Positions 1-64,000 of a DNA stretch of 64,000 bases are shown here, one piece after another (position 1 is the stretch's first letter; the number at the start of each line of letters is the position of its first letter). The notes under the pieces are model-generated. The model made no database searches, was not told the DNA's origin, and worked only from the letters and a program-made list of their open reading frames with translations. The DNA comes from Cherax quadricarinatus (taxonomy: Eukaryota; Arthropoda; Malacostraca; Decapoda; Parastacidae). The stretch is from NCBI RefSeq assembly GCF_038502225.1, contig NC_091369.1, positions 13,083,502 to 13,147,501 of the forward strand, in the 5' to 3' direction. The translations under genes and the position numbers were made by a program.

Positions 1-680
1 CAGACACCCCAGCACCAACCTTATCCCAGACACCCCAGCACCAACCTTATCCCAGACACCCCAGCACCAACCTTATCCCAGACACCCCAGCACCAACCTT
101 ATCCCAGACACCCCAGCACCAACCTTATCCCAGACACCCCAGCACCAACCTTATCCCAGACACCCCAGCACCAACCTTATCCCAGACACCCCAGCACCAA
201 CCTATCCCAGACATCCCAGCACCAACCTATCCCAGACATCCCAGCACCAACCTATCCCAGACATCCCAGCACCAACCTATCCCAGACATCCCAGACTATC
301 CCAGCACCAACCTATCCCAGACATCCCAGCACCAACCTATCCCAGACAACCCAGCACCAACCTATCCCAGACATCCCAGAAACCCCAGCACCAACCTATC
401 CCAGACATCCCAGCACCAACCTATCCCAGACATCCCAGCACCAACCTATCCCAGACATCCCAGCACCAACCTATCCCAGACATCCCAGCACCAACCTATC
501 CCAGACATCCCAGCACCAACCTATCCCAGACACCCCAGCACCAACCTATCCCAGACATCCCAGCACCAACCTATCCCAGACATCCCAGCACCAACCTATC
601 CCAGACATCCCAGCACCAACCTATCCCAGACATCCCAGCACCAACCTATCCCAGACATCCCAGCACCAACGTATCCCTGG
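1..680. repeat. Tandem minisatellite, 26-bp then 25-bp units
   Basis: The window opens inside a tandem array. Units read cccagacaccccagcaccaa followed by ccttat (26 bp) up to about 195, then cccagacatcccagcaccaa followed by cctat (25 bp) to about 672. The shift from 26 to 25 bp coincides with a C to T change (acacc to acatc), so two homogenised subfamilies lie side by side. A few units are shortened (near 290 and 375). The left end is cut by the window. Confidence 0.95.
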
Positions 681-2025
681 CATTTTTTTGACAATTTCTA
701 TAACGAATTAAATAACCACAAAATGGCAACAAATTATACAAAAGTATCTAATCATGCCAGTGAGACTGGACGTCACGCTGCATAATACACCACTGACATC
801 ATAATGCAGCTCCAAGTTCATCAAATATCGTAAAATATCATAAAATATTTGCCCACATCTCAAAAGTCAGATTTGTTTATCTTTAACCAAGTCGAGTATA
901 CGTCATGGGTCGTCCTGAAGTCTCCTCTCACCTGACATATATTGACGTTATTATGAATATCAGAGGCTGCACATGCAATATTTTTGCAAAATGGAGAGAG
1001 TAGGAGGATTTACCTGGTATTATATTAGATAATGTAGGCTCCCAGAGGCTGGTCTCTGAAGTCGACGATTCTCGCTACTCAAAAAAGGAGGTCAGACCTA
1101 AAATGAAATTTATTGCTCTGAACAAAATTTTGTTAGTAATGGTGATAAAATGATATAATTAATAATAACACTATTTATTCTGAAAAATCTACAAATATTT
1201 TACACTATATAGATTTATAAAATGTGTAGAATGTACATTACGTAAATTTAAGCTAGGATAACCTAGTAAACTCAAATGAGAATTCATTTTCACCATTACT
1301 GAAAATTATATTTGACGCCGCTAAGCATAAAACTAGCGATGAATTACAATTGATAAAATAATTAAATTTGGTTCGTACCCCAAGTTATTTTATCTGCTGG
1401 ACTATTTTTTTTTATTTAAAACACTTCTTAAATGAATAAGAAATTACTCGCATAAGCACAGTTTGTCAAAAAAAAAAATAATGAAAGCATTCCAGTTCAT
1501 AAACAATTCACACATACAACCCCCTCTGTTCATGAGTAAGGACCCCAATTGAAATAAGTCACTTTATCTGACTTTTATGGGTTACCCAGGTTCTCTACAC
1601 ACATGCTGCTATTCAAAGTTTATTCTCTATAAGGATTACAATGCTGAGTTTACAGAAATTTGGTTATTGTTTGGTTTACATGTAGTAAAATTGTGATTAC
1701 AGAGTGTACCACTAGAACGCTTAGCATGGCTAGGCATTTCGGGCATACTTAGTTTTATTCTTAATTGTAAAATATTACAAATTATGAGGTAAGTTGGTAT
1801 TATGGCTAAGTGACTAAATACTAGTTTGTGAGTTTAGCAATGTGAATGCTTTTGTTTTGGCACAGTATATAGTTTCAGTATTGGAGTATGATAATCTATG
1901 TAAATGTATTTGTGTATACCTAAATAAACTTGCTTACTTACTTACTTACAGGTACGCATAAGTACAATTATCATATCTAGTAACATATGTGTAAATTACC
2001 TAGGATAACCCAAAAAAGTAAGACA
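681..2025. other. AT-rich intergenic DNA, no gene seen
   Basis: No ORF, splice pattern or recognised repeat that I can support. It contains short A or T runs (near 1407 and 1470) and a short acttactt run near 1930. Any promoter or 5' untranslated exon of the CGRRF1 gene could lie here or between 2.6 and 4.2 kb, but nothing in the sequence fixes it. Confidence 0.6.
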
Positions 2026-2548
2026 CTTATTTCCATTGGGGTCCTTTGTATTTCCACTGGGGTCCTTGTATTTCCATTGGGGCCCTTGTATTTCCATTGG
2101 GGTCCTTGTATTTCCATTGGAGTCCTTGTATTTCCATTGGAGTCCTTGTATTTCCATTGGGGTCCTTGTATTTCCATTGGGGTCCTTTGTATTTCCATTG
2201 GGGTCTTTTTATTTCCATGGGGTCCTTGTATTTCCACTGGGGTCCTTGTATTTCCATTGGGGTCCTTGTATTTTCACTGGGGTCCTTGTATTTCCATTGG
2301 GGTCCTTGTATTTTCACTGGGGTCCTTGTATTTCCATTGGGGTCCTTGTATTTCCATTGGGGTCCTTTGTATTTTCATTGGGGTCCTTGTATTTCCATTG
2401 AGGTTCTTGTATTTCCACTGGGGTCCTTGTATTTCCATTGAGGGTCATTGTATTTCCTCTGGGGTCCTTGTATTTCCACTGGGGTCCATGTATTTCCATT
2501 GGGGTCTTTGTATTTCCATTGAGGGTCATTGTATATTCACTGGGGTCA
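2026..2548. repeat. 20-bp minisatellite (ggggtccttgtatttccatt)
   Basis: About 26 copies of a 20-bp unit, ggggtccttgtatttccatt, with occasional 21-bp units carrying an extra T. Six-frame translation gives overlapping repetitive ORFs on both strands; these are consequences of the repeat and not genes. Confidence 0.95.
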
Positions 2549-4022
2549 AGGCAGAGTACCATGAAGAGCAAGCGTAGTCCATATGACATTGTATAAGGGC
2601 TAGACATAGGGTCCTGCGAGCCTCAGTAGGTAGACACTGTGCTTGTCTGTACAGGAACTTCAGTCTGGCATTCACTTTATTACACTGTCCCCTATTAGTT
2701 CCCTATCAAAATTGGCAGAGATTAGGATTCTAGCTAACAGAACTAGGGCGGCAGTTATATCCATCTCTGAATCCTGGTTGGATGTTACGGTGACTGACGA
2801 CGAGGTCAAAATAGGTTAGGATATAAAACGCTGAGATAGGAATAGAAAAGGTGGTGAGGTATGTGCCTACATAAGTGTGGGTCTCATCCTTGGAGACAAG
2901 ATTGAAGGCCCACAAAAATAAGAAAAACAGTCCCCGATGACGCACTGACTTTCTTGGGTTATCCTAGGTGGATAATTCTCAGGTTTAAATCTCCGAGCAA
3001 CTCTCATCTTATTTTAACCTTACACAGCCTCGCTGGACCAACTTGCTGGGGCGCCCAGGTCCTCTTTCAGCTCTGCAGATTTCTAGGCCTGAGAAGAACC
3101 GGTTGTTTATTCAGGTGAAGGCATCTGGCTCTACTGGAGTTTCAGCAAGCAGGTCCACCTGACCGAATAAAGAACATGTGTTACAGTTTATATTTTCAGA
3201 GAAAACTAGTACCTTTCCTGTTTCCGTTATAATTTGGTTACTAAATTTTCCCCTGGCTTCGGGAAGCAGGGTTCAACATAACATAAGCTGCGGTGGCCTT
3301 CAAAACCCTAACAACAACACAAGCTGGGTGGCACTGCTGGTGGTAGACTGTGTTTAGTTAGGTGGCATTACTGGTGGTAGACTGACACGCTCGTCTATCC
3401 CAGCCTGAGTGCCACTCCTGGTGGTAGACTGGCACTGGAGAGTTCGTCCATATCAAGCTGGCTGGCACTACTGCTGGAATATCCACTCTTGAATTATGTC
3501 GTCGACTTGTGAACTTTCATACTTTGTTTTGCCAATGGTAGGCTAGGATGTGGAACATATTTTTTTTTTTTTTTTTACTTTCTAGGGTCATCCTGGGTTA
3601 AATGTTCATAAATTAGTGATGCATATATTAGTATTGCATATATTAGTGCAATTATCTGTGTGCCATCATGACCATTGTAAAAAAATATGGATGTTATATA
3701 TTGTCTACGAAAAGCATTATTGATAATTTTTTTTTACACAATTGAATTTGCAGACTAAGAGTTGTTCTCCCAGAGTTCCCAATGTGAAAAAAGTTATCTT
3801 AGGTTAAATTTACATAATGTCCTATATATGTGTGGCCATAACACCTGTGTACCCTCAGTAGTATTATAGAATAAAAGTCACAATACCATGGCTGGAACAA
3901 TTCACATTTAACACTCATTGGAACAAATCACATTGTATTTATTGTAGAAAGTCTGAATAAATGAAGAATGGGTATAATTGAAAACTGCTATATTAATGAA
4001 AGGAGAACATCTCTAGTAAGAT
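2549..4022. other. Intergenic or 5' flank, no gene seen
   Basis: No supported coding sequence. A poly-T run lies near 3560. Around 3300-3480 a phrase like 'ggtggcattactggtggtagactg' (given here only as a loose short-period pattern) recurs three times. Near 3885 there is a fragment resembling the end of the fold-back family seen elsewhere (ccatggctggaacaat). Confidence 0.5.
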
Positions 4023-4165
4023 TCCTTGATGCCAGTGAAAGGCTTTTGATCCAAGGAATTAGACTTGTCCTCCCCTTCCTTGGATTAAACCTGGTTGTTT
4101 CCCCATTACTCAAGCACTGTAAGACCCCTAGGGGTTTATTGTTTTCCCTAAATATGTAATAATAA
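4023..4165 (+). repeat. SINE-like interspersed repeat
   Basis: A copy of a short dispersed repeat recognised by the order: 'gatgccagtgaaaggc', 'ttgatccaaggaatt', 'ccttccttggattaaacctg', 'aagacccctaggggttta'. Related copies are at 30885-31020 (+), 32736-32922 (-), 33877-33962 (-) and 59520-59560. Several end in (ATT)n or (TAA)n, as here (aataataa). A SINE or a LINE 3' fragment is equally possible. Confidence 0.6.
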
Positions 4166-4261
4166 GAGGAGGCAGTTATATTCTACTTTGATTAAGGTAT
4201 TCTTATGTTCAGTAGTTCTTTGGTTTTGAAACCCAAATTAACTTTTTCTTTTGTCTTGCAG

Positions 4262-4418
4262 ATGCTGAGACCTGAAACCCAGGATTAAAGAGTAGTGGTT
4301 TGTCTTGGAATATGGTCACATTTACAGCTGTCCTAATGGCTGCTGCTGAGCTGTCTTCATTATTTTCTATAATAGGAGTTCTAGTATGCTTTGCTGTCAT
4401 GGCTATTTTTATTATCAG
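4262..4418 (+). CDS. CGRRF1: CGRRF1 exon 1 (coding from 4312), with upstream ORF
   Basis: A polypyrimidine tract and AG at 4260-4261 look like a splice acceptor, so a 5' untranslated exon probably lies upstream. From 4262 an ATG opens a nine-codon upstream ORF (MLRPETQD, stop at 4286-4288). The main ATG follows at 4312. Codons 1-35 plus two bases (ag) encode the membrane anchor; the donor is ag|gtaaga at 4418/4419. Confidence 0.8.
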
Positions 4419-7400
4419 GTAAGAATACATATGGCTGAATATCTCTGTCAACTATATGAGGTGTTGTGTGGCAGAAAATAAGTGCCAGATTCAAACATTG
4501 GAAATAAATTCAGGCGTGGGAGCAGAGTTATGAAGCTAAAGCTACCATACTTTTGTGGCTGTTAACTCTGAGGCACTCTGAGCCTAGCTTACAGATGCAG
4601 AAGTAAACATCTGTAGATTCACACAAACTGACAAAACATTAAGGAATAGATTCGTTCACTTAGCTGGATTTTGGCTGGGGCAGTGCTTATTGTTTTTTGC
4701 TGTGCTACTCATTTATGAAGAACTGGATAATATGTAAGTCATGTTATTTGGCTCCATTGGGTTATCCTAGGTTAGATCTCTAACTTACTATTTCATGTTC
4801 TCATATCCTCTGTATGCCCTTAAGACTAATGTTAACAGTTTGTGTTGGACCAGTAAATTTAGTAATAATCTCCCATTTGAATTTAACTTCTTTTTCACTA
4901 GTTACTCTACAGTTATCTTCTGCTTATCCTTAACATTCACACTCAATCAACCATGAATTTTCTTGCTGTTCTTCTCTATTTTTTTTTTTAAACCTTTTCA
5001 GATAATTTTGATATATTTTTTAGCATTTTATGTACTGAAATAGTATCTACACATTTCTATAAGTGACATTATATATAGTATTCTTATTCTTGTCTCAATT
5101 TGGATCCACTATTTTCATCAACTGCTTTTGCAAGTTATGTTATATGAATTAGTCTTTCTTTTGTCCCATACATTTCATTCTTACTTTGCATGTATGATAC
5201 TGTATATAAGAAATAAAGGATCAAGAGACTACTCTCTGCAATTAAGTGGCCTATTTGGGCTTAGCACTTCACAAAAAAATACAATATGAATACTTCCAGC
5301 AGGCATGGGTGAGCATGATAGATAGGAGTGAGTGGAGGCAAGTGGTTATTTTGACAATGTGCTGTTGGAGTGTGAGCAAGGTAACATTTATAAAAGGATT
5401 CAGGGAAACCAGTTAACCAGACTTGATTCCTGGAAGTGGGAAGCACAGTGTCTGCTTGCTGAAGGAGGGGTTTTGAGCTGTAATCTCAGCATGCCTCTGG
5501 CAAAATTTTGATGGAGTGAATAACAGTGAAATGTTTGTTGTTTTTCGGGTCACCCTACATTGGAGGGAGATGGCTGGTGATTTAAGAAAAATTCTCCTAA
5601 CATTTCTGTGGCTTCACTTTTTTTTTCCTAGCATTATTGGATTTTATTTTATACAGTGAAACCTCTGCTATCTTCTCCTCAGCTTTTTGTAAATCTCACA
5701 TATCAGTACAATTTTATGGTGTGGGACCAGTTGTATCAAAGGTGTGCTAGAGTACGAGAGTTTGTGATGGCCATTAGCTTAGGCAAGTGCACAGCTCTTG
5801 GGTTTCTTCTCTTCACAACCTTGGTACTTGCACCACTATGTGACAGTGATACTGATACTGTGGTGTTGATGACAAAGATATCCTACCTCAAAATACTGTA
5901 TTTCTTCACTGATAAGGGTGACTTGTTAATGAAGGTGTTACTGTATCATTATTATTTCTTTTTATGTGGTACAAAAATAATGTAGTTTGCATGTAATAAA
6001 AGACTGTTAGGCACAAAAGAAAGCCAGAAAAGATGTATCGATTTAGAGGATCTACTATATTCATGAACAGCCTTTAGCTGTTATAAATGTTGCATCTTAA
6101 TTGGTTCATGAAAATATTTTACCATACTGTACTTGAAAGGTAGTTGATTCAGACCTCTCACAAGTAATTTTTGTTTGTGTTTTGAGTATTTGCAGGGTAC
6201 AAGGTGGAAATGTGTTTGGCAACAGTGTTGTACATTTCATTCCACCTCCCATGGCTCAAGTTGATTTCCAGAAAGTTCCTGTTCCATTCTCTCTTGAGTT
6301 GCACAAGCCCAAGGATGCATCATTTGCAGGTAAGTTCTACCAGCAGGCAAGTTATTGGATTAGATTTATGAATTTTAATGTGGGTTTTATGAGACATGCT
6401 ATAAGGGTACAAGTTCTTGGTGTCCCTTTCTCAGGCTCTTCGTTGGCTCACAAGCATTAATGTGTGTGTTGTAATTTGTAATTTTAAGCTTCAGTTTCAA
6501 TGTTCCTTAAATACTCCTCATAACCAGGATCTTTTCATTGTGTATGGATTAAATGTCACCTAATTTTGTATAACAGTTACATACATCTTCTTCTTTCAAC
6601 AAACCGGCCGTATCCCACCGAGGCAGGGTGGCCCAAAAAGAAAAACAAAAGTTTCTCTTTTTAAATTTAGTAATTTATACAGGAGAAGGGGTTACTAACC
6701 TCTTGCTCCCGGCATTTTAGTCGCCTCTTACGACATGCATAGCTTACGGAGGAAGAATTCTGTTCCACTTCCCCATGGAGGTAAGAGGAAATAAACAGGA
6801 ACAAGAACTAAAAAGAAAATGGAAGGAAACCCAGAGGGGTGTGTGTATATATGCTTGTATATGTATGTGTAGTGTGACCTAAGTGTAAGAAGAAGTAGCA
6901 AAATGTACCTGTAATCTTGCATATTTATGAGACAGACAGAAGACACCAGCAATCCTACCATCATGTAAAACAATTACAGGCTTTCGTTTCACACTCACTT
7001 AGCAGGACGGTAGTACCTCCCTGGGCGGTTGCTGTCTACCAACCTACTACCTACATACACTTACATACATTTTGAAAATAAAGATTTATTTAGAAACCCA
7101 TTGTATGCATAGTAATTTTGTGTAAGACTAAGAAGTTTAATTTTCTTGTTGATATGAACTGCAATAATTTCCTATATACATTAATACAAATTATAATAAT
7201 GTACAGATTTGTAAAAACATTCATTATCTAAAAGTTGATTTTGGAAAACTACTGTTCAGTATTGTAGTTACATTATGGAGCAGTGGTAGTACACTTGACT
7301 TTGTACCCGGGACCAAACCCTGTGAGGCAGGACATATAGGCAAGTCTCCTGATACCTGCAGCCCTGGTTACCCAGCAGTAAATAGATATTACCAAAAAGT

Positions 7401-10400
7401 TAGTTGACTAAATTGTGAGTTACATCTTGGAGAGGACCTAAACAAAGAACATCAGTGCAAATAAGTCACATTACTTGACTTTCTTGGGTTATCCTGGTTT
7501 ATTAACCTTCTGGGATTACTAATCATAATACATTCGTTGTCCTCATAGTTTTACCAAAACTTATTATATTATGCTTGGCATTTCAGATAACGAATACTTC
7601 AGCTTAGCAAAACTTAGTATAAATACATTGGTTGATTATTATATAATACATAACTATAAAAATAGCAATAATTTTTAGAATATTGTTCATTACAAGAATT
7701 TGAATTTTTTTTTTTAATACTCTGGCTGTCTTCCACTGAGGTTGGGTGACCTGATAAAAACAAGGAAATACTTTCATCGTCACTCATTCAATTGCTGTTT
7801 TGCTAGAGGTATGCCGACATTTTTCAGCTTGAATTTTGAGCTGTATCATCCTCATGCCTCCTTCAGAGTGCAGGCACTGTACTTCTCACTTCCAGGACAT
7901 AAGTCCAGTTAAACAAAAAAGCACATTACCATGGCTGGAACAATACACAAAACAACCTGTACACAGGAGAGAGAAGCTTCTCTCTCCTATGTGTGGGTTA
8001 TTTGTGTATTAGTCCAGTTAACTGTTTCCCTGAATCTCTTAATAAATGTTACTCTTCTCATACTTCAACAGTATGTAAAGTCATAAACACCACTTGGTTC
8101 CTCTCACTCCTATCTGATGTTCTCAAACAAGCCCGTTGAATGTCAGAGCCTTCAGCATGCAAAAGCCTCCTTTACTCCTAACCCACCCCCTCACCCCAAC
8201 CATTCCTGGGATGACCCCTACTCTTCTTCACTCCACAGCAAAGTTATATACCCTTTTAGTCATCCTACTTTGCTCTATCCTCTCTAAATATCCAAACCAC
8301 TTCAACACTTCAGCCCTCTGAATAATACTTTTGGTAACCCCATGCTTTCTTATGCTTCCAAGCTCTGAATTCCCTATATAATATTCACACCATACATTTC
8401 CCTCAAACATGACATCTTCACTTCCTCCAGCTTCTTCCTCACTGCAACATTTAAAACCATACTTCACACCCATACAATTTTGTTGGTATCAGAGCACTCT
8501 GGTACATTCCCCTTTTTCCTTTCCATTCAAAGGTTCACCTTATCTTTCACAGCTCCATCTGCCAACAAGTTCCCTCCCAAATATCTGAACACCTTTACTT
8601 CCTCCATGCTTCCTCCCTCCAATCTGATACTCAATCTTTCATTGTCTAGATTTTTGTTGTACTCATCACCTTGTACTTTCTGTATGTACACTTTTAATTT
8701 TGTTTACATACCCCCTAAAATTTCTCCACTAACTTTTGCAGCTTTTCAGAACCTCTAAAAAAAAAAAAAAAAAAAAAAGTCATTGGCAAAGAGCTACTGT
8801 GACAACTGCCATTTGGTATCAGATTTATTATCTTTTAATTCCTGCATCCTGGCATTAGCTGTTTAAAACCCCATAGTGACATCACACATCTCTCTCTTAA
8901 GACCTACTGTTACTGGAAAATGATCCCTCCCCCCTCTCCTGTTTACCTTAATTTGAGCCACACTATCCATATAAAAACTCTTTACTGCTTTTAGTAACCA
9001 ACCACCTCTTCCATACATTTGCAACATCTGCCACATTGCTCCCATGTCCGCCCAATCATATGCCTTTTCTAAACCCATAAATGTAACAAAAAGTTCCTTA
9101 CCCATGTAAGTATCATTTTCTCGTATGCTTCGGTGTAAACACTTGATCTACACTTGCTGCACCCTTCCTAAATCCTGTTCCTTTGCAGTCCTACTTTCTA
9201 TCTTTCCCTTAATTTTCTCAATAATAATTCTACCATGCACTTTACTCGGTGTACTTAACAGGCTTGTTTTCTCATGATTCTTACATCCTCTTTTATTATC
9301 TTTTCTCCTTATACAAAGGAACTATGCATGCTCTCTGCCAGTCTTTAGGTATCCTCCTTCCTTTCATACAAATATTAAACAAATACACCAACCACTCCAG
9401 AACTATATCCCCACCTGCTTTTAACATTTCCGTCTTGATCCCATTTCGCTCCTGTAAGATGTTATACTTCCCTGCCCACTGTATAAAATCACTGCCTCTC
9501 TTTCTCTTCAAAATACTCCCTCTGTCTTCTGAGTACCTCCACCTTCTCATCTCATTGCTTCCCTCCCTGAGCTGCTTTGGGGATTAGCGTGAACGGTTAC
9601 AAAGCATGGCTTGCTTCTGCAGTGTTTTAAAAACTGAGGTTGGAGAGTTGAAGGAGGAGGTCTTGCTTCTCCAGGAGGAGATTAGGAGGCTGAAGGTCCA
9701 CCTCAATGGGCCTGGGAGAGAGTGTGAGGTGGTTGGAGATGTGGGGAATGAGGCTTCTAGCAGTGAGGTGCAGTCTGTCTCTCACTGTGAGGAGGCTGTA
9801 GGTGGGGAGGTAGCAACGGCTACCAGCAGTGAGGTGCAGCCCAGCACCTGCTACAAGTGGCGAGTTGTTCACAGTAATGAGAGGCGCATCAGAGTAAGGA
9901 AAGTTAAGAGTGAAGATCTGAAGGTAGGAAATCGCTTCTCTGTTCTCCAGGATGAATGTACTTCAGTGGCCAGTGAAGGTAAGGGTACTACTGCCCCTGC
10001 TAATGAAGGTAAGCGCATTCTTGTGGTTGGTGACTCTCAGGTAAGATATGTTGACCGTGCTTTTTGTAATAGGAATAAGAAGATGAGAGACAGAGTGTGC
10101 TTCCCTGGAGCTGGTGTTGGGGACATTGTCAACAGGCTGGATAATATCATGTCAGGTAATGGAAACAAGCCCATTATCTGTCTCAGTGCTGGTGGAAATG
10201 ATATTGGGAAGGGTAGGAGAGAAGAGCTGCTAGATAAGTACAGGTCAGCTATAGATTTCATTAAGTCTAAGGGAGGGATCCCAATCATATGTAGCATCTT
10301 GCCTAGAAGGGGAGTAGGAAATGAATGGTTGTCTAGGGCAATTGGTGTAAATTGCTGGCTAGACAGATACTGCAAGGAACTTGCAATCCCATTCATTGAC

Positions 10401-13400
10401 AACTGGAACAACTTTTATGGCAAACATGATATGTATGCAAGGGATGGGGTACATCTCTCTGGGGCAGGGGTGGTAGCACTTGCAGACTCGATTGAGAAGG
10501 CCATTGGTGAAATGCCTATGATTTTAAACTGATGGAAGATAGAGGTATGGGTGTGTGTGGGAAACAAGCAGGTTGCAACACTAGGGTTGGAAACAGTAAA
10601 TGTATAAAAGGCATTCAGCATGAAGTTATAAATAAAGACAATAGAACAGGTCAGCAAACAAAAGGGGGACAGCAGAGGGCAGCAAGGGACTAGCTCCCTT
10701 AAGGTTTACTATACTAATAGCAGGAGTGTTAGAAATAAGATAGATGAGCTAAGATTAATTGCAAGTGCAGGAAACATAGATATTATTGCTATAACAGAGA
10801 CCTGGCTCAATCTGAAAGATAGAGAGATGCCCTCTGAATGTCACATACAAGGCTATAAATTATTCCACACTGACAGGGTCAACAGGAAAGGTGGTGGAGT
10901 AGCGATGTATGTCAGAGACAATTTAAATTGTTGTGTTAGACAAGATATTAAATTAGAAGCGTCAGCCACTGAATCTGTTTGGTTACAGCTTCTCGAGGGC
11001 CGAGAAAAACTAATTTTGGGTGTGATTTACAGGGCCCCAAATCTTGATAGGGAGTGCAGTAAACTTCTATGGGACGAAATTCGTAAGGCATCTACATACG
11101 AAAATGTTGTGCTAATGGGAGATTTCAACTATAGACAGATTGACTGGAGCAATTTGACAGGAAATTTAGAGTCTGGTGACTTTCTTGATACGATCCAGGA
11201 TTGTTTTTTAAAACAGTTTGTGACAGAGCCAACTAGGGGAAATAACCTCCTTGACTTGGTTCTTGCCAGTAGGGAAACACTAATTAATAATCTTGAGGTT
11301 AATGATGAGCTTGGGGAGAGTGATCACAAATCACTCAGTTTTAACATATCATGGAATTCCCCTAATAATGGCAATCAAGTCTCCGTCCCTGACTTTCGCT
11401 TGGCTGATTTCATAGGACTGAAAAATTACTTAGGTGGGCTGAACTGGAATGACCTGACTAGGGGTCAGGTAGGTGGTGATGGTTGCCGATATGATGCTTT
11501 CCAGGGCATAGTTCTAGCTGCTCAGTCAAATTATGTTCCAAATAGGGAAATCAGATCAAACAAAAATGATCCTAAATGGATGAACAATAGATTAAAATAT
11601 CTGATTGGTCAAAAGAGAGGCATATATAGGCAAATCAAAAGAGGAGAGGGGCAATTAAGAAATCGATATATTCAGTTAAAGAGAGAAATAAAAAAGGGAA
11701 TTAGAAAAGCAAATAGAGATTATGAGGTTAAAGTTGCAAGAGAATCGAAGACTAACCCAAAAGGATTCTTTCAGGTATACAGAAGTAAGATCAGGGACAA
11801 GATAGGCCCACTCAAAAGTTCCTCGGGTCAGCTCACTGACAGTGATAAGGAAATGTGTAGAATTTTTAACACATACTTCCTCTCAGTTTTTACACAGGAG
11901 GATACCAGCGATATTCCAGTAATGATAAATTATGTAGAACAGGACGATAATAAACTGTGCACTATTAGGGTCACAAGTGACATGGTCCTTAGGCAAATAG
12001 ATAAATTAAAACCTAACAAATCCCCAGGCCCTGATGAACTGTATGCAAGGGTTCTAAAGGAATGTAAAGAGGAGCTTAGCACACCTTTGGCTAATCTTTT
12101 CAACATATCACTACAAACTGGCATGGTGCCAGATAAGTGGAAAATGGCAAATGTGATACCTATTTTCAAAACAGGTGACAGGTCCTTAGCTTCGAACTAT
12201 AGACCAATAAGCCTAACCTCCATAGTGGGAAAATTTATGGAATCAATAATTGCCGAGGCAGTTCGTAGCCACCTTGAAAAGCATAAATTAATCAACGAAT
12301 CTCAGCATGGTTTTACAAAGGGGCGTTCCTGCCTTACGAATTTATTAACTTTTTTCACTAAGGTATTTGAGGAGGTAGATCATGGTAATGAATATGATAT
12401 TGTGTATATGGACTTCAGTAAGGCTTTTGACAGGGTCCCACATCAGAGACTATTGAGGAAAATTAAAGCACATGGAATAGGAGGAGAAATTTTTTCCTGG
12501 ATAGAGGCATGGTTGACAAATAGGCAGCAGAGAGTTTGCATAAATGGGGAGAAATCAGAGTGGGGAAGTGTCACGAGCGGTGTTCCACAGGGGTCAGTGT
12601 TGGGCCCCCTGCTGTTCACAATCTACATAAACGACATAGATGAGGGCATAAAGAGCGACATCGGCAAGTTTGCCGATGACACCAAAATAGGCCGTCGAAT
12701 TCATTCTGACGAGGACATTCGAGCACTCCAGGAAGATTTGAATAGACTGATGCAGTGGTAGGAGAAGTGGCAGATGCAGTTTAATATAGACAAATGCAAA
12801 GTTCTAAATGTTGGACAGGACAATAACCATGCCACATATAAACTAAATAATGTAGATCTTAATATTACGGATTGCGAAAAAGATTTAGGAGTTCTGGTTA
12901 GCAGTAATCTGAAACCAAGACAACAGTGCATAAGTGTTCGCAATAAAGCTAATAGAATCCTTGGCTTCATATCAAGAAGCATAAATAATAGGAGTCCTCA
13001 GGTTGTTCTTCAACTCTATACATCCTTGGTTAGGCCTCATTTAGATTATGCTGCACAGTTTTGGTCACCGTATTACAGAATGGATATAAATTCTCTGGAA
13101 AATGTACAAAGGAGGATGACAAAGATGATCCCATGTATCAGAAACCTTCCCTATGAGGATAGACTAAGGGCCCTGAAACTGCACTCTCTAGAAAGACGTA
13201 GAATTAGGGGGGATATGATTTTTTTTTATTTTTATTATCACACCGGCCGATTCCCACCAAGGCAGGGTGGCCCGAAAAAGAAAAACTTTCACCATCATTC
13301 ACTCCATCACTGTCTTGCCAGAAGGGTGCTTTACACTACAGTTTTTAAACTGCAACATTAACACCCCTCCTTCAGAGTGCAGGCACTGTACTTCCCATCT

Positions 13401-16400
13401 CCAGGACTCAAGTCCGGCCTGCCGGTTTCCCTGAATCCCTTCATAAATGTTACTTTGCTCACACTGCAACAGCACGTCAAGTATTAAAAACCATTTGTCT
13501 CCATTCACTCCTATCAAACACGCTCAAGCATGCCTGCTGGAAGTCCAAGCCCCTCGCACACAAAACCTCCTTTACCCCCTCCCTCCAACCCTTCCTAGGC
13601 CGACCCCTACCCCGCCTTCCTTCCACTACAGACTGATACACTCTTGAAGTCATTCTGTTTCGCTCCATTCTCTCTACATGTCCGAACCACCTCAACAACC
13701 CTTCCTCAGCCCTCTGGACAACAGTTTTGGTAATCCCGCACCTCCTCCTAACTTCCAAACTACGAATTCTCTGCATTATATTCACACCACACATTGCCCT
13801 CAGACATGACATCTCCACTGCCTCCAGCCTTCTCCTCGCTGCAACATTCATCACCCACGCTTCACACCCATATAAGAGCGTTGGTAAAACTATACTCTCA
13901 TACATTCCCCTCTTTGCCTCCAAGGACAAAGTTCTTTGTCTCCACAGACTCCTAAGTGCACCACTCACTCTTTTTCCCTCATCAATTCTATGATTCACCT
14001 CATCTTTCATAGACCCATCCGCTGACACGTCCACTCCCAAATATCTGAATACGTTCACCTCCTCCATACTCTCTCCCTCCAATCTGATATTCAATCTTTC
14101 ATCACCTAATCTTTTTGTTATCCTCATAACCTTACTCTTTCCTGTATTCACCTTTAATTTTCTTCTTTTGCACACCCTACCAAATTCATCCACCAATCTC
14201 TGCAACTTCTCTTCAGAATCTCCCAAGAGCACAGTGTCATCAGCAAAGAGCAGCTGTGACAACTCCCACTTTGTGTGTGATTCTTTATCTTTTAACTCCA
14301 CGCCTCTTGCCAAGACCCTCGCATTTACTTCTCTTACAACCCCATCTATAAATATATTAAACAACCACGGTGACATCACACATCCTTGTCTAAGGCCTAC
14401 TTTTACTGGGAAAAAATTTCCCTCTTTCCTACATACTCTAACTTGAGCCTCACTATCCTCGTAAAAACTCTTCACTGCTTTCAGTAACCTACCTCCTACA
14501 CCATACACTTGCAACATCTGCCACATTGCCCCCCTATCCACCCTGTCATACGCCTTTTCCAAATCCATAAATGCCACAAAGACCTCTTTAGCCTTATCTA
14601 AATACTGTTCACTTATATGTTTCACTGTAAACACCTGGTCCACACACCCCCTACCTTTCCTAAAGCCTCCTTGTTCATCTGCTATCCTATTCTCCGTCTT
14701 ACTCTTAATTCTTTCAATTATAACTCTACCATACACTTTACCAGGTACACTCAACAGACTTATCCCCCTATAATTTTTGCACTCTCTTTTATCCCCTTTG
14801 CCTTTATACAAAGGAACTATGCATGCTCTCTGCCAATCCCTAGGTACCTTACCCTCTTCCATACATTTATTAAACAATTGCACCAACCACTCCAAAACTA
14901 TATCCCCACCTGCTTTTAACATTTCTATCTTTATCCCATCAATCCCGGCTGCCTTACCCCCTTTCATTTTACCTACTGCCTCACGAACTTCCCCCACACT
15001 CACAACTGGCTCTTCCTCACTCCTACAAGATGTTATTCCTCCTTGCCCTATACACGAAATCACAGCTTCCCTATCTTCATCAACATTTAACAATTCCTCA
15101 AAATATTCCTTCCATCTTCCCAATACCTCTAACTCTCCATTTAATAACTCTCCTCTCCTATTTTTAACTGACAAATCCATTTGTTCTCTAGGCTTTCTTA
15201 ACTTGTTAATCTCACTCCAAAACTTTTTCTTATTTTCAACAAAATTTGTTGATAACATCTCACCCACTCTCTCATTTGCTCTCTTTTTACATTGCTTCAC
15301 CACTCTCTTAACCTCTCTCTTTTTCTCCATATACTCTTCCCTCCTTGCATCACTTCTACTTTGTAAAAACTTCTCATAAAGGGGATGTAAATAGTGTGCT
15401 GAAAATATCTAGCCTAGACAGGACTCGCAGCAATGGTTTTAAGTTGGAAAAATTCAGATTCAGGAGGGATATAGGAAAGTACTGGTTTGGTAATAGAGTT
15501 GTGGATGAGTGGAACAAACTCCCAAGTACCGTTATAGAGGCCAGAACGTTGTGTAGCTTTAAAAATAGGTTGGATAAATACATGAGTAGATGTGGGTGGG
15601 TGTGAGTTAGACCTGATAGCTTGTGCTACCAGGTCGGTTGCCGTGTTCCTCCCTTAAGTCAGTGTGACCTGACCTGACTAGGTTGGGTGCATTGGCTTAA
15701 GCCGGTAGGAGACTTGGACCTGCCTCGCATGGGCCAGTAGGCCTTCTGCAGTGTTCCTTCGTTCTTATGTTCTTATGTTCTTATTAACTGCTAAATTCAG
15801 TTGTTCCCTAGGCTTTCTCAGCTTATTACTATGACTCCAAAACTTTTACTTATTCTCATCAAAATTTATTGATAAAGCCTCACTCATTCACTCATTAGCT
15901 CTCCTTTTCCACTCCCTCACCACTTTTTAAACTCTCATTTGCTCTCCACATTCTTTGCCTTTTATACATCCTACATTTTAAAAGGCTCACATAAATTACC
16001 CGCACAAAGCAGACTGAAACTTATGACAACTTTTCACTCCAGATTGGACAATTAACTAGTTACACTAGTGACTAGTTAATAGTCCATAATGTTGTCATAA
16101 GTTTCAGTCTCCTATGTACAGGTTATTTGTGTATCGTTCCTTTTTTTAAGGAGGGGTTTGGGATATTGGCAATTTGGAGGGACGTCTAAGCTGTCGTATC
16201 TGAGCACCTCTGGAAAGACAGTGATTATGTATGAGTGATGGTGGAAGTGTTGAATGATGAAAGTTTTTTCTTTCTTTTTGGGTCACCCTGCCTTGGTGGG
16301 AAACAGCCAACGTGTTAAAAAAAAATTAAAGTACAGTACATTGAATGTGGTATTCAATAAATTTGTTGCTAAGTTCTGTAGTGGTAAAGTGACTTGGAAA

Positions 16401-19400
16401 CTATGCAATGAATTATTGTATGTGAAAGTTAATATGTTCTACAGTATTAATTTACAGAGATGGACAACACTAGAGTTATTTCTGACCTTACTGTTGTGCC
16501 ATCTTAAAAACCTGATACTTTTTATGGCTACTTTTAAAGACACTAAAGCCCTAGTTAAATCTTAAATACTTTTGGTCATTATTTTTGCAGCATTCATAAC
16601 AGGATGGTTTGCTTTTGGTAAAGACATATTATAAACTGAATTTTGAATGATTGACTAGGTAATATTGTTAGTTATTTAACTATTTTCTTTTGCAGATGTT
16701 CAGTTGAAGCTACGAAGTGAAGTGTCATATGCTCTTCGTAGTTTCTGGGGTGTACCATCAGATCATCTTCACTCACTTCTCTTAGCTCCCTGGTCAACAT
16801 TCTTCATGCATATGATTGAAAAACCTTCAATTAGAGCAGAAGTTATAGATGATGTCTTAAGGTACAGATTTTTTTAATTAGTTTTTATCATGCTGATTAT
16901 ATTTTTTATCTTTGTATGGTATAGAGGGGTTTTAACTGTGACTGATGTATACTTTCATTTCTTCAGTTAACTTTAGGGTAATTTTCTCAATAAACATCAA
17001 TATAATACAATGTTGCACACCTCTTGGTGGAGCCTGATTTGACAGCCCAAGCCACTCCTATTCAGGATTAATCTCCGATAATTTAATAGCTCTCAATTTC
17101 CTAGACTGCATGTACTTCTCCCTATTAATACCCTTGTTGAATTTGAACCCACTAAGGTCACTAAAACATCAGTGACCACTCTAAAAAATGTTTTTTTCCA
17201 GCAATATAAATGCACCAAACTCGTGTTCACTGACATGAGCTGACTACTTTAACATCTTGCTAGTTACTGCCATCACTAACCTTGATGCTACCTTACTAGA
17301 TAAGAACATAAGAACATAATAAAGGAGGATCACTGCAGCAGGCCTGTTGGCCCATACTAGGCAGGTCCTTTACAATCCATCCCACTAACAAAACATTTGC
17401 CCAACCTAATTTTCAATGCTACCCAAGAAATAAGCTCTGATAATTCTATCCACTCATTTGCAAGTCCCACTCAAATCCAACCCCTCAAACTCATGTATTT
17501 ATCCAACCTAAATTTGAAACTACCCAAAGTCCTAGCCTCAATAACCCAACTAGGTAGACTGTTCCACTCATCAACTACCCTATTTCTAAACCAATACTTT
17601 CCTATGTCCTTTCTAAATCTAAACTTGTCTAATTTAAATCCATTACTGCGAGATGCTGAAATGAATCCTTATTCCATCTTGCTAGTTACCAATATTGACC
17701 ATTATCCCACCTTGCTACTTACCAAAATTTTGAAAACACTGCAAGAAACCCAGAAATAAAGTTTATACTGTACCACACATTAAAAGTTTAACACAAAAAT
17801 TACTGAAACCTTAAGAGGCATCAACCGGTAGAATGTTTTTGAGTCGACATCTTTCTCTTTGTCCTAATAAGTTTTTGCTTCATGTTTTTACAACCATCAC
17901 TATAAGAAGTTTAGAAATGTCTTTTATAATGGCAGTTAATTATAGAAATGGGAGATTATCATGCTATTATGTCCATTAAAAATAATATTTTTAATTTTTT
18001 TTATTCTTTTTTTTTTCTCTCAACAAGTCAGCCGTCTCCCACCGAGGCAGGGTGACCCAAAAAAGAAAGAAAATCCCAAAAAAGAAAATACTTTCATCAT
18101 CATTCAACACTTTCACCACACTCGCACATTATCACTGTTTTTGCAGAGGTGCTCAGAATACAACAGTTTAGAAGCATACACATATAAAGATACACAACAT
18201 ATCCCTCCAAACTGCCAATATCCCAAACCCCTCCTTTAAAGTGCAGGCATTGTACTTCCCATTTCCAGGACTCAAGTCCGACTATATGAAAATAACCGGT
18301 TTCCCTGAATCCCTTCACTAAATATTACCCTGCTCACACTCCAACAGATCGTCAGGTCCCAAGTACCATTCATCTCCATTCACTCCTATCTAACATGCTC
18401 ACGCACGCTTGCTGGAAGTCCAAGCCCCTTGCCCACAAAACCTCCTTTACCCCCTCTCTCCAACCCTTTCGAGGACGACTAAGTTATTTATCAGGTTAAC
18501 TGGGTGGGTTCATGGAATTGTTGGTATTTGCATTGGCTGGTAGTGCCAGGCAGCCTCTGACAGAGGTATTGGTGGTGCTAGACTTGTAAGGGTTGTTAGT
18601 GTACTCTTTTGAGTGGTGTGTGGAACTATTTTTTTTTCTTGTTTGATCAGTGATCTTGTATTGTCTTGAGGGAGGGGGGGATGATGAGAAGTGTATACAA
18701 AGAACCCACACATAAGAGAATGAAATTTACGATGATGCTTTGGTCTGACAAAAACATAGCTAGTTTCATTCTCCTATGTGTATTTTGTGTGTGTATTATT
18801 CCAGCTTACCAATATTGAAGAATAGTTTGGCTGGAGCATTTCATTGATAACCTATATTTGGAGAAGAAACTTTATATTTTGGTCTGTTGATGACTTGATA
18901 ATGGTCCAGTACAAACCAAAAGGTTTTTTAAAGTTTCCTTTCCAAATTGCAGGTTAATAATGAGCATATTAGAACTGTTTTTGTAGCAGTTGTAGCAGCT
19001 CTTGGAGACTACTGGATGACTTGTGGCAAGTTTGTTGGTATGTTACCAGTATATATTTATTAGTTACATAAATCAAGTTTCTAGGATTGAGAAAAGACAT
19101 TAGCTTAATGTATAGGAGAGTGCAATACTGTACATATTTAAGGTGATTGAATAAATGATTGTGAATGTATTTTCTTTTTGGATCACCCTGCCTTGGCAGG
19201 AGATGGCCACTGAGGTAAAAAAAAAAAAAGAAAACATTTTCTTAGATTTTTTATTAACTATTTAGGTAGAACAAAGGCCTATTATAGTCTGATCTCTTTT
19301 TTTTTTCAGAAATGATGTTACTGAGGAAAATGTATGTATAAAGCAAGTGAACCTGTGTCCCAATTCTCCACCACTGTCTCTTGGAGAGTCCCCCAGAAAG

Positions 19401-22400
19401 CATTACCCACTGGTTGTGTGTATGGTGCGCCAGGATGCACCTCAGCATACTGATGGAAGTCAAGTGGTAAGGTGGAGGCACTGGGGTCCCAGTTTTAAGT
19501 TGTTATGGTAAAGTAAGTGTAATAATCACAACAAATGTAATTTTATTAACATTTCACTTTTTTGTAATAAAGACTGGTGCCATTATGTAGGATCAGTTAT
19601 CTTCATTTTCATTACTCCATTTTCCACTTTCTTGCAGTTGAGAGGCACCATAACAGAAATTAAATTCTGATTGTCTAACCATTATCCTGGTGTATGACAC
19701 TCTGGCATGCATTCCATACAAAATACTTGTGTCCATGCTTACATACTAAGGGAATTAATAATCAATAAACATTTTAATATCGATGTAAAGTGTACACCTT
19801 AGAATTTTTTGTTTACTTCAAAATTTGCAATTATTGAAGGATGGATAAGGATGTTGCAGTATGAAGTATTATTGAAATTGTGATGTCCATGTTTTTCTGG
19901 AAGGACAGCTGGAGAGTAAGTGATGGGAATGTGTTTTCGAGGCCTGGTCATGTACTGGGTCATGGGGGCATTGACCCCTGGGACACCCTCCGGGTAGACT
20001 CCTATGGGCCCCCCTCATTATTATTACATTCATGGGGGGGAGCACCAGACCCATAGGAATCATTCAGTTCCTTGAGGAATGGAAGGAATTCAGGCTTGAT
20101 TCAGAGTATTGGAGCATTGGTCTGATTCCTTGGATTGAGATCCCTTCACTAACATGAAGGGACCTTCTTTGAGGGGGATGGGTCCCCCCATCTTTCTAGA
20201 AACAGCCATTTAAAAAAAAATTCAAGTGAACTTAGTTCAAATCCTGGCAGCTTTTTATCTCCTGAAGAATTTGTCTTGCCTTTCAACACTTCATTACTGT
20301 GTATTATTGCACTTTTTTTTATAAATTTAACTTTCATCTTCCTTTCAAGAAGGGGTGCCTTAATGTTGATGAGAAACTGTGGATCCAAGGAAGTGTAGCA
20401 ATCCTCTACCTCTTTAAACCTTATTACAGCACTTTTCCCCTCACATTCAGCAGGTGCTGCATTTTCTATACGAGTTTAATGCCTCCCTCCCTTCAAGGGA
20501 CATGTGTGCCTTGATGTCAGTGTAGGACTCTTGGTCCAAAAAATTAGAGCAACCCTCTTTTTCATTTGATTGATTCTGATAGTCTCTCCTATTTTCCTGG
20601 CACTGTATAGCCTTTATAGGCTTGGTCTCCCATTTTGCTGGCACTATATGGCCTTTATGGGTTTGGTCTTCTGTTTTCCTGGTGCACTATGACTCTACCT
20701 ATGAATGTGTTAATAATAGTTAGCATTTCCCTCGGATAGTAATAGTAGCTTGTATTATTTGCTACAGTTATACAACAACCATTATGCTAATAACTTCTTC
20801 ACCATTCACTTCTTAATTTTTTTTTTTCCAAATTTCATTGGCTGCAGTTACTACTAATTTTAACTTTTACAAGTTTGCATTGGAAGTCTGTAATTCTACA
20901 TTCACAAATGAGTTACAATAAATAAAAATTCATACTGCAGTACAATATTATTTTGCATCTTTCACTTTCTTGTTCGCTTTCTAGGCCATTGACTATGTTC
21001 ATGAAGTAGGAGACAAAATCTCCTGGCTAAATTATACTTTTGACTCCTTTGGTTTTTTTTTTTTTTTTTTTTTTGCAGTATGTGTGTACAGGACTATATC
21101 AGGCATAGTCTTTTTTTTTTTAACTCAGATTTAGTGGACACTTGGACAATCCCTCTCCCTCCATTACTTTCTTATATCAGGGTGTCATTGTACAAATATT
21201 ACAATATTTCAGGGGGCACTGATTACCATCATCCACATCAAGGATTCTGTGTGTCAGATTCCCTCCTGCATCCTCCATCAGTACCTAAAGCAGTACTCTG
21301 GTCAGCTGACCAAACTACAGGTAAATTACTAAATCTTAGATGAAGAATTAGACCTCATGCTTTAATTTGCATTTTCTTCTAGATAAATCATTACACGTGT
21401 AATACAGTGGACCCCTGACTTACGAACAGCTCCCAACTCAGACAATTATGTAAGTGTATTTTTGTAAGCGCTTCTGTAAGTGTATTTTTGGGGGTCTGAA
21501 ACGGACTAATCTAATTTACAATATTCCTCATGGGAGCAAATTCGTTCGGTAACAGCACCCGAACAGCCTTCTGGAACGAATTAATATTGTACATCGGGGG
21601 TTCACTGTATTTATAAAATGGAAGGAAACATAAAATTACCATTGCTGATGTTTGAGCCCATGGGGCTTTTGTTTTATGTTCAACAAGGATAATTTTTTAA
21701 TTTAGTAAGCATATATTATATGGGGAATCAAATTCAAAATGGGAATTGACACAGTTACTTTTTGCTGATGATACTGTGCTTATGGGAGATTCTAAAGAAA
21801 AATTACAAAGGTTAGTGGATGAGTTTGAGAATGTGTGTAAAGGTAGAAAGTTGAAAGTGAACATAGAAAAGAGTAAGGTGATGAGGGTATCAAATGATTT
21901 AGATAAAGAAAAATTGGATATCAAATTGGGGAGGAGGAGTATGGAAGAAGTGAATGTTTTCAGATACTTGGGAGTTGACGTGTCGGCGGATGGATTTATG
22001 AAGGATGAGGTTAATCATAGAATTGATGAGGGAAAAAAGGTGAGTGGTGCGTTGAGGTATATGTGGAGTCAAAAAACGTTATCTATGGAGGCAAAGAAGG
22101 GAATGTATGAAAGTATAGTAGTACCAACACTCTTATATGGATGTGAAGCTTGGGTGGTAAATGCAGCAGCGAGGAGACGGTTGGAGGCAGTGGAGATGTC
22201 CTGTCTAAGGGCAATGTGTGGTGTAAATATTATGCAGAAAATTCGGAGTGTGGAAATTAGGAGAAGGTGTGGAGTTAATAAAAGCATTAGTCAGAGGGCA
22301 GAAGAGGGGTTGTTGAGGTGGTTTGATCATTTAGAGAGAATGGATCAAAGTAGAATGACATGGAAAGCATATAAATCTATAGGGGAAGGAAAGAGGGGTA

Positions 22401-22859
22401 GGGGTCGTCCTCGAAAGGGTTGGAAAGAGGGGGTAAAGGAGGTTTTGTGGGTAAGGGGCTTGGACTTCCAGCAAGCGTGCGTGAGCGTGTTAGATAGGAG
22501 TGAATGGAGACGAATGGTACTTGGGACCTGACGATCTGTTGGAGTGTGAGCAGGGTAATATTTAGTGAAGGGATTCAGGGAAACCGGTTATTTTCATATA
22601 GTCGGACTTGAGTCCTGGAAATGGGAAGTACAATGCCTGCACTTTAAAGGAGGGGTTTGGGATATTGGCAGTTTGGAGGGATATGTTGTGTATCTCTATA
22701 CATATATGCTTCTAAACTGTTGTATTCTGAGCACCTCTGCAAAAGCAGTGATAATGTGTGAGTGTGGTGAAAGTGTTGAATGATGATGAAAGTATTTTCT
22801 TTTTGGGGATTTTCTTTCTTTTTTTTTGGGTCACCCTGCCTCGGTGGGAGACGGCCGAA

Positions 22860-22897
<38 letters not shown>

Positions 22898-25800
22898 TAT
22901 ACAGCCTCTCCTCACTTAAATACAGAGTTCCGTTCCCAAAACCACATCGGTAAATAAATTCGTCACTAAGCAAGGAGCATACTATAATGGTAGTGGGTTT
23001 GTGTCAGCCATCTTTGATATTATTTTAATGTCACCTTTGCACCATTTATAACATTTTTAGTATTTTTTTAATGTTAATACAGTAGTGTACTGTATATTGT
23101 AATAAGCAGAATAGAGGAAATCAGCTCTAATATTCATTATTTAGGTATGTATACTGGTCAGAGAGCCCGTCGTAAGTCCAAGTCGTTGGTAAACAAGTAT
23201 GTTGCTAAGTGAGGAGAGGCTGTATTCACTCCATGGGGATGTGGAAAGGAATCTTTCCTCTGTCAGCTAGGAATGTCATAAGAGGTGACTAAAATGTCAG
23301 GAGCAAGTGGCTAGTAACCCCTTCTTTTATATAAATTACTAAATTTAAAACGAAAAGCTTTTATTTCTTCTTTTTTTGGGTCTGCCTCAGTGGGAGACAG
23401 TCAATGTGTTAAGAAATATTATATTCTGTAACAATAGAGATCTCCATGGGGAAGTGGAACAGAATTCTTCCTCCGTAAGCCATGTGTGTCGTAAGAGGCG
23501 ACTAAAATGCCGGGAGCAAGGGGCTAGTAACCCCTTCTCCTGTATATATTACTAAATTTAAAAGGAGAAACTTTCGTTTTTCCTTTTGGGCCACCTCACC
23601 TCAGTGGGATACGGCCGGTGCGTTGAAAGAAAGAACAATAGAGATGGTTAAACCGATTGTGTTTTATTGCTATTTATGGTGAAATATGGGAACAGGAAAG
23701 GTAAAATTTACTGGTTACATGAGGATACTGTTATGAATTCACTTCTGCTACAGAATGGTCAGTCCTTCCTAAGCAAACATTGGTTTCAGTTTTTTGGTCT
23801 AGGCTGTCAGTAAAGTAACTGACATTAGAATGTGAATGTGGGGTTCTACCTGATGCACATTTATTACAGAAAATGGGGCTGTATTTTCTATTTATGTTTC
23901 AAAATAGTCTCGCTTTATTATTGCTTAATTGACTTTAACCTAACCCTGACTAAATGTATATATGTAGAGAAACTGGCTTGAGCATATAAGGTTATGTTGA
24001 CATTTGGAGGACATGTTAATGGTACATTGTTAGCAGTCCTGCTCATGGACTTAGACATTGCACCTTATATTAAGTGTTAGTAGAATCTTTATATTATTTT
24101 AAATCTTATTTAGAGAAATATATATAATGTAAAACCTTTTATTACAAGGAAGCAAGAAATTACCAGAATAAGTACTCGAGATAAAAAAGGAAAAAGTTTT
24201 TAATGTTTCAATTTTTTCTATAAATTTGATAATTATTTTGACAGTTTGAGGCTAATTTTTAATTATATGCAATTATGGATGACTAAATATAGTTTGTCAC
24301 AATATAAATATACCTTAAATTTATTTGAAGGTTTTGTACACACAAGTAAGTGATTCAAGTCCAGGAGGTGAAAGCAAGAGCACCAATTCCTCTGATAAAG
24401 TACCTAGAGCTGAGAAAGTTGATGAGACACAAGAAGAAGAAGAAATACCTGAAATACCCTTAGAGGAAGCCTGTGTTATTTGTCAGGTAAGCTAGAGCTC
24501 TTACTACTTCATAAAAAAAAGGTACAGTTCAATGTAAGTTTAGCATTATCTCTTGTCCTGTAGCATCAATTCAAATACAGTAGATTCTCACATAAGTGAT
24601 TACATTCCTGAAAATTGCAATGTGAAGCTCATGTTACATGAACTAAAGAACATGAGGGATAAATAGAGTTACATCCCTAAGGCATCATAAAAAAAGCCAT
24701 ACAAGCTTAGCTAAAATAATTTTATCTTATTTTAAATTCTGGTTGGTGTCACCTATTGATATGCAAGTGTATGGAGAGGGTTAATGTGGCACTGTACAAT
24801 AGTTGCACAAGCATGTGGCAGGCAGTATTAGCTACCAGCATCATCACCTATCTTCTAAAATTTTGAAGTCCTAGAGGAAGCTAGTGGTTGACTCAGTTTA
24901 GTGTGTATTCCTTTCACAGAAAATGGGCAGGACAGTCACTCCACAGAGGATGTGCAGGGCTGAACATGGTACTGTGCTGGCCCTCAAATCCTTCAACAAT
25001 AACAGCTGCTGTGACATTGAATATTATAGCTTCACTACAAGATTTTCTTGTTCAATAACCTTTTCACAGTTCATAATCAGTTACAAGCATATTCAACAAT
25101 TATATAAATACAGCTAGAGTAGGTAAATGAGTGTTAAAAGCACAGGAATGTGTAATTATAGGTTACTAACCTGTACCACTTCCTACCTTAACTACACACA
25201 TTTAACCCTTTCACTGTCTCCCACATCAGTCTATGTTATTGGTGTCAGTGTCACTCACATAGACCTATGGTTTAAACGCATTGCCCTCGTATATGCTGAG
25301 AGCATTAAATTTCTAGCGTTAGAGAATGGGTTTGAGTGGTGGGTGTGCACACTACAAAAAATCCTACCCCATACAGTAAATAACTGGAAAAGCAAAACTC
25401 TGAGTTTGTGTGGCCTTGTATTAATTTTGACAGCCTTAGTACATATTAAAAACAAGTTGATCAGGTATACGAGTATTCACCAAACCACAGTAGAAGTAAG
25501 GTGAGGTGGGGTCAGATGAATCTCCTGTGGGAGATTCATCTGTAAAAGCTTGCAATTGTGGTCTCATTGGGGACCATGCTAACACAAAAATAACCTGCTC
25601 ATAGGAGAGAGGAGCTTATGACGACATTTCAGTCTGACTTGGACCATTTGCAAATTGTGCAGGTTATTTGTGTGTTGTTCCAGTCATGGTATTATGCCTT
25701 TTTGTTATTTAGGAACCATGCTAATCTCCCTATGGTATATAGATATACTTAGTTGAATGAATCTTATTGTAGCTAGCTGGCCCAGTGGCTTACACACTGG

Positions 25801-26704
25801 CCTGGAGTTTTACCACTCACTTGCTATGACTTCTAACCCCACTCGTACTGTGGTTTGTTTGCAATTATGTTAATATGATTTTGTGAGTTAGGAAATTAGG
25901 AGGAGGTGCGGGTTTACTAAAAGTATTATCCAGAAGGCTGAGGAGAGGTTGTTGAGGAGGTTCAGACATAGAAAGGATGGAACGAAATACGTAGAATGAC
26001 TTGGAGAGCATATAAATCGGTAGTGGAAGAAAGGTGGGGTAGGGGTCAGCCTAGGAAAAGTTGGAGGGAGGAGGGTAAAGGAGGTTTTGTGTGTAAGGGG
26101 CTTGGACTTCAAGCAAGCATGTGTGAGTGTGTTTGATAAGAGCAGGAGTAGACAAATGGTTTTTAGGACTTGATGTGCTGTTGGAGTGTGAGCAAAGTAA
26201 CATTTATGAAAGGATTCAGGCAGGCTGGACTTGAGTCCTGGAGGTGGGAAGTACAGTGCCTGCATTTTGAAGGAGGGAGTGTTGATGTTGCAGTTTTTTT
26301 AATTGTAGTGTAGGTGCAAGACAGTGATGGAGTGAGTGATGATGAAAATGTTTCTTCTTTTTTGGGTCATCCTGCCTTGTTGGGAGTGTCTTTGCTAGTA
26401 TAATTGCTGCTTGTTTTATGTTTAGATCTCTCATTAATTATAATTCAATTATTCACTTCAGACCAAGAGGACTACTCGTGCCTTACTGCCTTGTCGTCAC
26501 GTGTGTGTGTGTGATACTTGCTGTGGTCGCTTGGATAACTGTCCCATGTGCCGTGCTCGTATCCTTGCCTACTTTCTTATAGCTCCAGAAGACCCAGCAT
26601 CTGCTCATGAGGAAGAAACAACAGAAATACTAGAGCCACCCTCAGCTTGGAGACGTTTGCATGATGCAGTAATGCGCATGTTTGTAGTACAACAGCAACA
26701 ATAA
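4312..26704 (+). CDS. CGRRF1: CGRRF1-like RING E3 ubiquitin ligase, 7 coding exons, 356 aa
   Basis: Coding exons are 4312-4418, 6196-6329, 16696-16861, 19310-19466, 21213-21320, 24331-24486 and 26462-26704. Every junction has AG/GT ends and all phases agree, giving one 356-residue ORF ending in TAA. Residues 14-36 form a hydrophobic segment (one N-terminal membrane anchor). The middle carries the family-typical stretch HYPLVV...GALITIIHIKD. The C-terminus is a C3HC4 RING: C272, C275, C287, H289, C293, C296, C303 and C306, with ALLPCRHVCVCD. Known for the family: CGRRF1 proteins are ER-associated E3 ligases of about 330 aa, with the RING at the C-terminus recruiting an E2 enzyme. The acidic linker before the RING (EEEEIPEIPLEEACVIC) also fits. 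The start is the first ATG that leads directly into the membrane anchor. Introns are 1.8, 10.4, 2.4, 1.7, 3.0 and 2.0 kb, swollen by transposons. The identification rests on overall order and motifs, recalled from knowledge of the human protein. Confidence 0.9.
5285..5582 (+). mobile_element. RTE-like LINE, 3' fragment
   Basis: Matches the 3' end of the RTE-like elements: end of the ORF region (cagcaggcatgggtgagcat), the 'gctgttggagtgtgagcaag' motif, 'ggattcagggaaacc', and the terminal 'gggtcaccct...ggagggagatggc'. It lies in CGRRF1 intron 1, same strand as the gene. Strongly 5'-truncated and diverged. Confidence 0.85.
6196..6329 (+). CDS. CGRRF1: CGRRF1 exon 2
   Basis: Acceptor tttgcag at 6195 and donor gcag|gtaag at 6329. 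The first base completes an Arg codon split with exon 1. It encodes residues 36-80, including VQGGNVFGNSVVHF and VPFSLELHKPKDASFA; the stretch aligns with the 'FGLEI' region of CGRRF1. It ends one base into a codon. Confidence 0.88.
6587..6782 (-). mobile_element. SINE-like element sharing the RTE 3' tail
   Basis: Read on the - strand it starts 'catggggaagtggaacagaa' and passes 'gtcgtaagaggcgactaaaatg' (only part shown in spirit: key words gtaagaggcgactaaa), 'gggagcaagaggttagtaac', then ends in 'ggccaccctgcctcggtggg', the same tail as the RTE-like LINEs. The body is unrelated to the LINE. Other copies: 23225-23420, 23445-23632 and 31040-31445. Intron 2 of CGRRF1. Confidence 0.75.
7700..9548 (-). 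mobile_element. Old RTE-like LINE (RTE-a), 3' part
   Basis: A degraded reverse-oriented RTE-like copy: the 3' tail lies at 7700-7760 (ccactgaggttgggtgacc in plus sense), and broken reverse-transcriptase pieces follow. Examples on the - strand are RNGIKTEMLKAGGDIVLEWL at 9296-9550, FMGLEKAYDWADMGAMWQML near 8990-9105, and C-terminal KSIIQRAEVLKWFGYLERIE near 8228-8473. Frames are broken by stops and indels. Its 5' continuation reappears at 15786-15998 on the far side of the CR1-like insertion E1. Confidence 0.85.
7902..8021. mobile_element. Fold-back insertion with 11-bp target duplication
   Basis: An insert of about 98 bp interrupts RTE-a. It is flanked by the direct repeat agtccagttaa at 7902-7912 and 8011-8021. 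It contains an internal palindrome, gagagaagcttctctc, and ends with 'gtgggttatttgtgtatt', a signature repeated at 16115, 25660, 56285 and 58315. Read in reverse, the left end (ccatggctggaacaatacac) echoes the right end of other copies (gttccag...). Confidence 0.8.
9606..10532 (+). CDS. LINE ORF1 protein: coiled coil plus SGNH/GDSL-esterase-like domain, 308 aa
   Basis: A complete ORF1 of the CR1-like element E1. Residues 8-35 (LKTEVGELKEEVLLLQEEIR and onward) form a Leu/Glu heptad pattern, likely a coiled coil for self-association. From about residue 135 a GDSL/SGNH-hydrolase-like fold is visible: GDSQ near 142 (catalytic Ser block), SAGGNDIG near 194-201 (oxyanion Gly/Asn), and DGVHLSGAG near 280-288 (catalytic Asp and His). 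In CR1/L2-group LINEs, ORF1 esterase domains are established; their role in retrotransposition (RNA or lipid binding) is not settled. No CCHC zinc knuckle is seen. The ORF is intact, so this copy is fairly young. ORF2 opens about 110-160 bases downstream. Confidence 0.85.
   Translation: MACFCSVLKTEVGELKEEVLLLQEEIRRLKVHLNGPGRECEVVGDVGNEASSSEVQSVSHCEEAVGGEVATATSSEVQPSTCYKWRVVHSNERRIRVRKVKSEDLKVGNRFSVLQDECTSVASEGKGTTAPANEGKRILVVGDSQVRYVDRAFCNRNKKMRDRVCFPGAGVGDIVNRLDNIMSGNGNKPIICLSAGGNDIGKGRREELLDKYRSAIDFIKSKGGIPIICSILPRRGVGNEWLSRAIGVNCWLDRYCKELAIPFIDNWNNFYGKHDMYARDGVHLSGAGVVALADSIEKAIGEMPMILN
10641..13217 (+). pseudogene. LINE ORF2 (AP endonuclease + reverse transcriptase), disrupted
   Basis: ORF2 of E1. 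The frame is open from about 10641; recognisable sequence starts near 10701 (KVYYTNSRSVRNKIDEL), and a Met lies at 10827. AP-endonuclease motifs: DIIAITETWL, LGVIYRAP, MGDFNY and ESDHKSL. Reverse-transcriptase motifs: KPNKSPGPDEL, NVIPIFKTGDRSL, YMDFSKAFDRVPH (near 12400), GVPQGSVLGPLLF and KFADDTKIG (near 12670). A single in-frame TAG at 12759-12761 interrupts it; E2 has a Ser codon (tcg) there. Reading resumes at once (EKWQMQFNIDKCKVLNVG) and continues until the RTE-b insertion near 13218. The last 78 codons lie beyond it at 15371-15605. Thus the copy is dead by one nonsense change and one insertion. Confidence 0.9.
13218..15370 (-). mobile_element. Young RTE-like LINE (RTE-b), 5'-truncated, inserted in E1
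   Basis: An oppositely oriented LINE whose A-rich 3' end is at 13218-13237 (T-run in plus sense), followed by 'accggccgattcccaccaag' and 'gcagggtggcccg', the family's 3' tail. The ORF is open across almost the whole element, so it is recent. It is 5'-truncated, since no endonuclease domain is present. Compared with E2, about 30 bases of the E1 target (between 'gggatatgatt' and 'aaggggatgtaaatag') were lost on insertion and no target duplication is seen. Confidence 0.9.
13477..15330 (-). CDS. RTE-like reverse transcriptase ORF, 5'-truncated, at least 617 aa
   Basis: An uninterrupted reverse-transcriptase ORF of RTE-b; the frame remains open upstream of the Met at 15330 to the truncation point. 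Motifs: KGGKAAGIDGIKIEMLKAGG (about 124-143), WQRACIVPLYKGKGD (165-180), YRGISLLSV (187-195), FMDLEKAYDRV (254-264, catalytic Asp), GLRQGCVMSPWLFNIFIDG (312-330) and LLFADDTVLLGDSEEKLQ (360-377, catalytic AspAsp). The C-terminal region has YGCEAWVMNVAARRRLEAVE, a Cys pair (SCLRAMCGVN), GLLRWFGHVERM and the basic GRRGRGRPRKGW. That architecture suits the RTE/BovB-type group, though I cannot separate it from related clades by eye. The missing N-terminal endonuclease makes the copy non-autonomous. Confidence 0.88.
   Translation of the reverse strand: MEKKREVKRVVKQCKKRANERVGEMLSTNFVENKKKFWSEINKLRKPREQMDLSVKNRRGELLNGELEVLGRWKEYFEELLNVDEDREAVISCIGQGGITSCRSEEEPVVSVGEVREAVGKMKGGKAAGIDGIKIEMLKAGGDIVLEWLVQLFNKCMEEGKVPRDWQRACIVPLYKGKGDKRECKNYRGISLLSVPGKVYGRVIIERIKSKTENRIADEQGGFRKGRGCVDQVFTVKHISEQYLDKAKEVFVAFMDLEKAYDRVDRGAMWQMLQVYGVGGRLLKAVKSFYEDSEAQVRVCRKEGNFFPVKVGLRQGCVMSPWLFNIFIDGVVREVNARVLARGVELKDKESHTKWELSQLLFADDTVLLGDSEEKLQRLVDEFGRVCKRRKLKVNTGKSKVMRITKRLGDERLNIRLEGESMEEVNVFRYLGVDVSADGSMKDEVNHRIDEGKRVSGALRSLWRQRTLSLEAKRGMYESIVLPTLLYGCEAWVMNVAARRRLEAVEMSCLRAMCGVNIMQRIRSLEVRRRCGITKTVVQRAEEGLLRWFGHVERMERNRMTSRVYQSVVEGRRGRGRPRKGWREGVKEVLCARGLDFQQACLSVFDRSEWRQMVFNT
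15371..15785 (+). mobile_element. 3' end of CR1-like E1 after the RTE-b insertion
   Basis: Resumes the ORF2 frame (KGDVNSVLKISSLDRTRSNG, then FRFRRDIGKYWFGNRVVDEW, LPSTVIEARTLCSFKNRLDK) and stops at 15603-15605. The 3' UTR includes 'cctgcctcgcatgggccagt' and 'aggccttctgcagtgttcct' and ends in gttcttatgttcttatg repeats. The same 3' end closes E2 at 37212-37400 in reverse. Confidence 0.92.
15786..15998 (-). mobile_element. RTE-a, 5' remainder
   Basis: Continues the old RTE-like copy split by E1: plus-sense 'ttgttccctaggctttctca' aligns with RTE-b 'ttgttctctaggctttctta' at about 15181-15200. It ends near 15998 (aaaaggctcacataa). Diverged and non-coding. Confidence 0.8.
16015..16145. repeat. Fold-back element copy
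   Basis: Arms 'gaaacttatgacaac' (16017) and 'gttgtcataagtttc' (16093) are inverted repeats around the palindromic core aactagttacactagtgact (followed by agtt). The right edge, 'aggttatttgtgtatcgttc', matches the family at 7902, 25555, 56225 and 58255. Confidence 0.7.
16146..16330 (+). mobile_element. RTE-like LINE, 3' fragment
   Basis: Begins 'aaggaggggtttgggatatt', passes 'ggagggacgtctaagctgtc' and ends with 'gggtcaccctgccttggtgg', 'aacagccaacgtg' and an A-run. It abuts the fold-back copy directly. CGRRF1 intron 2, sense strand. Confidence 0.85.
16696..16861 (+). CDS. CGRRF1: CGRRF1 exon 3
   Basis: Acceptor cttttgcag at 16695 and donor aag|gtacag at 16861. It encodes residues 81-135: DVQLKLRSEVSYALRSFWGV, then PSDHLHSLLLAP. 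The 'fWGv.sd.lh.ll' block matches the cytosolic middle domain of CGRRF1. It ends two bases into an Arg codon. This exon follows the 10.4-kb intron that holds the nested LINEs. Confidence 0.88.
17290..17665 (-). mobile_element. CR1-like LINE 3' fragment, second subfamily
   Basis: Starts with the 3' repeat in reverse (ataagaacataagaacataa), then 'gcaggcctgttggcccatac' and ORF2 C-terminal sequence. The plus-sense translation of the complement resembles 'YLSNLNLKLPKVLASITQLG', the shadow of the same region that gives YLSNLFLKLHNVLASITVLG in E1 and E2. It is clearly diverged from E1/E2. Lies in CGRRF1 intron 3. Confidence 0.8.
18018..18481 (-). mobile_element. RTE-like LINE 3' fragment (RTE-d), inverted mate of RTE-c
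   Basis: Starts with the family tail in reverse (gccgtctcccaccgaggcag) and runs to 'ccaaccctttcgaggacgac' at about 18480. Along its length it is almost identical to the reverse complement of 22404-22862 (for example 'tccgactatatgaaaataac' and 'aacagatcgtcaggtcccaa'). CGRRF1 intron 3, antisense. Confidence 0.92.
18690..18808. repeat. Fold-back element copy
   Basis: Arms 'cacacataagagaatgaaat' (18707) and 'gtttcattctcctatgtgt' (18762) pair with each other. The right edge reads 'gtgtgtattattccag', like the other fold-back copies. CGRRF1 intron 3. Confidence 0.65.
19168..19232 (+). mobile_element. RTE-like LINE, terminal 3' tail only
   Basis: A very short, severely 5'-truncated copy: 'tttctttttggatcaccctg', 'ccttggcaggagatggcc' and an A-run. 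It lies about 80 bases upstream of CGRRF1 exon 4. Confidence 0.75.
19310..19466 (+). CDS. CGRRF1: CGRRF1 exon 4
   Basis: Acceptor after a T-run (ttttttcag, 19309) and donor gtg|gtaagg at 19466. It encodes residues 136-188, ending RKHYPLVVCMVRQDAPQHT then DGSQV, the equivalent of the 'RYPLVALL' block in vertebrate CGRRF1. Phase 0 at the 3' end. Together with exon 5 it is bracketed by inverted RTE copies (see findings). Confidence 0.88.
19935..20045 (+). mobile_element. Fragment of the LINE/SINE family with 'aggcctggtcatgg' end
   Basis: Contains 'cgaggcctggtcatgtactg', 'ggcattgacccctgggacac' and 'ctccgggtagac'. The same order occurs at 31290-31365 and 49735-49803, where it is the 3' end of a LINE. 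CGRRF1 intron 4. Confidence 0.65.
21213..21320 (+). CDS. CGRRF1: CGRRF1 exon 5
   Basis: Acceptor atatttcag at 21212 and donor cag|gtaaat at 21320. Exactly 36 codons, phase 0 on both sides: GALITIIHIKDSVCQIPSCI then LHQYLKQYSGQLTKLQ. This is the most family-specific block outside the RING. Being symmetric (0-0), skipping this exon alone would keep the reading frame. Confidence 0.9.
21403..21609. mobile_element. TA-flanked MITE (mariner-like ends)
   Basis: Terminal inverted repeats tacagtggacccctgactta (left) and tcgggggttcactgta (right) with TA at both edges; about 207 bp, no ORF. The same ends close the element at 31523-31715. TA target sites are typical of the Tc1/mariner superfamily. CGRRF1 intron 5, only about 80 bp after exon 5. 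Confidence 0.8.
21700..22894 (+). mobile_element. RTE-like LINE 3' part (RTE-c)
   Basis: A 5'-truncated RTE-like copy with an open C-terminal ORF (21746-22531), a 3' UTR and a long A-run (22865-22894). The 3' UTR ends 'gggtcaccctgcctcggtgg' and 'gagacggccgaa'. CGRRF1 intron 5, sense strand. The A-run is followed at once by a TA-flanked MITE at 22900. Confidence 0.9.
21746..22531 (+). pseudogene. RTE-like reverse transcriptase C-terminal fragment, 261 aa
   Basis: Starts inside the catalytic block (TQLLFADDTVLMGDSKEKLQ) and runs to the natural stop. It includes FRYLGVDVSADGFMKDEVNH, YGCEAWVVNAAARRRLEAVE, SCLRAMCGVN and GRGRPRKGWKEGVKEV. It aligns end to end with the last two fifths of the RTE-b ORF. 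Upstream reverse-transcriptase domains are absent, so it cannot function. No stops within, so it is recent. Confidence 0.88.
22900..23224. mobile_element. TA-flanked MITE
   Basis: Inverted termini tacagcctctcctcacttaa (22900) and ttgctaagtgaggagaggct followed by gta (to 23224), with TA at each edge; about 325 bp, no ORF. The left end abuts the A-run of RTE-c. Confidence 0.82.
23225..23420 (+). mobile_element. SINE-like element sharing the RTE 3' tail (diverged)
   Basis: 'ccatggggatgtggaaagga', 'cataagaggtgactaaaatg', 'ggctagtaaccccttc', then 'ctgcctcagtgggagacag'. A diverged copy of the element at 23445. CGRRF1 intron 5. Confidence 0.75.
23445..23632 (+). mobile_element. SINE-like element sharing the RTE 3' tail
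   Basis: The best-preserved copy in the window: 'ccatggggaagtggaacaga', 'gtcgtaagaggcgactaaaa', 'gccgggagcaaggggctagt', a short A/T-rich spacer, then 'gggccacctcacctcagtgg' and 'gatacggccggtgcgttgaa'. The last part equals the RTE LINE terminus; the head does not. No tRNA-like box B was found in the head. Confidence 0.8.
24331..24486 (+). CDS. CGRRF1: CGRRF1 exon 6, linker and first RING cysteines
   Basis: Acceptor atttgaag at 24330 (weak pyrimidine tract) and donor cag|gtaagc at 24486. Phase 0-0, 52 codons. It encodes a Ser- and Glu-rich, probably disordered linker and then EEACVICQ, the first two zinc ligands of the RING (C272, C275). Confidence 0.88.
25555..25722. repeat. Fold-back element copy
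   Basis: 'aataacctgctcataggaga', 'gcttatgacgacatttcagt', 'gacttggaccatttgcaa', 'caggttatttgtgtgttgtt' and 'ccagtcatggtatt'. The outer 'ggaaccatgctaa' and 'ggaccatgctaac' words occur on both sides as a direct repeat (about 25570 and 25717), probably the target duplication. CGRRF1 intron 6. Confidence 0.7.
25884..26400 (+). mobile_element. RTE-like LINE, 3' fragment
   Basis: Degraded C-terminal ORF ('aggaaattaggaggaggtgc', 'ggctgaggagaggttgttga'), then 'gctgttggagtgtgagcaaa', 'gacttgagtcctggaggtgg' and the tail 'gggtcatcctgccttgttgg'. It lies in CGRRF1 intron 6 and ends about 60 bp before exon 7. Confidence 0.88.
26462..26704 (+). CDS. CGRRF1: CGRRF1 exon 7, RING and C-terminus
   Basis: Acceptor cacttcag at 26461. 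It encodes TKRTTRALLPCRHVCVCDTC then CGRLDNCPMCRARI and a 50-residue tail ending in a Gln run (QQQQ), stop TAA at 26702-26704. The six remaining RING ligands are C287, H289, C293, C296, C303 and C306. Confidence 0.92.
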   Translation, partial: TKRTTRALLPCRHVCVCDTCCGRLDNCPMCRARILAYFLIAPEDPASAHEEETTEILEPPSAWRRLHDAVMRMFVVQQQQ

Positions 26705-28041
26705 AACTAGGAAGGTGTAATGCTGTGGAAAGTAATGTCAGGAAAATGTAGTTAATCTTTATTAGTAAATGTGTGTTTAAGTAGTATGGAAACACTTGTA
26801 ATTTATTAGTACATACATACATGGCTTTAAGTATGATTCTTTTCTGCATAATTGTTTTGTACATATGACAGTAAGGGGCACCATCATGCAGTTGGTAATA
26901 CTATGATTGGAATTACTAATCATGAAAAAGGGTTTGCTTCCTTGACCAGTAGGGCTAAGAGAGGGCTTGAAGATAAGATAGACATTGGTATTAAGATTAT
27001 GGACAAAGTTAACTTTGCATATGTTAGGGTTACCACCTCAAAAAAAGGCAATGTGAAATGTATGGTAGAACCCCCGTATCCGTGGGGGATACATTCCAAG
27101 GACCTGCCATGGATACCAAAACTGTGGATAGTAGCAAACCCTATATACAAGTCCTATACATACCTTTTATGAAGTTTAATTGATAAATTATGCACAATAA
27201 GTGGAGAATTATCATTTTTTCACTGATTGGAAGCACTTCACAGCTTTTCTTAGGCTTTGAAGAACTGCCAGCTTCTCTACTTCTACGCTTTGGGGCCATT
27301 TTTATGCAAAATTTATGGGTATTTTTGGGCCATAGTAAACAGTGGATAACTGAAACTGCAGATACCAAATCAGTGGATACGGGTTCTACTGTATATATGT
27401 TTGCTTTGTCTTTTGTGTAGCATGAAATTTTTCTTAATAATGTAACAAAATATTTTTTTTGCATCTTTTAAAAGATGAGTTTTATATTCATTTGCCAGTT
27501 GATGACAAAGAAATATACAGGAGATATAAATGAAATGATTCATTGCATTGCTGGTGTGGTTGTACAATGAATTCCTTAGTAAAACTTAAATTGTTCATTT
27601 GGTAGTTACAGTGAGTAAATCACATTTAAAGGATTTTTCTTTGTATTTAACTGAAAGTCAAGTAATTCATAAATTTGCTTATTTAAACTTATTTGCATCT
27701 GCTTTTGTTTATTTTTGTAGTTATGTATATTTTATTGTTTATCAAAATTATACAGTACTGTTATGAATATTTTTCATCTTGCAGTATATACTTATATAGA
27801 ATAGAACACTCAGTAGGTGAAAAGTGTTAGAATTATCTTTTTCTTAGGCAGTACACATTAGGCAAGTTACTTCATTATTATTATTATTATTATTGTTACA
27901 ATCAAAGCTAAGTGCTAAACCAACAAGGGTCATAGAGAGTGACTTCATTACTTCAGGATTTAGTATTATCAGAGTATCTGTATTACCTCTGTTTTGTACA
28001 CTAGTTTCAGAAATGTATGCATTGGTTTGCTTTTTAATAAA
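26705..28041 (+). other. Probable CGRRF1 3' UTR and downstream flank
   Basis: AT-rich sequence after the stop codon with no further ORF. A candidate polyadenylation hexamer AATAAA is at 28036-28041; the true end is not determinable. The region contains a TA-flanked MITE (27061-27393) and, near 27871-27950, an (ATT)n-headed short repeat in the - direction. Confidence 0.4.
27061..27393. mobile_element. TA-flanked MITE in the CGRRF1 3' region
   Basis: Left end 'tatggtagaacccccgtatc', right end 'ggatacgggttctactgta'; imperfect inverted termini of about 22 bp with TA at the edges. Inner parts also pair ('ccatggataccaaaactgtg' against 'ggataactgaaactgcagat'-type words). No ORF of its own. Confidence 0.75.
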
Positions 28042-28485
28042 ATTTTTTTTATAAGTTTCTTTTAATGTTTGCCCTGCACACAAGGACATTCCATGTGTAA
28101 GACGAGACAAAAGACAAAAATTTATGTCTTTGCAAAGTTTACAATGTCTGTGTATATTTTATACTTGTCAGGCACAAAGAAAGCCACTAGCATGCCGGGG
28201 CATTTCGGGCAAGATATAAATAGACAGTGAGCATTGTAGAATGCTGCCTGTCCTCTGATTCCAAAAAAATTTTTGCTTAAGCAATCCTAGGAAATGGAAA
28301 TGTGATTGTTTTTAAATGGGTTGAAAAACCTGTCTCTGGTGTGTTGCAGATGCTAAATCATGGATACAGTATACTGTATACCATAAGTAATGCAAAGAAA
28401 CCTGGATAGATTCATGCAGTGGTTGGATATGTAGATTTGTTTCAGTGCTAACAAAACTCGGATATGACAATTTATTTTAATACTT

Positions 28486-29415
28486 GCCGTTTCCCACCAA
28501 GGCAAGGTGATCCAAAAGAAACACACTGGCAGCCATTCACACATAACCATTGTCTTAGTAGAGGCGTGCAGATGTAACAGTTCAGATGTCACTTCAAATA
28601 GCAAATATCCCAAACCCCATCTTTAAAGTGTAGGCATTGTACCTTCCACATCCAGAACTCAAGTCCAGCCAATCGATTTCCCTGAATCCCTTCACAAAAT
28701 ATTACCCTGCTCACACTCCAACAGCTTGTGAACTCCCATAAAGCATTCCTCTCCATTCCTATCTAACAAGCTCACACATGCCTGCTGTATGTCCAAGCCC
28801 CTTGCACACAAAACCTTTTTCACCCCCATCCTTTCCTAGGGCAACCTCTACCCCTCTTCCCTCTACTGCAGATTTATACACCCTCCAAGTCATTCTACTT
28901 TCTTCCATTCTCTCTAAATGACCAAACCACCTCAACAACCCATCTTCAGCCTTCTGAATAATACGTTTAGTAATTTCACACCTAATTTCCACACTATGAA
29001 CTCTCTGCATAATAATTACACCACACATTGCCCTTAGACATGACATCTCTACTGCCTTCAGCCTCCTTCTAGCTGCAACATTCACAACCATGCTTCACAC
29101 CAATATAAGTGTGTTGGTACCACTATCCTACTCTCATACATTCCCTTTTTTGCCTCCATGGCAAAAAAGGGAATGCACCACCCACCTTTTTTCCTTTATC
29201 AATTCTATGACTTACCTTGTCCTTCATAAACCCATCTGCCAGTAAGTCTACTCCCAAATATCTGAACACATTCACTTCTTCCATATTCCCTCCCTCCAAT
29301 CTGATATCCAACTTTCCCTTATCTAAATCTTTTGATACCCTCATCACCTTACCCATTTTCAACTTTCTTCCTTTACATACCCTCCCAAACTGGTCCACTA
29401 ACCTTTGCAACAATA
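28486..29415 (-). mobile_element. RTE-like LINE, 3' half
   Basis: The 3' tail in reverse opens it (gccgtttcccaccaaggcaa). Broken ORF pieces on the - strand: AARRRLKAVEMSCLRAMCGV at 28759-29091 and KVMRVSKDLDKGKLDIRLEG at 29123-29413. It ends near 29411 (aacctttgcaac). A perfect hairpin at 29139-29175 replaces part of the normal sequence (see findings). Confidence 0.88.
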
Positions 29416-29795
29416 TTAAGTACTAACAAATATAAAATGATGAAAGCAACAAAGCTGACATAATTGAAGAGAAGGACTGTGGAGTGGTCACTAACAATGA
29501 CCTTTAGTACACAGCCCCCCCATCCTCCTCAAGGAAGGTCCCTGTGATTGAACTTGTTTGTTTCCCATTTTCCTGGGTCTGTGTGACTTACAGGTTTAGT
29601 GCTTCCCCTTAAATAATTTAGTATATGGTGCTAGTTAAATTGTGTAGCTTTGAGCACCAAAGCCTGCAGAATGCTTTGTTCCACAGCTAGAAATTTAGAG
29701 TACAAATTTCCAGAAACTTTAAACCTTTACTGCACTCGTTATACTCCACTTTGACTTTGCTGTGCAGTTATGGTCCCCAAATTTTATAAAAGACA

Positions 29796-30376
29796 GAGCC
29801 AGATTAAGATTTTGTAGGCCCCTGGGCTACAGGTACTGAGACCCCCCATTGATATTTTCAAAAGGAAAAACAATCACAACAGTCAACAGTTCATCATATA
29901 TGTAAAGGAGGTTTTGTGTGCAAGGGGCTTGGACATGCAGCAGGCATGTGTGAGCATGTTAGATAGAAGTGAATGGAGACAATTGGTTGTTGGGACCTGA
30001 CAAGCTGTTGGAGTGTGAGCAGGGTAATATTTTGTGAAGGGATTCAGGGAAACTGGTTAGCCAGACTCGAGTCATGGAAGTGGGGAGTACAATGGCTGCA
30101 CTTTAATGGAGTTTGGGATATTGGCTGCTTGGAGTGACATCTAAACTGTCATATCTGCACTCCTTTGCGAAGACAGTGATTATGTGCGAATGATGGTGAA
30201 AGTGTTTCTTTTTTGAGTCACCCTGCTTTTGGGAAGAGATAGCCGACGTGTTGAAAAAAAAATATAAACTTAAAGCAGTAACTGTGAACACTTTCTGCTT
30301 AATCTCTGGAGGCCCTCCAGCAGACAGAGACCCCTGGGCTGTAGCCCCTAAGGCTCATGTCTTAATGCGGCCTTGA
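29796..30376. mobile_element. hAT-like non-autonomous element carrying an RTE fragment
   Basis: Left end 'cagagccagattaagatttt', then 'ggcccctgggctacag'. The right end mirrors it: 'cccctgggctgtagccccta', 'gctcatgtcttaatgcggcc', 'ttg'. The CAG-first termini with CCxxATTAAG and the fact that it splits a continuous LINE fit a hAT-type element. The exact 8-bp target duplication cannot be fixed by eye (aaaagac and aagacaaa are present on the two sides). Confidence 0.6.
29898..30262 (+). mobile_element. RTE-like LINE 3' fragment inside the hAT-like element
   Basis: 'gtaaaggaggttttgtgtgc', 'ggacatgcagcaggcatgtg', 'gctgttggagtgtgagcagg' and the tail 'gagtcaccctgcttttggga', 'agccgacgtgttg' and an A-run. 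It is nested inside the hAT-like ends. Confidence 0.85.
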
Positions 30377-30884
30377 AGACAAAGACAAACTGGAGAGGGT
30401 ACAGGGATGGACAAAAAGCTTATGCTATCATAAAGAAACAAACCATATCAAAAAGATTCAAAGCATCAATCTATCCTTAATCAGTAAAATCTTTAGGATA
30501 CAAAACCAACTGGATACACTTGTATCAAAAAATTATATTTGAAACGAAACCATAAATCTCCCAGGGTATAGCCTAAAAGCTATTAGTGCTAGAAGGTTAG
30601 TATTAGTACTAGTGGTAGTTACAGCATGCAACTGTCAACTGCTTCCACATTTCCTACCAAATAAAATAATTTTTCTATATGTGGAAACTGCTTGCCAACT
30701 TCTACACACTTGCACTGTGGCCAGAGTGGAGGGTGGGGTGAGAGCCTTCTGCTACATTATCCTAACTTGATATACATATAATTCAAAGTGTAGTTAGGCT
30801 TCAGCACGTATCCTCAATACAGACCAATGAGTTTCCTACTTTTGGTCTATGTACTGTACTCCAATGTATGAATTTCCCCAGTGG

Positions 30885-31020
30885 AGGCGCTTGCATGCCA
30901 ATGAGGGGCTCTTGATCCAAATAAGTGGACATAACATCTCCTTCCTTGGAATGAACCTGATTGCTTTCAATCTCTCAAACCCTATATGACCCCTATGGGT
31001 TCAACGCTCTCCTGATCATA
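30885..31020 (+). repeat. SINE-like interspersed repeat
   Basis: 'gcatgccaatgaggggctct', 'tgatccaaataagtgga', 'cttccttggaatgaacctga' and 'tatgacccctatgggttcaa'. Same family as 4023-4165; followed by 'aataataat'. Confidence 0.65.
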
Positions 31021-31039
31021 TTATACAATTTAATAATAA

Positions 31040-31445
31040 TTCAATGTACACTCCATGGATAAATGGAAAAGAATCCTTCCTCCATAAGCCATGTGTGTCA
31101 TAAGAAGTGACAACAATGCTGGGAGCGAGGGGCTAGTAGCTCCTCCTACAGCAGCGCTGTACGACCCTTGTGGGTTTAGCACTTAGTTATGTGTGTGATA
31201 ATTTATATATTTAGCAATTTATACCTGGTGTGTCAGGGGTCAACGCCCCTGTGGCCCAGACCATGACCAGGTCTTATGGTGGATCAGGCCCTGATCCACC
31301 GCGAGGCCTGGTCATGGAACGGGCCAGGGGGGGTGTTGACCCCCCAAAACACCCTCCAGGTATAAACTGCTAAATATAAAAGGAAAAACTTTAGCTTCTT
31401 TATCGGGTCACCCTGCCTCGGTGGGTGACGTCCAGTGTGTTTAAA
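31040..31445 (+). mobile_element. SINE-like element (RTE tail) split by another repeat
   Basis: The head ('ccatggataaatggaaaaga', 'cataagaagtgacaacaatg', 'gggagcgaggggctagtagc') is separated from its tail ('aaaaggaaaaactttagctt', 'gggtcaccctgcctcggtgg') by about 170 bp. The intruder, about 31225-31366, carries 'ggatcaggccctgatccacc', 'gaggcctggtcatggaac' and 'aacaccctccaggta', the family also found at 49690-49803. Short words (tttatac/gtataaac) flank it. Confidence 0.7.
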
Positions 31446-31486
31446 AAATCAATGAACACTCGTTCAGTATCTATTGCTGTTACATT

Positions 31487-31511
31487 CTCTCTCTCTCTCT
31501 CTCTCTCTCTT
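31487..31511. repeat. (CT)n microsatellite
   Basis: About 12 uninterrupted ct units directly before the MITE at 31523. Confidence 0.9.
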
Positions 31512-31522
31512 AAAGAAAGAAA

Positions 31523-31715
31523 TACAGTGGACCCCCGGTTAACGATATTTTTTCACTCCATAAGTATGTTCAGGTGCCAGTACTGACCGAATTTATTCCC
31601 ATAAGGAATATTGTGAAGTAGATTAGTCCATTTCAGACCCCCAAACATACACGTACAAACGCACTTACATAATTGGTCGCATTCGGAGGTAATCGTTATG
31701 CGGGGGTCCACTGTA
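31523..31715. mobile_element. TA-flanked MITE (mariner-like ends)
   Basis: Termini tacagtggacccccggttaa and cgttatgcgggggtccactg followed by ta are inverted repeats of about 22 bp with TA at each side; 193 bp overall. Same family as 21403-21609. No ORF. Confidence 0.87.
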
Positions 31716-32099
31716 GTTCAGAGATAATGCAATAGCTGACAGCAATATTTCGGAGGTACAATAACAAACAATTACTTTAACAATAACAAAAGAACAAAAA
31801 GCACAAAATCCTCCATAGCGTTTGGTGGAATTTACTTTCATTTTGCCTCTATAAATTCATTACAGTAAACCGTTTCTGTGACAATTTGTGCACATATAAA
31901 TTTTGTAGTAATGGACTGTTAACAGGGAAATATTTAATGAAGCATTTAGCAGAGATTGTATTTTTAAATGCGTCGTTTTCACCACAATTGGTTTCAGATT
32001 CTATTTCAGTCCTTTTTTATTGAATATTTTGGCACACTTTGGTAAATAGTAATAATATATTAATAATACTTATTAATAATAACTGATGATATTAACAAT
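31716..32099. other. AT-rich spacer, nothing recognised
   Basis: No ORF or repeat that I can name. Confidence 0.5.
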
Positions 32100-32735
32100 T
32101 TTACCGAAGTTTAGGATTTATATATTTTTAATTGCCCTATGGTTTTTATTGGCCTCTATTTTTTTCTTTGGCCTATTTCGGCCCGTGTTTTCTTTGGTCT
32201 GTTTCATCCTATTTATTCTTCAGCTTATTTCACCCTATTTTTTCTTCAGCCTATTTCATCCTATTTCCCCTTATCGCATTTGCTCTACTTATCCTTTATC
32301 CTATTTTCCTTTAGACTGATTTCTCTTATTCACCTCTTTCATCTATTTCTTCAGTCTATTTCAGCCTATTTTTCTTGTGCCCTATTGCCTAGTTTTTCCT
32401 TCGTCCTATTTGTGTATTTTGCCTATTTTCTAAATTTTGTCTGCAACCTATTTCTTCCTATTTTCATTCGCACTATTTCCTTCAACCTATTTCACCCTTT
32501 TTTTCCTTCACCCTATTTCATCTCATTTTTCCTTTAGCTTATTTCACCCTATTTTAATTTCAGCCTATTTCATCGTAATTTTCTTTCAGCCTGTTTTTTT
32601 CTTCAGTATATTTCTCCCTATTTTTCCTATGGTCTATTTCTCCCTATTTTTCCCCTTCAGGATATCTCACCCTATTTTTCCCTTCAGCCTATTTCACCCT
32701 ATTTTTCTTCAGTCTATTTCACCCAACGTTACACC
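32100..32735. repeat. Degenerate pyrimidine-rich minisatellite
   Basis: A loose array based on 'cctatttcaccctatttttc' plus 'cttcag', period about 25-27 bp and variable. It ends with (att)n at 32739-32754. The Phe/Tyr/Ser-rich ORFs here are repeat artefacts. Confidence 0.85.
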
Positions 32736-32922
32736 TATTATTATTATTATTATTATAATCAAGGAGGAGCGCTAAACCCATAGGATTATGCAGCGCCTGT
32801 AGAGGGGGATGTGGAAGCTATTCAGGATTAATTCAGGGAACTGGAATACAGATCCAATTCCCTAAATCAAGAGCCCCTCACCAACGTCAAGGAACCTTCC
32901 TTGAGGGGGACGTTTCGCCCAA
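32736..32922 (-). repeat. SINE-like interspersed repeat with (ATT)n tail
   Basis: In reverse it reads from 'cccctcaaggaaggttcctt' (32922) through 'ggggctcttgatttagggaa' to the tail 'gcgctcctccttgatta' and (taa)n. Same family as 4023 and 30885; the ATT microsatellite sits exactly at the repeat's 3' end. Confidence 0.75.
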
Positions 32923-33199
32923 ACAGTGCGAAAATGTGTGTACGAAATTTCATCAAACACTGCGCACTGCCAGACGTAAAATACCACCACCAGTTTTAAA
33001 TTTCGTACAGTAAATGTCGGTTAATTCTATGGAAATCTTGGTTAAGTTTATCACCCACAAACGTTGAATTTCTTACGGTTTAAATTTCAGAATTTGGGAA
33101 GATTTTACTCGATATAATTATTAATCAGAATAATAATCCTGGGTTATTAATCCTGGCTGGATTATTTCCATGGGGGGGGGGGAGGCTCTTAATTCTCTC

Positions 33200-33742
33200 C
33201 TCCCAGGATGCGACCCATATCAGTCAGCTAACACCCAGGTACCTATTTACTGCTAGGTGACCAGGGACAGCAGGTGTGAGGTGACTTGCCCATACGTCTC
33301 ACCCTGCCCTGGATGCCACCCACAACACTCAACTAACACCCAGGTACCTGTTTACTGCTAGGTGAACAGTGGCAGCAGGTTTAAGATAACTAACACCCAG
33401 GTACCTATTTACTGCTAGGTGACCAGGGACAGCAGGTTTAAGATAACTAACACCCAGGTACCTACTTACTGATAGGCGAACAGGGACAGCAGGTGTAAAG
33501 AAACGCATCCAGACTGAGGGACTGATTACCTTGTCTTCCACAGTTCTCTGCATTGGACTGAAGAAACCACTGACTGGCGAAACGTTTCCATAATAAATAT
33601 TCCTTCATTTTGCATAAGTGGCTCAGTCTTCAATTTGTGGGTTTCCTGAACCATTTACGTCACATAACGTGTCTGCTGACCTGGGGATCGAACCCCGGTC
33701 CCTCAGGGTGTGAGATGAATCCGCTACTAAGTGAGCCACGAG
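33200..33742 (-). mobile_element. tRNA-derived SINE copy, with internal tandem expansion and insertion
   Basis: The tRNA-like head lies at 33671-33742 in reverse: 'cgtggctcacttagtagcgg' (box A region), then 'ccggggttcgatccccaggt' (box B GGTTCGATCCC). The body at 33200-33500 matches the SINE at 55252 ('acctgggtgttagctgactg', 'gtgggtcgcatcc'). The piece 'taacacccaggtacctattt' 'actgctaggtgaccag' has been duplicated to four tandem copies of about 57-100 bp (33227-33500). Between body and head, 33500-33640 carries another dispersed repeat (gaaacgtttcc family). Confidence 0.75.
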
Positions 33743-33876
33743 CACTAGAGAATGTTAAGATCAATAAATACTTACCAGAGAATACGTGTTGCCACAACCC
33801 TGGTTAATGGGGTTTGAAGCCTGTCGACTACACCATGCTCGTTAACACATATTACAAATATCATACAAATATCATA

Positions 33877-33962
33877 CAGCCTCAATTAAGGGAATTGGAG
33901 CACAGATCCAATTCCCCAGATCAAGAGCTCACCACCAGCATCAAAGACCTTCCCTTGAGGGG
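33877..33962 (-). repeat. SINE-like interspersed repeat fragment
   Basis: Plus-sense 'aagggaattggagcacagat', 'ccccagatcaagagctcacc' and 'accttcccttgagggg'; a short copy of the 32736 family without its tail. Confidence 0.7.
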
Positions 33963-34552
33963 CCATAACAAACTAATGTATTTCCAGTAGCGTCCTTGGC
34001 CAAGAATACTTTAATCCCTAAAATTAGGGATTAAAATATACTCATATATACACTGAGAGAAATATACCTCTGGGTATATATATCTCCTGTGATACCAACA
34101 ACTGTGGTTAATAAAGAAGAAAAAAACGTAAACGGAGGATTGTAATTATTTTTACAGTAAATAATCCCATTGGTTTAAACTGCCTAATATATAAATATAA
34201 AATCTCAAATACAATTTATTTCCTGCCTCGCATATAATTTTAAAGTCGTCTACACATGGGTCATGGGTTTCAGAGAGCGGTTTTACTGTAATTAATGGGG
34301 TTTAAAGCCTATCTGCTATACGAGGGTCACTTGTCGACCGCTAGTCAAGATTACTTTAATTCTGAAACATAAATCTAATTTTTATAATTATAATCATAAT
34401 TTTTATAGGGGTGGAAGGGTAAGCCAGTGAAAGGTCTCGGTCAGATGACCAAAAGCTCCAACTGCGGGTCATATGACAGACCAGCGTCAGGAAACACTTG
34501 TCCTGTTTCCTGACCAACTTTACCTAACCTAACCTACCCATAACAAGAATGA
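33963..34552. other. Spacer, no gene seen
   Basis: AT-rich. It includes 'ggtggaagggtaagccagtg', 'ggtcagatgaccaaaagctc' near 34410-34460, repeated as a similar block at 36160-36215, so both belong to an unnamed dispersed repeat. Confidence 0.5.
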
Positions 34553-35066
34553 TAGTACACTCTGTGTATATACACTGAGAGAACATACACTTCTCAGTGT
34601 ATATACACTGAGAGAACATACACTTCTCAGTGTATATACACTGAGAGACCATACATTTCTCAGTGTATATACACTGAGAGACCATACACTTCTCAGTGTA
34701 TATACACTGAGAGACCATACACTTCTCAGTGTATATACACCGAGAGACCATACACTTCTCAGTGTATATACACTGAGAGACCATACACTTCTCAGTGTAT
34801 ATACACTAAGAGACCATACACTTCTCAGTGTATATACACTGAGAGACCATACACTTCTCAGTGTATATACACTAAGAGACCATACACTTCTCAGTGTATA
34901 TACACCGAGAGACCATACACTTCTCAGTGTATATACACTGAGAGATCATACACTTCTCAGTGTATATACACCGAGAGACCATACACTTCTCAGTGTATAT
35001 ACACTGAGAGATCATACACTTCTCAGTGTATATACACCGAGAGACCATACACTTCTCAGTGTATAT
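34553..35066. repeat. Palindromic 33-bp minisatellite
   Basis: About 15-16 copies of a 33-bp unit made of ctcagtgtatatacactgag, a perfect 20-bp palindrome, plus a 13-bp spacer (agaccatacactt). A few units have a single change (cactaag, caccgag) or the spacer agaacatacactt or agatcatacactt. The periodic ORF on the - strand (MVSQCIYTEKC repeats) is an artefact. Confidence 0.95.
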
Positions 35067-35084
35067 ATAAATGATTTAGAAAAT

Positions 35085-35240
35085 CGATAGGTTGGTAGCG
35101 CAACATTTGAGAATATTTATTCTGGGAACATTTCGCTATTCAATGGTTTTTCAGTCCAGTACAGAGAATAACGATGGAAGATGAGGAGGCAATCAGTCCC
35201 TCATCCTCCAGGCTGAGGGACTGATTAGGTGACTGCAATT
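35085..35240. repeat. Dispersed repeat of the 'gaaacattTCGC' family
   Basis: 'gcaacatttgagaatattta', 'ggaacatttcgctattcaat', 'ggtttttcagtccagtacag' and 'cagtccctcatcctccaggc'. Related copies: 33500-33640, 40835-40935, 50205-50300, 50485-50610, 61735-61880 and 62125-62205. Function unknown; too diverged to define ends. Confidence 0.6.
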
Positions 35241-35299
35241 ATCATGTATAGTAACGTATATTTAAATTACCTACCAGGATAATCAAAAAAGTCAGAATA

Positions 35300-35540
<241 letters not shown>

Positions 35541-36548
35541 TCCTTAACGGATGTACGGGGGGGGTGAGGGGGGTCCCAACTCTCCCTCTCCTGATGGTAG
35601 TAGTGGTTGTAGGTTGAGGTGGGTGGTAGTGGTAGTAGTGGTGGTGCAGCTGTGATGGTCGTCTGTGACTCCCTGGAGGCTGGGGACGCAGCTGACGACC
35701 ACCACCATCGTCAGCCACACCAGCAGGCAGGTACCTCTGGGGAGACTTCATTCCTTTCCTCCTCCTCCTCCTCCTCCCGTCTCCTCTTCCTGCTTCGCCC
35801 GGTGATGCTGCACATTTTGAGACCAACATAATTTTTGTAAGACTGAAACGCTGACGTTGAGGTTTTCATTTTACGAAGCTAAAATTATTCTGAATTACAA
35901 TAAAAGGTTTGAGTCTGCCATTGAAACATGAAACTCAAAAACCTTTTGAATAACTTCAACATTAAAATTTTTCAACCGTGTAGCACAAGGCAGTACTAAA
36001 AATAAAATGAGACTTGTAAAAAAAGTGAAAGGAGTTTTTAAAAGATATATTGCAAACCAATTCCATAAATGAACTCGAATTTATACCAGACCGGTCGATC
36101 AAAAGGTTAAAATAAGAGTCTGGTAGCTGATGCTAGGCTATTAATTTTATTTTTTAAAGGGGTAGAGGGGGTAAGCCAGCGGAATGCCTCGGTCAGATCA
36201 CCAAAAGCTCCAGTGGTGGGTCATTGTATAAGACCCATGTCAGGAAATACTTTTCATGTTTTCTGACGAATCTTAACCTAACCTGAAGTTAAGTTTCCAA
36301 ACGTTCAGCTGGGTGGATATAAAGTATATAGTCATGGACATACATTTTTGGGGCTCTGAAGCTTGAGTTGTTTTGGGGGGCCCCTTCACAACCCCTTCTC
36401 ATACAGTAGACCAACAATTTTTAAGCAATGTGGACTAAAGTGGGTTCTGGGGCCCCTCCGGGATCAGGGGCTCTGAAGCTTAAGGTTAATTAGTTTCATA
36501 GCAGATCCTCCCCTGGGAGTATATATAGGCGTATAAGAGACAGACGGA
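35541..36548. other. Spacer, no supported gene
   Basis: 35560-35830 is GC-richer and has an open frame on the - strand (up to 162 codons including the translated CT repeat) with Arg- and His-rich low-complexity composition; I see no domain. A CCTCCTCCTC run is near 35758. The rest is AT-rich. The block at 36160-36215 repeats that at 34410. Confidence 0.45.
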
Positions 36549-36774
36549 CTTAAGAGGCACGTAAGTCCCCCTGTCTTCTAATAACATGTTCATTTTTCCA
36601 CTATAATCTGCCTTATCCAAAGATTTGTTAAGTTATACCATAAATTAAGGAAAGATACTGGACTTCACCTTACGACACAGACAAAGCAAATGTGATAGTA
36701 ACTATTGACAAGGTAGATTATAGTGAAAAAATGAACATGTTATTAGAAGAGGGAGAAACTCACGTGCCTTTTAA
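36549..36774. mobile_element. Fold-back element with about 62-bp inverted arms
   Basis: Left arm from 'cttaagaggcacgtaagtcc' through 'tctaataacatgttcatttt' to 'ccactataatctgcctt'; right arm from 'aaggtagattatagtgaaaa' through 'aacatgttattagaagaggg' to 'cacgtgccttttaag'. The arms are about 90% complementary, separated by about 95 bases. No ORF; a MITE or other foldback of unknown superfamily. Confidence 0.8.
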
Positions 36775-37211
36775 GGCACAGTGACAAGGAACCAACATTA
36801 ACAAAGGAAATAATCAGTTCGCTTCTCCCCGAAGGTCTTGCTGTGAACCTGGATTTAACTAGCAGTAACACTAAGTACCGTCCCTATGTTAAATTAACCA
36901 TCTTAGAAAATTATAACACTACTGGAGTGCCATTTCTTCTTTATTAAAACATTCCAGTCCTGCTGGAATGTCGTAGTCTATTTAAGAAGGCACTGCAGTC
37001 GTGCGTGAGAAACTCCAGTACCTACTGGAATATCGTATCCTGTAATAGAAAACACATTGATCATGTGTACAAGAAGCTCCAGTAACTGCTGGCAGTATTA
37101 AACTGTTGGGTACAAGGTATCTGTGTATTAATAATGTTAATGAAAAAAGACCTAGGCTTCACTGAGCCACGAGAGACCTGCCAATGACAATGAAATGTGG
37201 ATTCGAGTTGC
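36775..37211. other. Spacer, degenerate 'ctccagta / tggaatgtcgta' repeats
   Basis: Between about 36920 and 37100 the words 'gctggaatgtcgtag', 'ctggaatatcgtatcc' and 'aagctccagtaactgctgg' recur at a period near 70. No gene. Confidence 0.45.
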
Positions 37212-37401
37212 GTTCTAAGAACATAAGAACATAAGAACATAAGAACGAAGGAACACTGCAGAAGGCCTACTGGCCCATGCGAGGCAGGTCCAAGTCTCCT
37301 ACCAGCTTAAGCCAATGCACCCAACCTAGTCAGGTCAGGTCACATTGACTTAAGGGAGGAACACGGCAAACAACCTGGTAGCACAAGCTATCAGGTCCAA
37401 C

Positions 37402-40131
37402 TCACACCCACCCACATCCACTCATGTATTTATCCAACCTATTTTTAAAGCTACACAACGTTCTGGCCTCTATAACTGTACTCGGGAGTTTGTTCCACTC
37501 ATCCACAACTCTATTACCAAACCAGTACTTTCCTATATCCTTCCTGAATCTGAATTTTTCCAACTTAAAACCATTGCTGCGAGTCCTGTCTAGGCTAGAT
37601 ATTTTCAGCACACTATTTACATCCCCTTTATTTATTCCTGTCTTCCATTTATACACCTCAATCATATCCCTCCTAATTCTTCGTCTTTCTAGAGAGTGCA
37701 GATTCAGGGCCCCTAGTCTGTCCTCACAGGGAAGGCCCCCGACACACGGGACCAACCCTGCCATCCTCCTTTGTACATTTTCCAGAGAACCCACATCCAC
37801 TCTGCAATACGGCGACCAAAACTGTGCAGCACAATCCAAATGAGGCCCAACCAAGGATGCATAGAGTTGAAGAACAACCTGAGGACTCCCACCATTCATG
37901 CTTCTTGATATGAAGCCAAGGACCCCACCAGCCCCACTGCGAACAGTTATGCACCGTTGTCCCGGCCTCAGACCACTGCCAACCAGAACCCCCAAATCTT
38001 CCTCGCAATCCGCAACATCAAGATCCACACTATCTAGTTTACATGTGGCACGGTCACTGTCCCGTCCAACATTTAGAACTTTGCACCTGTCCACACTAAA
38101 CTGCATCTGCCACCTCTCCGACCACCGCACCAGTCCACCCAAACCCCCCCGGCGCGCTCGAACGTCCTCGTCAGAATGAATTCGACGGCCCACCCTGGTG
38201 TCATCGGCAAACTTGCCGATGTCGCTCCCTATGCCCTCATCCACGTCGCTCATGTAGACTGCGAACAGCAGGGGGCCCAACACCGACCCCCGCGGAACAC
38301 CGCCCGCGACGCCTCCCCACTCCGACCCCTCCCCACCCATGCAAACTCTCCGCCGCCCACCTGTCAACCACGCCCCCATCCAGGAAAAAACTTCTCCCAT
38401 TCCATGTGCTCCAATTTTCCTCAACAGTCCCCGATGCGGGACCCCGTCAAAAGCCCCACCGAAGTCCATACACACAACATCACACCCACTACCATGATCC
38501 ACCCCCCCAAACACCTCAGTGAAAAAAGTCAACAAATTCGCAAGGCAGGAACGCCCCTCTGCAAAACCACGCTGAGATTCGCCGACCAACCTATGCCCCT
38601 CAAGGCGGCCACGAACCGCCCCGGCAACCATCGATTCCATAAACCCTCCCACTATGGAGGTTAGGCTTATTGGTCTATAGTTCGAAGCTAAGGACCTGTC
38701 ACCTGTTTTGAAAATAGGTATCACATTTGCCATTTTCCACTTATCTGGCACCATGCCAGTTTGTAGTGATATGTTGAAAAGATTAGCCAAAGGTGTGCTA
38801 AGCTCCTCTTTACATTCCTTTAGAACCCTTGCATACAGTTCATCAGGGCCTGGGGATTTGTTAGGTTTTAATTTATCTATTTGCCTTATGACCATGTCAC
38901 TTGTGACCCTAATCGTGCACAGTTTATTATCGTCCTGTTCTACATAATTTATCATTACTGGAATATCGCTGGTATCCTCCTGTGTAAAAACTGAGAGGAA
39001 GTATGTGTTAAAAATTCTACACATTTCCTTATCACTGTCAGTGAGCTGACCCGAGGAACTTTTGAGTGGGCCTATCTTGTCCCTGATCTTACTTCTGTAT
39101 ACCTGAAAGAATTCTTTTGGGTTAGTCTTCGATTCTCTTGCAACTTTAACCTCATAATCTCTTTTTGCTTTTCTAATTCCCTTTTTTATTTCTCTCTTTA
39201 ACTGAATATATCGATTTCTTAATTGCCCCTCTCCTCTTTTGATTTGCCTATATATGCCTCTCTTTTGACCAATCAGATATTTTAATCTATTGTTCATCCA
39301 TTTAGGATCATTTTTGTTTGATCTGATTTCCCTATTTGGAACATAATTTGACTGAGCAGCTAGAACTATGCCCTGGAAAGCATCATATCGGCAACCATCA
39401 CCACCTACCTGACCCTTAGTCAGGTCATTCCAGTTCAGCCCACCTAAGTAATTTTTCAGTCCTATGAAATCAGCCAAGCGAAAGTCAGGGACGGAGACTT
39501 GATTGCCATTATTAGGGGAATTCCATGATATATTAAAACTGAGTGATTTGTGATCACTTTCCCCAAGCTCATTATTAACCTCAAGGTTATTAATTAGCGT
39601 TTCCCTACTGGCAAGAACCAAGTCAAGGAGGTTATTGCCCCTAGTTGGCTCTGTCACAAACTGTTTTAAAAAACAATCCTGGATCGTATCAAGAAAGTCA
39701 CCTGACTCTAAATTTCCTGTCAAATTGCTCCAGTCAATCTGTCTATAGTTGAAATCTCCCATTAGCACAACATTTTCGTATGTAGATGCCTTACGAATTT
39801 CGTCCCATAGAAGTTTACTGCACTCCCTATCAAGATTTGGGGCCCTGTAAATCACACCCAAAATTAGTTTTTCTCGGCCCTCGAGAAGCTGTAACCAAAC
39901 AGATTCAGTGGCTGACGCTTCTAATTTAATATCTTGTCTTACACAACAATTTAAATTGTCTCTGACATACATCGCTACTCCACCACCTTTCCTGTTGACC
40001 CTGTCAGTGTGGAATAATTTATAGCCTTGTATGTGACATTCAGAGGGCATCTCTCTATCTTTCAGATTGAGCCAGGTCTCTGTTATAGCAATAATATCTA
40101 TGTTTCCTGCACTTGCAATTAATCTTAGCAC
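37402..40131 (-). pseudogene. CR1-like ORF2 (endonuclease-RT), open for 909 codons but hypermutated
   Basis: Endonuclease and the first reverse-transcriptase motifs are normal: IDIIAITETWL, LGVIYRAP, MGDFNY, ESDHKSL, KPNKSPGPDEL. From about residue 490 to 810 the protein is shifted in composition: Lys to Gly/Glu/Arg, Asn to Ser/Asp/Gly, Ile to Val/Met, Tyr to Cys, Thr to Ala. Thus YMDFSKAFDRVPH of E1 reads CMDFGGAFDGVPH and GVPQGSVLGPLLF reads GVPRGSVLGPLLF; FADD is retained. One codon is deleted (HGMGEVFSW against HGIGGEIFSW). From about residue 815 (IEVYKWKTGINKGDVNSVLK) the sequence is normal again. The frame stays open because A-to-G changes cannot create a stop codon. The product is very unlikely to be an active enzyme. 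Confidence 0.9.
37709..38660 (-). other. A-to-G hyperedited block in E2
   Basis: Aligned by eye to E1 12220-13185. About 155 A-to-G differences on the sense strand against about 7 other substitutions and one 3-base gap. In 38581-38640 (sense 'atggaatcgatggttgccgg' against E1 'atggaatcaataattgccga') 16 of 23 adenines are changed and none of the 37 other bases. The boundaries are abrupt. E1 has the ancestral state, since it keeps conserved reverse-transcriptase residues. Confidence 0.9.
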
Positions 40132-40168
40132 ATCTATCTTATTTCTTACACTCCTGTTATTAGTATAG

Positions 40169-40338
40169 TGAGGACCTATCTTATCTCTTATTTTTTGTTC
40201 TGTAAACCTGGAAAAACCTTTTTGGGTTAGTTTTCAAATCCCTAGCAACTTTAATTTCATAGTCCCGTTTAGCTTTTCTTATCCCCTTTTTAACGTCCCT
40301 CTTAATGTCAATATACTGACTCATAAGATGACCCTCAC
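40169..40338 (-). mobile_element. Diverged CR1-like fragment fused to the E2 5' end
   Basis: On the - strand it encodes KRGEGHLMSQYIDIKRDVKK, KAKRDYEIKVARDLKTNPKR and FFQVYRTKNKR, the middle of ORF2 (compare KRGEGQLRNRYIQLKREIKK in E1), then meets the start of E2 near 40168. It is a different, older subfamily in the same orientation. Confidence 0.8.
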
Positions 40339-40344
40339 CTCTTT

Positions 40345-40530
40345 TGTGAATCCCTTCAAAAATGTTACTTTGCTCACACTCCAACAGCACATCAAGTCAT
40401 AAAACCACTTATCTCCACTCACTCCTATCTAAAATGCTCACACACACACCTACTGTATGTCTAAGCCCTTTGTACACAAAACCTCCTTCACTCCCTCCCT
40501 CCAACTTTTCCTCAGGCAATCTCCCCATGG
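40345..40530 (-). mobile_element. RTE-like LINE fragment
   Basis: Plus-sense 'gttactttgctcacactcca', 'acagcacatcaagtcata', 'ctccactcactcctatctaa' and 'gtacacaaaacctccttcac' align with RTE-b 13447-13600. It lacks the 3' tail because the CR1-like fragment replaces it at about 40345. Confidence 0.85.
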
Positions 40531-40834
40531 AAAAAAAAAATACCTTTCTTTAATATAATCTAACCTAATGTTACCCAACCTAACTAATAAATTTACAGCT
40601 GGTCTAGGTTAGGTTTGCTTTAATTAGACTGGGTTGTGTTATTAAACTTATCAAAATTTATCTCTTTTTCCTATTTGTTTACAGTATAACTGATTTCATT
40701 GCACAACCCATTTAAGAAGAATTTACATAAATTGTATTCTCATTTTGCCTAAATAAATATTTTCCACAACAAATAACTTTTTTCCCATGCAACAGATATC
40801 ACAGATGTTGTAGATGAATGGTTCAGAGAACCGA
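40531..40834. other. AT-rich spacer
   Basis: No ORF. It contains 'ctaacctaatgttacccaac' and 'ctaggttaggtttg', near-complementary words typical of degenerate taaccta/taggtta runs. Confidence 0.4.
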
Positions 40835-40935
40835 CATGTTGATAAATTAGACACATGTGCAACTCTTGGGTATCTTTACTGAGGAAACGTTTCGCCACAC
40901 AGTGGCTTCATCAGTCCATACATAGGAGAATCTTG
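40835..40935. repeat. Dispersed repeat, 'gaaacgtttcgcc' family
   Basis: 'acatgtgcaactcttgggta', 'tctttactgaggaaacgttt', 'cgccacacagtggcttcatc' and 'agtcc'. The best-preserved copy of this phrase in the window; related phrases at 61740-61800 and 62140-62185. Confidence 0.7.
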
Positions 40936-41380
40936 AAGAACAGGAGGAGAATGAGGCAATCAGTCCCCCAACCCCGAGCCGACGTGCTCAGCCCACCAAC
41001 CCCGAGCAGAACACGGCAGATGAGCGGAGAAGCAGCCCACAAACCGATGATAATGAAGTAAAGATGCGATGGGAAGCGTTTTGATCTGCATAGAGGCTTA
41101 TTAAGTTATCATTATGATTTAATAATGCTTTATCTAGACACTGGAATGACTCAGTGAAGTTTAATACAGAGCGAAACGTCCCAGAGAAGCTTGTACTGCA
41201 ACGCGAAGCTTTTCTGAACTGCATTCTGATGAGGAAACCTTAGAATTGTTGGACGCTGAGAAGTGACGGCAGATAAAGTAATCTTCTAACATAGGATCGA
41301 AGAGTAACTGTATGTGTCGTCTTTTGTTTATCATAATCACGAACGATGGAACAAGGGGAGGGGTTGGATGACTATTATTA

Positions 41381-41465
41381 GAGCCGGCTGGCCCAGTGGT
41401 TAGCGAACTCGCCTCTGAGTTGTAGGACTCGCCTGGCATTGATTCAAATCCCATCCGTTCCGTGA
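41381..41465 (+). repeat. tRNA-like SINE head
   Basis: 'gagccggctggcccagtggt' 'tagcgaactcgcc' looks like a box A region and 'attgattcaaatccc' like a degenerate box B. A second diverged copy is at 25772-25850 ('tagctggcccagtggcttac'). The acceptor ends do not pair well, so not a functional tRNA gene. Confidence 0.5.
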
Positions 41466-42182
41466 TTTGATTAACGATACAGCATCTATCGTTATGACTG
41501 TGAGTGACGTCGGTTGAATGAACCAACATGGCTGACCTTGACCTTTGATCGCCCCTTCAACCACAATATAAAAATCGGCATCAGAAAATATACCAGAGGT
41601 TTAAGTTTGATGCCACTCAGAAGTATCATTCTCATGGTAGCTGTACTCACCTAATTGTGATAGCAGGGGTCTTCACTGATCGCTACCAGGAAGGTTGTGT
41701 TGAAGGTTTGAAACCGATTGGCTAAGACATTCACCAAGCGTTCCCTGGAACCCATATATTACTTCAGTTTTCCCAGTTTTTTCAATAAAATAAGCTAATT
41801 GGTACCTACTGTATACAAACCAAAATCCAACATTTCTTTAGGATATACCAATGTTTAAGGTTTGAAGCCGATCACAAAAGGTATCCTCCAGTTATTGTAG
41901 AGAAAACAGTTTATTTAATAAAGTGTCAAATTAAAACTTATACAGACCAAAATAAATGCAAACCTTCCTTTGAGTAAAGTCCAAAATAACTAAAAGTTTG
42001 AAGTTGATCAGAGGGAGCATTCTCCAGGTATTGCTTGGAATCCAGCAATTTCAAGTTTATTAACTATATAGACGCGATGTGTTCACCTCATATCTACATC
42101 TCCACTACTTTCCTTTACCTTATTAACCATGTTAGTAAGTCAGCAAATTTGAATCTACACAGCCTAAATTTACAGAGTAGTA
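41466..42182. other. Spacer, no gene
   Basis: AT-rich. The words 'ggtttgaa(g/a)ccgat(c/t)' recur at 41706, 41857 and 41998, suggesting a decayed repeat of about 145 bp. Confidence 0.4.
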
Positions 42183-42410
42183 GCCTACCCGGGACGGGTG
42201 GAAACATTGTGTGTTTCCTTAAGATACCTGCTGTCCCTGTTCACCTTGAAGTAGGCACCTGGGTGTTAGCCGACTGGTGTGGGTCGCATCCTGGGGAACA
42301 AGATTAATCTAAGCTGCCAGAAATGCTCTGCGTAACAAAGGGATTTCTATATATGTCATTGATGACAGCTATGGTCTGTTTAAGTTGTATCATGTACTTG
42401 TGGAAAAAAA

Positions 42411-42489
<79 letters not shown>
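42183..42489 (+). mobile_element. tRNA-SINE body with (ATT)n tail
   Basis: Body words shared with 55325-55560: 'acctgctgtccctgttcacc', 'ggcacctgggtgttagccga', 'gtgggtcgcatcctgggg', 'ccagaaatgctctgcgtaac', then 'gtggaaaaaaatattatt'. The head is missing. The tail has expanded into an (att)n microsatellite of about 26 units (42412-42489). Confidence 0.8.
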
Positions 42490-42544
42490 AGTTGGTTAAT
42501 TTTAGAGAAAAGCTTAGACTGATTTTTGTCATGTGTAGGTCCCA

Positions 42545-42690
42545 AGAGACGGTGTCGACACTACCAGAGACGGCGTCGACACTACCAGAGACGGTGTCGA
42601 CACTACCAGAGACGGCGTCGACACTACCAGAGACGGCGTCGACACTACCAGAGACGGCGTCGACACTACCAGAGACGGCGTCGACACTTC
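42545..42690. repeat. 21-bp minisatellite
   Basis: Seven copies of actaccagagacggcgtcgac (some ggtgtcgac). The length is a multiple of three, so it gives a TLPETAS peptide repeat on + and STPSLVV on -. Confidence 0.95.
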
Positions 42691-42719
42691 AAAAGATGAC
42701 ACAGACTGCAACAGTCGTC

Positions 42720-44815
42720 AGTCTTGCAGCAGACAGCATGGGAGTCACAGCAGACAGTACCAACATCTCAGACAGCATGGACGGCACAGACTCCTCAGAC
42801 AGCACAGCAGACATTGCCAACGTCTTAGACAGCATGGACGCACAGCAGACAGTGTCAACTCCTCAGACAGCATGGGCGGCACAGCTGACATTGCCAACAC
42901 CTCAGACAGCATGGACGGCACAACAGACAGTGCCAACTCCTCAGACAGCATGGACGGCACAGCAGACAGTACCAACACCTCAGACAGCATGGAAGGCACA
43001 GCAGACAGTGCAAACACCTCAGACAGCATGAACGGCACAATAGACAGTGCCAACACCTCAGACAGCATGGACGGCACAATAGACAGTACCAATACCTCAG
43101 ACAGCATGGACGGCACAATAGACAGTACCAATACCTCAGACAGCATGGACGGCACAATAGACAGTACCAATACCTCAGACAGCATGGACGGCACAATAGA
43201 CAGTACCAATACCTCAGACAGCATGGACGGCACAGCAGACAGTACCAGCACCTCAGACAGCATGGACGGCACAGCAGACAGTACCAGCACCTCAGACAGC
43301 ATGGACGGCACAGCAGACAGTACCAGCACCTCAGAGAGCATGGACGGCACAATAGACAGTGCCAACACTTCAGACAGCATGGACGGCACAGCAGACAGTA
43401 CCAGCACCTCAGACAGCATGGACGGCACAGCAGACAGTACCAGCACCTCAGACAACATGGACGGCACAGCAGACAGTACCAGCACCTCAGAGAGCATGGA
43501 CGGCACAATAGACAGTGCCAACACTTCAGACAGCATGGACGGCACAGCAGACAGTACCAGCACCTCAGACAGCATGGACGGCACAGCAGACAGTACCAGC
43601 ACCTCAGACAACATGGACGGCACAGCAGACAGTACCAGCACCTCAGAGAGCATGGACGGCACAATATACAGTGCCAACACTTCAGACAGCATGGACGGCA
43701 CAGCAGACAGTACCAGCACCTCAGACAACATGGACGGCACAGCAGACAGTACCAGCACCTCAGAGAGCATGGACGGCACAATAGACAGTGCCAACACTTC
43801 AGACAGCATGGACGGCACAGCAGACAGTACCAGCACCTCAGACAGCATGGACGGCACAGCAGACAGTACCAGCACCTCAGAGAGCATGGACGGCACAATA
43901 GACAGTGCCAACACTTCAGACAGCATGGACGGCACAGCAGACAGTACCAGCACCTCAGACAGCATGGACGGCACAGCAGACAGTACCAGCACCTCAGACA
44001 ACATGGACGGCACAGCAGACAGTACCAGCACCTCAGAGAGCATGGACGGCACAATAGACAGTGCCAACACTTCAGACAGCATGGACGGCACAGCAGACAG
44101 TACCAGCACCTCAGACAACATGGACGGCACAGCAGACAGTACCAGCACCTCAGAGAGCATGGACGGCACAATAGACAGTGCCAACACTTCAGACAGCATG
44201 GACGGCACAGCAGACAGTACCAGCACCTCAGACAGCATGGACGGCACAGCAGACAGTACCAGCACCTCAGAGAGCATGGACGGCACAATAGACAGTGCCA
44301 ACACTTCAGACAGCATGGACGGCACAGCAGACAGTACCAGCACCTCAGACAGCATGGACGGCACAGCAGACAGTACCAGCACCTCAGACAACATGGACGG
44401 CACAGCAGACAGTACCAGCACCTCAGAGAGCATGGACGGCACAATAGACAGTGCCAACACTTCAGACAGCATGGACGGCACAGCAGACAGTACCAGCACC
44501 TCAGACAACATGGACGGCACAGCAGACAGTACCAGCACCTCAGAGAGCATGGACGGCACAATAGACAGTGCCAACACTTCAGACAGCATGGACGGCACAG
44601 CAGACAGTACCAGCACCTCAGACAGCATGGACGGCACAGCAGACAGTACCAGCACCTCAGACAACATGGACGGCACAGCAGACAGTACCAGCACCTCAGA
44701 GAGCATGGACGGCACAATAGACAGTGCCAACACTTCAGACAGCATGGACGGCACAGCAGACAGTACCAGCACCTCAAACAGCATGGACGGTGCAGCAGAC
44801 AGTGTCAGGAGAGAG
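42720..44815. repeat. 39-bp minisatellite with higher-order structure
   Basis: About 53 units of 39 bp ('agcatggacggcacagcaga' + 'cagtaccagcacctcagac'). Variants: 'aatagacagtgccaacactt', 'cctcagagagcatgg' and 'cctcagacaacatgg'. From about 43240 they recur in ordered groups of three or four units. All long ORFs here (up to 731 codons on -, 660 on +) follow from the unit length being 13 codons without a stop. In one + frame the 'caatagaca' variant does create TAG stops. Confidence 0.95.
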
Positions 44816-45049
44816 CTGGGGCGCGGCAGCGCAAGGTGTCCACTTGGGGGGTGAAGCAGCCGCTGCGTTAAGTGGTGCAAGTGAAACAATGGAGGCGAGG
44901 AATCACGAGGCCTTTGTGAAGCAAGAGGAAGGAGAGGCATTGAGCAGCCCGGAGAACAATGCTACACACCAGACGTACTAGGCAGGTTCAACTTGCACAT
45001 TATCCAACTTTATTATTCTAGCCTCTTACCAAGATACGTATGACAGACG
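44816..45049. other. Unique sequence between two arrays
   Basis: One + frame runs out of the 39-bp array through 'SGASETMEARNHEAFVKQEE' to a stop at 44979-44981. I see no splice partner or domain, so I do not call an exon, but it is the least repetitive open sequence in this region. Confidence 0.35.
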
Positions 45050-45360
45050 CTCTCTTTCTCTCTCCTTCCTTCCTTCCTTCCTTCATTCTCTTCTTCCTTC
45101 CTTCCCTTCTTTCTTCCTTGCTTCCTTCCCTTCTTTCTTCCTTGCTTCCTTCCCTTCTTTCTTCCTTGCTTCCTTCCATTCTTTCTTCATTGGTTCCTTC
45201 CATTATTTCTTCATTGCTTCCTCCTCCTTCCATCCTTGCCTCTCTTCCTTCATTCCATTTATTTTCTTCCTTCCTTGCTTTAATTTCTTCCCTCTTATCT
45301 TCCGCATTCCCTTGTTTCCCTTCCTTCCTTCTTTTCTTTCGTTCCTTCCTTCACCTTCAG
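45050..45360. repeat. CTTC/CCTT-rich low-complexity tract
   Basis: Degenerate (cttc)n with a loose 28-bp higher repeat around 'ttccttgcttccttcccttc' and 'tttc'. Directly precedes the 33-bp array. Confidence 0.9.
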
Positions 45361-45364
45361 CCTT

Positions 45365-47875
45365 AACACCACCACTTTCTACGCCAATACCACCACTATC
45401 TACGACACCAGCTTCTACACCACCTCCACTATCTACGACACCAGCTTCTACACCACCTCCACTATCTACGACACCAGCTTCTACACCACCTCCACTATCT
45501 ACGACACCAGCTACTACAACACCACCACTATCTAAGACACCAGCTACTACAACACCACCACTATCTACGGCACCAGCTACTACACCACCACCACTATCTA
45601 CAACACCAGCTTCTACACCACCACCACTATCTACACCACCAGCTACTACACCACCACCACTATCTACAACACCAGCTTCTACAACACCACCACTATCTAC
45701 AACACTAGCTTCTACACCACCTCCACTATCTACGACACCAGCTTCTACACCACCTCCACTATCTACGACACCAGCTTCTACACCACCTCCACTATCTACA
45801 ACACCAGCTTCTACACCACCTCCACTATCTACGACACCAGCTTCTACACCACCACCACTATCTACGACACCAGCTTCTACACCACCACCACTATCTACGA
45901 CACCAGCTTCTACACCACCTCCACTATCTACGACACCAGCTTCTACACCACCACCACTATCTACGACACCAGCTTCTACACCACCTCCACTATCTACAAC
46001 ACCAGCTTCTACACCACCTCCACTATCTACGACACCAGCTTCTACACCACCACCACTATCTACGACACCAGCTTCTACACCACCTCCACTATCTACGACA
46101 CCAGCTTCTACACCACCTCCACTATCTACGACACCAGCTACTACAACACCACTACTATCTACGACACCAGCTACTACAACACCACCACTATCTACGACAC
46201 CAGCTTCTACACCACCACCACTATCTACGACACCAGCTTCTACACCACCTCCACTATCTACGACACCAGCTTCTACACCACCTCCACTATCTACGACACG
46301 AGCTTCTACACAACCTCCAGTATCTACGACACCAGCTACTACAACACCACCACTATCTACGACACCAGCTTCTACACCACCTCCACTATCTACGACACCA
46401 GCTACTACACCACCACCACTATCTACGACACCAGCTTCTACACCACCTCTACTATCTACGACACGAGCTTCTACACCACCTCCATTATCTACGACACCAG
46501 CTACTACAACACCACCACCATCTACGACACCAGCTTCTACACCACCTCCACTATCTACAACACCAGCTTCTACACCACCTCCACTATCTACGACACGAGC
46601 TTCTACACCACCTCCACTATCTACGACACCAGCTTCTACACCACCTCCACTATCTACGACACCAGCTTCTACATCACCACCACTACTATCTACGACACCA
46701 GCTTCTACACCACCTCCACTATCTACAACACCAGCTTCTACACCACCTCCACTATCTACGACACCAGCTTCTACACCACCTCCACTATCTACGACACCAG
46801 CTTCTACACCACCTCCACTATCTACAACACCAGCTTCTACACCACCACCACTATCTACGACACCAGCTTCTACACCACCTCCACTATCTACAACACCAGC
46901 TTCTACACCACCTCCACTATCTACGACACCAGCTTCTGCACCACCTCCACTATCTACGACACCAGCTTCTACACCACCACCACTATCTACGACACCAGCT
47001 TCTACACCACCTCCACTATCTACGACACCAGCTTCTACACCACCTCCACTACCTACGACACCAGCTTCTACACCAACTCTACTATCTACGACACGAGCTT
47101 CTACACCACCTCCACTATCTACGACACCAGCTTCTACACCACCTCCACTATCTACGACACCAGCTTCTACACCACCTCCACTATCTACGACACGAGCTTC
47201 TACACCACCTCCACTATCTACGACACCAGCTTCTACACCACCACCACTATCTACGACACCAGCTTCTACACCACCTCCACTATCTACAACACCAGCTTCT
47301 ACACCACCTCCACTATCTACAACACCAGCTTCTACACCACCTCCACTATCTACGACACCAGCTTCTACACCACCTCCACTATCTACGACACGAGCTTCTA
47401 CACCACCTCCACTATCTACGACACCAGCTTCTACACCACCACCACTATCTACGACACCAGCTTCTACACCACCTCCACTATCTACAACACCAGCTTCTAC
47501 ACCACCTCCACTATCTACGACACCAGCTTCTACACCACCTCCACTATCTACAACACCAGTTTCTACACCACCTCCACTATCTACGACACGAGCTTCTACA
47601 CCACCACCACTATCTACGACACCAGCTTCTACACCACCTCCACTATCTACAACACCAGCTTCTACACCACCTCCACTATCTACGACACCAGCTTCTACAC
47701 CACCTCCACTATCTACGACACCAGCTTCTACACCACCTCCACTATCTACGACACCAGCTTCTACACCACCTCCACTATCTACAACACCAGCTTCTACACC
47801 ACCTCCACTATCTACGACACCAGCTTCTACACCACCTCCACTATCTACGACACCAGCTTCTACACCACCTCCACT
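45365..47875. repeat. 33-bp minisatellite encoding Ser/Thr/Pro repeats
   Basis: About 76 units of 33 bp ('tctacgacaccagcttctac' + 'accacctccacta'). Variants: caacacc, cgacacg, accaccacc and gctactaca. The + frame reads STTPASTPPPL without a stop for 871 codons; the - frame reads VDSGGGVEAGV for 898 codons. Mucin-like composition on +, but no signal peptide beyond the translated CTTC tract and no neighbouring exon. Confidence 0.95.
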
Positions 47876-48059
47876 CCATGAACTAGTACGTCTCACCACC
47901 TTGGAAACAGGCGGTAACCTGAGTTAACTGAAGAAAAGAGAAAGGTAGTGCCAGTTGCTGAGAGAGTCCTCCACCATCATTATTAAGTCATTTTTCTTAC
48001 AAAAATCCAACAGAGGTACAATAACGTAAAATGGAACATGTGTAGCTAGTTTTAACGTG

Positions 48060-48150
48060 AGAGAAAGAGAAAGAGAGACAGACAGACAGAGACAGGCAGG
48101 CAGAGAGACGGACAGACAGACAGACAGAGGGAAAGAGAAGCTGATAAAGA
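48060..48150. repeat. (GACA)n / purine-rich microsatellite
   Basis: 'gagagaaagagaaagagaga', then 'cagacagacagagacaggca' and similar; short imperfect runs. Confidence 0.85.
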
Positions 48151-48299
48151 GAGATAAGACAAAATGGCAATTCCCAAGTGATAGTAACTCCGGCTCTGCT
48201 GGAAGGAAACCTTTGAAGCTGTCGTAGCTACTGAACCTTCACTGGAATATCTGACGATATCCTCATCACCCTACTGAAGTCTGTCAACTCAGACTGACA

Positions 48300-48465
48300 C
48301 ATTGGGAAACTATCATACGAGACGAAACATGACAGGAAAGCTATCATGCATGATGGAACATGACAGGAAAACTATCATGCGTGATGGAACATGACAGGAA
48401 AACTATCATGCGTGATGGAACATGACAGGAAAACTATCATGCGTGATGGAACATGACAGGAAAAA
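48300..48465. repeat. 31-bp tandem repeat
   Basis: Five units around 'catgacaggaaaactatcat' + 'gcgtgatggaa'. The two outermost copies differ slightly (gaaagctatc, gaaaaacc). Confidence 0.9.
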
Positions 48466-49035
48466 CCTTTGAGTGTGACGGGCGTGTTAGGAAAACACAA
48501 GTCCTGCTCTAACCTTTTAAAATCTATATAGATCAGGATGGTCGCACAACACAGGGCATCTACGACCAAATTTACCTACTAAAATACGCCAGTGATTCGC
48601 ATCCCATCGTTCTATTAACCATATTGTAAGTAGCTCTCAGCTGTGTAATAGACTGGGCTGTAATAATTCTATTTTCATTTTTTTAACCTAAAAGTGCATT
48701 TTCTATTATTTTAAAGATGTGGAAAAGGTTTAAAAAATGTGGTTCTGATCGGAAATTGGTTTTGGATGCAAAACTCCTCCGATATCACTGTAGGACAAGT
48801 TATAGTTTCTAAGTTGTGGAGGAAGCTTGGCCAGTAGTTTGTGCTTCCAATGTATCTAGTGCAGGAGGGTAGAACACAGCCACCGGGGCCGCGGGGTTAT
48901 TGACACCCCTGGGACACAATCCAGGTAGAATCCAAGTAGGTAGACTCCACGAAAATGCGAGCCTGGAGCTCTACCTCTAGGGTACTCTAGGCTCTACCCT
49001 GGAACCAGAGCCTAGAGCTCTAGTCCCAGGATAAT
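48466..49035. other. Spacer with a fragment of the 'aggcctggtcatgg' repeat family
   Basis: 48885-48930 reads 'ggggccgcggggttattgac' and 'acccctgggacacaatccag', as at 19970 and 49760. From 48960 to 49025 'gagcctagagctctag(g)' words repeat. No gene. Confidence 0.5.
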
Positions 49036-49303
<268 letters not shown>

Positions 49304-49429
49304 TGAGGGGCTTATGGAATTCTGTAGAGACTTCAGGCGTCCTGGTGCAGGTAAAATAATTTCTTGTCAGCAGTGACTGGTTATCAATTGACACAGGACT
49401 GTCTCAGGTAACTCCCTGACAAACACACA

Positions 49430-49803
49430 GAGCAACATAACAGAAATCACTCCCTACGAAAGTAAAAGACTGGGCAGGCGATGCAAAATGCCCCCAATTA
49501 AAAGTAGGGGCGCCATTGGTACACTAAGGGAAAACACCATAAGTGTCCGGGGCCCAGGACTGTTCAACAGCCTCCCATCAAGCATTAGGGGAATTACCAA
49601 TAAACCCCTAGCTGCTTTCAAGAGAGAGCTGGTCAGATACCTAAATTCAGTGCCGGATCAGCCGGGCTGTGGCTCGTACGTTGGACTGCGTGCGGCCAGC
49701 AGTAACAGCCTGGTTGATCAGGCCCTGATCCACCTGGAGGCCTGGTCATGGACCGGGTCGCGGGGGCGTTAATCCCCGGAATAACCTCCGGGTAACCAGG
49801 TAA
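49430..49803 (+). mobile_element. LINE 3' end, third non-LTR family
   Basis: Encodes the C-terminus of a reverse-transcriptase ORF: SKRLGRRCKMP-like lead-in, then ISVRGPGLFNSLPSSIRGIT, AAFKRELVRYLNSVPDQPGC and GSYVG. It is followed by a 3' UTR with 'ggatcaggccctgatccacc', 'tggaggcctggtcatggac' and 'ataacctccgggtaaccag'. The 'FNSLP..iR....FKr.L..yL...PDqP' pattern is usual for CR1-like LINE C-termini. Fragments of the same 3' end lie at 19935, 31225 and 48885. Confidence 0.75.
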
Positions 49804-50204
49804 CGCACTTAGAAAAGAAAGTGGGAACGTGAAAATAGTGGGGCACTGTGGCAGGCCTACTGGCCCGTGCTACGCAGGTTCAACTCACTTCCTACCCTCA
49901 CCCACTCGTGTACTGCACGATACTTAAGAGGTTGTTCCACTCATGTACACCTGAGCTACGGGACTCTCAACCTTTCCTTGATGTCCTCCTCATCAACAAC
50001 AATAATAACTTCCTGTATAAATGCTTAGAGAAACTACCAATAAAGACCATCTAATCGACCATAGCTCTCACAGTGACCTCAAAAAAGAAGTGTGATTATA
50101 AATTTCTTTGTAGACATCTTCAGGATCTGTAGTAGTGAGGACCTTCTTGAGGAATATACACAGAAAGAGATTCTTCTCTGTGAATAAATGGTTTACAAAT
50201 TCGA

Positions 50205-50640
50205 CAAGTTGATAAATGAGACACTTGTGCAACATTTGGGTATCTTCATTCTGGAAATGTTTCGCTATTCAGGGGCTTTTTCAGTCCAATGCAGACAACA
50301 TCTTGGGATCTTGATGCAGGTATTTCTTCAACACTTGTCTAACCTATAGACACGACCTACTTCCACTAGTGCCTTTTTTTCGTTGGTGACTCCGCCTACC
50401 ACTGCTCCACGTCACCTCATCTATCATCAATATATAAGTTCCAACCCCGCGAATATGCTTCACTTTTGAAAAAAATGACTGAAAACATCCACTCAAGGCT
50501 GAGGGACTGATTACCTCAAACTCCTCCTCTTATTCCACCTTTTTCTGCACTGGACTGAAGAAGCCACTGTATGATGAAACATTCCCAGAATAAAAATACT
50601 CTTCTGCTAAACCCAGGCTCTTGGTATCTTTACCATTCCC
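50205..50640. repeat. Two copies of the 'gaaatgtttcgc / gaagaagccactg' dispersed repeat
   Basis: 50205-50300 ('gttgataaatgagacacttg', 'gaaatgtttcgctattcagg') and 50485-50610 ('ggctgagggactgattacct', 'tggactgaagaagccactgt', 'gatgaaacattcccag'). They are in opposite orientation with about 190 bp between. Confidence 0.6.
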
Positions 50641-51477
50641 AGAGGAAACACTGCGGGTGATCACTGACTGGTTCTACCAGGCTGACAGATTGATCGAGGG
50701 AGGGACTAGCGATTTTTTTTTTATTATTTCTGGTCCAATATCAATTAAATTTTTACAGTGATTTAAGCAGCATTTGAAGCCTACACACTGTGTTTGTAGT
50801 GACTTTTTGCCTTAAAAGATATATAGGAAAAAATAAGTAGTGCCCTATTGTATAGGCACTATAGGGCATAAAACTCTCCCTTATCTACAAAATTGGTGAA
50901 ATGTACAATGCTTTAGTTGACATCAGATGAAAGATGAGGGATAGATAATCTTGGTACTAACCCCATTTGAGCGAAAATGTCAATAAATTACATAATAAAA
51001 AATATTGAAGTTTATTATTTTTTAAGGATTTTTTTGGGGAGAAAAAATCATGACACTCCTATAAATACTTTTCACCAAAAAGGGAAAATAATGTCAATAA
51101 CTTATTCCTGAGTTATACATATATTACGTTTTCTGTAAAACTCTACGGTTACGGTACGCCACATTTCACTATGTCGCACACCTTAACACAGTTCACAGGT
51201 GACTGAGCTGTTATCTCTCCCTGAATTTCAGTGAAGTCCTCAGAGAAATTGCAATGTTGTGTATTTAGAATGAAGCAATCATAAAAATCGTAATTTTTGG
51301 AGGAAAAAAACACATTTTTTTGGGAAAAACATACTTAGAAATATGATAGAAACAAGCCAATTACATCAACATGTTGCCAGAATTATGCACTATTTTTCGG
51401 TAAGAAGATATTTTTTCCATATTTTTTCAATTTTCCTTTTTTATCACTCCTAAAAGATTCGCATCTCCCTCATTGAG
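50641..51477. other. AT-rich spacer
   Basis: No ORF or recognised repeat apart from 'cactgactggttctaccagg' 'ctgacaga' at 50660-50690, one unit of the array at 51478. Confidence 0.45.
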
Positions 51478-51722
51478 GTTTCTATCATCACCCTGAACAC
51501 CACCCTGAACACCACCAGTGAACACTGACTGGTTCTACTAGGCTGACAGACTGAGGCTTCCAACACCACCCTGAACACCACCCTGAACACCACCAGTGAA
51601 CACTGACTGGTTCTACTAGGCTGACAGACTGAGGCTTCCAACACCACCCTGAACACCACCAGTGAACACTGACTGGTTCTACCAGTCTGACAGACTAACG
51701 CTTCCATCACCACCAGTGAACA
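51478..51722. repeat. Tandem repeat, about 66-84 bp units
   Basis: Three units built from 'accaccctgaacaccacc', 'agtgaacactgactggttct' and 'ctgacagactgaggcttcc'; the first element is itself duplicated in places. Confidence 0.9.
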
Positions 51723-52095
51723 CTGCTGCTGTGTTCATCATTATGGACACAAGTGCACAGTTCACCTGGGCATCCAGTCCGATCAACACAGCCACAACGA
51801 GGACTTAAAGCATCCCACGTGGGGATTCAATCCCTTTTACACAGGAGTAACAGCCAGAGATTTGGACACGACCACAGGAACATAAATACAGTAGAAGATT
51901 ACATGACACACAGCCTGCATGTATGCTACACTAGAAGATACATGCATATCTCGTGAATTTTTAGCAAACACATCTACTGTATCAAGAGAATGAATGCTGT
52001 ATTTCACTTACTGTATAATATTTTAATGATTTATTACAGTGCTTATTAACCAAAAAATGGAATTTGTCTTTATAAGCTTGTAGTTACACCGGCTG

Positions 52096-52269
<174 letters not shown>

Positions 52270-52379
52270 ATTACATTTGCTCTCTCTCTCTTTCTCTTGG
52301 TTATTTTATTTAACACACAGTTTATAATATCTTTCTCCTTATCTTTATATTTCACAAAGTTAACACTGAGTAGTAGTGT

Positions 52380-52570
52380 GTAACACAGTCATACACATTT
52401 ATACACAGTAATACACATTCATGCGCATCCATACACAGTCATGTGCATCCATACATAGTCATACACAGTCATGCACATTCGTACATAGTCATACATTGTC
52501 ATATATATTCATACACAGACATGCGCATTCTTACACAGTCATAGCCAATCATACAGTCATACACTGTGCG
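52380..52570. repeat. Degenerate 'cacagtcatacacattcat' repeats
   Basis: Loose 10-12 bp alternations of 'atacacagtcat' and 'gcacattc' variants. Confidence 0.8.
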
Positions 52571-52856
52571 AACTTCAGGTAACGAGTTAAAAAAACGTTC
52601 ATTATTGAACGTATTACGCAGCAGTTCAATAACAGAAGCAACCGCGGGTAAATAATACGCTAGTTTGTCATCTATTCAGACCCACGACAGTGATTATTTG
52701 ACTACTGTAGCCAGCAAGGAAAAATTTCAATTATAATTTGTGCTGGAAGAAAGGGAAAATAATGTGTGTGTAGTGAGTGCTTATTTAAGCTAACCTGAAC
52801 CCGCAGCGCCTCTCAGAATGACTATCATCATTCTCTGATTCATGCTGGGGAGTACT

Positions 52857-54693
52857 GTCTGAATCATACTGTAGCAACATTGTCAGCATCATACTGTAGC
52901 AACATTGTCTGCACCATACTGTAGCAACATTGTCAGCATCATACTGTAGCAACATTGTCAACATCATACTGTAGCAACATTGTCAGCATCATACTGTAGC
53001 AACATTGTCAGCATCATACTGTAGCAACATTGTCAGCATCATACTGTAGCAACATTGTCAGCATCATACTGTAGCAACATTGTCAGCATCATACTGTAGC
53101 AACATTGTCAGCACCATACTGTAGCAACATTGTCAGCATCATACTGTAGCAACATTGTCAGCATCATACTGTAGCAACATTGTCTGCACCATACTGTAGC
53201 AACATTGTCAGCATCATACTGTAGCAACATTGTCAGCATCATACTGTAGCAACATTGTCAGCATCATACTGTAGCAACATTGTCAGCATCATACTGTAGC
53301 AACATTGTCAGCACCATACTGTAGCAACATTGTCAGCATCATACTGTAGCAACATTGTCAGCATCATACTGTAGCAACATTGTCAGCATCATACTGTAGC
53401 AACATTGTCAGCACCATACTGTAGCAACATTGTCAGCATCATACTGTAGCAACATTGTCAGCATCATACTGTAGCAACATTGTCAGTACCATACTGTAGC
53501 AACATTGTCAGCACCATACTGTAGCAACATTGTCAGCATCATACTGTAGCAACATTATCAGCACCATACTGTAGCAACATTGTCAGCATCATACTGTAGC
53601 AACATTGTCAGCATCATACAGTAGCAACATTGTCAGCATCATACTGTAGCAACATTGTCAGCACCATACTGTAGCAACATTGTCAGCACCATACTGTAGC
53701 AACATTGTCAGCATCATACTGTAGCAACATTGTCAGCATCATACTGTAGCAACATTGTCAGCATCATACTGTAGCAACATTGTCAGTACCATACTGTAGC
53801 AACATTGTCAGCATCATACTGTAGCAACATTGTCAGCATCATACTGTAGCAACATTGTCAGCATCATACTGTAGCAACATTGTCAGTACCATACTGTAGC
53901 AACATTGTCAGCACCATATTGTAGCAACATTCTCTGGACCATACTGTAGCAACAATCCTGGACCATACTGTACCAACATTCTCTGGACCATACTGTAGCA
54001 ACATTCTCTGGACCATACTGTAGCAACATTCTCTGGACCATACTGTAGTAACATTCTCTGGACCATACTGTAGCAACATTCTCTGGACCATACTGTAGCA
54101 ACATTCTCTGGACCATACTGTAGCAACATTCTCTGGACCATACTGTAGCAACATTCTCTGGATCATACTGTAGCAACATAATCTGCACCATACTGTAGCA
54201 ACATTCTCTGTACCATACTGTAGCAACATTCTCTGCACCATACTTTAGCAACATTCTTTGGACCATACTGTAGCAACATTCTCTAGACCATACTGTAGCA
54301 ACATTCTCTGGATCATACTGTAGCAACATAATCTGCACCATACTGTAGCAACATTCTCTGCACCATACTTTAGCAACATTCTCTGCACCATACTTTAGCA
54401 ACATTCTCTGGACCATACTGTAGCAACATTCTCTGGACCATACTGTAGCAACATAATCTGCACCATACTGTAGTAACATTTTCTGCACCATACTGTAGCA
54501 ACATTCTCTGCACCATACTTTAGCAACATTCTCTGCACCATACTTTAGCAACATTCTCTGGACCATACTGTAGCAACATTCTCTGGACCATACTGTAGCA
54601 ACATAATCTGCACCATACTGTAGTAACATTTTCTGCACCATACTGTAGCAACATTCTCTGCACCATACTGTAGCAACATTCTCTGGACCAAAC
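52857..54693. repeat. 25-bp minisatellite, two subarrays
   Basis: About 73 units sharing 'catactgtagcaacatt'. Up to about 53925 the variable part is 'gtcagcat' (or gtcagcac); after that 'ctctggac', 'ctctgcac' or 'aatctgcac'. In the second part groups of about eight units repeat (54240-54450 against 54370-54640). Long ORFs on - (252 codons) are artefacts. Confidence 0.96.
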
Positions 54694-55013
54694 TAAAACA
54701 CCAACACTAAACGCTTCCAAGAAAATTGAGCCTAATTTATGTTCAGTTATCTACATGATCTTAACAAGATTACAAGCAGAAACACCGTTTTAAAACGTTC
54801 TAAATATTTATGAAATGTTGTATACGATCTTGCTCCTTATCATGGGAATGTTATTACAGATTAGAACGCGTACACTCAGTAGCCTAGGGACTAGCGCGAG
54901 TATTATATACTAGATCAAGAGATACTGTTACGATCTAATTGAAGATAGAGCAGGAGACTTAACCTTTTTAAGATTACAGTCCCGCAGTGGATTGCCTAAT
55001 ATATCCACATACC

Positions 55014-55200
55014 CGCTTCGCCAGACTGTGGGAATAATCGTACGTGTCCATACCTCCTTCGCTAGACTGTGGGAATCATCGTATGTGTCCATACCTCCTT
55101 CGCCAGACTGTGGGAATCATCGTATGTGTCCATACCTCCTTCGCTAGACTGTGGGAATCATATGTGCCTGTACCTGTTTCACCAGACTGTGGCAATGATC
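55014..55200. repeat. 41-bp tandem repeat
   Basis: Four to five units of 'tccatacctccttcgccaga' + 'ctgtgggaatcatcgtatgtg'; the last is diverged (tacctgtttcaccaga). Confidence 0.9.
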
Positions 55201-55251
55201 AACATCACCAGTTTTATTAGGTACCAGTGTGAATTCAAAAGATATCAGGGT

Positions 55252-55560
55252 GTCCCGTAGCTCGATCGCTAGCGCACTTAGCTCACAAGCTGAGGTCCGG
55301 AGTTCGAATCTCCGGTACGGCTGGATAACATTAGGGACGTTTTTCCATAAGACACCTGCTGTCCATGTTCACCCATCAGTACAAAATGGGTACCTGGGTG
55401 TTAGTCGATTGATGTGGGTCGCATCCTGTGACAAAACTGATTTACTTTGCCCGAAATGCTAGGCATAACAAGCGGCTATCTATATAGTAATATGTCATTT
55501 ATATCAGCTAGGACTGTATACCTTGTAGATGTGCCTGTAGAAAAAAAAGATATTATTATA
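55252..55560 (+). mobile_element. tRNA-derived SINE, near full length
   Basis: Head 55252-55324 is tRNA-like: box A region 'tagctcgatcgctagcgcac', a hairpin 'cttagctcacaagctgag', and box B 'agttcgaatct'. Only four of seven acceptor-stem pairs form, so it is not a working tRNA gene. The body follows ('acacctgctgtccatgttca', 'gggtacctgggtgttagtcg', 'gtgggtcgcatcctgtgac') and then an A-run and 'tattattata'. RNA polymerase III transcription from A and B boxes is the known mode for such SINEs. Confidence 0.8.
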
Positions 55561-56224
55561 TAATATTAATAGCTTGGTTTTACTTTATATATGGATAGCT
55601 AGTGTGGCATGCAAAGAGTATGTAACCTTTATTCGGTGCATGTACACACCCTCATTAAAAGGCTACCCCTCTAACCAGCGAACTGGGTGCTAAGGGTCGG
55701 ACGATGGGGCCCCATCGTCAGATCAGTATCTAGGTTCAGCCAATGAGAAAGTGGATCTGGCAACTGTGGATGTGACGTGGTCACCACTCACGTTTCCACT
55801 CTTGTCATTTCCATTCGAGAGCTGGTTGAAGCACAGTCTGCTCTCTAGTAGCATTAATTCTGCTTGATTACCGTGGTGTGCACTAATACCTATTGATGTA
55901 CATAGTGTATATAGTGTACATACTGCTGTTTATACTTGGTGAAGGATAATATATGTCAAAGTCATTCAGCTGTTTATTTTGCTCCCTTTACACCCAAGAT
56001 AACAGGCTTTTTTTGTTCCTGGGTTGTAATGGCTAGCAACACAACAGCTGATAGTTTAATCTAAACTACTCCCTTACTTTCTACTATCACTTTTACTTCT
56101 ACTACTACTACTACTTCCATTACCAGCATTACCACTACATCACTTCTTTTTCTACATCTCTTGGTCCCATCCCTGTCCCCCTTACCTATATATACTTGCT
56201 CCCTCACTCTCGTGTGTTAGTGCG

Positions 56225-56340
56225 ACTTGTAAATGGGCCAAGTCGGACCGAAACGTAGTGGTAAGCTCCTCTCTCCTATGTGCGGGTTATTTGTGTATTG
56301 ATCCAGTCACGGTATTGTCTTTGTTCTTTATAGTTTATTA
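56225..56340. repeat. Fold-back family end fragment
   Basis: 'ccaagtcggaccgaaacgta', 'ctcctctctcctatgtgcgg', 'gttatttgtgtattgatcca' and 'gtcacggtattgt'. Same as 58255-58365. Confidence 0.7.
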
Positions 56341-56730
56341 TAATTTTTTTTATCGTTAAGAGATCGAGTCCCATACCCCATTATTTGGTTCCCATATCCC
56401 CCAGGGGTATGAGTACCCCAGGTGTAGAACCCCTGATTTAGAGGAATAAGCCCCATTAGATATAATCATCACTTGTGCACTGCAATACGTAAGTCAGTAC
56501 AGAATATTAAACAGGGAACGATAGGCTGGAAGGACCTTTGTTTCCTACCTGATCTTTATCTCCTCCTCTCCTTTCTTCTTCTCCATTACTTTATTTTCTT
56601 TGCCTTTCCTTTCTTCTGCCAAGTTACTCCTCTCTGAGTTTTTGATCTCACCTTCCTGGGCCATTAGCTCTCCTGGGGTGCTTCTCTTTCTTATATTTCT
56701 CTCTTATACTTAGACTTCTGCTGCTTGTTG

Positions 56731-56733
<3 letters not shown>

Positions 56734-56805
<72 letters not shown>

Positions 56806-56827
56806 GTACTACTACCACCTCTACCAC
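56734..56827. repeat. (ACT)n microsatellite
   Basis: About 26 cta/act units with one change (actagtact) and degenerate edges. Confidence 0.95.
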
Positions 56828-56886
56828 TACCACTACTACTTTTATTCTACTTTCTCCTTCATTCTCCCGGAACCGCCCTTCCCCAC

Positions 56887-57449
<563 letters not shown>

Positions 57450-57469
57450 CCCTTCCCCTAGCTCTTCTG

Positions 57470-57485
57470 TGAGTGAAATTCTCTG

Positions 57486-57530
<45 letters not shown>

Positions 57531-57610
57531 CAACCCAGTAGACAAGCTGCATTTCCAAGCTTATGTGCTTACCATTCTCCTTTAAATAATAAGATATTAC
57601 AAGGGCTCCA
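57470..57610. repeat. (CT)n-containing interspersed repeat, reverse copy of 35300
   Basis: 'gtgagtgaaattctctgtct', (ct)n, 'cagtcaacccagtagacaag', 'ctgcatttccaagcttatgt' and 'aaataataagatattacaag'; reverse complement of the flanks of the (GA)n at 35396. Confidence 0.85.
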
Positions 57611-57659
57611 GTGGAAACAGTGGACTGAGAGATACTATATGTCACTATGTATAATAACT

Positions 57660-57900
57660 GAACTCACCTAAATTTGTGTACCTGTACTTAGGTGTACTTG
57701 TACTTATGTATATCTGTACTTGTGTATACCTGTACGTAGGTGTACCTGTACTTATGTATACCTGTACTTAGGTATAACTGTACGTATGTGTACCTGTACT
57801 TATGTGTACCTGTGCTTATGTGTACCTGTACTTATGTATACCTGTACTTAGGTATAACTGTACGTATGTATACCTGTACTTATGTGTACCTGTTTCCTAA
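57660..57900. repeat. Degenerate 'tgtacctgtacttatg' repeat
   Basis: About 15 imperfect units of 16 bp (tgtacctgtacttatg, tataactgtacgtatg), ending in 'aataaacttacttact' as near 1925. Confidence 0.85.
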
Positions 57901-57964
57901 ATAAACTTACTTACTGAAGAGAGACATTGATCATATTAATACCTTTGATATACCTTCAATGAGT

Positions 57965-58045
57965 TCCCAGAGTTTTCCTGCTCCCAGAGCCTGGCCATGA
58001 GCCAGGCTCGTTTGGTGCTAGCCTGGTCAACCAGGCTGTTGCTGC
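57965..58045 (-). repeat. Fragment of the 'ggatcaggcc / gcctggtca' family
   Basis: 'gcctggccatgagccaggct' and 'agcctggtcaaccaggctgt' near 57988-58045; both are small hairpins. Similar words at 60640-60710 ('ccaccaggctgttggtgcca'). Confidence 0.5.
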
Positions 58046-58254
58046 TGGCGGCCCACTGCCCCACACACAGCGCGCAGACTATACATGGACACCTCTACTG
58101 GCAACAATATCTTTTCCCCCTCAGTGTCGAAAACAATATAGATAGTATAAAAAAAATATAAGCTTTTAAAATGGCACAGATTTTGAACATGTCGGAATTG
58201 AAGAACAAAATGGAGCAATACCGTCAGTGGAACAAGCACAAATAATCCACATAC

Positions 58255-58368
58255 GGGACTAGTCAATGGTCTAAATCGGACCGAAACGTCGCCGTAAGCT
58301 TCTCTTTCCTATGTTCGGGTTATTCGTGCATTGTTCCAGTCACGGTATTGTGTCTTTTTATTCTTTTC
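58255..58368. repeat. Fold-back family end fragment
   Basis: 'taaatcggaccgaaacgtcg', 'cttctctttcctatgttcgg', 'gttattcgtgcattgttcca' and 'gtcacggtattgtg'. Confidence 0.7.
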
Positions 58369-58509
58369 AGGGCCCCCTGATTAGTTTGGGTCAGTAGGGC
58401 TTCTGCAGTGCTCCTCCAATCTTAATGTTAATCCTACATGGTTCAATTTTTTCGAAAATGTGACTGATAAAGTACATCTAGAACTGAATTACGCGCTGTC
58501 AGAAATTCT

Positions 58510-59245
58510 GGTGGGCCATAACGACTGGTGGGTCAGAAAGACTCTGGTGGGTCATAAAGACTCTGGTGGGCCATAAAGACTGGTGGGCCATAAAGACTCT
58601 GGTGGGTCATAAAGACTCTGGTGGGTCATAAAGACTCTGGTGGGTCATAAAGACTCTGGTGGGCCATAAAGACTGGTGGGTCATAAAGACTCTGGTGGGT
58701 CATAACGACTCTGGTGGGTCATAACGACTCTGGTGGGCCATAAAGACTCTGGTGGGTCATAAAGACTCTGGTGGGCCATAAAGACTGGTGGGTCATAAAG
58801 ACTCTGGTGGGTCATAAAGACTGGTGGGCCATAAAGACTCTGGTGGGTCATAAAGACTCTGGTGGGTCATAAAGACTCTGGTGGGCCATAAAGACTGGTG
58901 GGCCATAAAGACTCTGGTGGGTCATAAAGACTCTGGTGGGTCATAAAGACTGTGGGGGGCCATAAAGACTGGTGGGCCATAAAGACTCTGGTGGGTCATA
59001 AAGACTCTGGTGGGTCATAAAGACTCTGGTGGGTCATAAAGACTCTGGTGGGCCATAAAGACTGGTGGGCCATAAAGACTCTGGTGGGTCATAAAGACTC
59101 TGGTGGGCCATAAAGACTGGTGGGCCATAAAGACTCTGGTGGGTCATAAAGACTCTGGTGGGTCATAAAGACTCTGGTGGGTCAGAAAGACTCTGGTGGG
59201 TCAGAAAGACTGAGGTGGGTCAGAAAGACTAAGGTGGGTCTACCT
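58510..59245. repeat. 19-bp / 15-bp minisatellite
   Basis: Units 'ggtgggtcataaagactct' (19 bp) alternate irregularly with the 15-bp form 'ggtgggccataaaga(ct)'. The ggcc/ggtc choice correlates with unit length. It ends in a local inversion at 59225-59300, where 'aggtgggtctacctaccta' faces 'taggtagacccacttt'. Confidence 0.93.
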
Positions 59246-59317
59246 ACCTAAATGGAGGTAGGTAGACCCACTTTAATCTTTCTGACGCACCAAAGTCTTT
59301 GACCCACCAGAGTCTTT

Positions 59318-59462
59318 ATGGTCAGAAAGACTCTAGTGGGTCAGAAAGACCCTGGTGGGTCAGAAAGACCCTGGTGGGTCAGAAAGACTCTGGTGGGCCT
59401 GAAAGACCCTGGTGGGTCAGAAAGACCCTGGTGGGTCAGAAAGACCCTGGTGGGTCAGAAAG
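59318..59462. repeat. 19-bp minisatellite, second block
   Basis: Seven units of 'ggtgggtcagaaagaccct', related to the block at 58510 with gtcaga in place of gtcata. Confidence 0.93.
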
Positions 59463-59567
59463 CAGGAAGGATAGAGGTGTCGAGGGATTTCGATCGCCTT
59501 ACCTAACCCTTGTCAGATTAATACCTCAAGGAAGGTTCCTTGATGCCGGTGAGCATATGCTGTGAGC

Positions 59568-59770
59568 TCACAGAGTGAGCACATATAGTGAGCACATGTA
59601 GTGAGCACATGTAGTGAGCACATGTAGTGAGCACATGTAGTGAGCACATGTAGTGAGCACATGTAGTGAGCACATGTAGTGAGCACATGTAGTGAGCACA
59701 TGAAGTGAGCACTTAGAATGAGCACGTGTAGTGAGCTCATAGAGTGAGCACATATAGTGAGCACATAAAC
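59568..59770. repeat. 13-bp minisatellite
   Basis: About 15 copies of agtgagcacatgt; edges carry agtgagcacatat. Reading-frame repeats on - are artefacts of three 13-bp units. Confidence 0.95.
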
Positions 59771-60114
59771 ACTAGAACACAACACTTAAGCGTGAGCCAC
59801 AAGGATGGGTAGAGGGAGGGAGAGAAGAGAGTGCTATACTTCAAAGACTAATAAACGCATTCTCGGCCATAACGGCGATAATCCCATCCAAGAAACTCCA
59901 CTTCTGGTCCTTGGAGTCTCAGCCTCACTCACTCTCCCAGGCCTAAATAGCAATTGCTGCCAAGTTATTAGTTAATAAAGTCAAGTTTTAATGAGAAGTT
60001 GGGTTTTCTGGTCTGATATTAATGAAGTCGAGGCCATAACTATGATGTATGAGGCCGCTAGACTTAACCACCTCAGCCTGGCCACACTTACTGCTGCTTA
60101 CTGCATTGTGCACC

Positions 60115-60560
60115 AGTCGATAGCCAGATAACAGGCTATTGTGCATCAGACGATAGTCAGATAACAGGCTACTGTGAATAAGACGGTAGGCAGATAACAG
60201 GCTATTGTGCACTAGACGATAGTCAGATAACAGGCTATTGTGGATATGACGGTAGGCAGATAACAGGCTATTGTGGATAAGATGGTAGGCAGATAACAGG
60301 CCATTGTGGATAAGACGGTAGATAACAGAATGTTGTGGATAAGACCGTAGATAAATGACAGGCTATTGTGGATAAGACGGTAGACAGATAACAGGCTATT
60401 GTGGATAAGACGGTAGACAGATAACAGGCTATTGTGGATAAGACGGTAGATAGATAACAGGTTATTGTGGATAAGATGGCAGATAGATGATAGGCTATTG
60501 TGGATAAGACGGTAGATAGATAAGAAAATATTGTGGATAAGACGCTGAAGATAAGAGAAT
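60115..60560. repeat. 33-bp tandem repeat
   Basis: About 13 imperfect units of 'cagataacaggctattgtgg' + 'ataagacggtaga', progressively shorter and diverged at both edges. Confidence 0.9.
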
Positions 60561-60690
60561 ATTTTAAATAAGATAATTTGTTACCCGTAAGTTACCTGTA
60601 GAGGCACCGGCTGCCCGGTCTCAGACCAGACCTCCATACTGTTGATCCAATCCACCAGGCTGTTGGTGCCAGCCACACCCAGTGCAACGT

Positions 60691-61734
60691 AAGCACCACA
60701 GCCTGGCTCATCAGGAAATGACCCGATGGACATGTCAAATTCCCCCTTGAAAGCAGCCAGAGGCTTATTGGCAATTCCCCGTACGTATGAAGGAAGGGGT
60801 TTTGAAAAGTCATGGTTCCCTTACACTCACTGAGTCATCTCTTCGTGTACTCTCCGCGACCCTGCTTTTCATTAGAGGTATTTTGCACCATCGGCCAAGC
60901 CCATGTAGGTGGTGATTTTGGTGTGCGGGTTCAGACCAATCCTTGGAGAACTTTCCAGGCATATTTTAGTGGGTCTGATGCTGTGCTCTATCCTTCTTAA
61001 GAGGATGTGACTTGAACCTGATTGGCTTGGGCCAGTAGCTTGGGCCAGTAGGTGACTTGGACCTGCCTAGCATAGGAAAGTAGTCCTGCTGCAGTGCTCC
61101 TTCTTCCTTTTGTTCTTATGATATATCTTTCTCGACTACGTTTCAAGGTGTACAGTTAGTGGGAGTTCAAGTGTTCCCGGTGATTCAGGTGCCTGACTGA
61201 GTTTATACAAGTTGTGAAGGTTCTCTTGCTGCCTTACAAGAAGCTGTTAGTACAGGGCCCTATTACAGCCTTTCTTGTATAATATCACTAACTCTGTCGT
61301 AATAATAGATTTGATATTGACGAATTTGTAAACTGAAGACTAAATTGTTTACTTGTTAGTGGGACAGGGAGTATCCATACCCCTTGTGGGCATGGGAACC
61401 AAATAATGGGGGTATGGGACTCCATCTCTGAATAATTAAAAAAAATGTTTTCAGATTTGAATAAACTATCACTGGTTGTGTTGCTAGTTATCCATATGTA
61501 AGTAAAACCTAGCTATTGACATCTTTCGAAGTCATACTGGTACCTAATAGTACTGGTGATGATTACCAGTTTGGTGAAGCGGGTATTACACACCACCAAT
61601 CCATTGGTGGTCTGTAATGGTAAAAAGGTGAAGTACACCTACTAGGCTAAGTGTTTAATCCACATTAATGACCTTTTCCAATAATTTTTATGACCTAGTA
61701 ATGTCCTTGAACTATACTGATAAAATGTGAAAGT
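60691..61734. other. Spacer, no gene seen
   Basis: Contains LINE-tail-like words of the CR1 family near 61020-61110 ('gacttggacctgcctagcat', 'tgctgcagtgctccttcttc'), so a decayed CR1-like 3' end probably lies there. No supported ORF. Confidence 0.5.
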
Positions 61735-62205
61735 TAAGACACATGTGCAACATCTGGATATCTTTATTGTAGACGTTTCGCCATCCAGTGGCTTTATCAA
61801 TACAGATTCTAGGACATAATAGGAAGACAGTAGAACTATATACAAAAGATGAGGTAATCAGTCCCTCGGCCTTGGAGTTAGTGTTCACAGCATCGTGGTG
61901 GAGGAGAATCTGGAGCAAAGGCAAGAAGACTGGCGGTTATATAGGCGTCAGTGGATAGGGACGGGCAGCAGACGAGGGCAAAGTCACTGGTAGGCGGGAT
62001 TTCCCAGTGGAAGTAGGTCCTTCCCAAAGAGATGGGTTAGTTGCAGCAGCCGTGAAGAAGGTCTTGTAGATGTCCTCTGAACCAAGATTCCATGATGTTG
62101 CAGTGCCTGACAAGTTGTGCAAGAAAGGTATACTGATAAAGCCACTGGAGGGCGAAACGTCTACAAAGTAAAGATACCTAGATGATGCGGTGTCTAATTC
62201 TTTAC
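61735..62205. repeat. Paired copies of the 'gaaacg / agacgtttcgcc' dispersed repeat
   Basis: 61735-61880 ('acatgtgcaacatctggata', 'gtagacgtttcgccatccag', 'tggctttatcaatacag') and 62125-62205 ('aaagccactggagggcgaaa', 'cgtctacaaagtaaagatac') are inverted with respect to each other, enclosing about 250 bp. Confidence 0.65.
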
Positions 62206-62216
62206 TTCCTCTTCAG

Positions 62217-63150
62217 ATGATCTCAAAGCTGTTGCTGGCTACATCCTCAACTATGGTGCTAACGTGAGATTAGTGAGAATGATGTACATAGCCTATGTTA
62301 GGTCCTTAATTGATTATTCTGCTCCTATGTTGATATTAGCTAGGGAAAGTTCTCTCCGACCCTTGAAGTTTATCCAAAACGTAGCTCTCAGAATCATTCC
62401 TGGCTGTCCCGAATATGAGGAAGGAGCTTGGTAACTCTAGTATCAGTGATAGGATTATTGAGATTAACAGTGTACTCGGTATTAGAATGTTAAGAAATGA
62501 ACCAGACGCTGTCACAATGAATCTTGCTAAATGTCTAGAAGTAAATACACATAAATCTAAATGGGTTGTGAAAACATGCAGTTATATAATGTTTTATAAT
62601 CTGCATAAACTGTATCACTGTAGACAACAAGAGCATTTCAACCCTCCATGGAAGATGTGTTCATTTAATATCACATACCTGCAAGTCCCTCCCGAAAAGC
62701 TCATTGCTAGTAATCCCATCCTTAAATCACTTGTTAAAGCAACTGCTCAAGAAGAAATTTCTCGCCTAGCTAGTAGTAATTTATCACAAGTTATATACAC
62801 TGATGGATCTAAACAAGAGTCTTCTGGCAGGGCTGCAGCTGCTCTTGTTGCCACCTTCCTAGTTAAGAACGATAATAAATTTGTTGAGTCAGGCATAAGA
62901 ATTAACAACTGGGCATCTATACTGCAAACTGAATTGTTTGCAAACCTAATGACGCTAAAGCTAATTTATGACACTGACCCTGACTATAATGATTACCAAT
63001 TCTATGTCATCACTGGAGGCTCTTGACTCACATAAGAACTAATAACATGCTCACTGGAGAAGCCAGGTATATCCAAATGCTCTTGCGCTACCATCCAAAG
63101 GATGGATATGGAGTGCACAATAAACTAGCCACTTCGGTGCCAAAAATATA
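62217..63150 (+). pseudogene. Non-LTR LINE fragment: RT C-terminus plus RNase H domain, broken
   Basis: From 62219 the frame reads DDLKAVAGYILNYGANVRLV, then MMYIAYVRSLIDYSAPMLIL, RESSLRPLKFIQNVALRIIP, the C-terminal part of a reverse transcriptase. A frameshift near 62412 moves to the frame starting MRKELGNSSISDRIIEINSV (62415-63026). That frame holds an RNase H domain: VIYTDGSKQESSGRAAAALV (first catalytic Asp) and ASILQTELFANLMTLKLIYD (catalytic Glu). The third motif is spoiled (YVITGGS then stop). Beyond it, ARYIQMLLRYHPKDGYGVHN continues in another frame. RNase H downstream of the RT is typical of the I group of LINEs. Confidence 0.75.
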
Positions 63151-63640
63151 ATCTAAATCTTAATTTGTTTAAATATTCTACAATTCTGCTGTTTGGGATA
63201 AAAATCTGGTTGTGTAGACACACGTACCAACTTTCTATATAATACCTCACATTTTCTCTTCTTCTTCAGTGATCTTGTCATCGTCACTTGTGTTTCTAAT
63301 ATTAATTCAGTTTTCACAAACTTTAATAAAAGATTCACTTCTGCCTTGCTCTTATCTTCTCTTTCCTTTCCGATGTTTCTTTCCTCGTCTTTCCTTACGT
63401 TTATGTAAACATTTTAGGCTTGTTGGACTCTCTCACAGGTCACGTGACTGGCCCTATATTTTTTCAGTCATTTCTTTGAATTCATGGTTCCCCAAAACTC
63501 TCCATTCAGCTCTTCCTTATTATTTGATCTTGTTTTCCTGTTTTTGGATAAAAACTGTTTATTTCCAGTTTTATGTATGTTACAAAACACTTTGCTCGTA
63601 TATATGTTTGTTCTTTGTAATCGTTTACTTCTAGTTTTTC

Positions 63641-63652
<12 letters not shown>

Positions 63653-63706
<54 letters not shown>

Positions 63707-63726
63707 TGTGTGTGTGTGTGTGTATG
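63653..63726. repeat. (GT)n microsatellite
   Basis: About 36 gt units with two gta interruptions (63699 and 63723). Confidence 0.96.
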
Positions 63727-63917
63727 TGCCCAGCTACACAGACATGTGCAAAACGAGCTGTGCCACTTGTCCCTAGGAGCGTCACAGGACTGCCAATAAA
63801 GATCACTTCTCCGTGTCAGGCAAGACTCTCGTCTCGCCAGCAAACTGACTCCCCAAGACTGTGCTGGCTGACAATTTTTAATTAACGGCGTCTCGGGTGG
63901 ATAACTCTCCCGTCAAC

Positions 63918-64000
63918 ACTCCACTGTGATGGTCACCACCGCACTGTAACAGTCTCCTCCGCCCTATAACAGTCTCCACAGCCCTGTGGCAGTTCCCACT
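63918..64000. repeat. Start of a tandem repeat cut by the window edge
   Basis: 'ccgcactgtaacagtctcct', 'ccgccctataacagtctcca' and 'cagccctgtggcagttccca': period 20, at least four imperfect units. Confidence 0.75.

What the first reader, a model, noticed from the sequence alone, without database searches (positions are those of the whole stretch)
37709..38660. A-to-G hypermutated block in a CR1-like LINE: a genomic fossil of ADAR-type RNA hyperediting
Seen: aligned to the sister copy E1 (12220-13185), E2 shows about 155 A-to-G differences on its sense strand in about 945 bp and only about 7 other substitutions (hand count). In one 60-base segment 16 of 23 adenines are G, and all 37 non-A bases match. 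Just outside the block the two copies are almost identical (60 of 60 at 38701-38760). Established: ADAR enzymes deaminate clustered adenosines in double-stranded RNA to inosine, read as G by reverse transcriptases; retroelements are templates for new genomic copies by target-primed reverse transcription. Inference: the RNA of E2 was partly double-stranded (sense paired with an inverted or antisense copy over just this block), was hyperedited, then reverse transcribed and inserted. APOBEC-type DNA editing gives G-to-A or C-to-T, not this. To my knowledge strand-specific A-to-G clusters fixed in genomic LINE copies are rarely described.
Basis: partly seen in the sequence, partly recalled or inferred. 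Interest (0 to 1): 0.92.

Follow-up and report, generated by a model that had tools for sequence, protein, structure and literature searches.

The report
RNA editing fossilised in crayfish retrotransposon
A jumping gene in a crayfish genome carries a block where half the A's have become G, most likely because its RNA folded into a hairpin, was chemically edited while double-stranded, and was then copied back into the DNA; the same genome holds other copies with their own edit patterns and an unedited hairpin locus that explains most of where the edits lie.

Summary
Confirmed and extended. E2 (a CR1-like LINE, sense on the minus strand) differs from E1 in block 37713-38646 by 156 A-to-G changes out of 313 adenines and 6 other substitutions. 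A is ancestral: an unedited third copy agrees with E1 at 100 of 100 residues changed by A>G alone. Edited adenines show the ADAR context (5' T 0.73, A 0.61, C 0.42, G 0.23). Nine further copies of the lineage in the same genome are edited, with different, non-nested patterns. E2's upstream flank led to an unedited hairpin locus (C1:4369202-4374635): element, spacer, inverted 5'-truncated copy starting at element position 1502; the lineage's edits start at 1508-1516. In copy L065 the opposite arm is edited on its own strand (123 of 221 A). Best model: ADAR hyperediting of a hairpin LINE transcript, then retrotransposition. Open: the 3' edge (2448, while the arm runs to 2931), the exact source, host ADAR, and mosaic copies.

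The parts
37216..41046 (-). E2 insertion: CR1-like element (37216-40169) plus about 880 bp of source-locus spacer carried along at its 5' side (40170-41046)
   Evidence: window 37232-41046 aligns with C1:4369202-4373021; the 3' end carries TTATGTTC repeats
37713..38646 (-). main hyperedited block (element positions 1515-2448 in E2; 1508-2448 over the lineage), 156 of 313 A changed to G
40938..41046 (-). second hyperedited stretch: part of the 3' half of a near-perfect palindrome in the spacer, 17 of 23 A changed to G (edits at 40957-41040)
   Evidence: palindrome at C1 folds at -284.4 kcal/mol, z -36
40170..40937 (-). unpaired rest of the carried spacer: 0 of 265 A edited
38647..40169 (-). element positions before 1502, hairpin loop: 0 of 531 A edited against C1
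37216..37712 (-). element positions after 2448: 0 of 131 A edited against C1, although the C1 arm covers this part; carries lineage marker substitutions
10632..13220 (+). E1, unedited sister copy used as reference (EN and RT domains; one TAG at 12759)
15375..15784 (+). E1 3' end, separated from the rest by a nested insertion at 13221-15374

Best explanation
A CR1-like LINE sits next to a 5'-truncated copy of itself inserted head-to-head upstream. Its read-through transcript folds into a hairpin: antisense arm, spacer with a small palindrome, element. An ADAR-type deaminase edits about half the adenosines in double-stranded parts to inosine, differently in each molecule. The LINE machinery still reverse transcribes such RNA, reading inosine as G, and inserts it, usually 5'-truncated. 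E2 is one such insertion and also carries part of the spacer. Shown here: the pattern, its polarity, its sequence context, its match to the arm start and palindrome of a real locus, editing of the opposite arm in another copy, and ten differently edited copies of one lineage at eight distinct 3' flanks. Inferred: that the enzyme is ADAR, that the substrate was RNA, that transcription reads through, and that the direct source is a missing allele or paralogue of the C1 locus. For the 3' edge (2448, while the C1 arm runs to 2931) I think most transcripts start inside the arm near 2448; a shorter arm in the true source is the alternative.
For: Spectrum and strand. Polarity: P0001 agrees with E1 at 104 of 106 amino-acid differences in the block; 100 of these 106 are due to A>G alone and P0001 has the E1 residue at all 100, and the two where it has the E2 residue are an A>C and an A>T. 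RVT_1 score falls from 122.7 to 62.4 bits. Context: p 3.8e-9 in E2, likewise in L002-L006 and in the L065 arm. No effect of codon position (p 0.45) or of silent versus non-silent (p 0.59). Same lineage markers, different edits: 3449 of 5671 informative site pairs in 4 full-block copies and 1091 of 1711 in 10 copies are incompatible with nested inheritance. L002, L004 and L005 show no inverted partner in the 10 kb fetched around each, which suggests editing before insertion. Hairpin locus: inverted arms 98.4% alike over 1431 bp, arm start at 1502. E2 against C1: 174/468 vs 0/796 with the whole C1 arm counted as paired (p 2e-86), 174/337 vs 0/927 if the arm is cut at the observed edge 2448. L065: 163/294 vs 0/591. 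The lowest-edited 25-nt bin of 38 (1752-1776, 5 of 36 A) holds the only indel between the C1 arms, 3 nt at 1768 (noticed afterwards, suggestive only).
Against: The C1 locus lacks four of 13 markers of the E2 lineage (2008G, 2215C, 2490A, 2789T) and has private changes, so it is a sister of the source, not the source; no unedited copy with the full marker set was seen among the 30 loci taken or the 15 pattern matches. The C1 arm predicts pairing to 2931, but E2 has 0 of 131 A edited after 2448. The edge is not absolute: apart from three lineage markers, A>G after 2448 number 0 in E2, L017, L018, L020 and L022, 1 in L002 and L021, 3 in L004, 4 in L005 and 73 in L003. L003 is a mosaic: identical edit runs with L005 (88 A sites) and E2 (60 A sites), and 4000 of 4000 downstream bases identical to L017. 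L018 and L020 share both flanks, yet 7 of their 11 differences over 3487 bp are A/G differences inside the element. These fit recombination or assembly mix-ups, but simple independent insertion does not predict them. 3' neighbour preference is not significant in E2 (p 0.175). Host ADAR was not demonstrated.
Confidence: 0.92

Rival explanations
1. One edited master copy founded a subfamily, and the copies inherited its edits and drifted.
For: Ten copies share lineage markers and many edited sites: 15 of 105 sites are edited in 10 of 10.
Against: Most informative site pairs are incompatible with nested gain (1091 of 1711; 3449 of 5671). Pairwise, 18-35 of 105 sites differ, except E2/L003 (15) and L018/L020 (6). 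Of the 15 always-edited sites 14 have T or A before the A; of the 19 never-edited sites 18 have G or C before it, as site preference predicts.
Confidence: 0.02
2. DNA-level adenine hypermutation in place (deamination in R-loops or DNA hairpins, or a repeat-induced process).
For: Copies sharing a flank differ in edits (L003/L017, L018/L020).
Against: L002, L004 and L005 have no inverted partner within the 10 kb fetched, yet their 5' edge matches the arm start of another locus. Changes are on one strand only, which is the transcript strand for both arms.
Confidence: 0.04
3. Assembly or polishing artefact, for example RNA reads used to correct the genome, or mixing between near-identical copies.
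For: Mosaic L003, the L003/L017 flank and the L018/L020 differences look like mixing of copies.
Against: Mixing can only shuffle edits that already exist; the ten lineage copies have eight distinct 3' flanks, and L006, L065 and L075 are edited over other extents. One published Cherax quadricarinatus assembly (5.26 Gb) was polished with genomic PE100 reads (PMC10106460, passages seen); G000 (3.95 Gb) differs from it in size, and I do not know how it was made.
Confidence: 0.02
4. Recombination with an old GC-rich subfamily.
For: Sharp block edges.
Against: Practically one substitution type only; background divergence is not raised in the block (6 of 934 vs 16 of 1523); no second copy with the E2 pattern among the loci taken.
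Confidence: 0.005
5. E1, which lies inverted 24 kb away in the same window, was the pairing partner of E2.
For: E1 and E2 are inverted and 92.6% alike over 2.5 kb.
Against: Pairing with E1 would cover element positions 1-2501, but only 1515-2448 is edited and the spacer palindrome is edited too; 15 adenines between the block and the end of the alignment are untouched.
Confidence: 0.005

Closest known systems
ADAR hyperediting (ultra-editing) of repeat RNA, including CR1 in chicken (PMC5625713, PMC3197674; passages read)
   Same: Clustered A-to-G on one strand in repeats able to form dsRNA, 5' G depleted; in chicken CR1 holds over fivefold more hyperedited sites than all other repeats combined
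   Different: Those cases are differences between RNA and DNA; here the edits are in the genome itself, in several insertions
A-to-G hypermutated avian retroviruses (RAV-1, ALV), as cited in PMC8586724 (passages read; originals not read)
   Same: ADAR-type edits found in elements that replicate by reverse transcription
   Different: Viruses, not a germline LINE lineage with a hairpin locus
Editing traces in genomic retroelement sequences, APOBEC type (PMC2873906, passages read)
   Same: Deaminase-type clusters looked for in genomic retroelement copies; that survey also counted A-to-G/T-to-C clusters in human retroelements (129, against 247 of the APOBEC type)
   Different: Its reported DNA-editing signal is G-to-A; here A-to-G on the RNA-sense strand, tied to a hairpin
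CR1-like non-LTR retrotransposons
   Same: APE-type endonuclease and RT domains, 5' truncation, short 3' tandem repeat
   Different: This lineage appears to be transcribed through an inverted copy of itself (inferred)

Membership tests
ADAR hyperediting | At least 12 A>G, over 90% of mismatches, at least 20% of A (thresholds of PMC3197674, passage seen) | tested here: met
   156 A>G, 6 other substitutions (96%), 156 of 313 A
ADAR hyperediting | G depleted 5' of the edited A | tested here: met
   G 17 of 74 vs T 49 of 67; repeated in L002-L006 and in the L065 arm, where G .34 and C .29 are both low. In the short palindrome part of E2, 5 of 8 A after G are edited.
ADAR hyperediting | 3' neighbour preference (A in invertebrates, G in mammals; PMC5625713) | tested here: inconclusive
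   E2 p 0.175; L006 favours A and G, p 1.6e-4
ADAR hyperediting | Substrate is double-stranded RNA | tested here: met
   Edits lie only in segments that can pair at the sister locus: 174/468 vs 0/796; the pairable part after 2448 is unedited in E2. Both arms edited on their own strand. That the substrate was RNA is inferred.
ADAR hyperediting | Host has an ADAR | tested here: inconclusive
   PF02137 finds one unbroken domain at C18:8525037-8526356; by motifs I recall it looks like the tRNA enzyme ADAT1. A search with an ADAR2 domain did not complete.
ADAR hyperediting | Inosine or A/G variation in RNA of the locus | not testable with these tools
   No RNA reads available
CR1-like non-LTR retrotransposon | Endonuclease and RT domains | tested here: met
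   PF03372, PF14529, PF00078
CR1-like non-LTR retrotransposon | 5' truncation and short 3' tandem repeat | tested here: met
   Truncation at 348-2132 in other edited copies, TTATGTTC-type 3' ends
CR1-like non-LTR retrotransposon | Little or no target-site duplication | tested here: inconclusive
   No direct repeat longer than 6 nt at 10 other loci; E2 was tested there at a wrong 5' end, before the spacer was known
CR1-like non-LTR retrotransposon | Position in the CR1 clade of an RT tree | not tested
APOBEC DNA editing | G-to-A (or C-to-T) clusters | tested here: not met
   No G>A or C>T in the block against E1
Diversity-generating retroelement | Adenine changed to any base | tested here: not met
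   156 of 158 A substitutions are A>G

The most novel reading that the evidence does not exclude
In this crayfish, RNA editing is repeatedly written into germline DNA: self-inverted LINE loci act as standing sources whose hyperedited transcripts keep transposing, so ADAR works as a recurrent, strand-specific mutator of a transposon family (edits over at least three different extents: the E2 lineage with L065, L006, L075), and copies afterwards exchange edited tracts.
Probability: 0.6. Interest if true: 0.94.

Novelty: new variant of a known kind. Interest (0 to 1): 0.9.

Why it matters
If right, it shows RNA edits becoming heritable DNA and gives a readable record: each genomic copy would preserve the edits of one RNA molecule. 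From such copies one can measure deaminase site preference, dsRNA extent, transcript ends and the ability of edited LINE RNA to transpose, without RNA data. It would also show that heavy editing does not stop retrotransposition. In my literature searches (open-access full text only; I saw titles and starts of abstracts of the papers listed, only 20 of 54) no title or abstract start describes A-to-G hyperedited LINE insertions in a genome. Two APOBEC surveys that I recall as relevant were not held.

Tried and rejected
Rejected: G ancestral; old GC-rich subfamily; E1 as partner; APOBEC and polymerase-type error (156 of 158 A changes are A>G); nested inheritance. A letter-collapsed scan of the window for other edited pairs gave 162 rows; of the 40 printed, one is E1/E2 and the others lie in simple repeats. 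A marker pattern gave 15 places: the 10 edited lineage copies and 5 others that lack the full marker set. An edited twin of the L065 arm was not among the 40 scored matches. Scans of viral and prokaryote contigs for the protein gave nothing usable. A protein search with the edited block gave 25 hits, none closer than the unedited P0001. Searches for the copy number of the L003/L017 flank, for siblings of the L003 tail, with a second marker pattern and for an ADAR gene did not complete. A note of mine says E2 stops exactly at the inverted arm; that was wrong, it stops 181 bp short of it. I first took the palindrome arms as 109 bp; the fold shows about 140 bp.

Full report
What was checked. E1 (10632-13220, continuing at 15375-15784 after a nested insertion) and E2 (sense on the minus strand) are two copies of one CR1-like LINE. 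Between 38646 and 37713, 156 of 313 adenines of E1 are G in E2; other substitutions in the block number 6, with 3 gapped bases.

Which copy changed. The closest protein, P0001 (named Cherax quadricarinatus OTU49_002018; listed at 100% identity to residues 430-860 of E1 with the E1 stop read as Ser, though two residues differ), is a third, unedited copy. At 106 amino-acid differences in the block P0001 agrees with E1 at 104. One hundred of the 106 come from A>G alone, and at all 100 it has the E1 residue; the two exceptions are A>C (the E1 stop codon) and A>T. In 141 relatives, E1 has the commoner residue in 90 of 105 differing columns and E2 in 15. The RVT_1 score drops from 122.7 to 62.4 bits. 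So A is ancestral.

What kind of change. Edited fraction by 5' neighbour: T 49/67, A 60/99, C 30/71, G 17/74 (p 3.8e-9); TAG 15 of 16. Codon position (p 0.45) and silent versus non-silent (33/120 edited, 38/116 unedited, p 0.59) show no effect, so I see no sign of selection. The 3' neighbour is not significant in E2 (p 0.175). Edits clump: like neighbours 186 against 155 expected from the 5' context (sd 8.8), with positive correlation up to about 9 nt.

Other copies. In the window's genome (3.95 Gb) the block finds five more hyperedited copies, L002-L006, among 41 matches, of which 8 loci were taken. A search with the unedited 3' part of E2 gave 40 matches, of which 30 loci were taken: nine edited copies of this lineage (E2, L002, L004 and L005 again; L017, L018, L020, L021 and L022 new), 20 unedited family copies, and one (L029) dropped for a split alignment. 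The 20 unedited copies never exceed 4 A>G in 60 successive adenines; the ten edited lineage copies reach 28-41. Four full-block copies (E2, L002, L004, L005) have 151-159 of 311-312 adenines edited, begin at 1508-1516 and end at 2447-2448 in L008 coordinates, yet of 311 sites 71 are edited in all four and 69 in none. 3449 of 5671 informative site pairs cannot come from nested gain. They share substitutions such as 2008G, 2215C, 2480A, 2490A, 2789T and 2857T, so they come from one source lineage, edited anew in each transcript. The ten copies have eight distinct 3' flanks: L003 and L017 share one, L018 and L020 another.

The hairpin. Of 40 scored matches to the upstream flank of E2 (40170-40800), two besides E2 cover it in full, at C1 and C1935. 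At C1 lies an unedited locus: element (C1:4372130-4369202), spacer of 1072 bp, and a 5'-truncated copy in the opposite orientation covering element positions 1502-2931 (4373203-4374635), arms 98.4% alike over 1431 bp. E2's insertion runs to 41046 and includes about 880 bp of that spacer. Against C1, E2 has A>G at 157 of 314 adenines in element 1502-2448, 17 of 23 in the palindrome part it holds, and none in the rest of the spacer (265), element 1-1501 (531) or element 2449-2929 (131). The last segment lies within the C1 arm: with the whole arm counted as paired the contrast is 174/468 against 0/796 (p 2e-86); with the arm cut at the observed edge it is 174/337 against 0/927 (p 3e-119). The palindrome folds at -284.4 kcal/mol, z -36. 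At C1935 (L065) the opposite arm is present and edited on its own strand: 123 of 221 A (5' neighbour p 6e-9), palindrome edited with few edits at its tip (3 of 17), unpaired parts 0 of 591. L065 lacks the element after position 962, so it is a broken copy, and that it was inserted as a copy of the RNA is inferred.

What stays open. The C1 arm runs to 2931 but E2-type edits stop at 2448. I prefer a transcript start inside the arm; a shorter arm in the real source is possible. Apart from three lineage markers, A>G after 2448 number 0 in E2, L017, L018, L020 and L022, 1 in L002 and L021, 3 in L004, 4 in L005 and 73 in L003, so a little editing may occur there. C1 lacks four of 13 E2-lineage markers, so the source is a sister locus or the other haplotype; none was found. 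L003 is a mosaic (identical edit runs with L005 and E2) and shares its downstream 4 kb exactly with L017, although their edits differ at 35 of 136 sites. L018 and L020 share both flanks and differ at 6 of 106 edit sites. These point to exchange between copies or to assembly errors.

Other sources. L006 is edited from 369 to 2256 and has only 2 of the 13 E2 markers; L075 has 101 A>G and 4 other changes in the 1037 bp fetched, the last edit at 1248. Their partners were not found.

Enzyme. One unbroken PF02137 domain was found (ORF); its solved relatives by sequence are ADARs, but from motifs that I recall it is more like ADAT1. A direct ADAR search did not complete. So the enzyme is inferred from the pattern.

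Literature (passages only). PMC5625713: invertebrate hyperediting shows 5' G depletion, and CR1 is the main edited repeat in chicken. PMC3197674: thresholds that E2 passes. PMC2873906: editing-type clusters in genomic traces, with G-to-A as its DNA-editing signal and A-to-G clusters counted beside it. PMC8586724: cites A-to-G hyperedited avian retroviruses. PMC5974252: reviews editing and retrotransposons. PMC10106460: a Cherax assembly polished with genomic reads. No title or abstract start listed or 93 describes edited LINE insertions.

Noticed in passing
L010 (C17) and L017/L061 (C55): L003 and L017 have 4000 of 4000 identical bases downstream but different upstream flanks and different edit patterns.
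   Followed up: partly
L003, element positions 1620-1910 and 2075-2227: L003 shares runs of 88 and 60 identical edit sites with L005 and E2, longer than in any of 1000 simulations per pair: a mosaic by recombination or assembly.
   Followed up: partly
L018 (C715) and L020 (C20): Same insertion with the same flanks, yet 7 of 11 differences in 3487 bp are A/G differences in the last part of the edited block.
   Followed up: partly
L006 (C10:3881592-3885545) and L075 (C90:8304967-8306003): Two more hyperedited copies with other extents, apparently from other sources.
   Followed up: partly
L064:2270-2570: Near-perfect palindrome of about 295 nt in the spacer of the hairpin locus, abutting the inverted arm.
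   Followed up: yes
element position 1768: The C1 arms differ there by a 3-nt indel, and editing is lowest in the 25-nt bin around it (5 of 36 A).
   Followed up: partly
window 13221-15374: Another insertion, with a distant LINE-like match in antisense, interrupts E1.
   Followed up: no
window 42798-44803, 45389-47875, 52865-54694: Large minisatellite arrays with 39-, 33- and 25-bp units.
   Followed up: no
L074 (C18:8524800-8526500): Stop-free frame of 503 aa with a complete A_deamin domain, probably ADAT1-like.
   Followed up: partly
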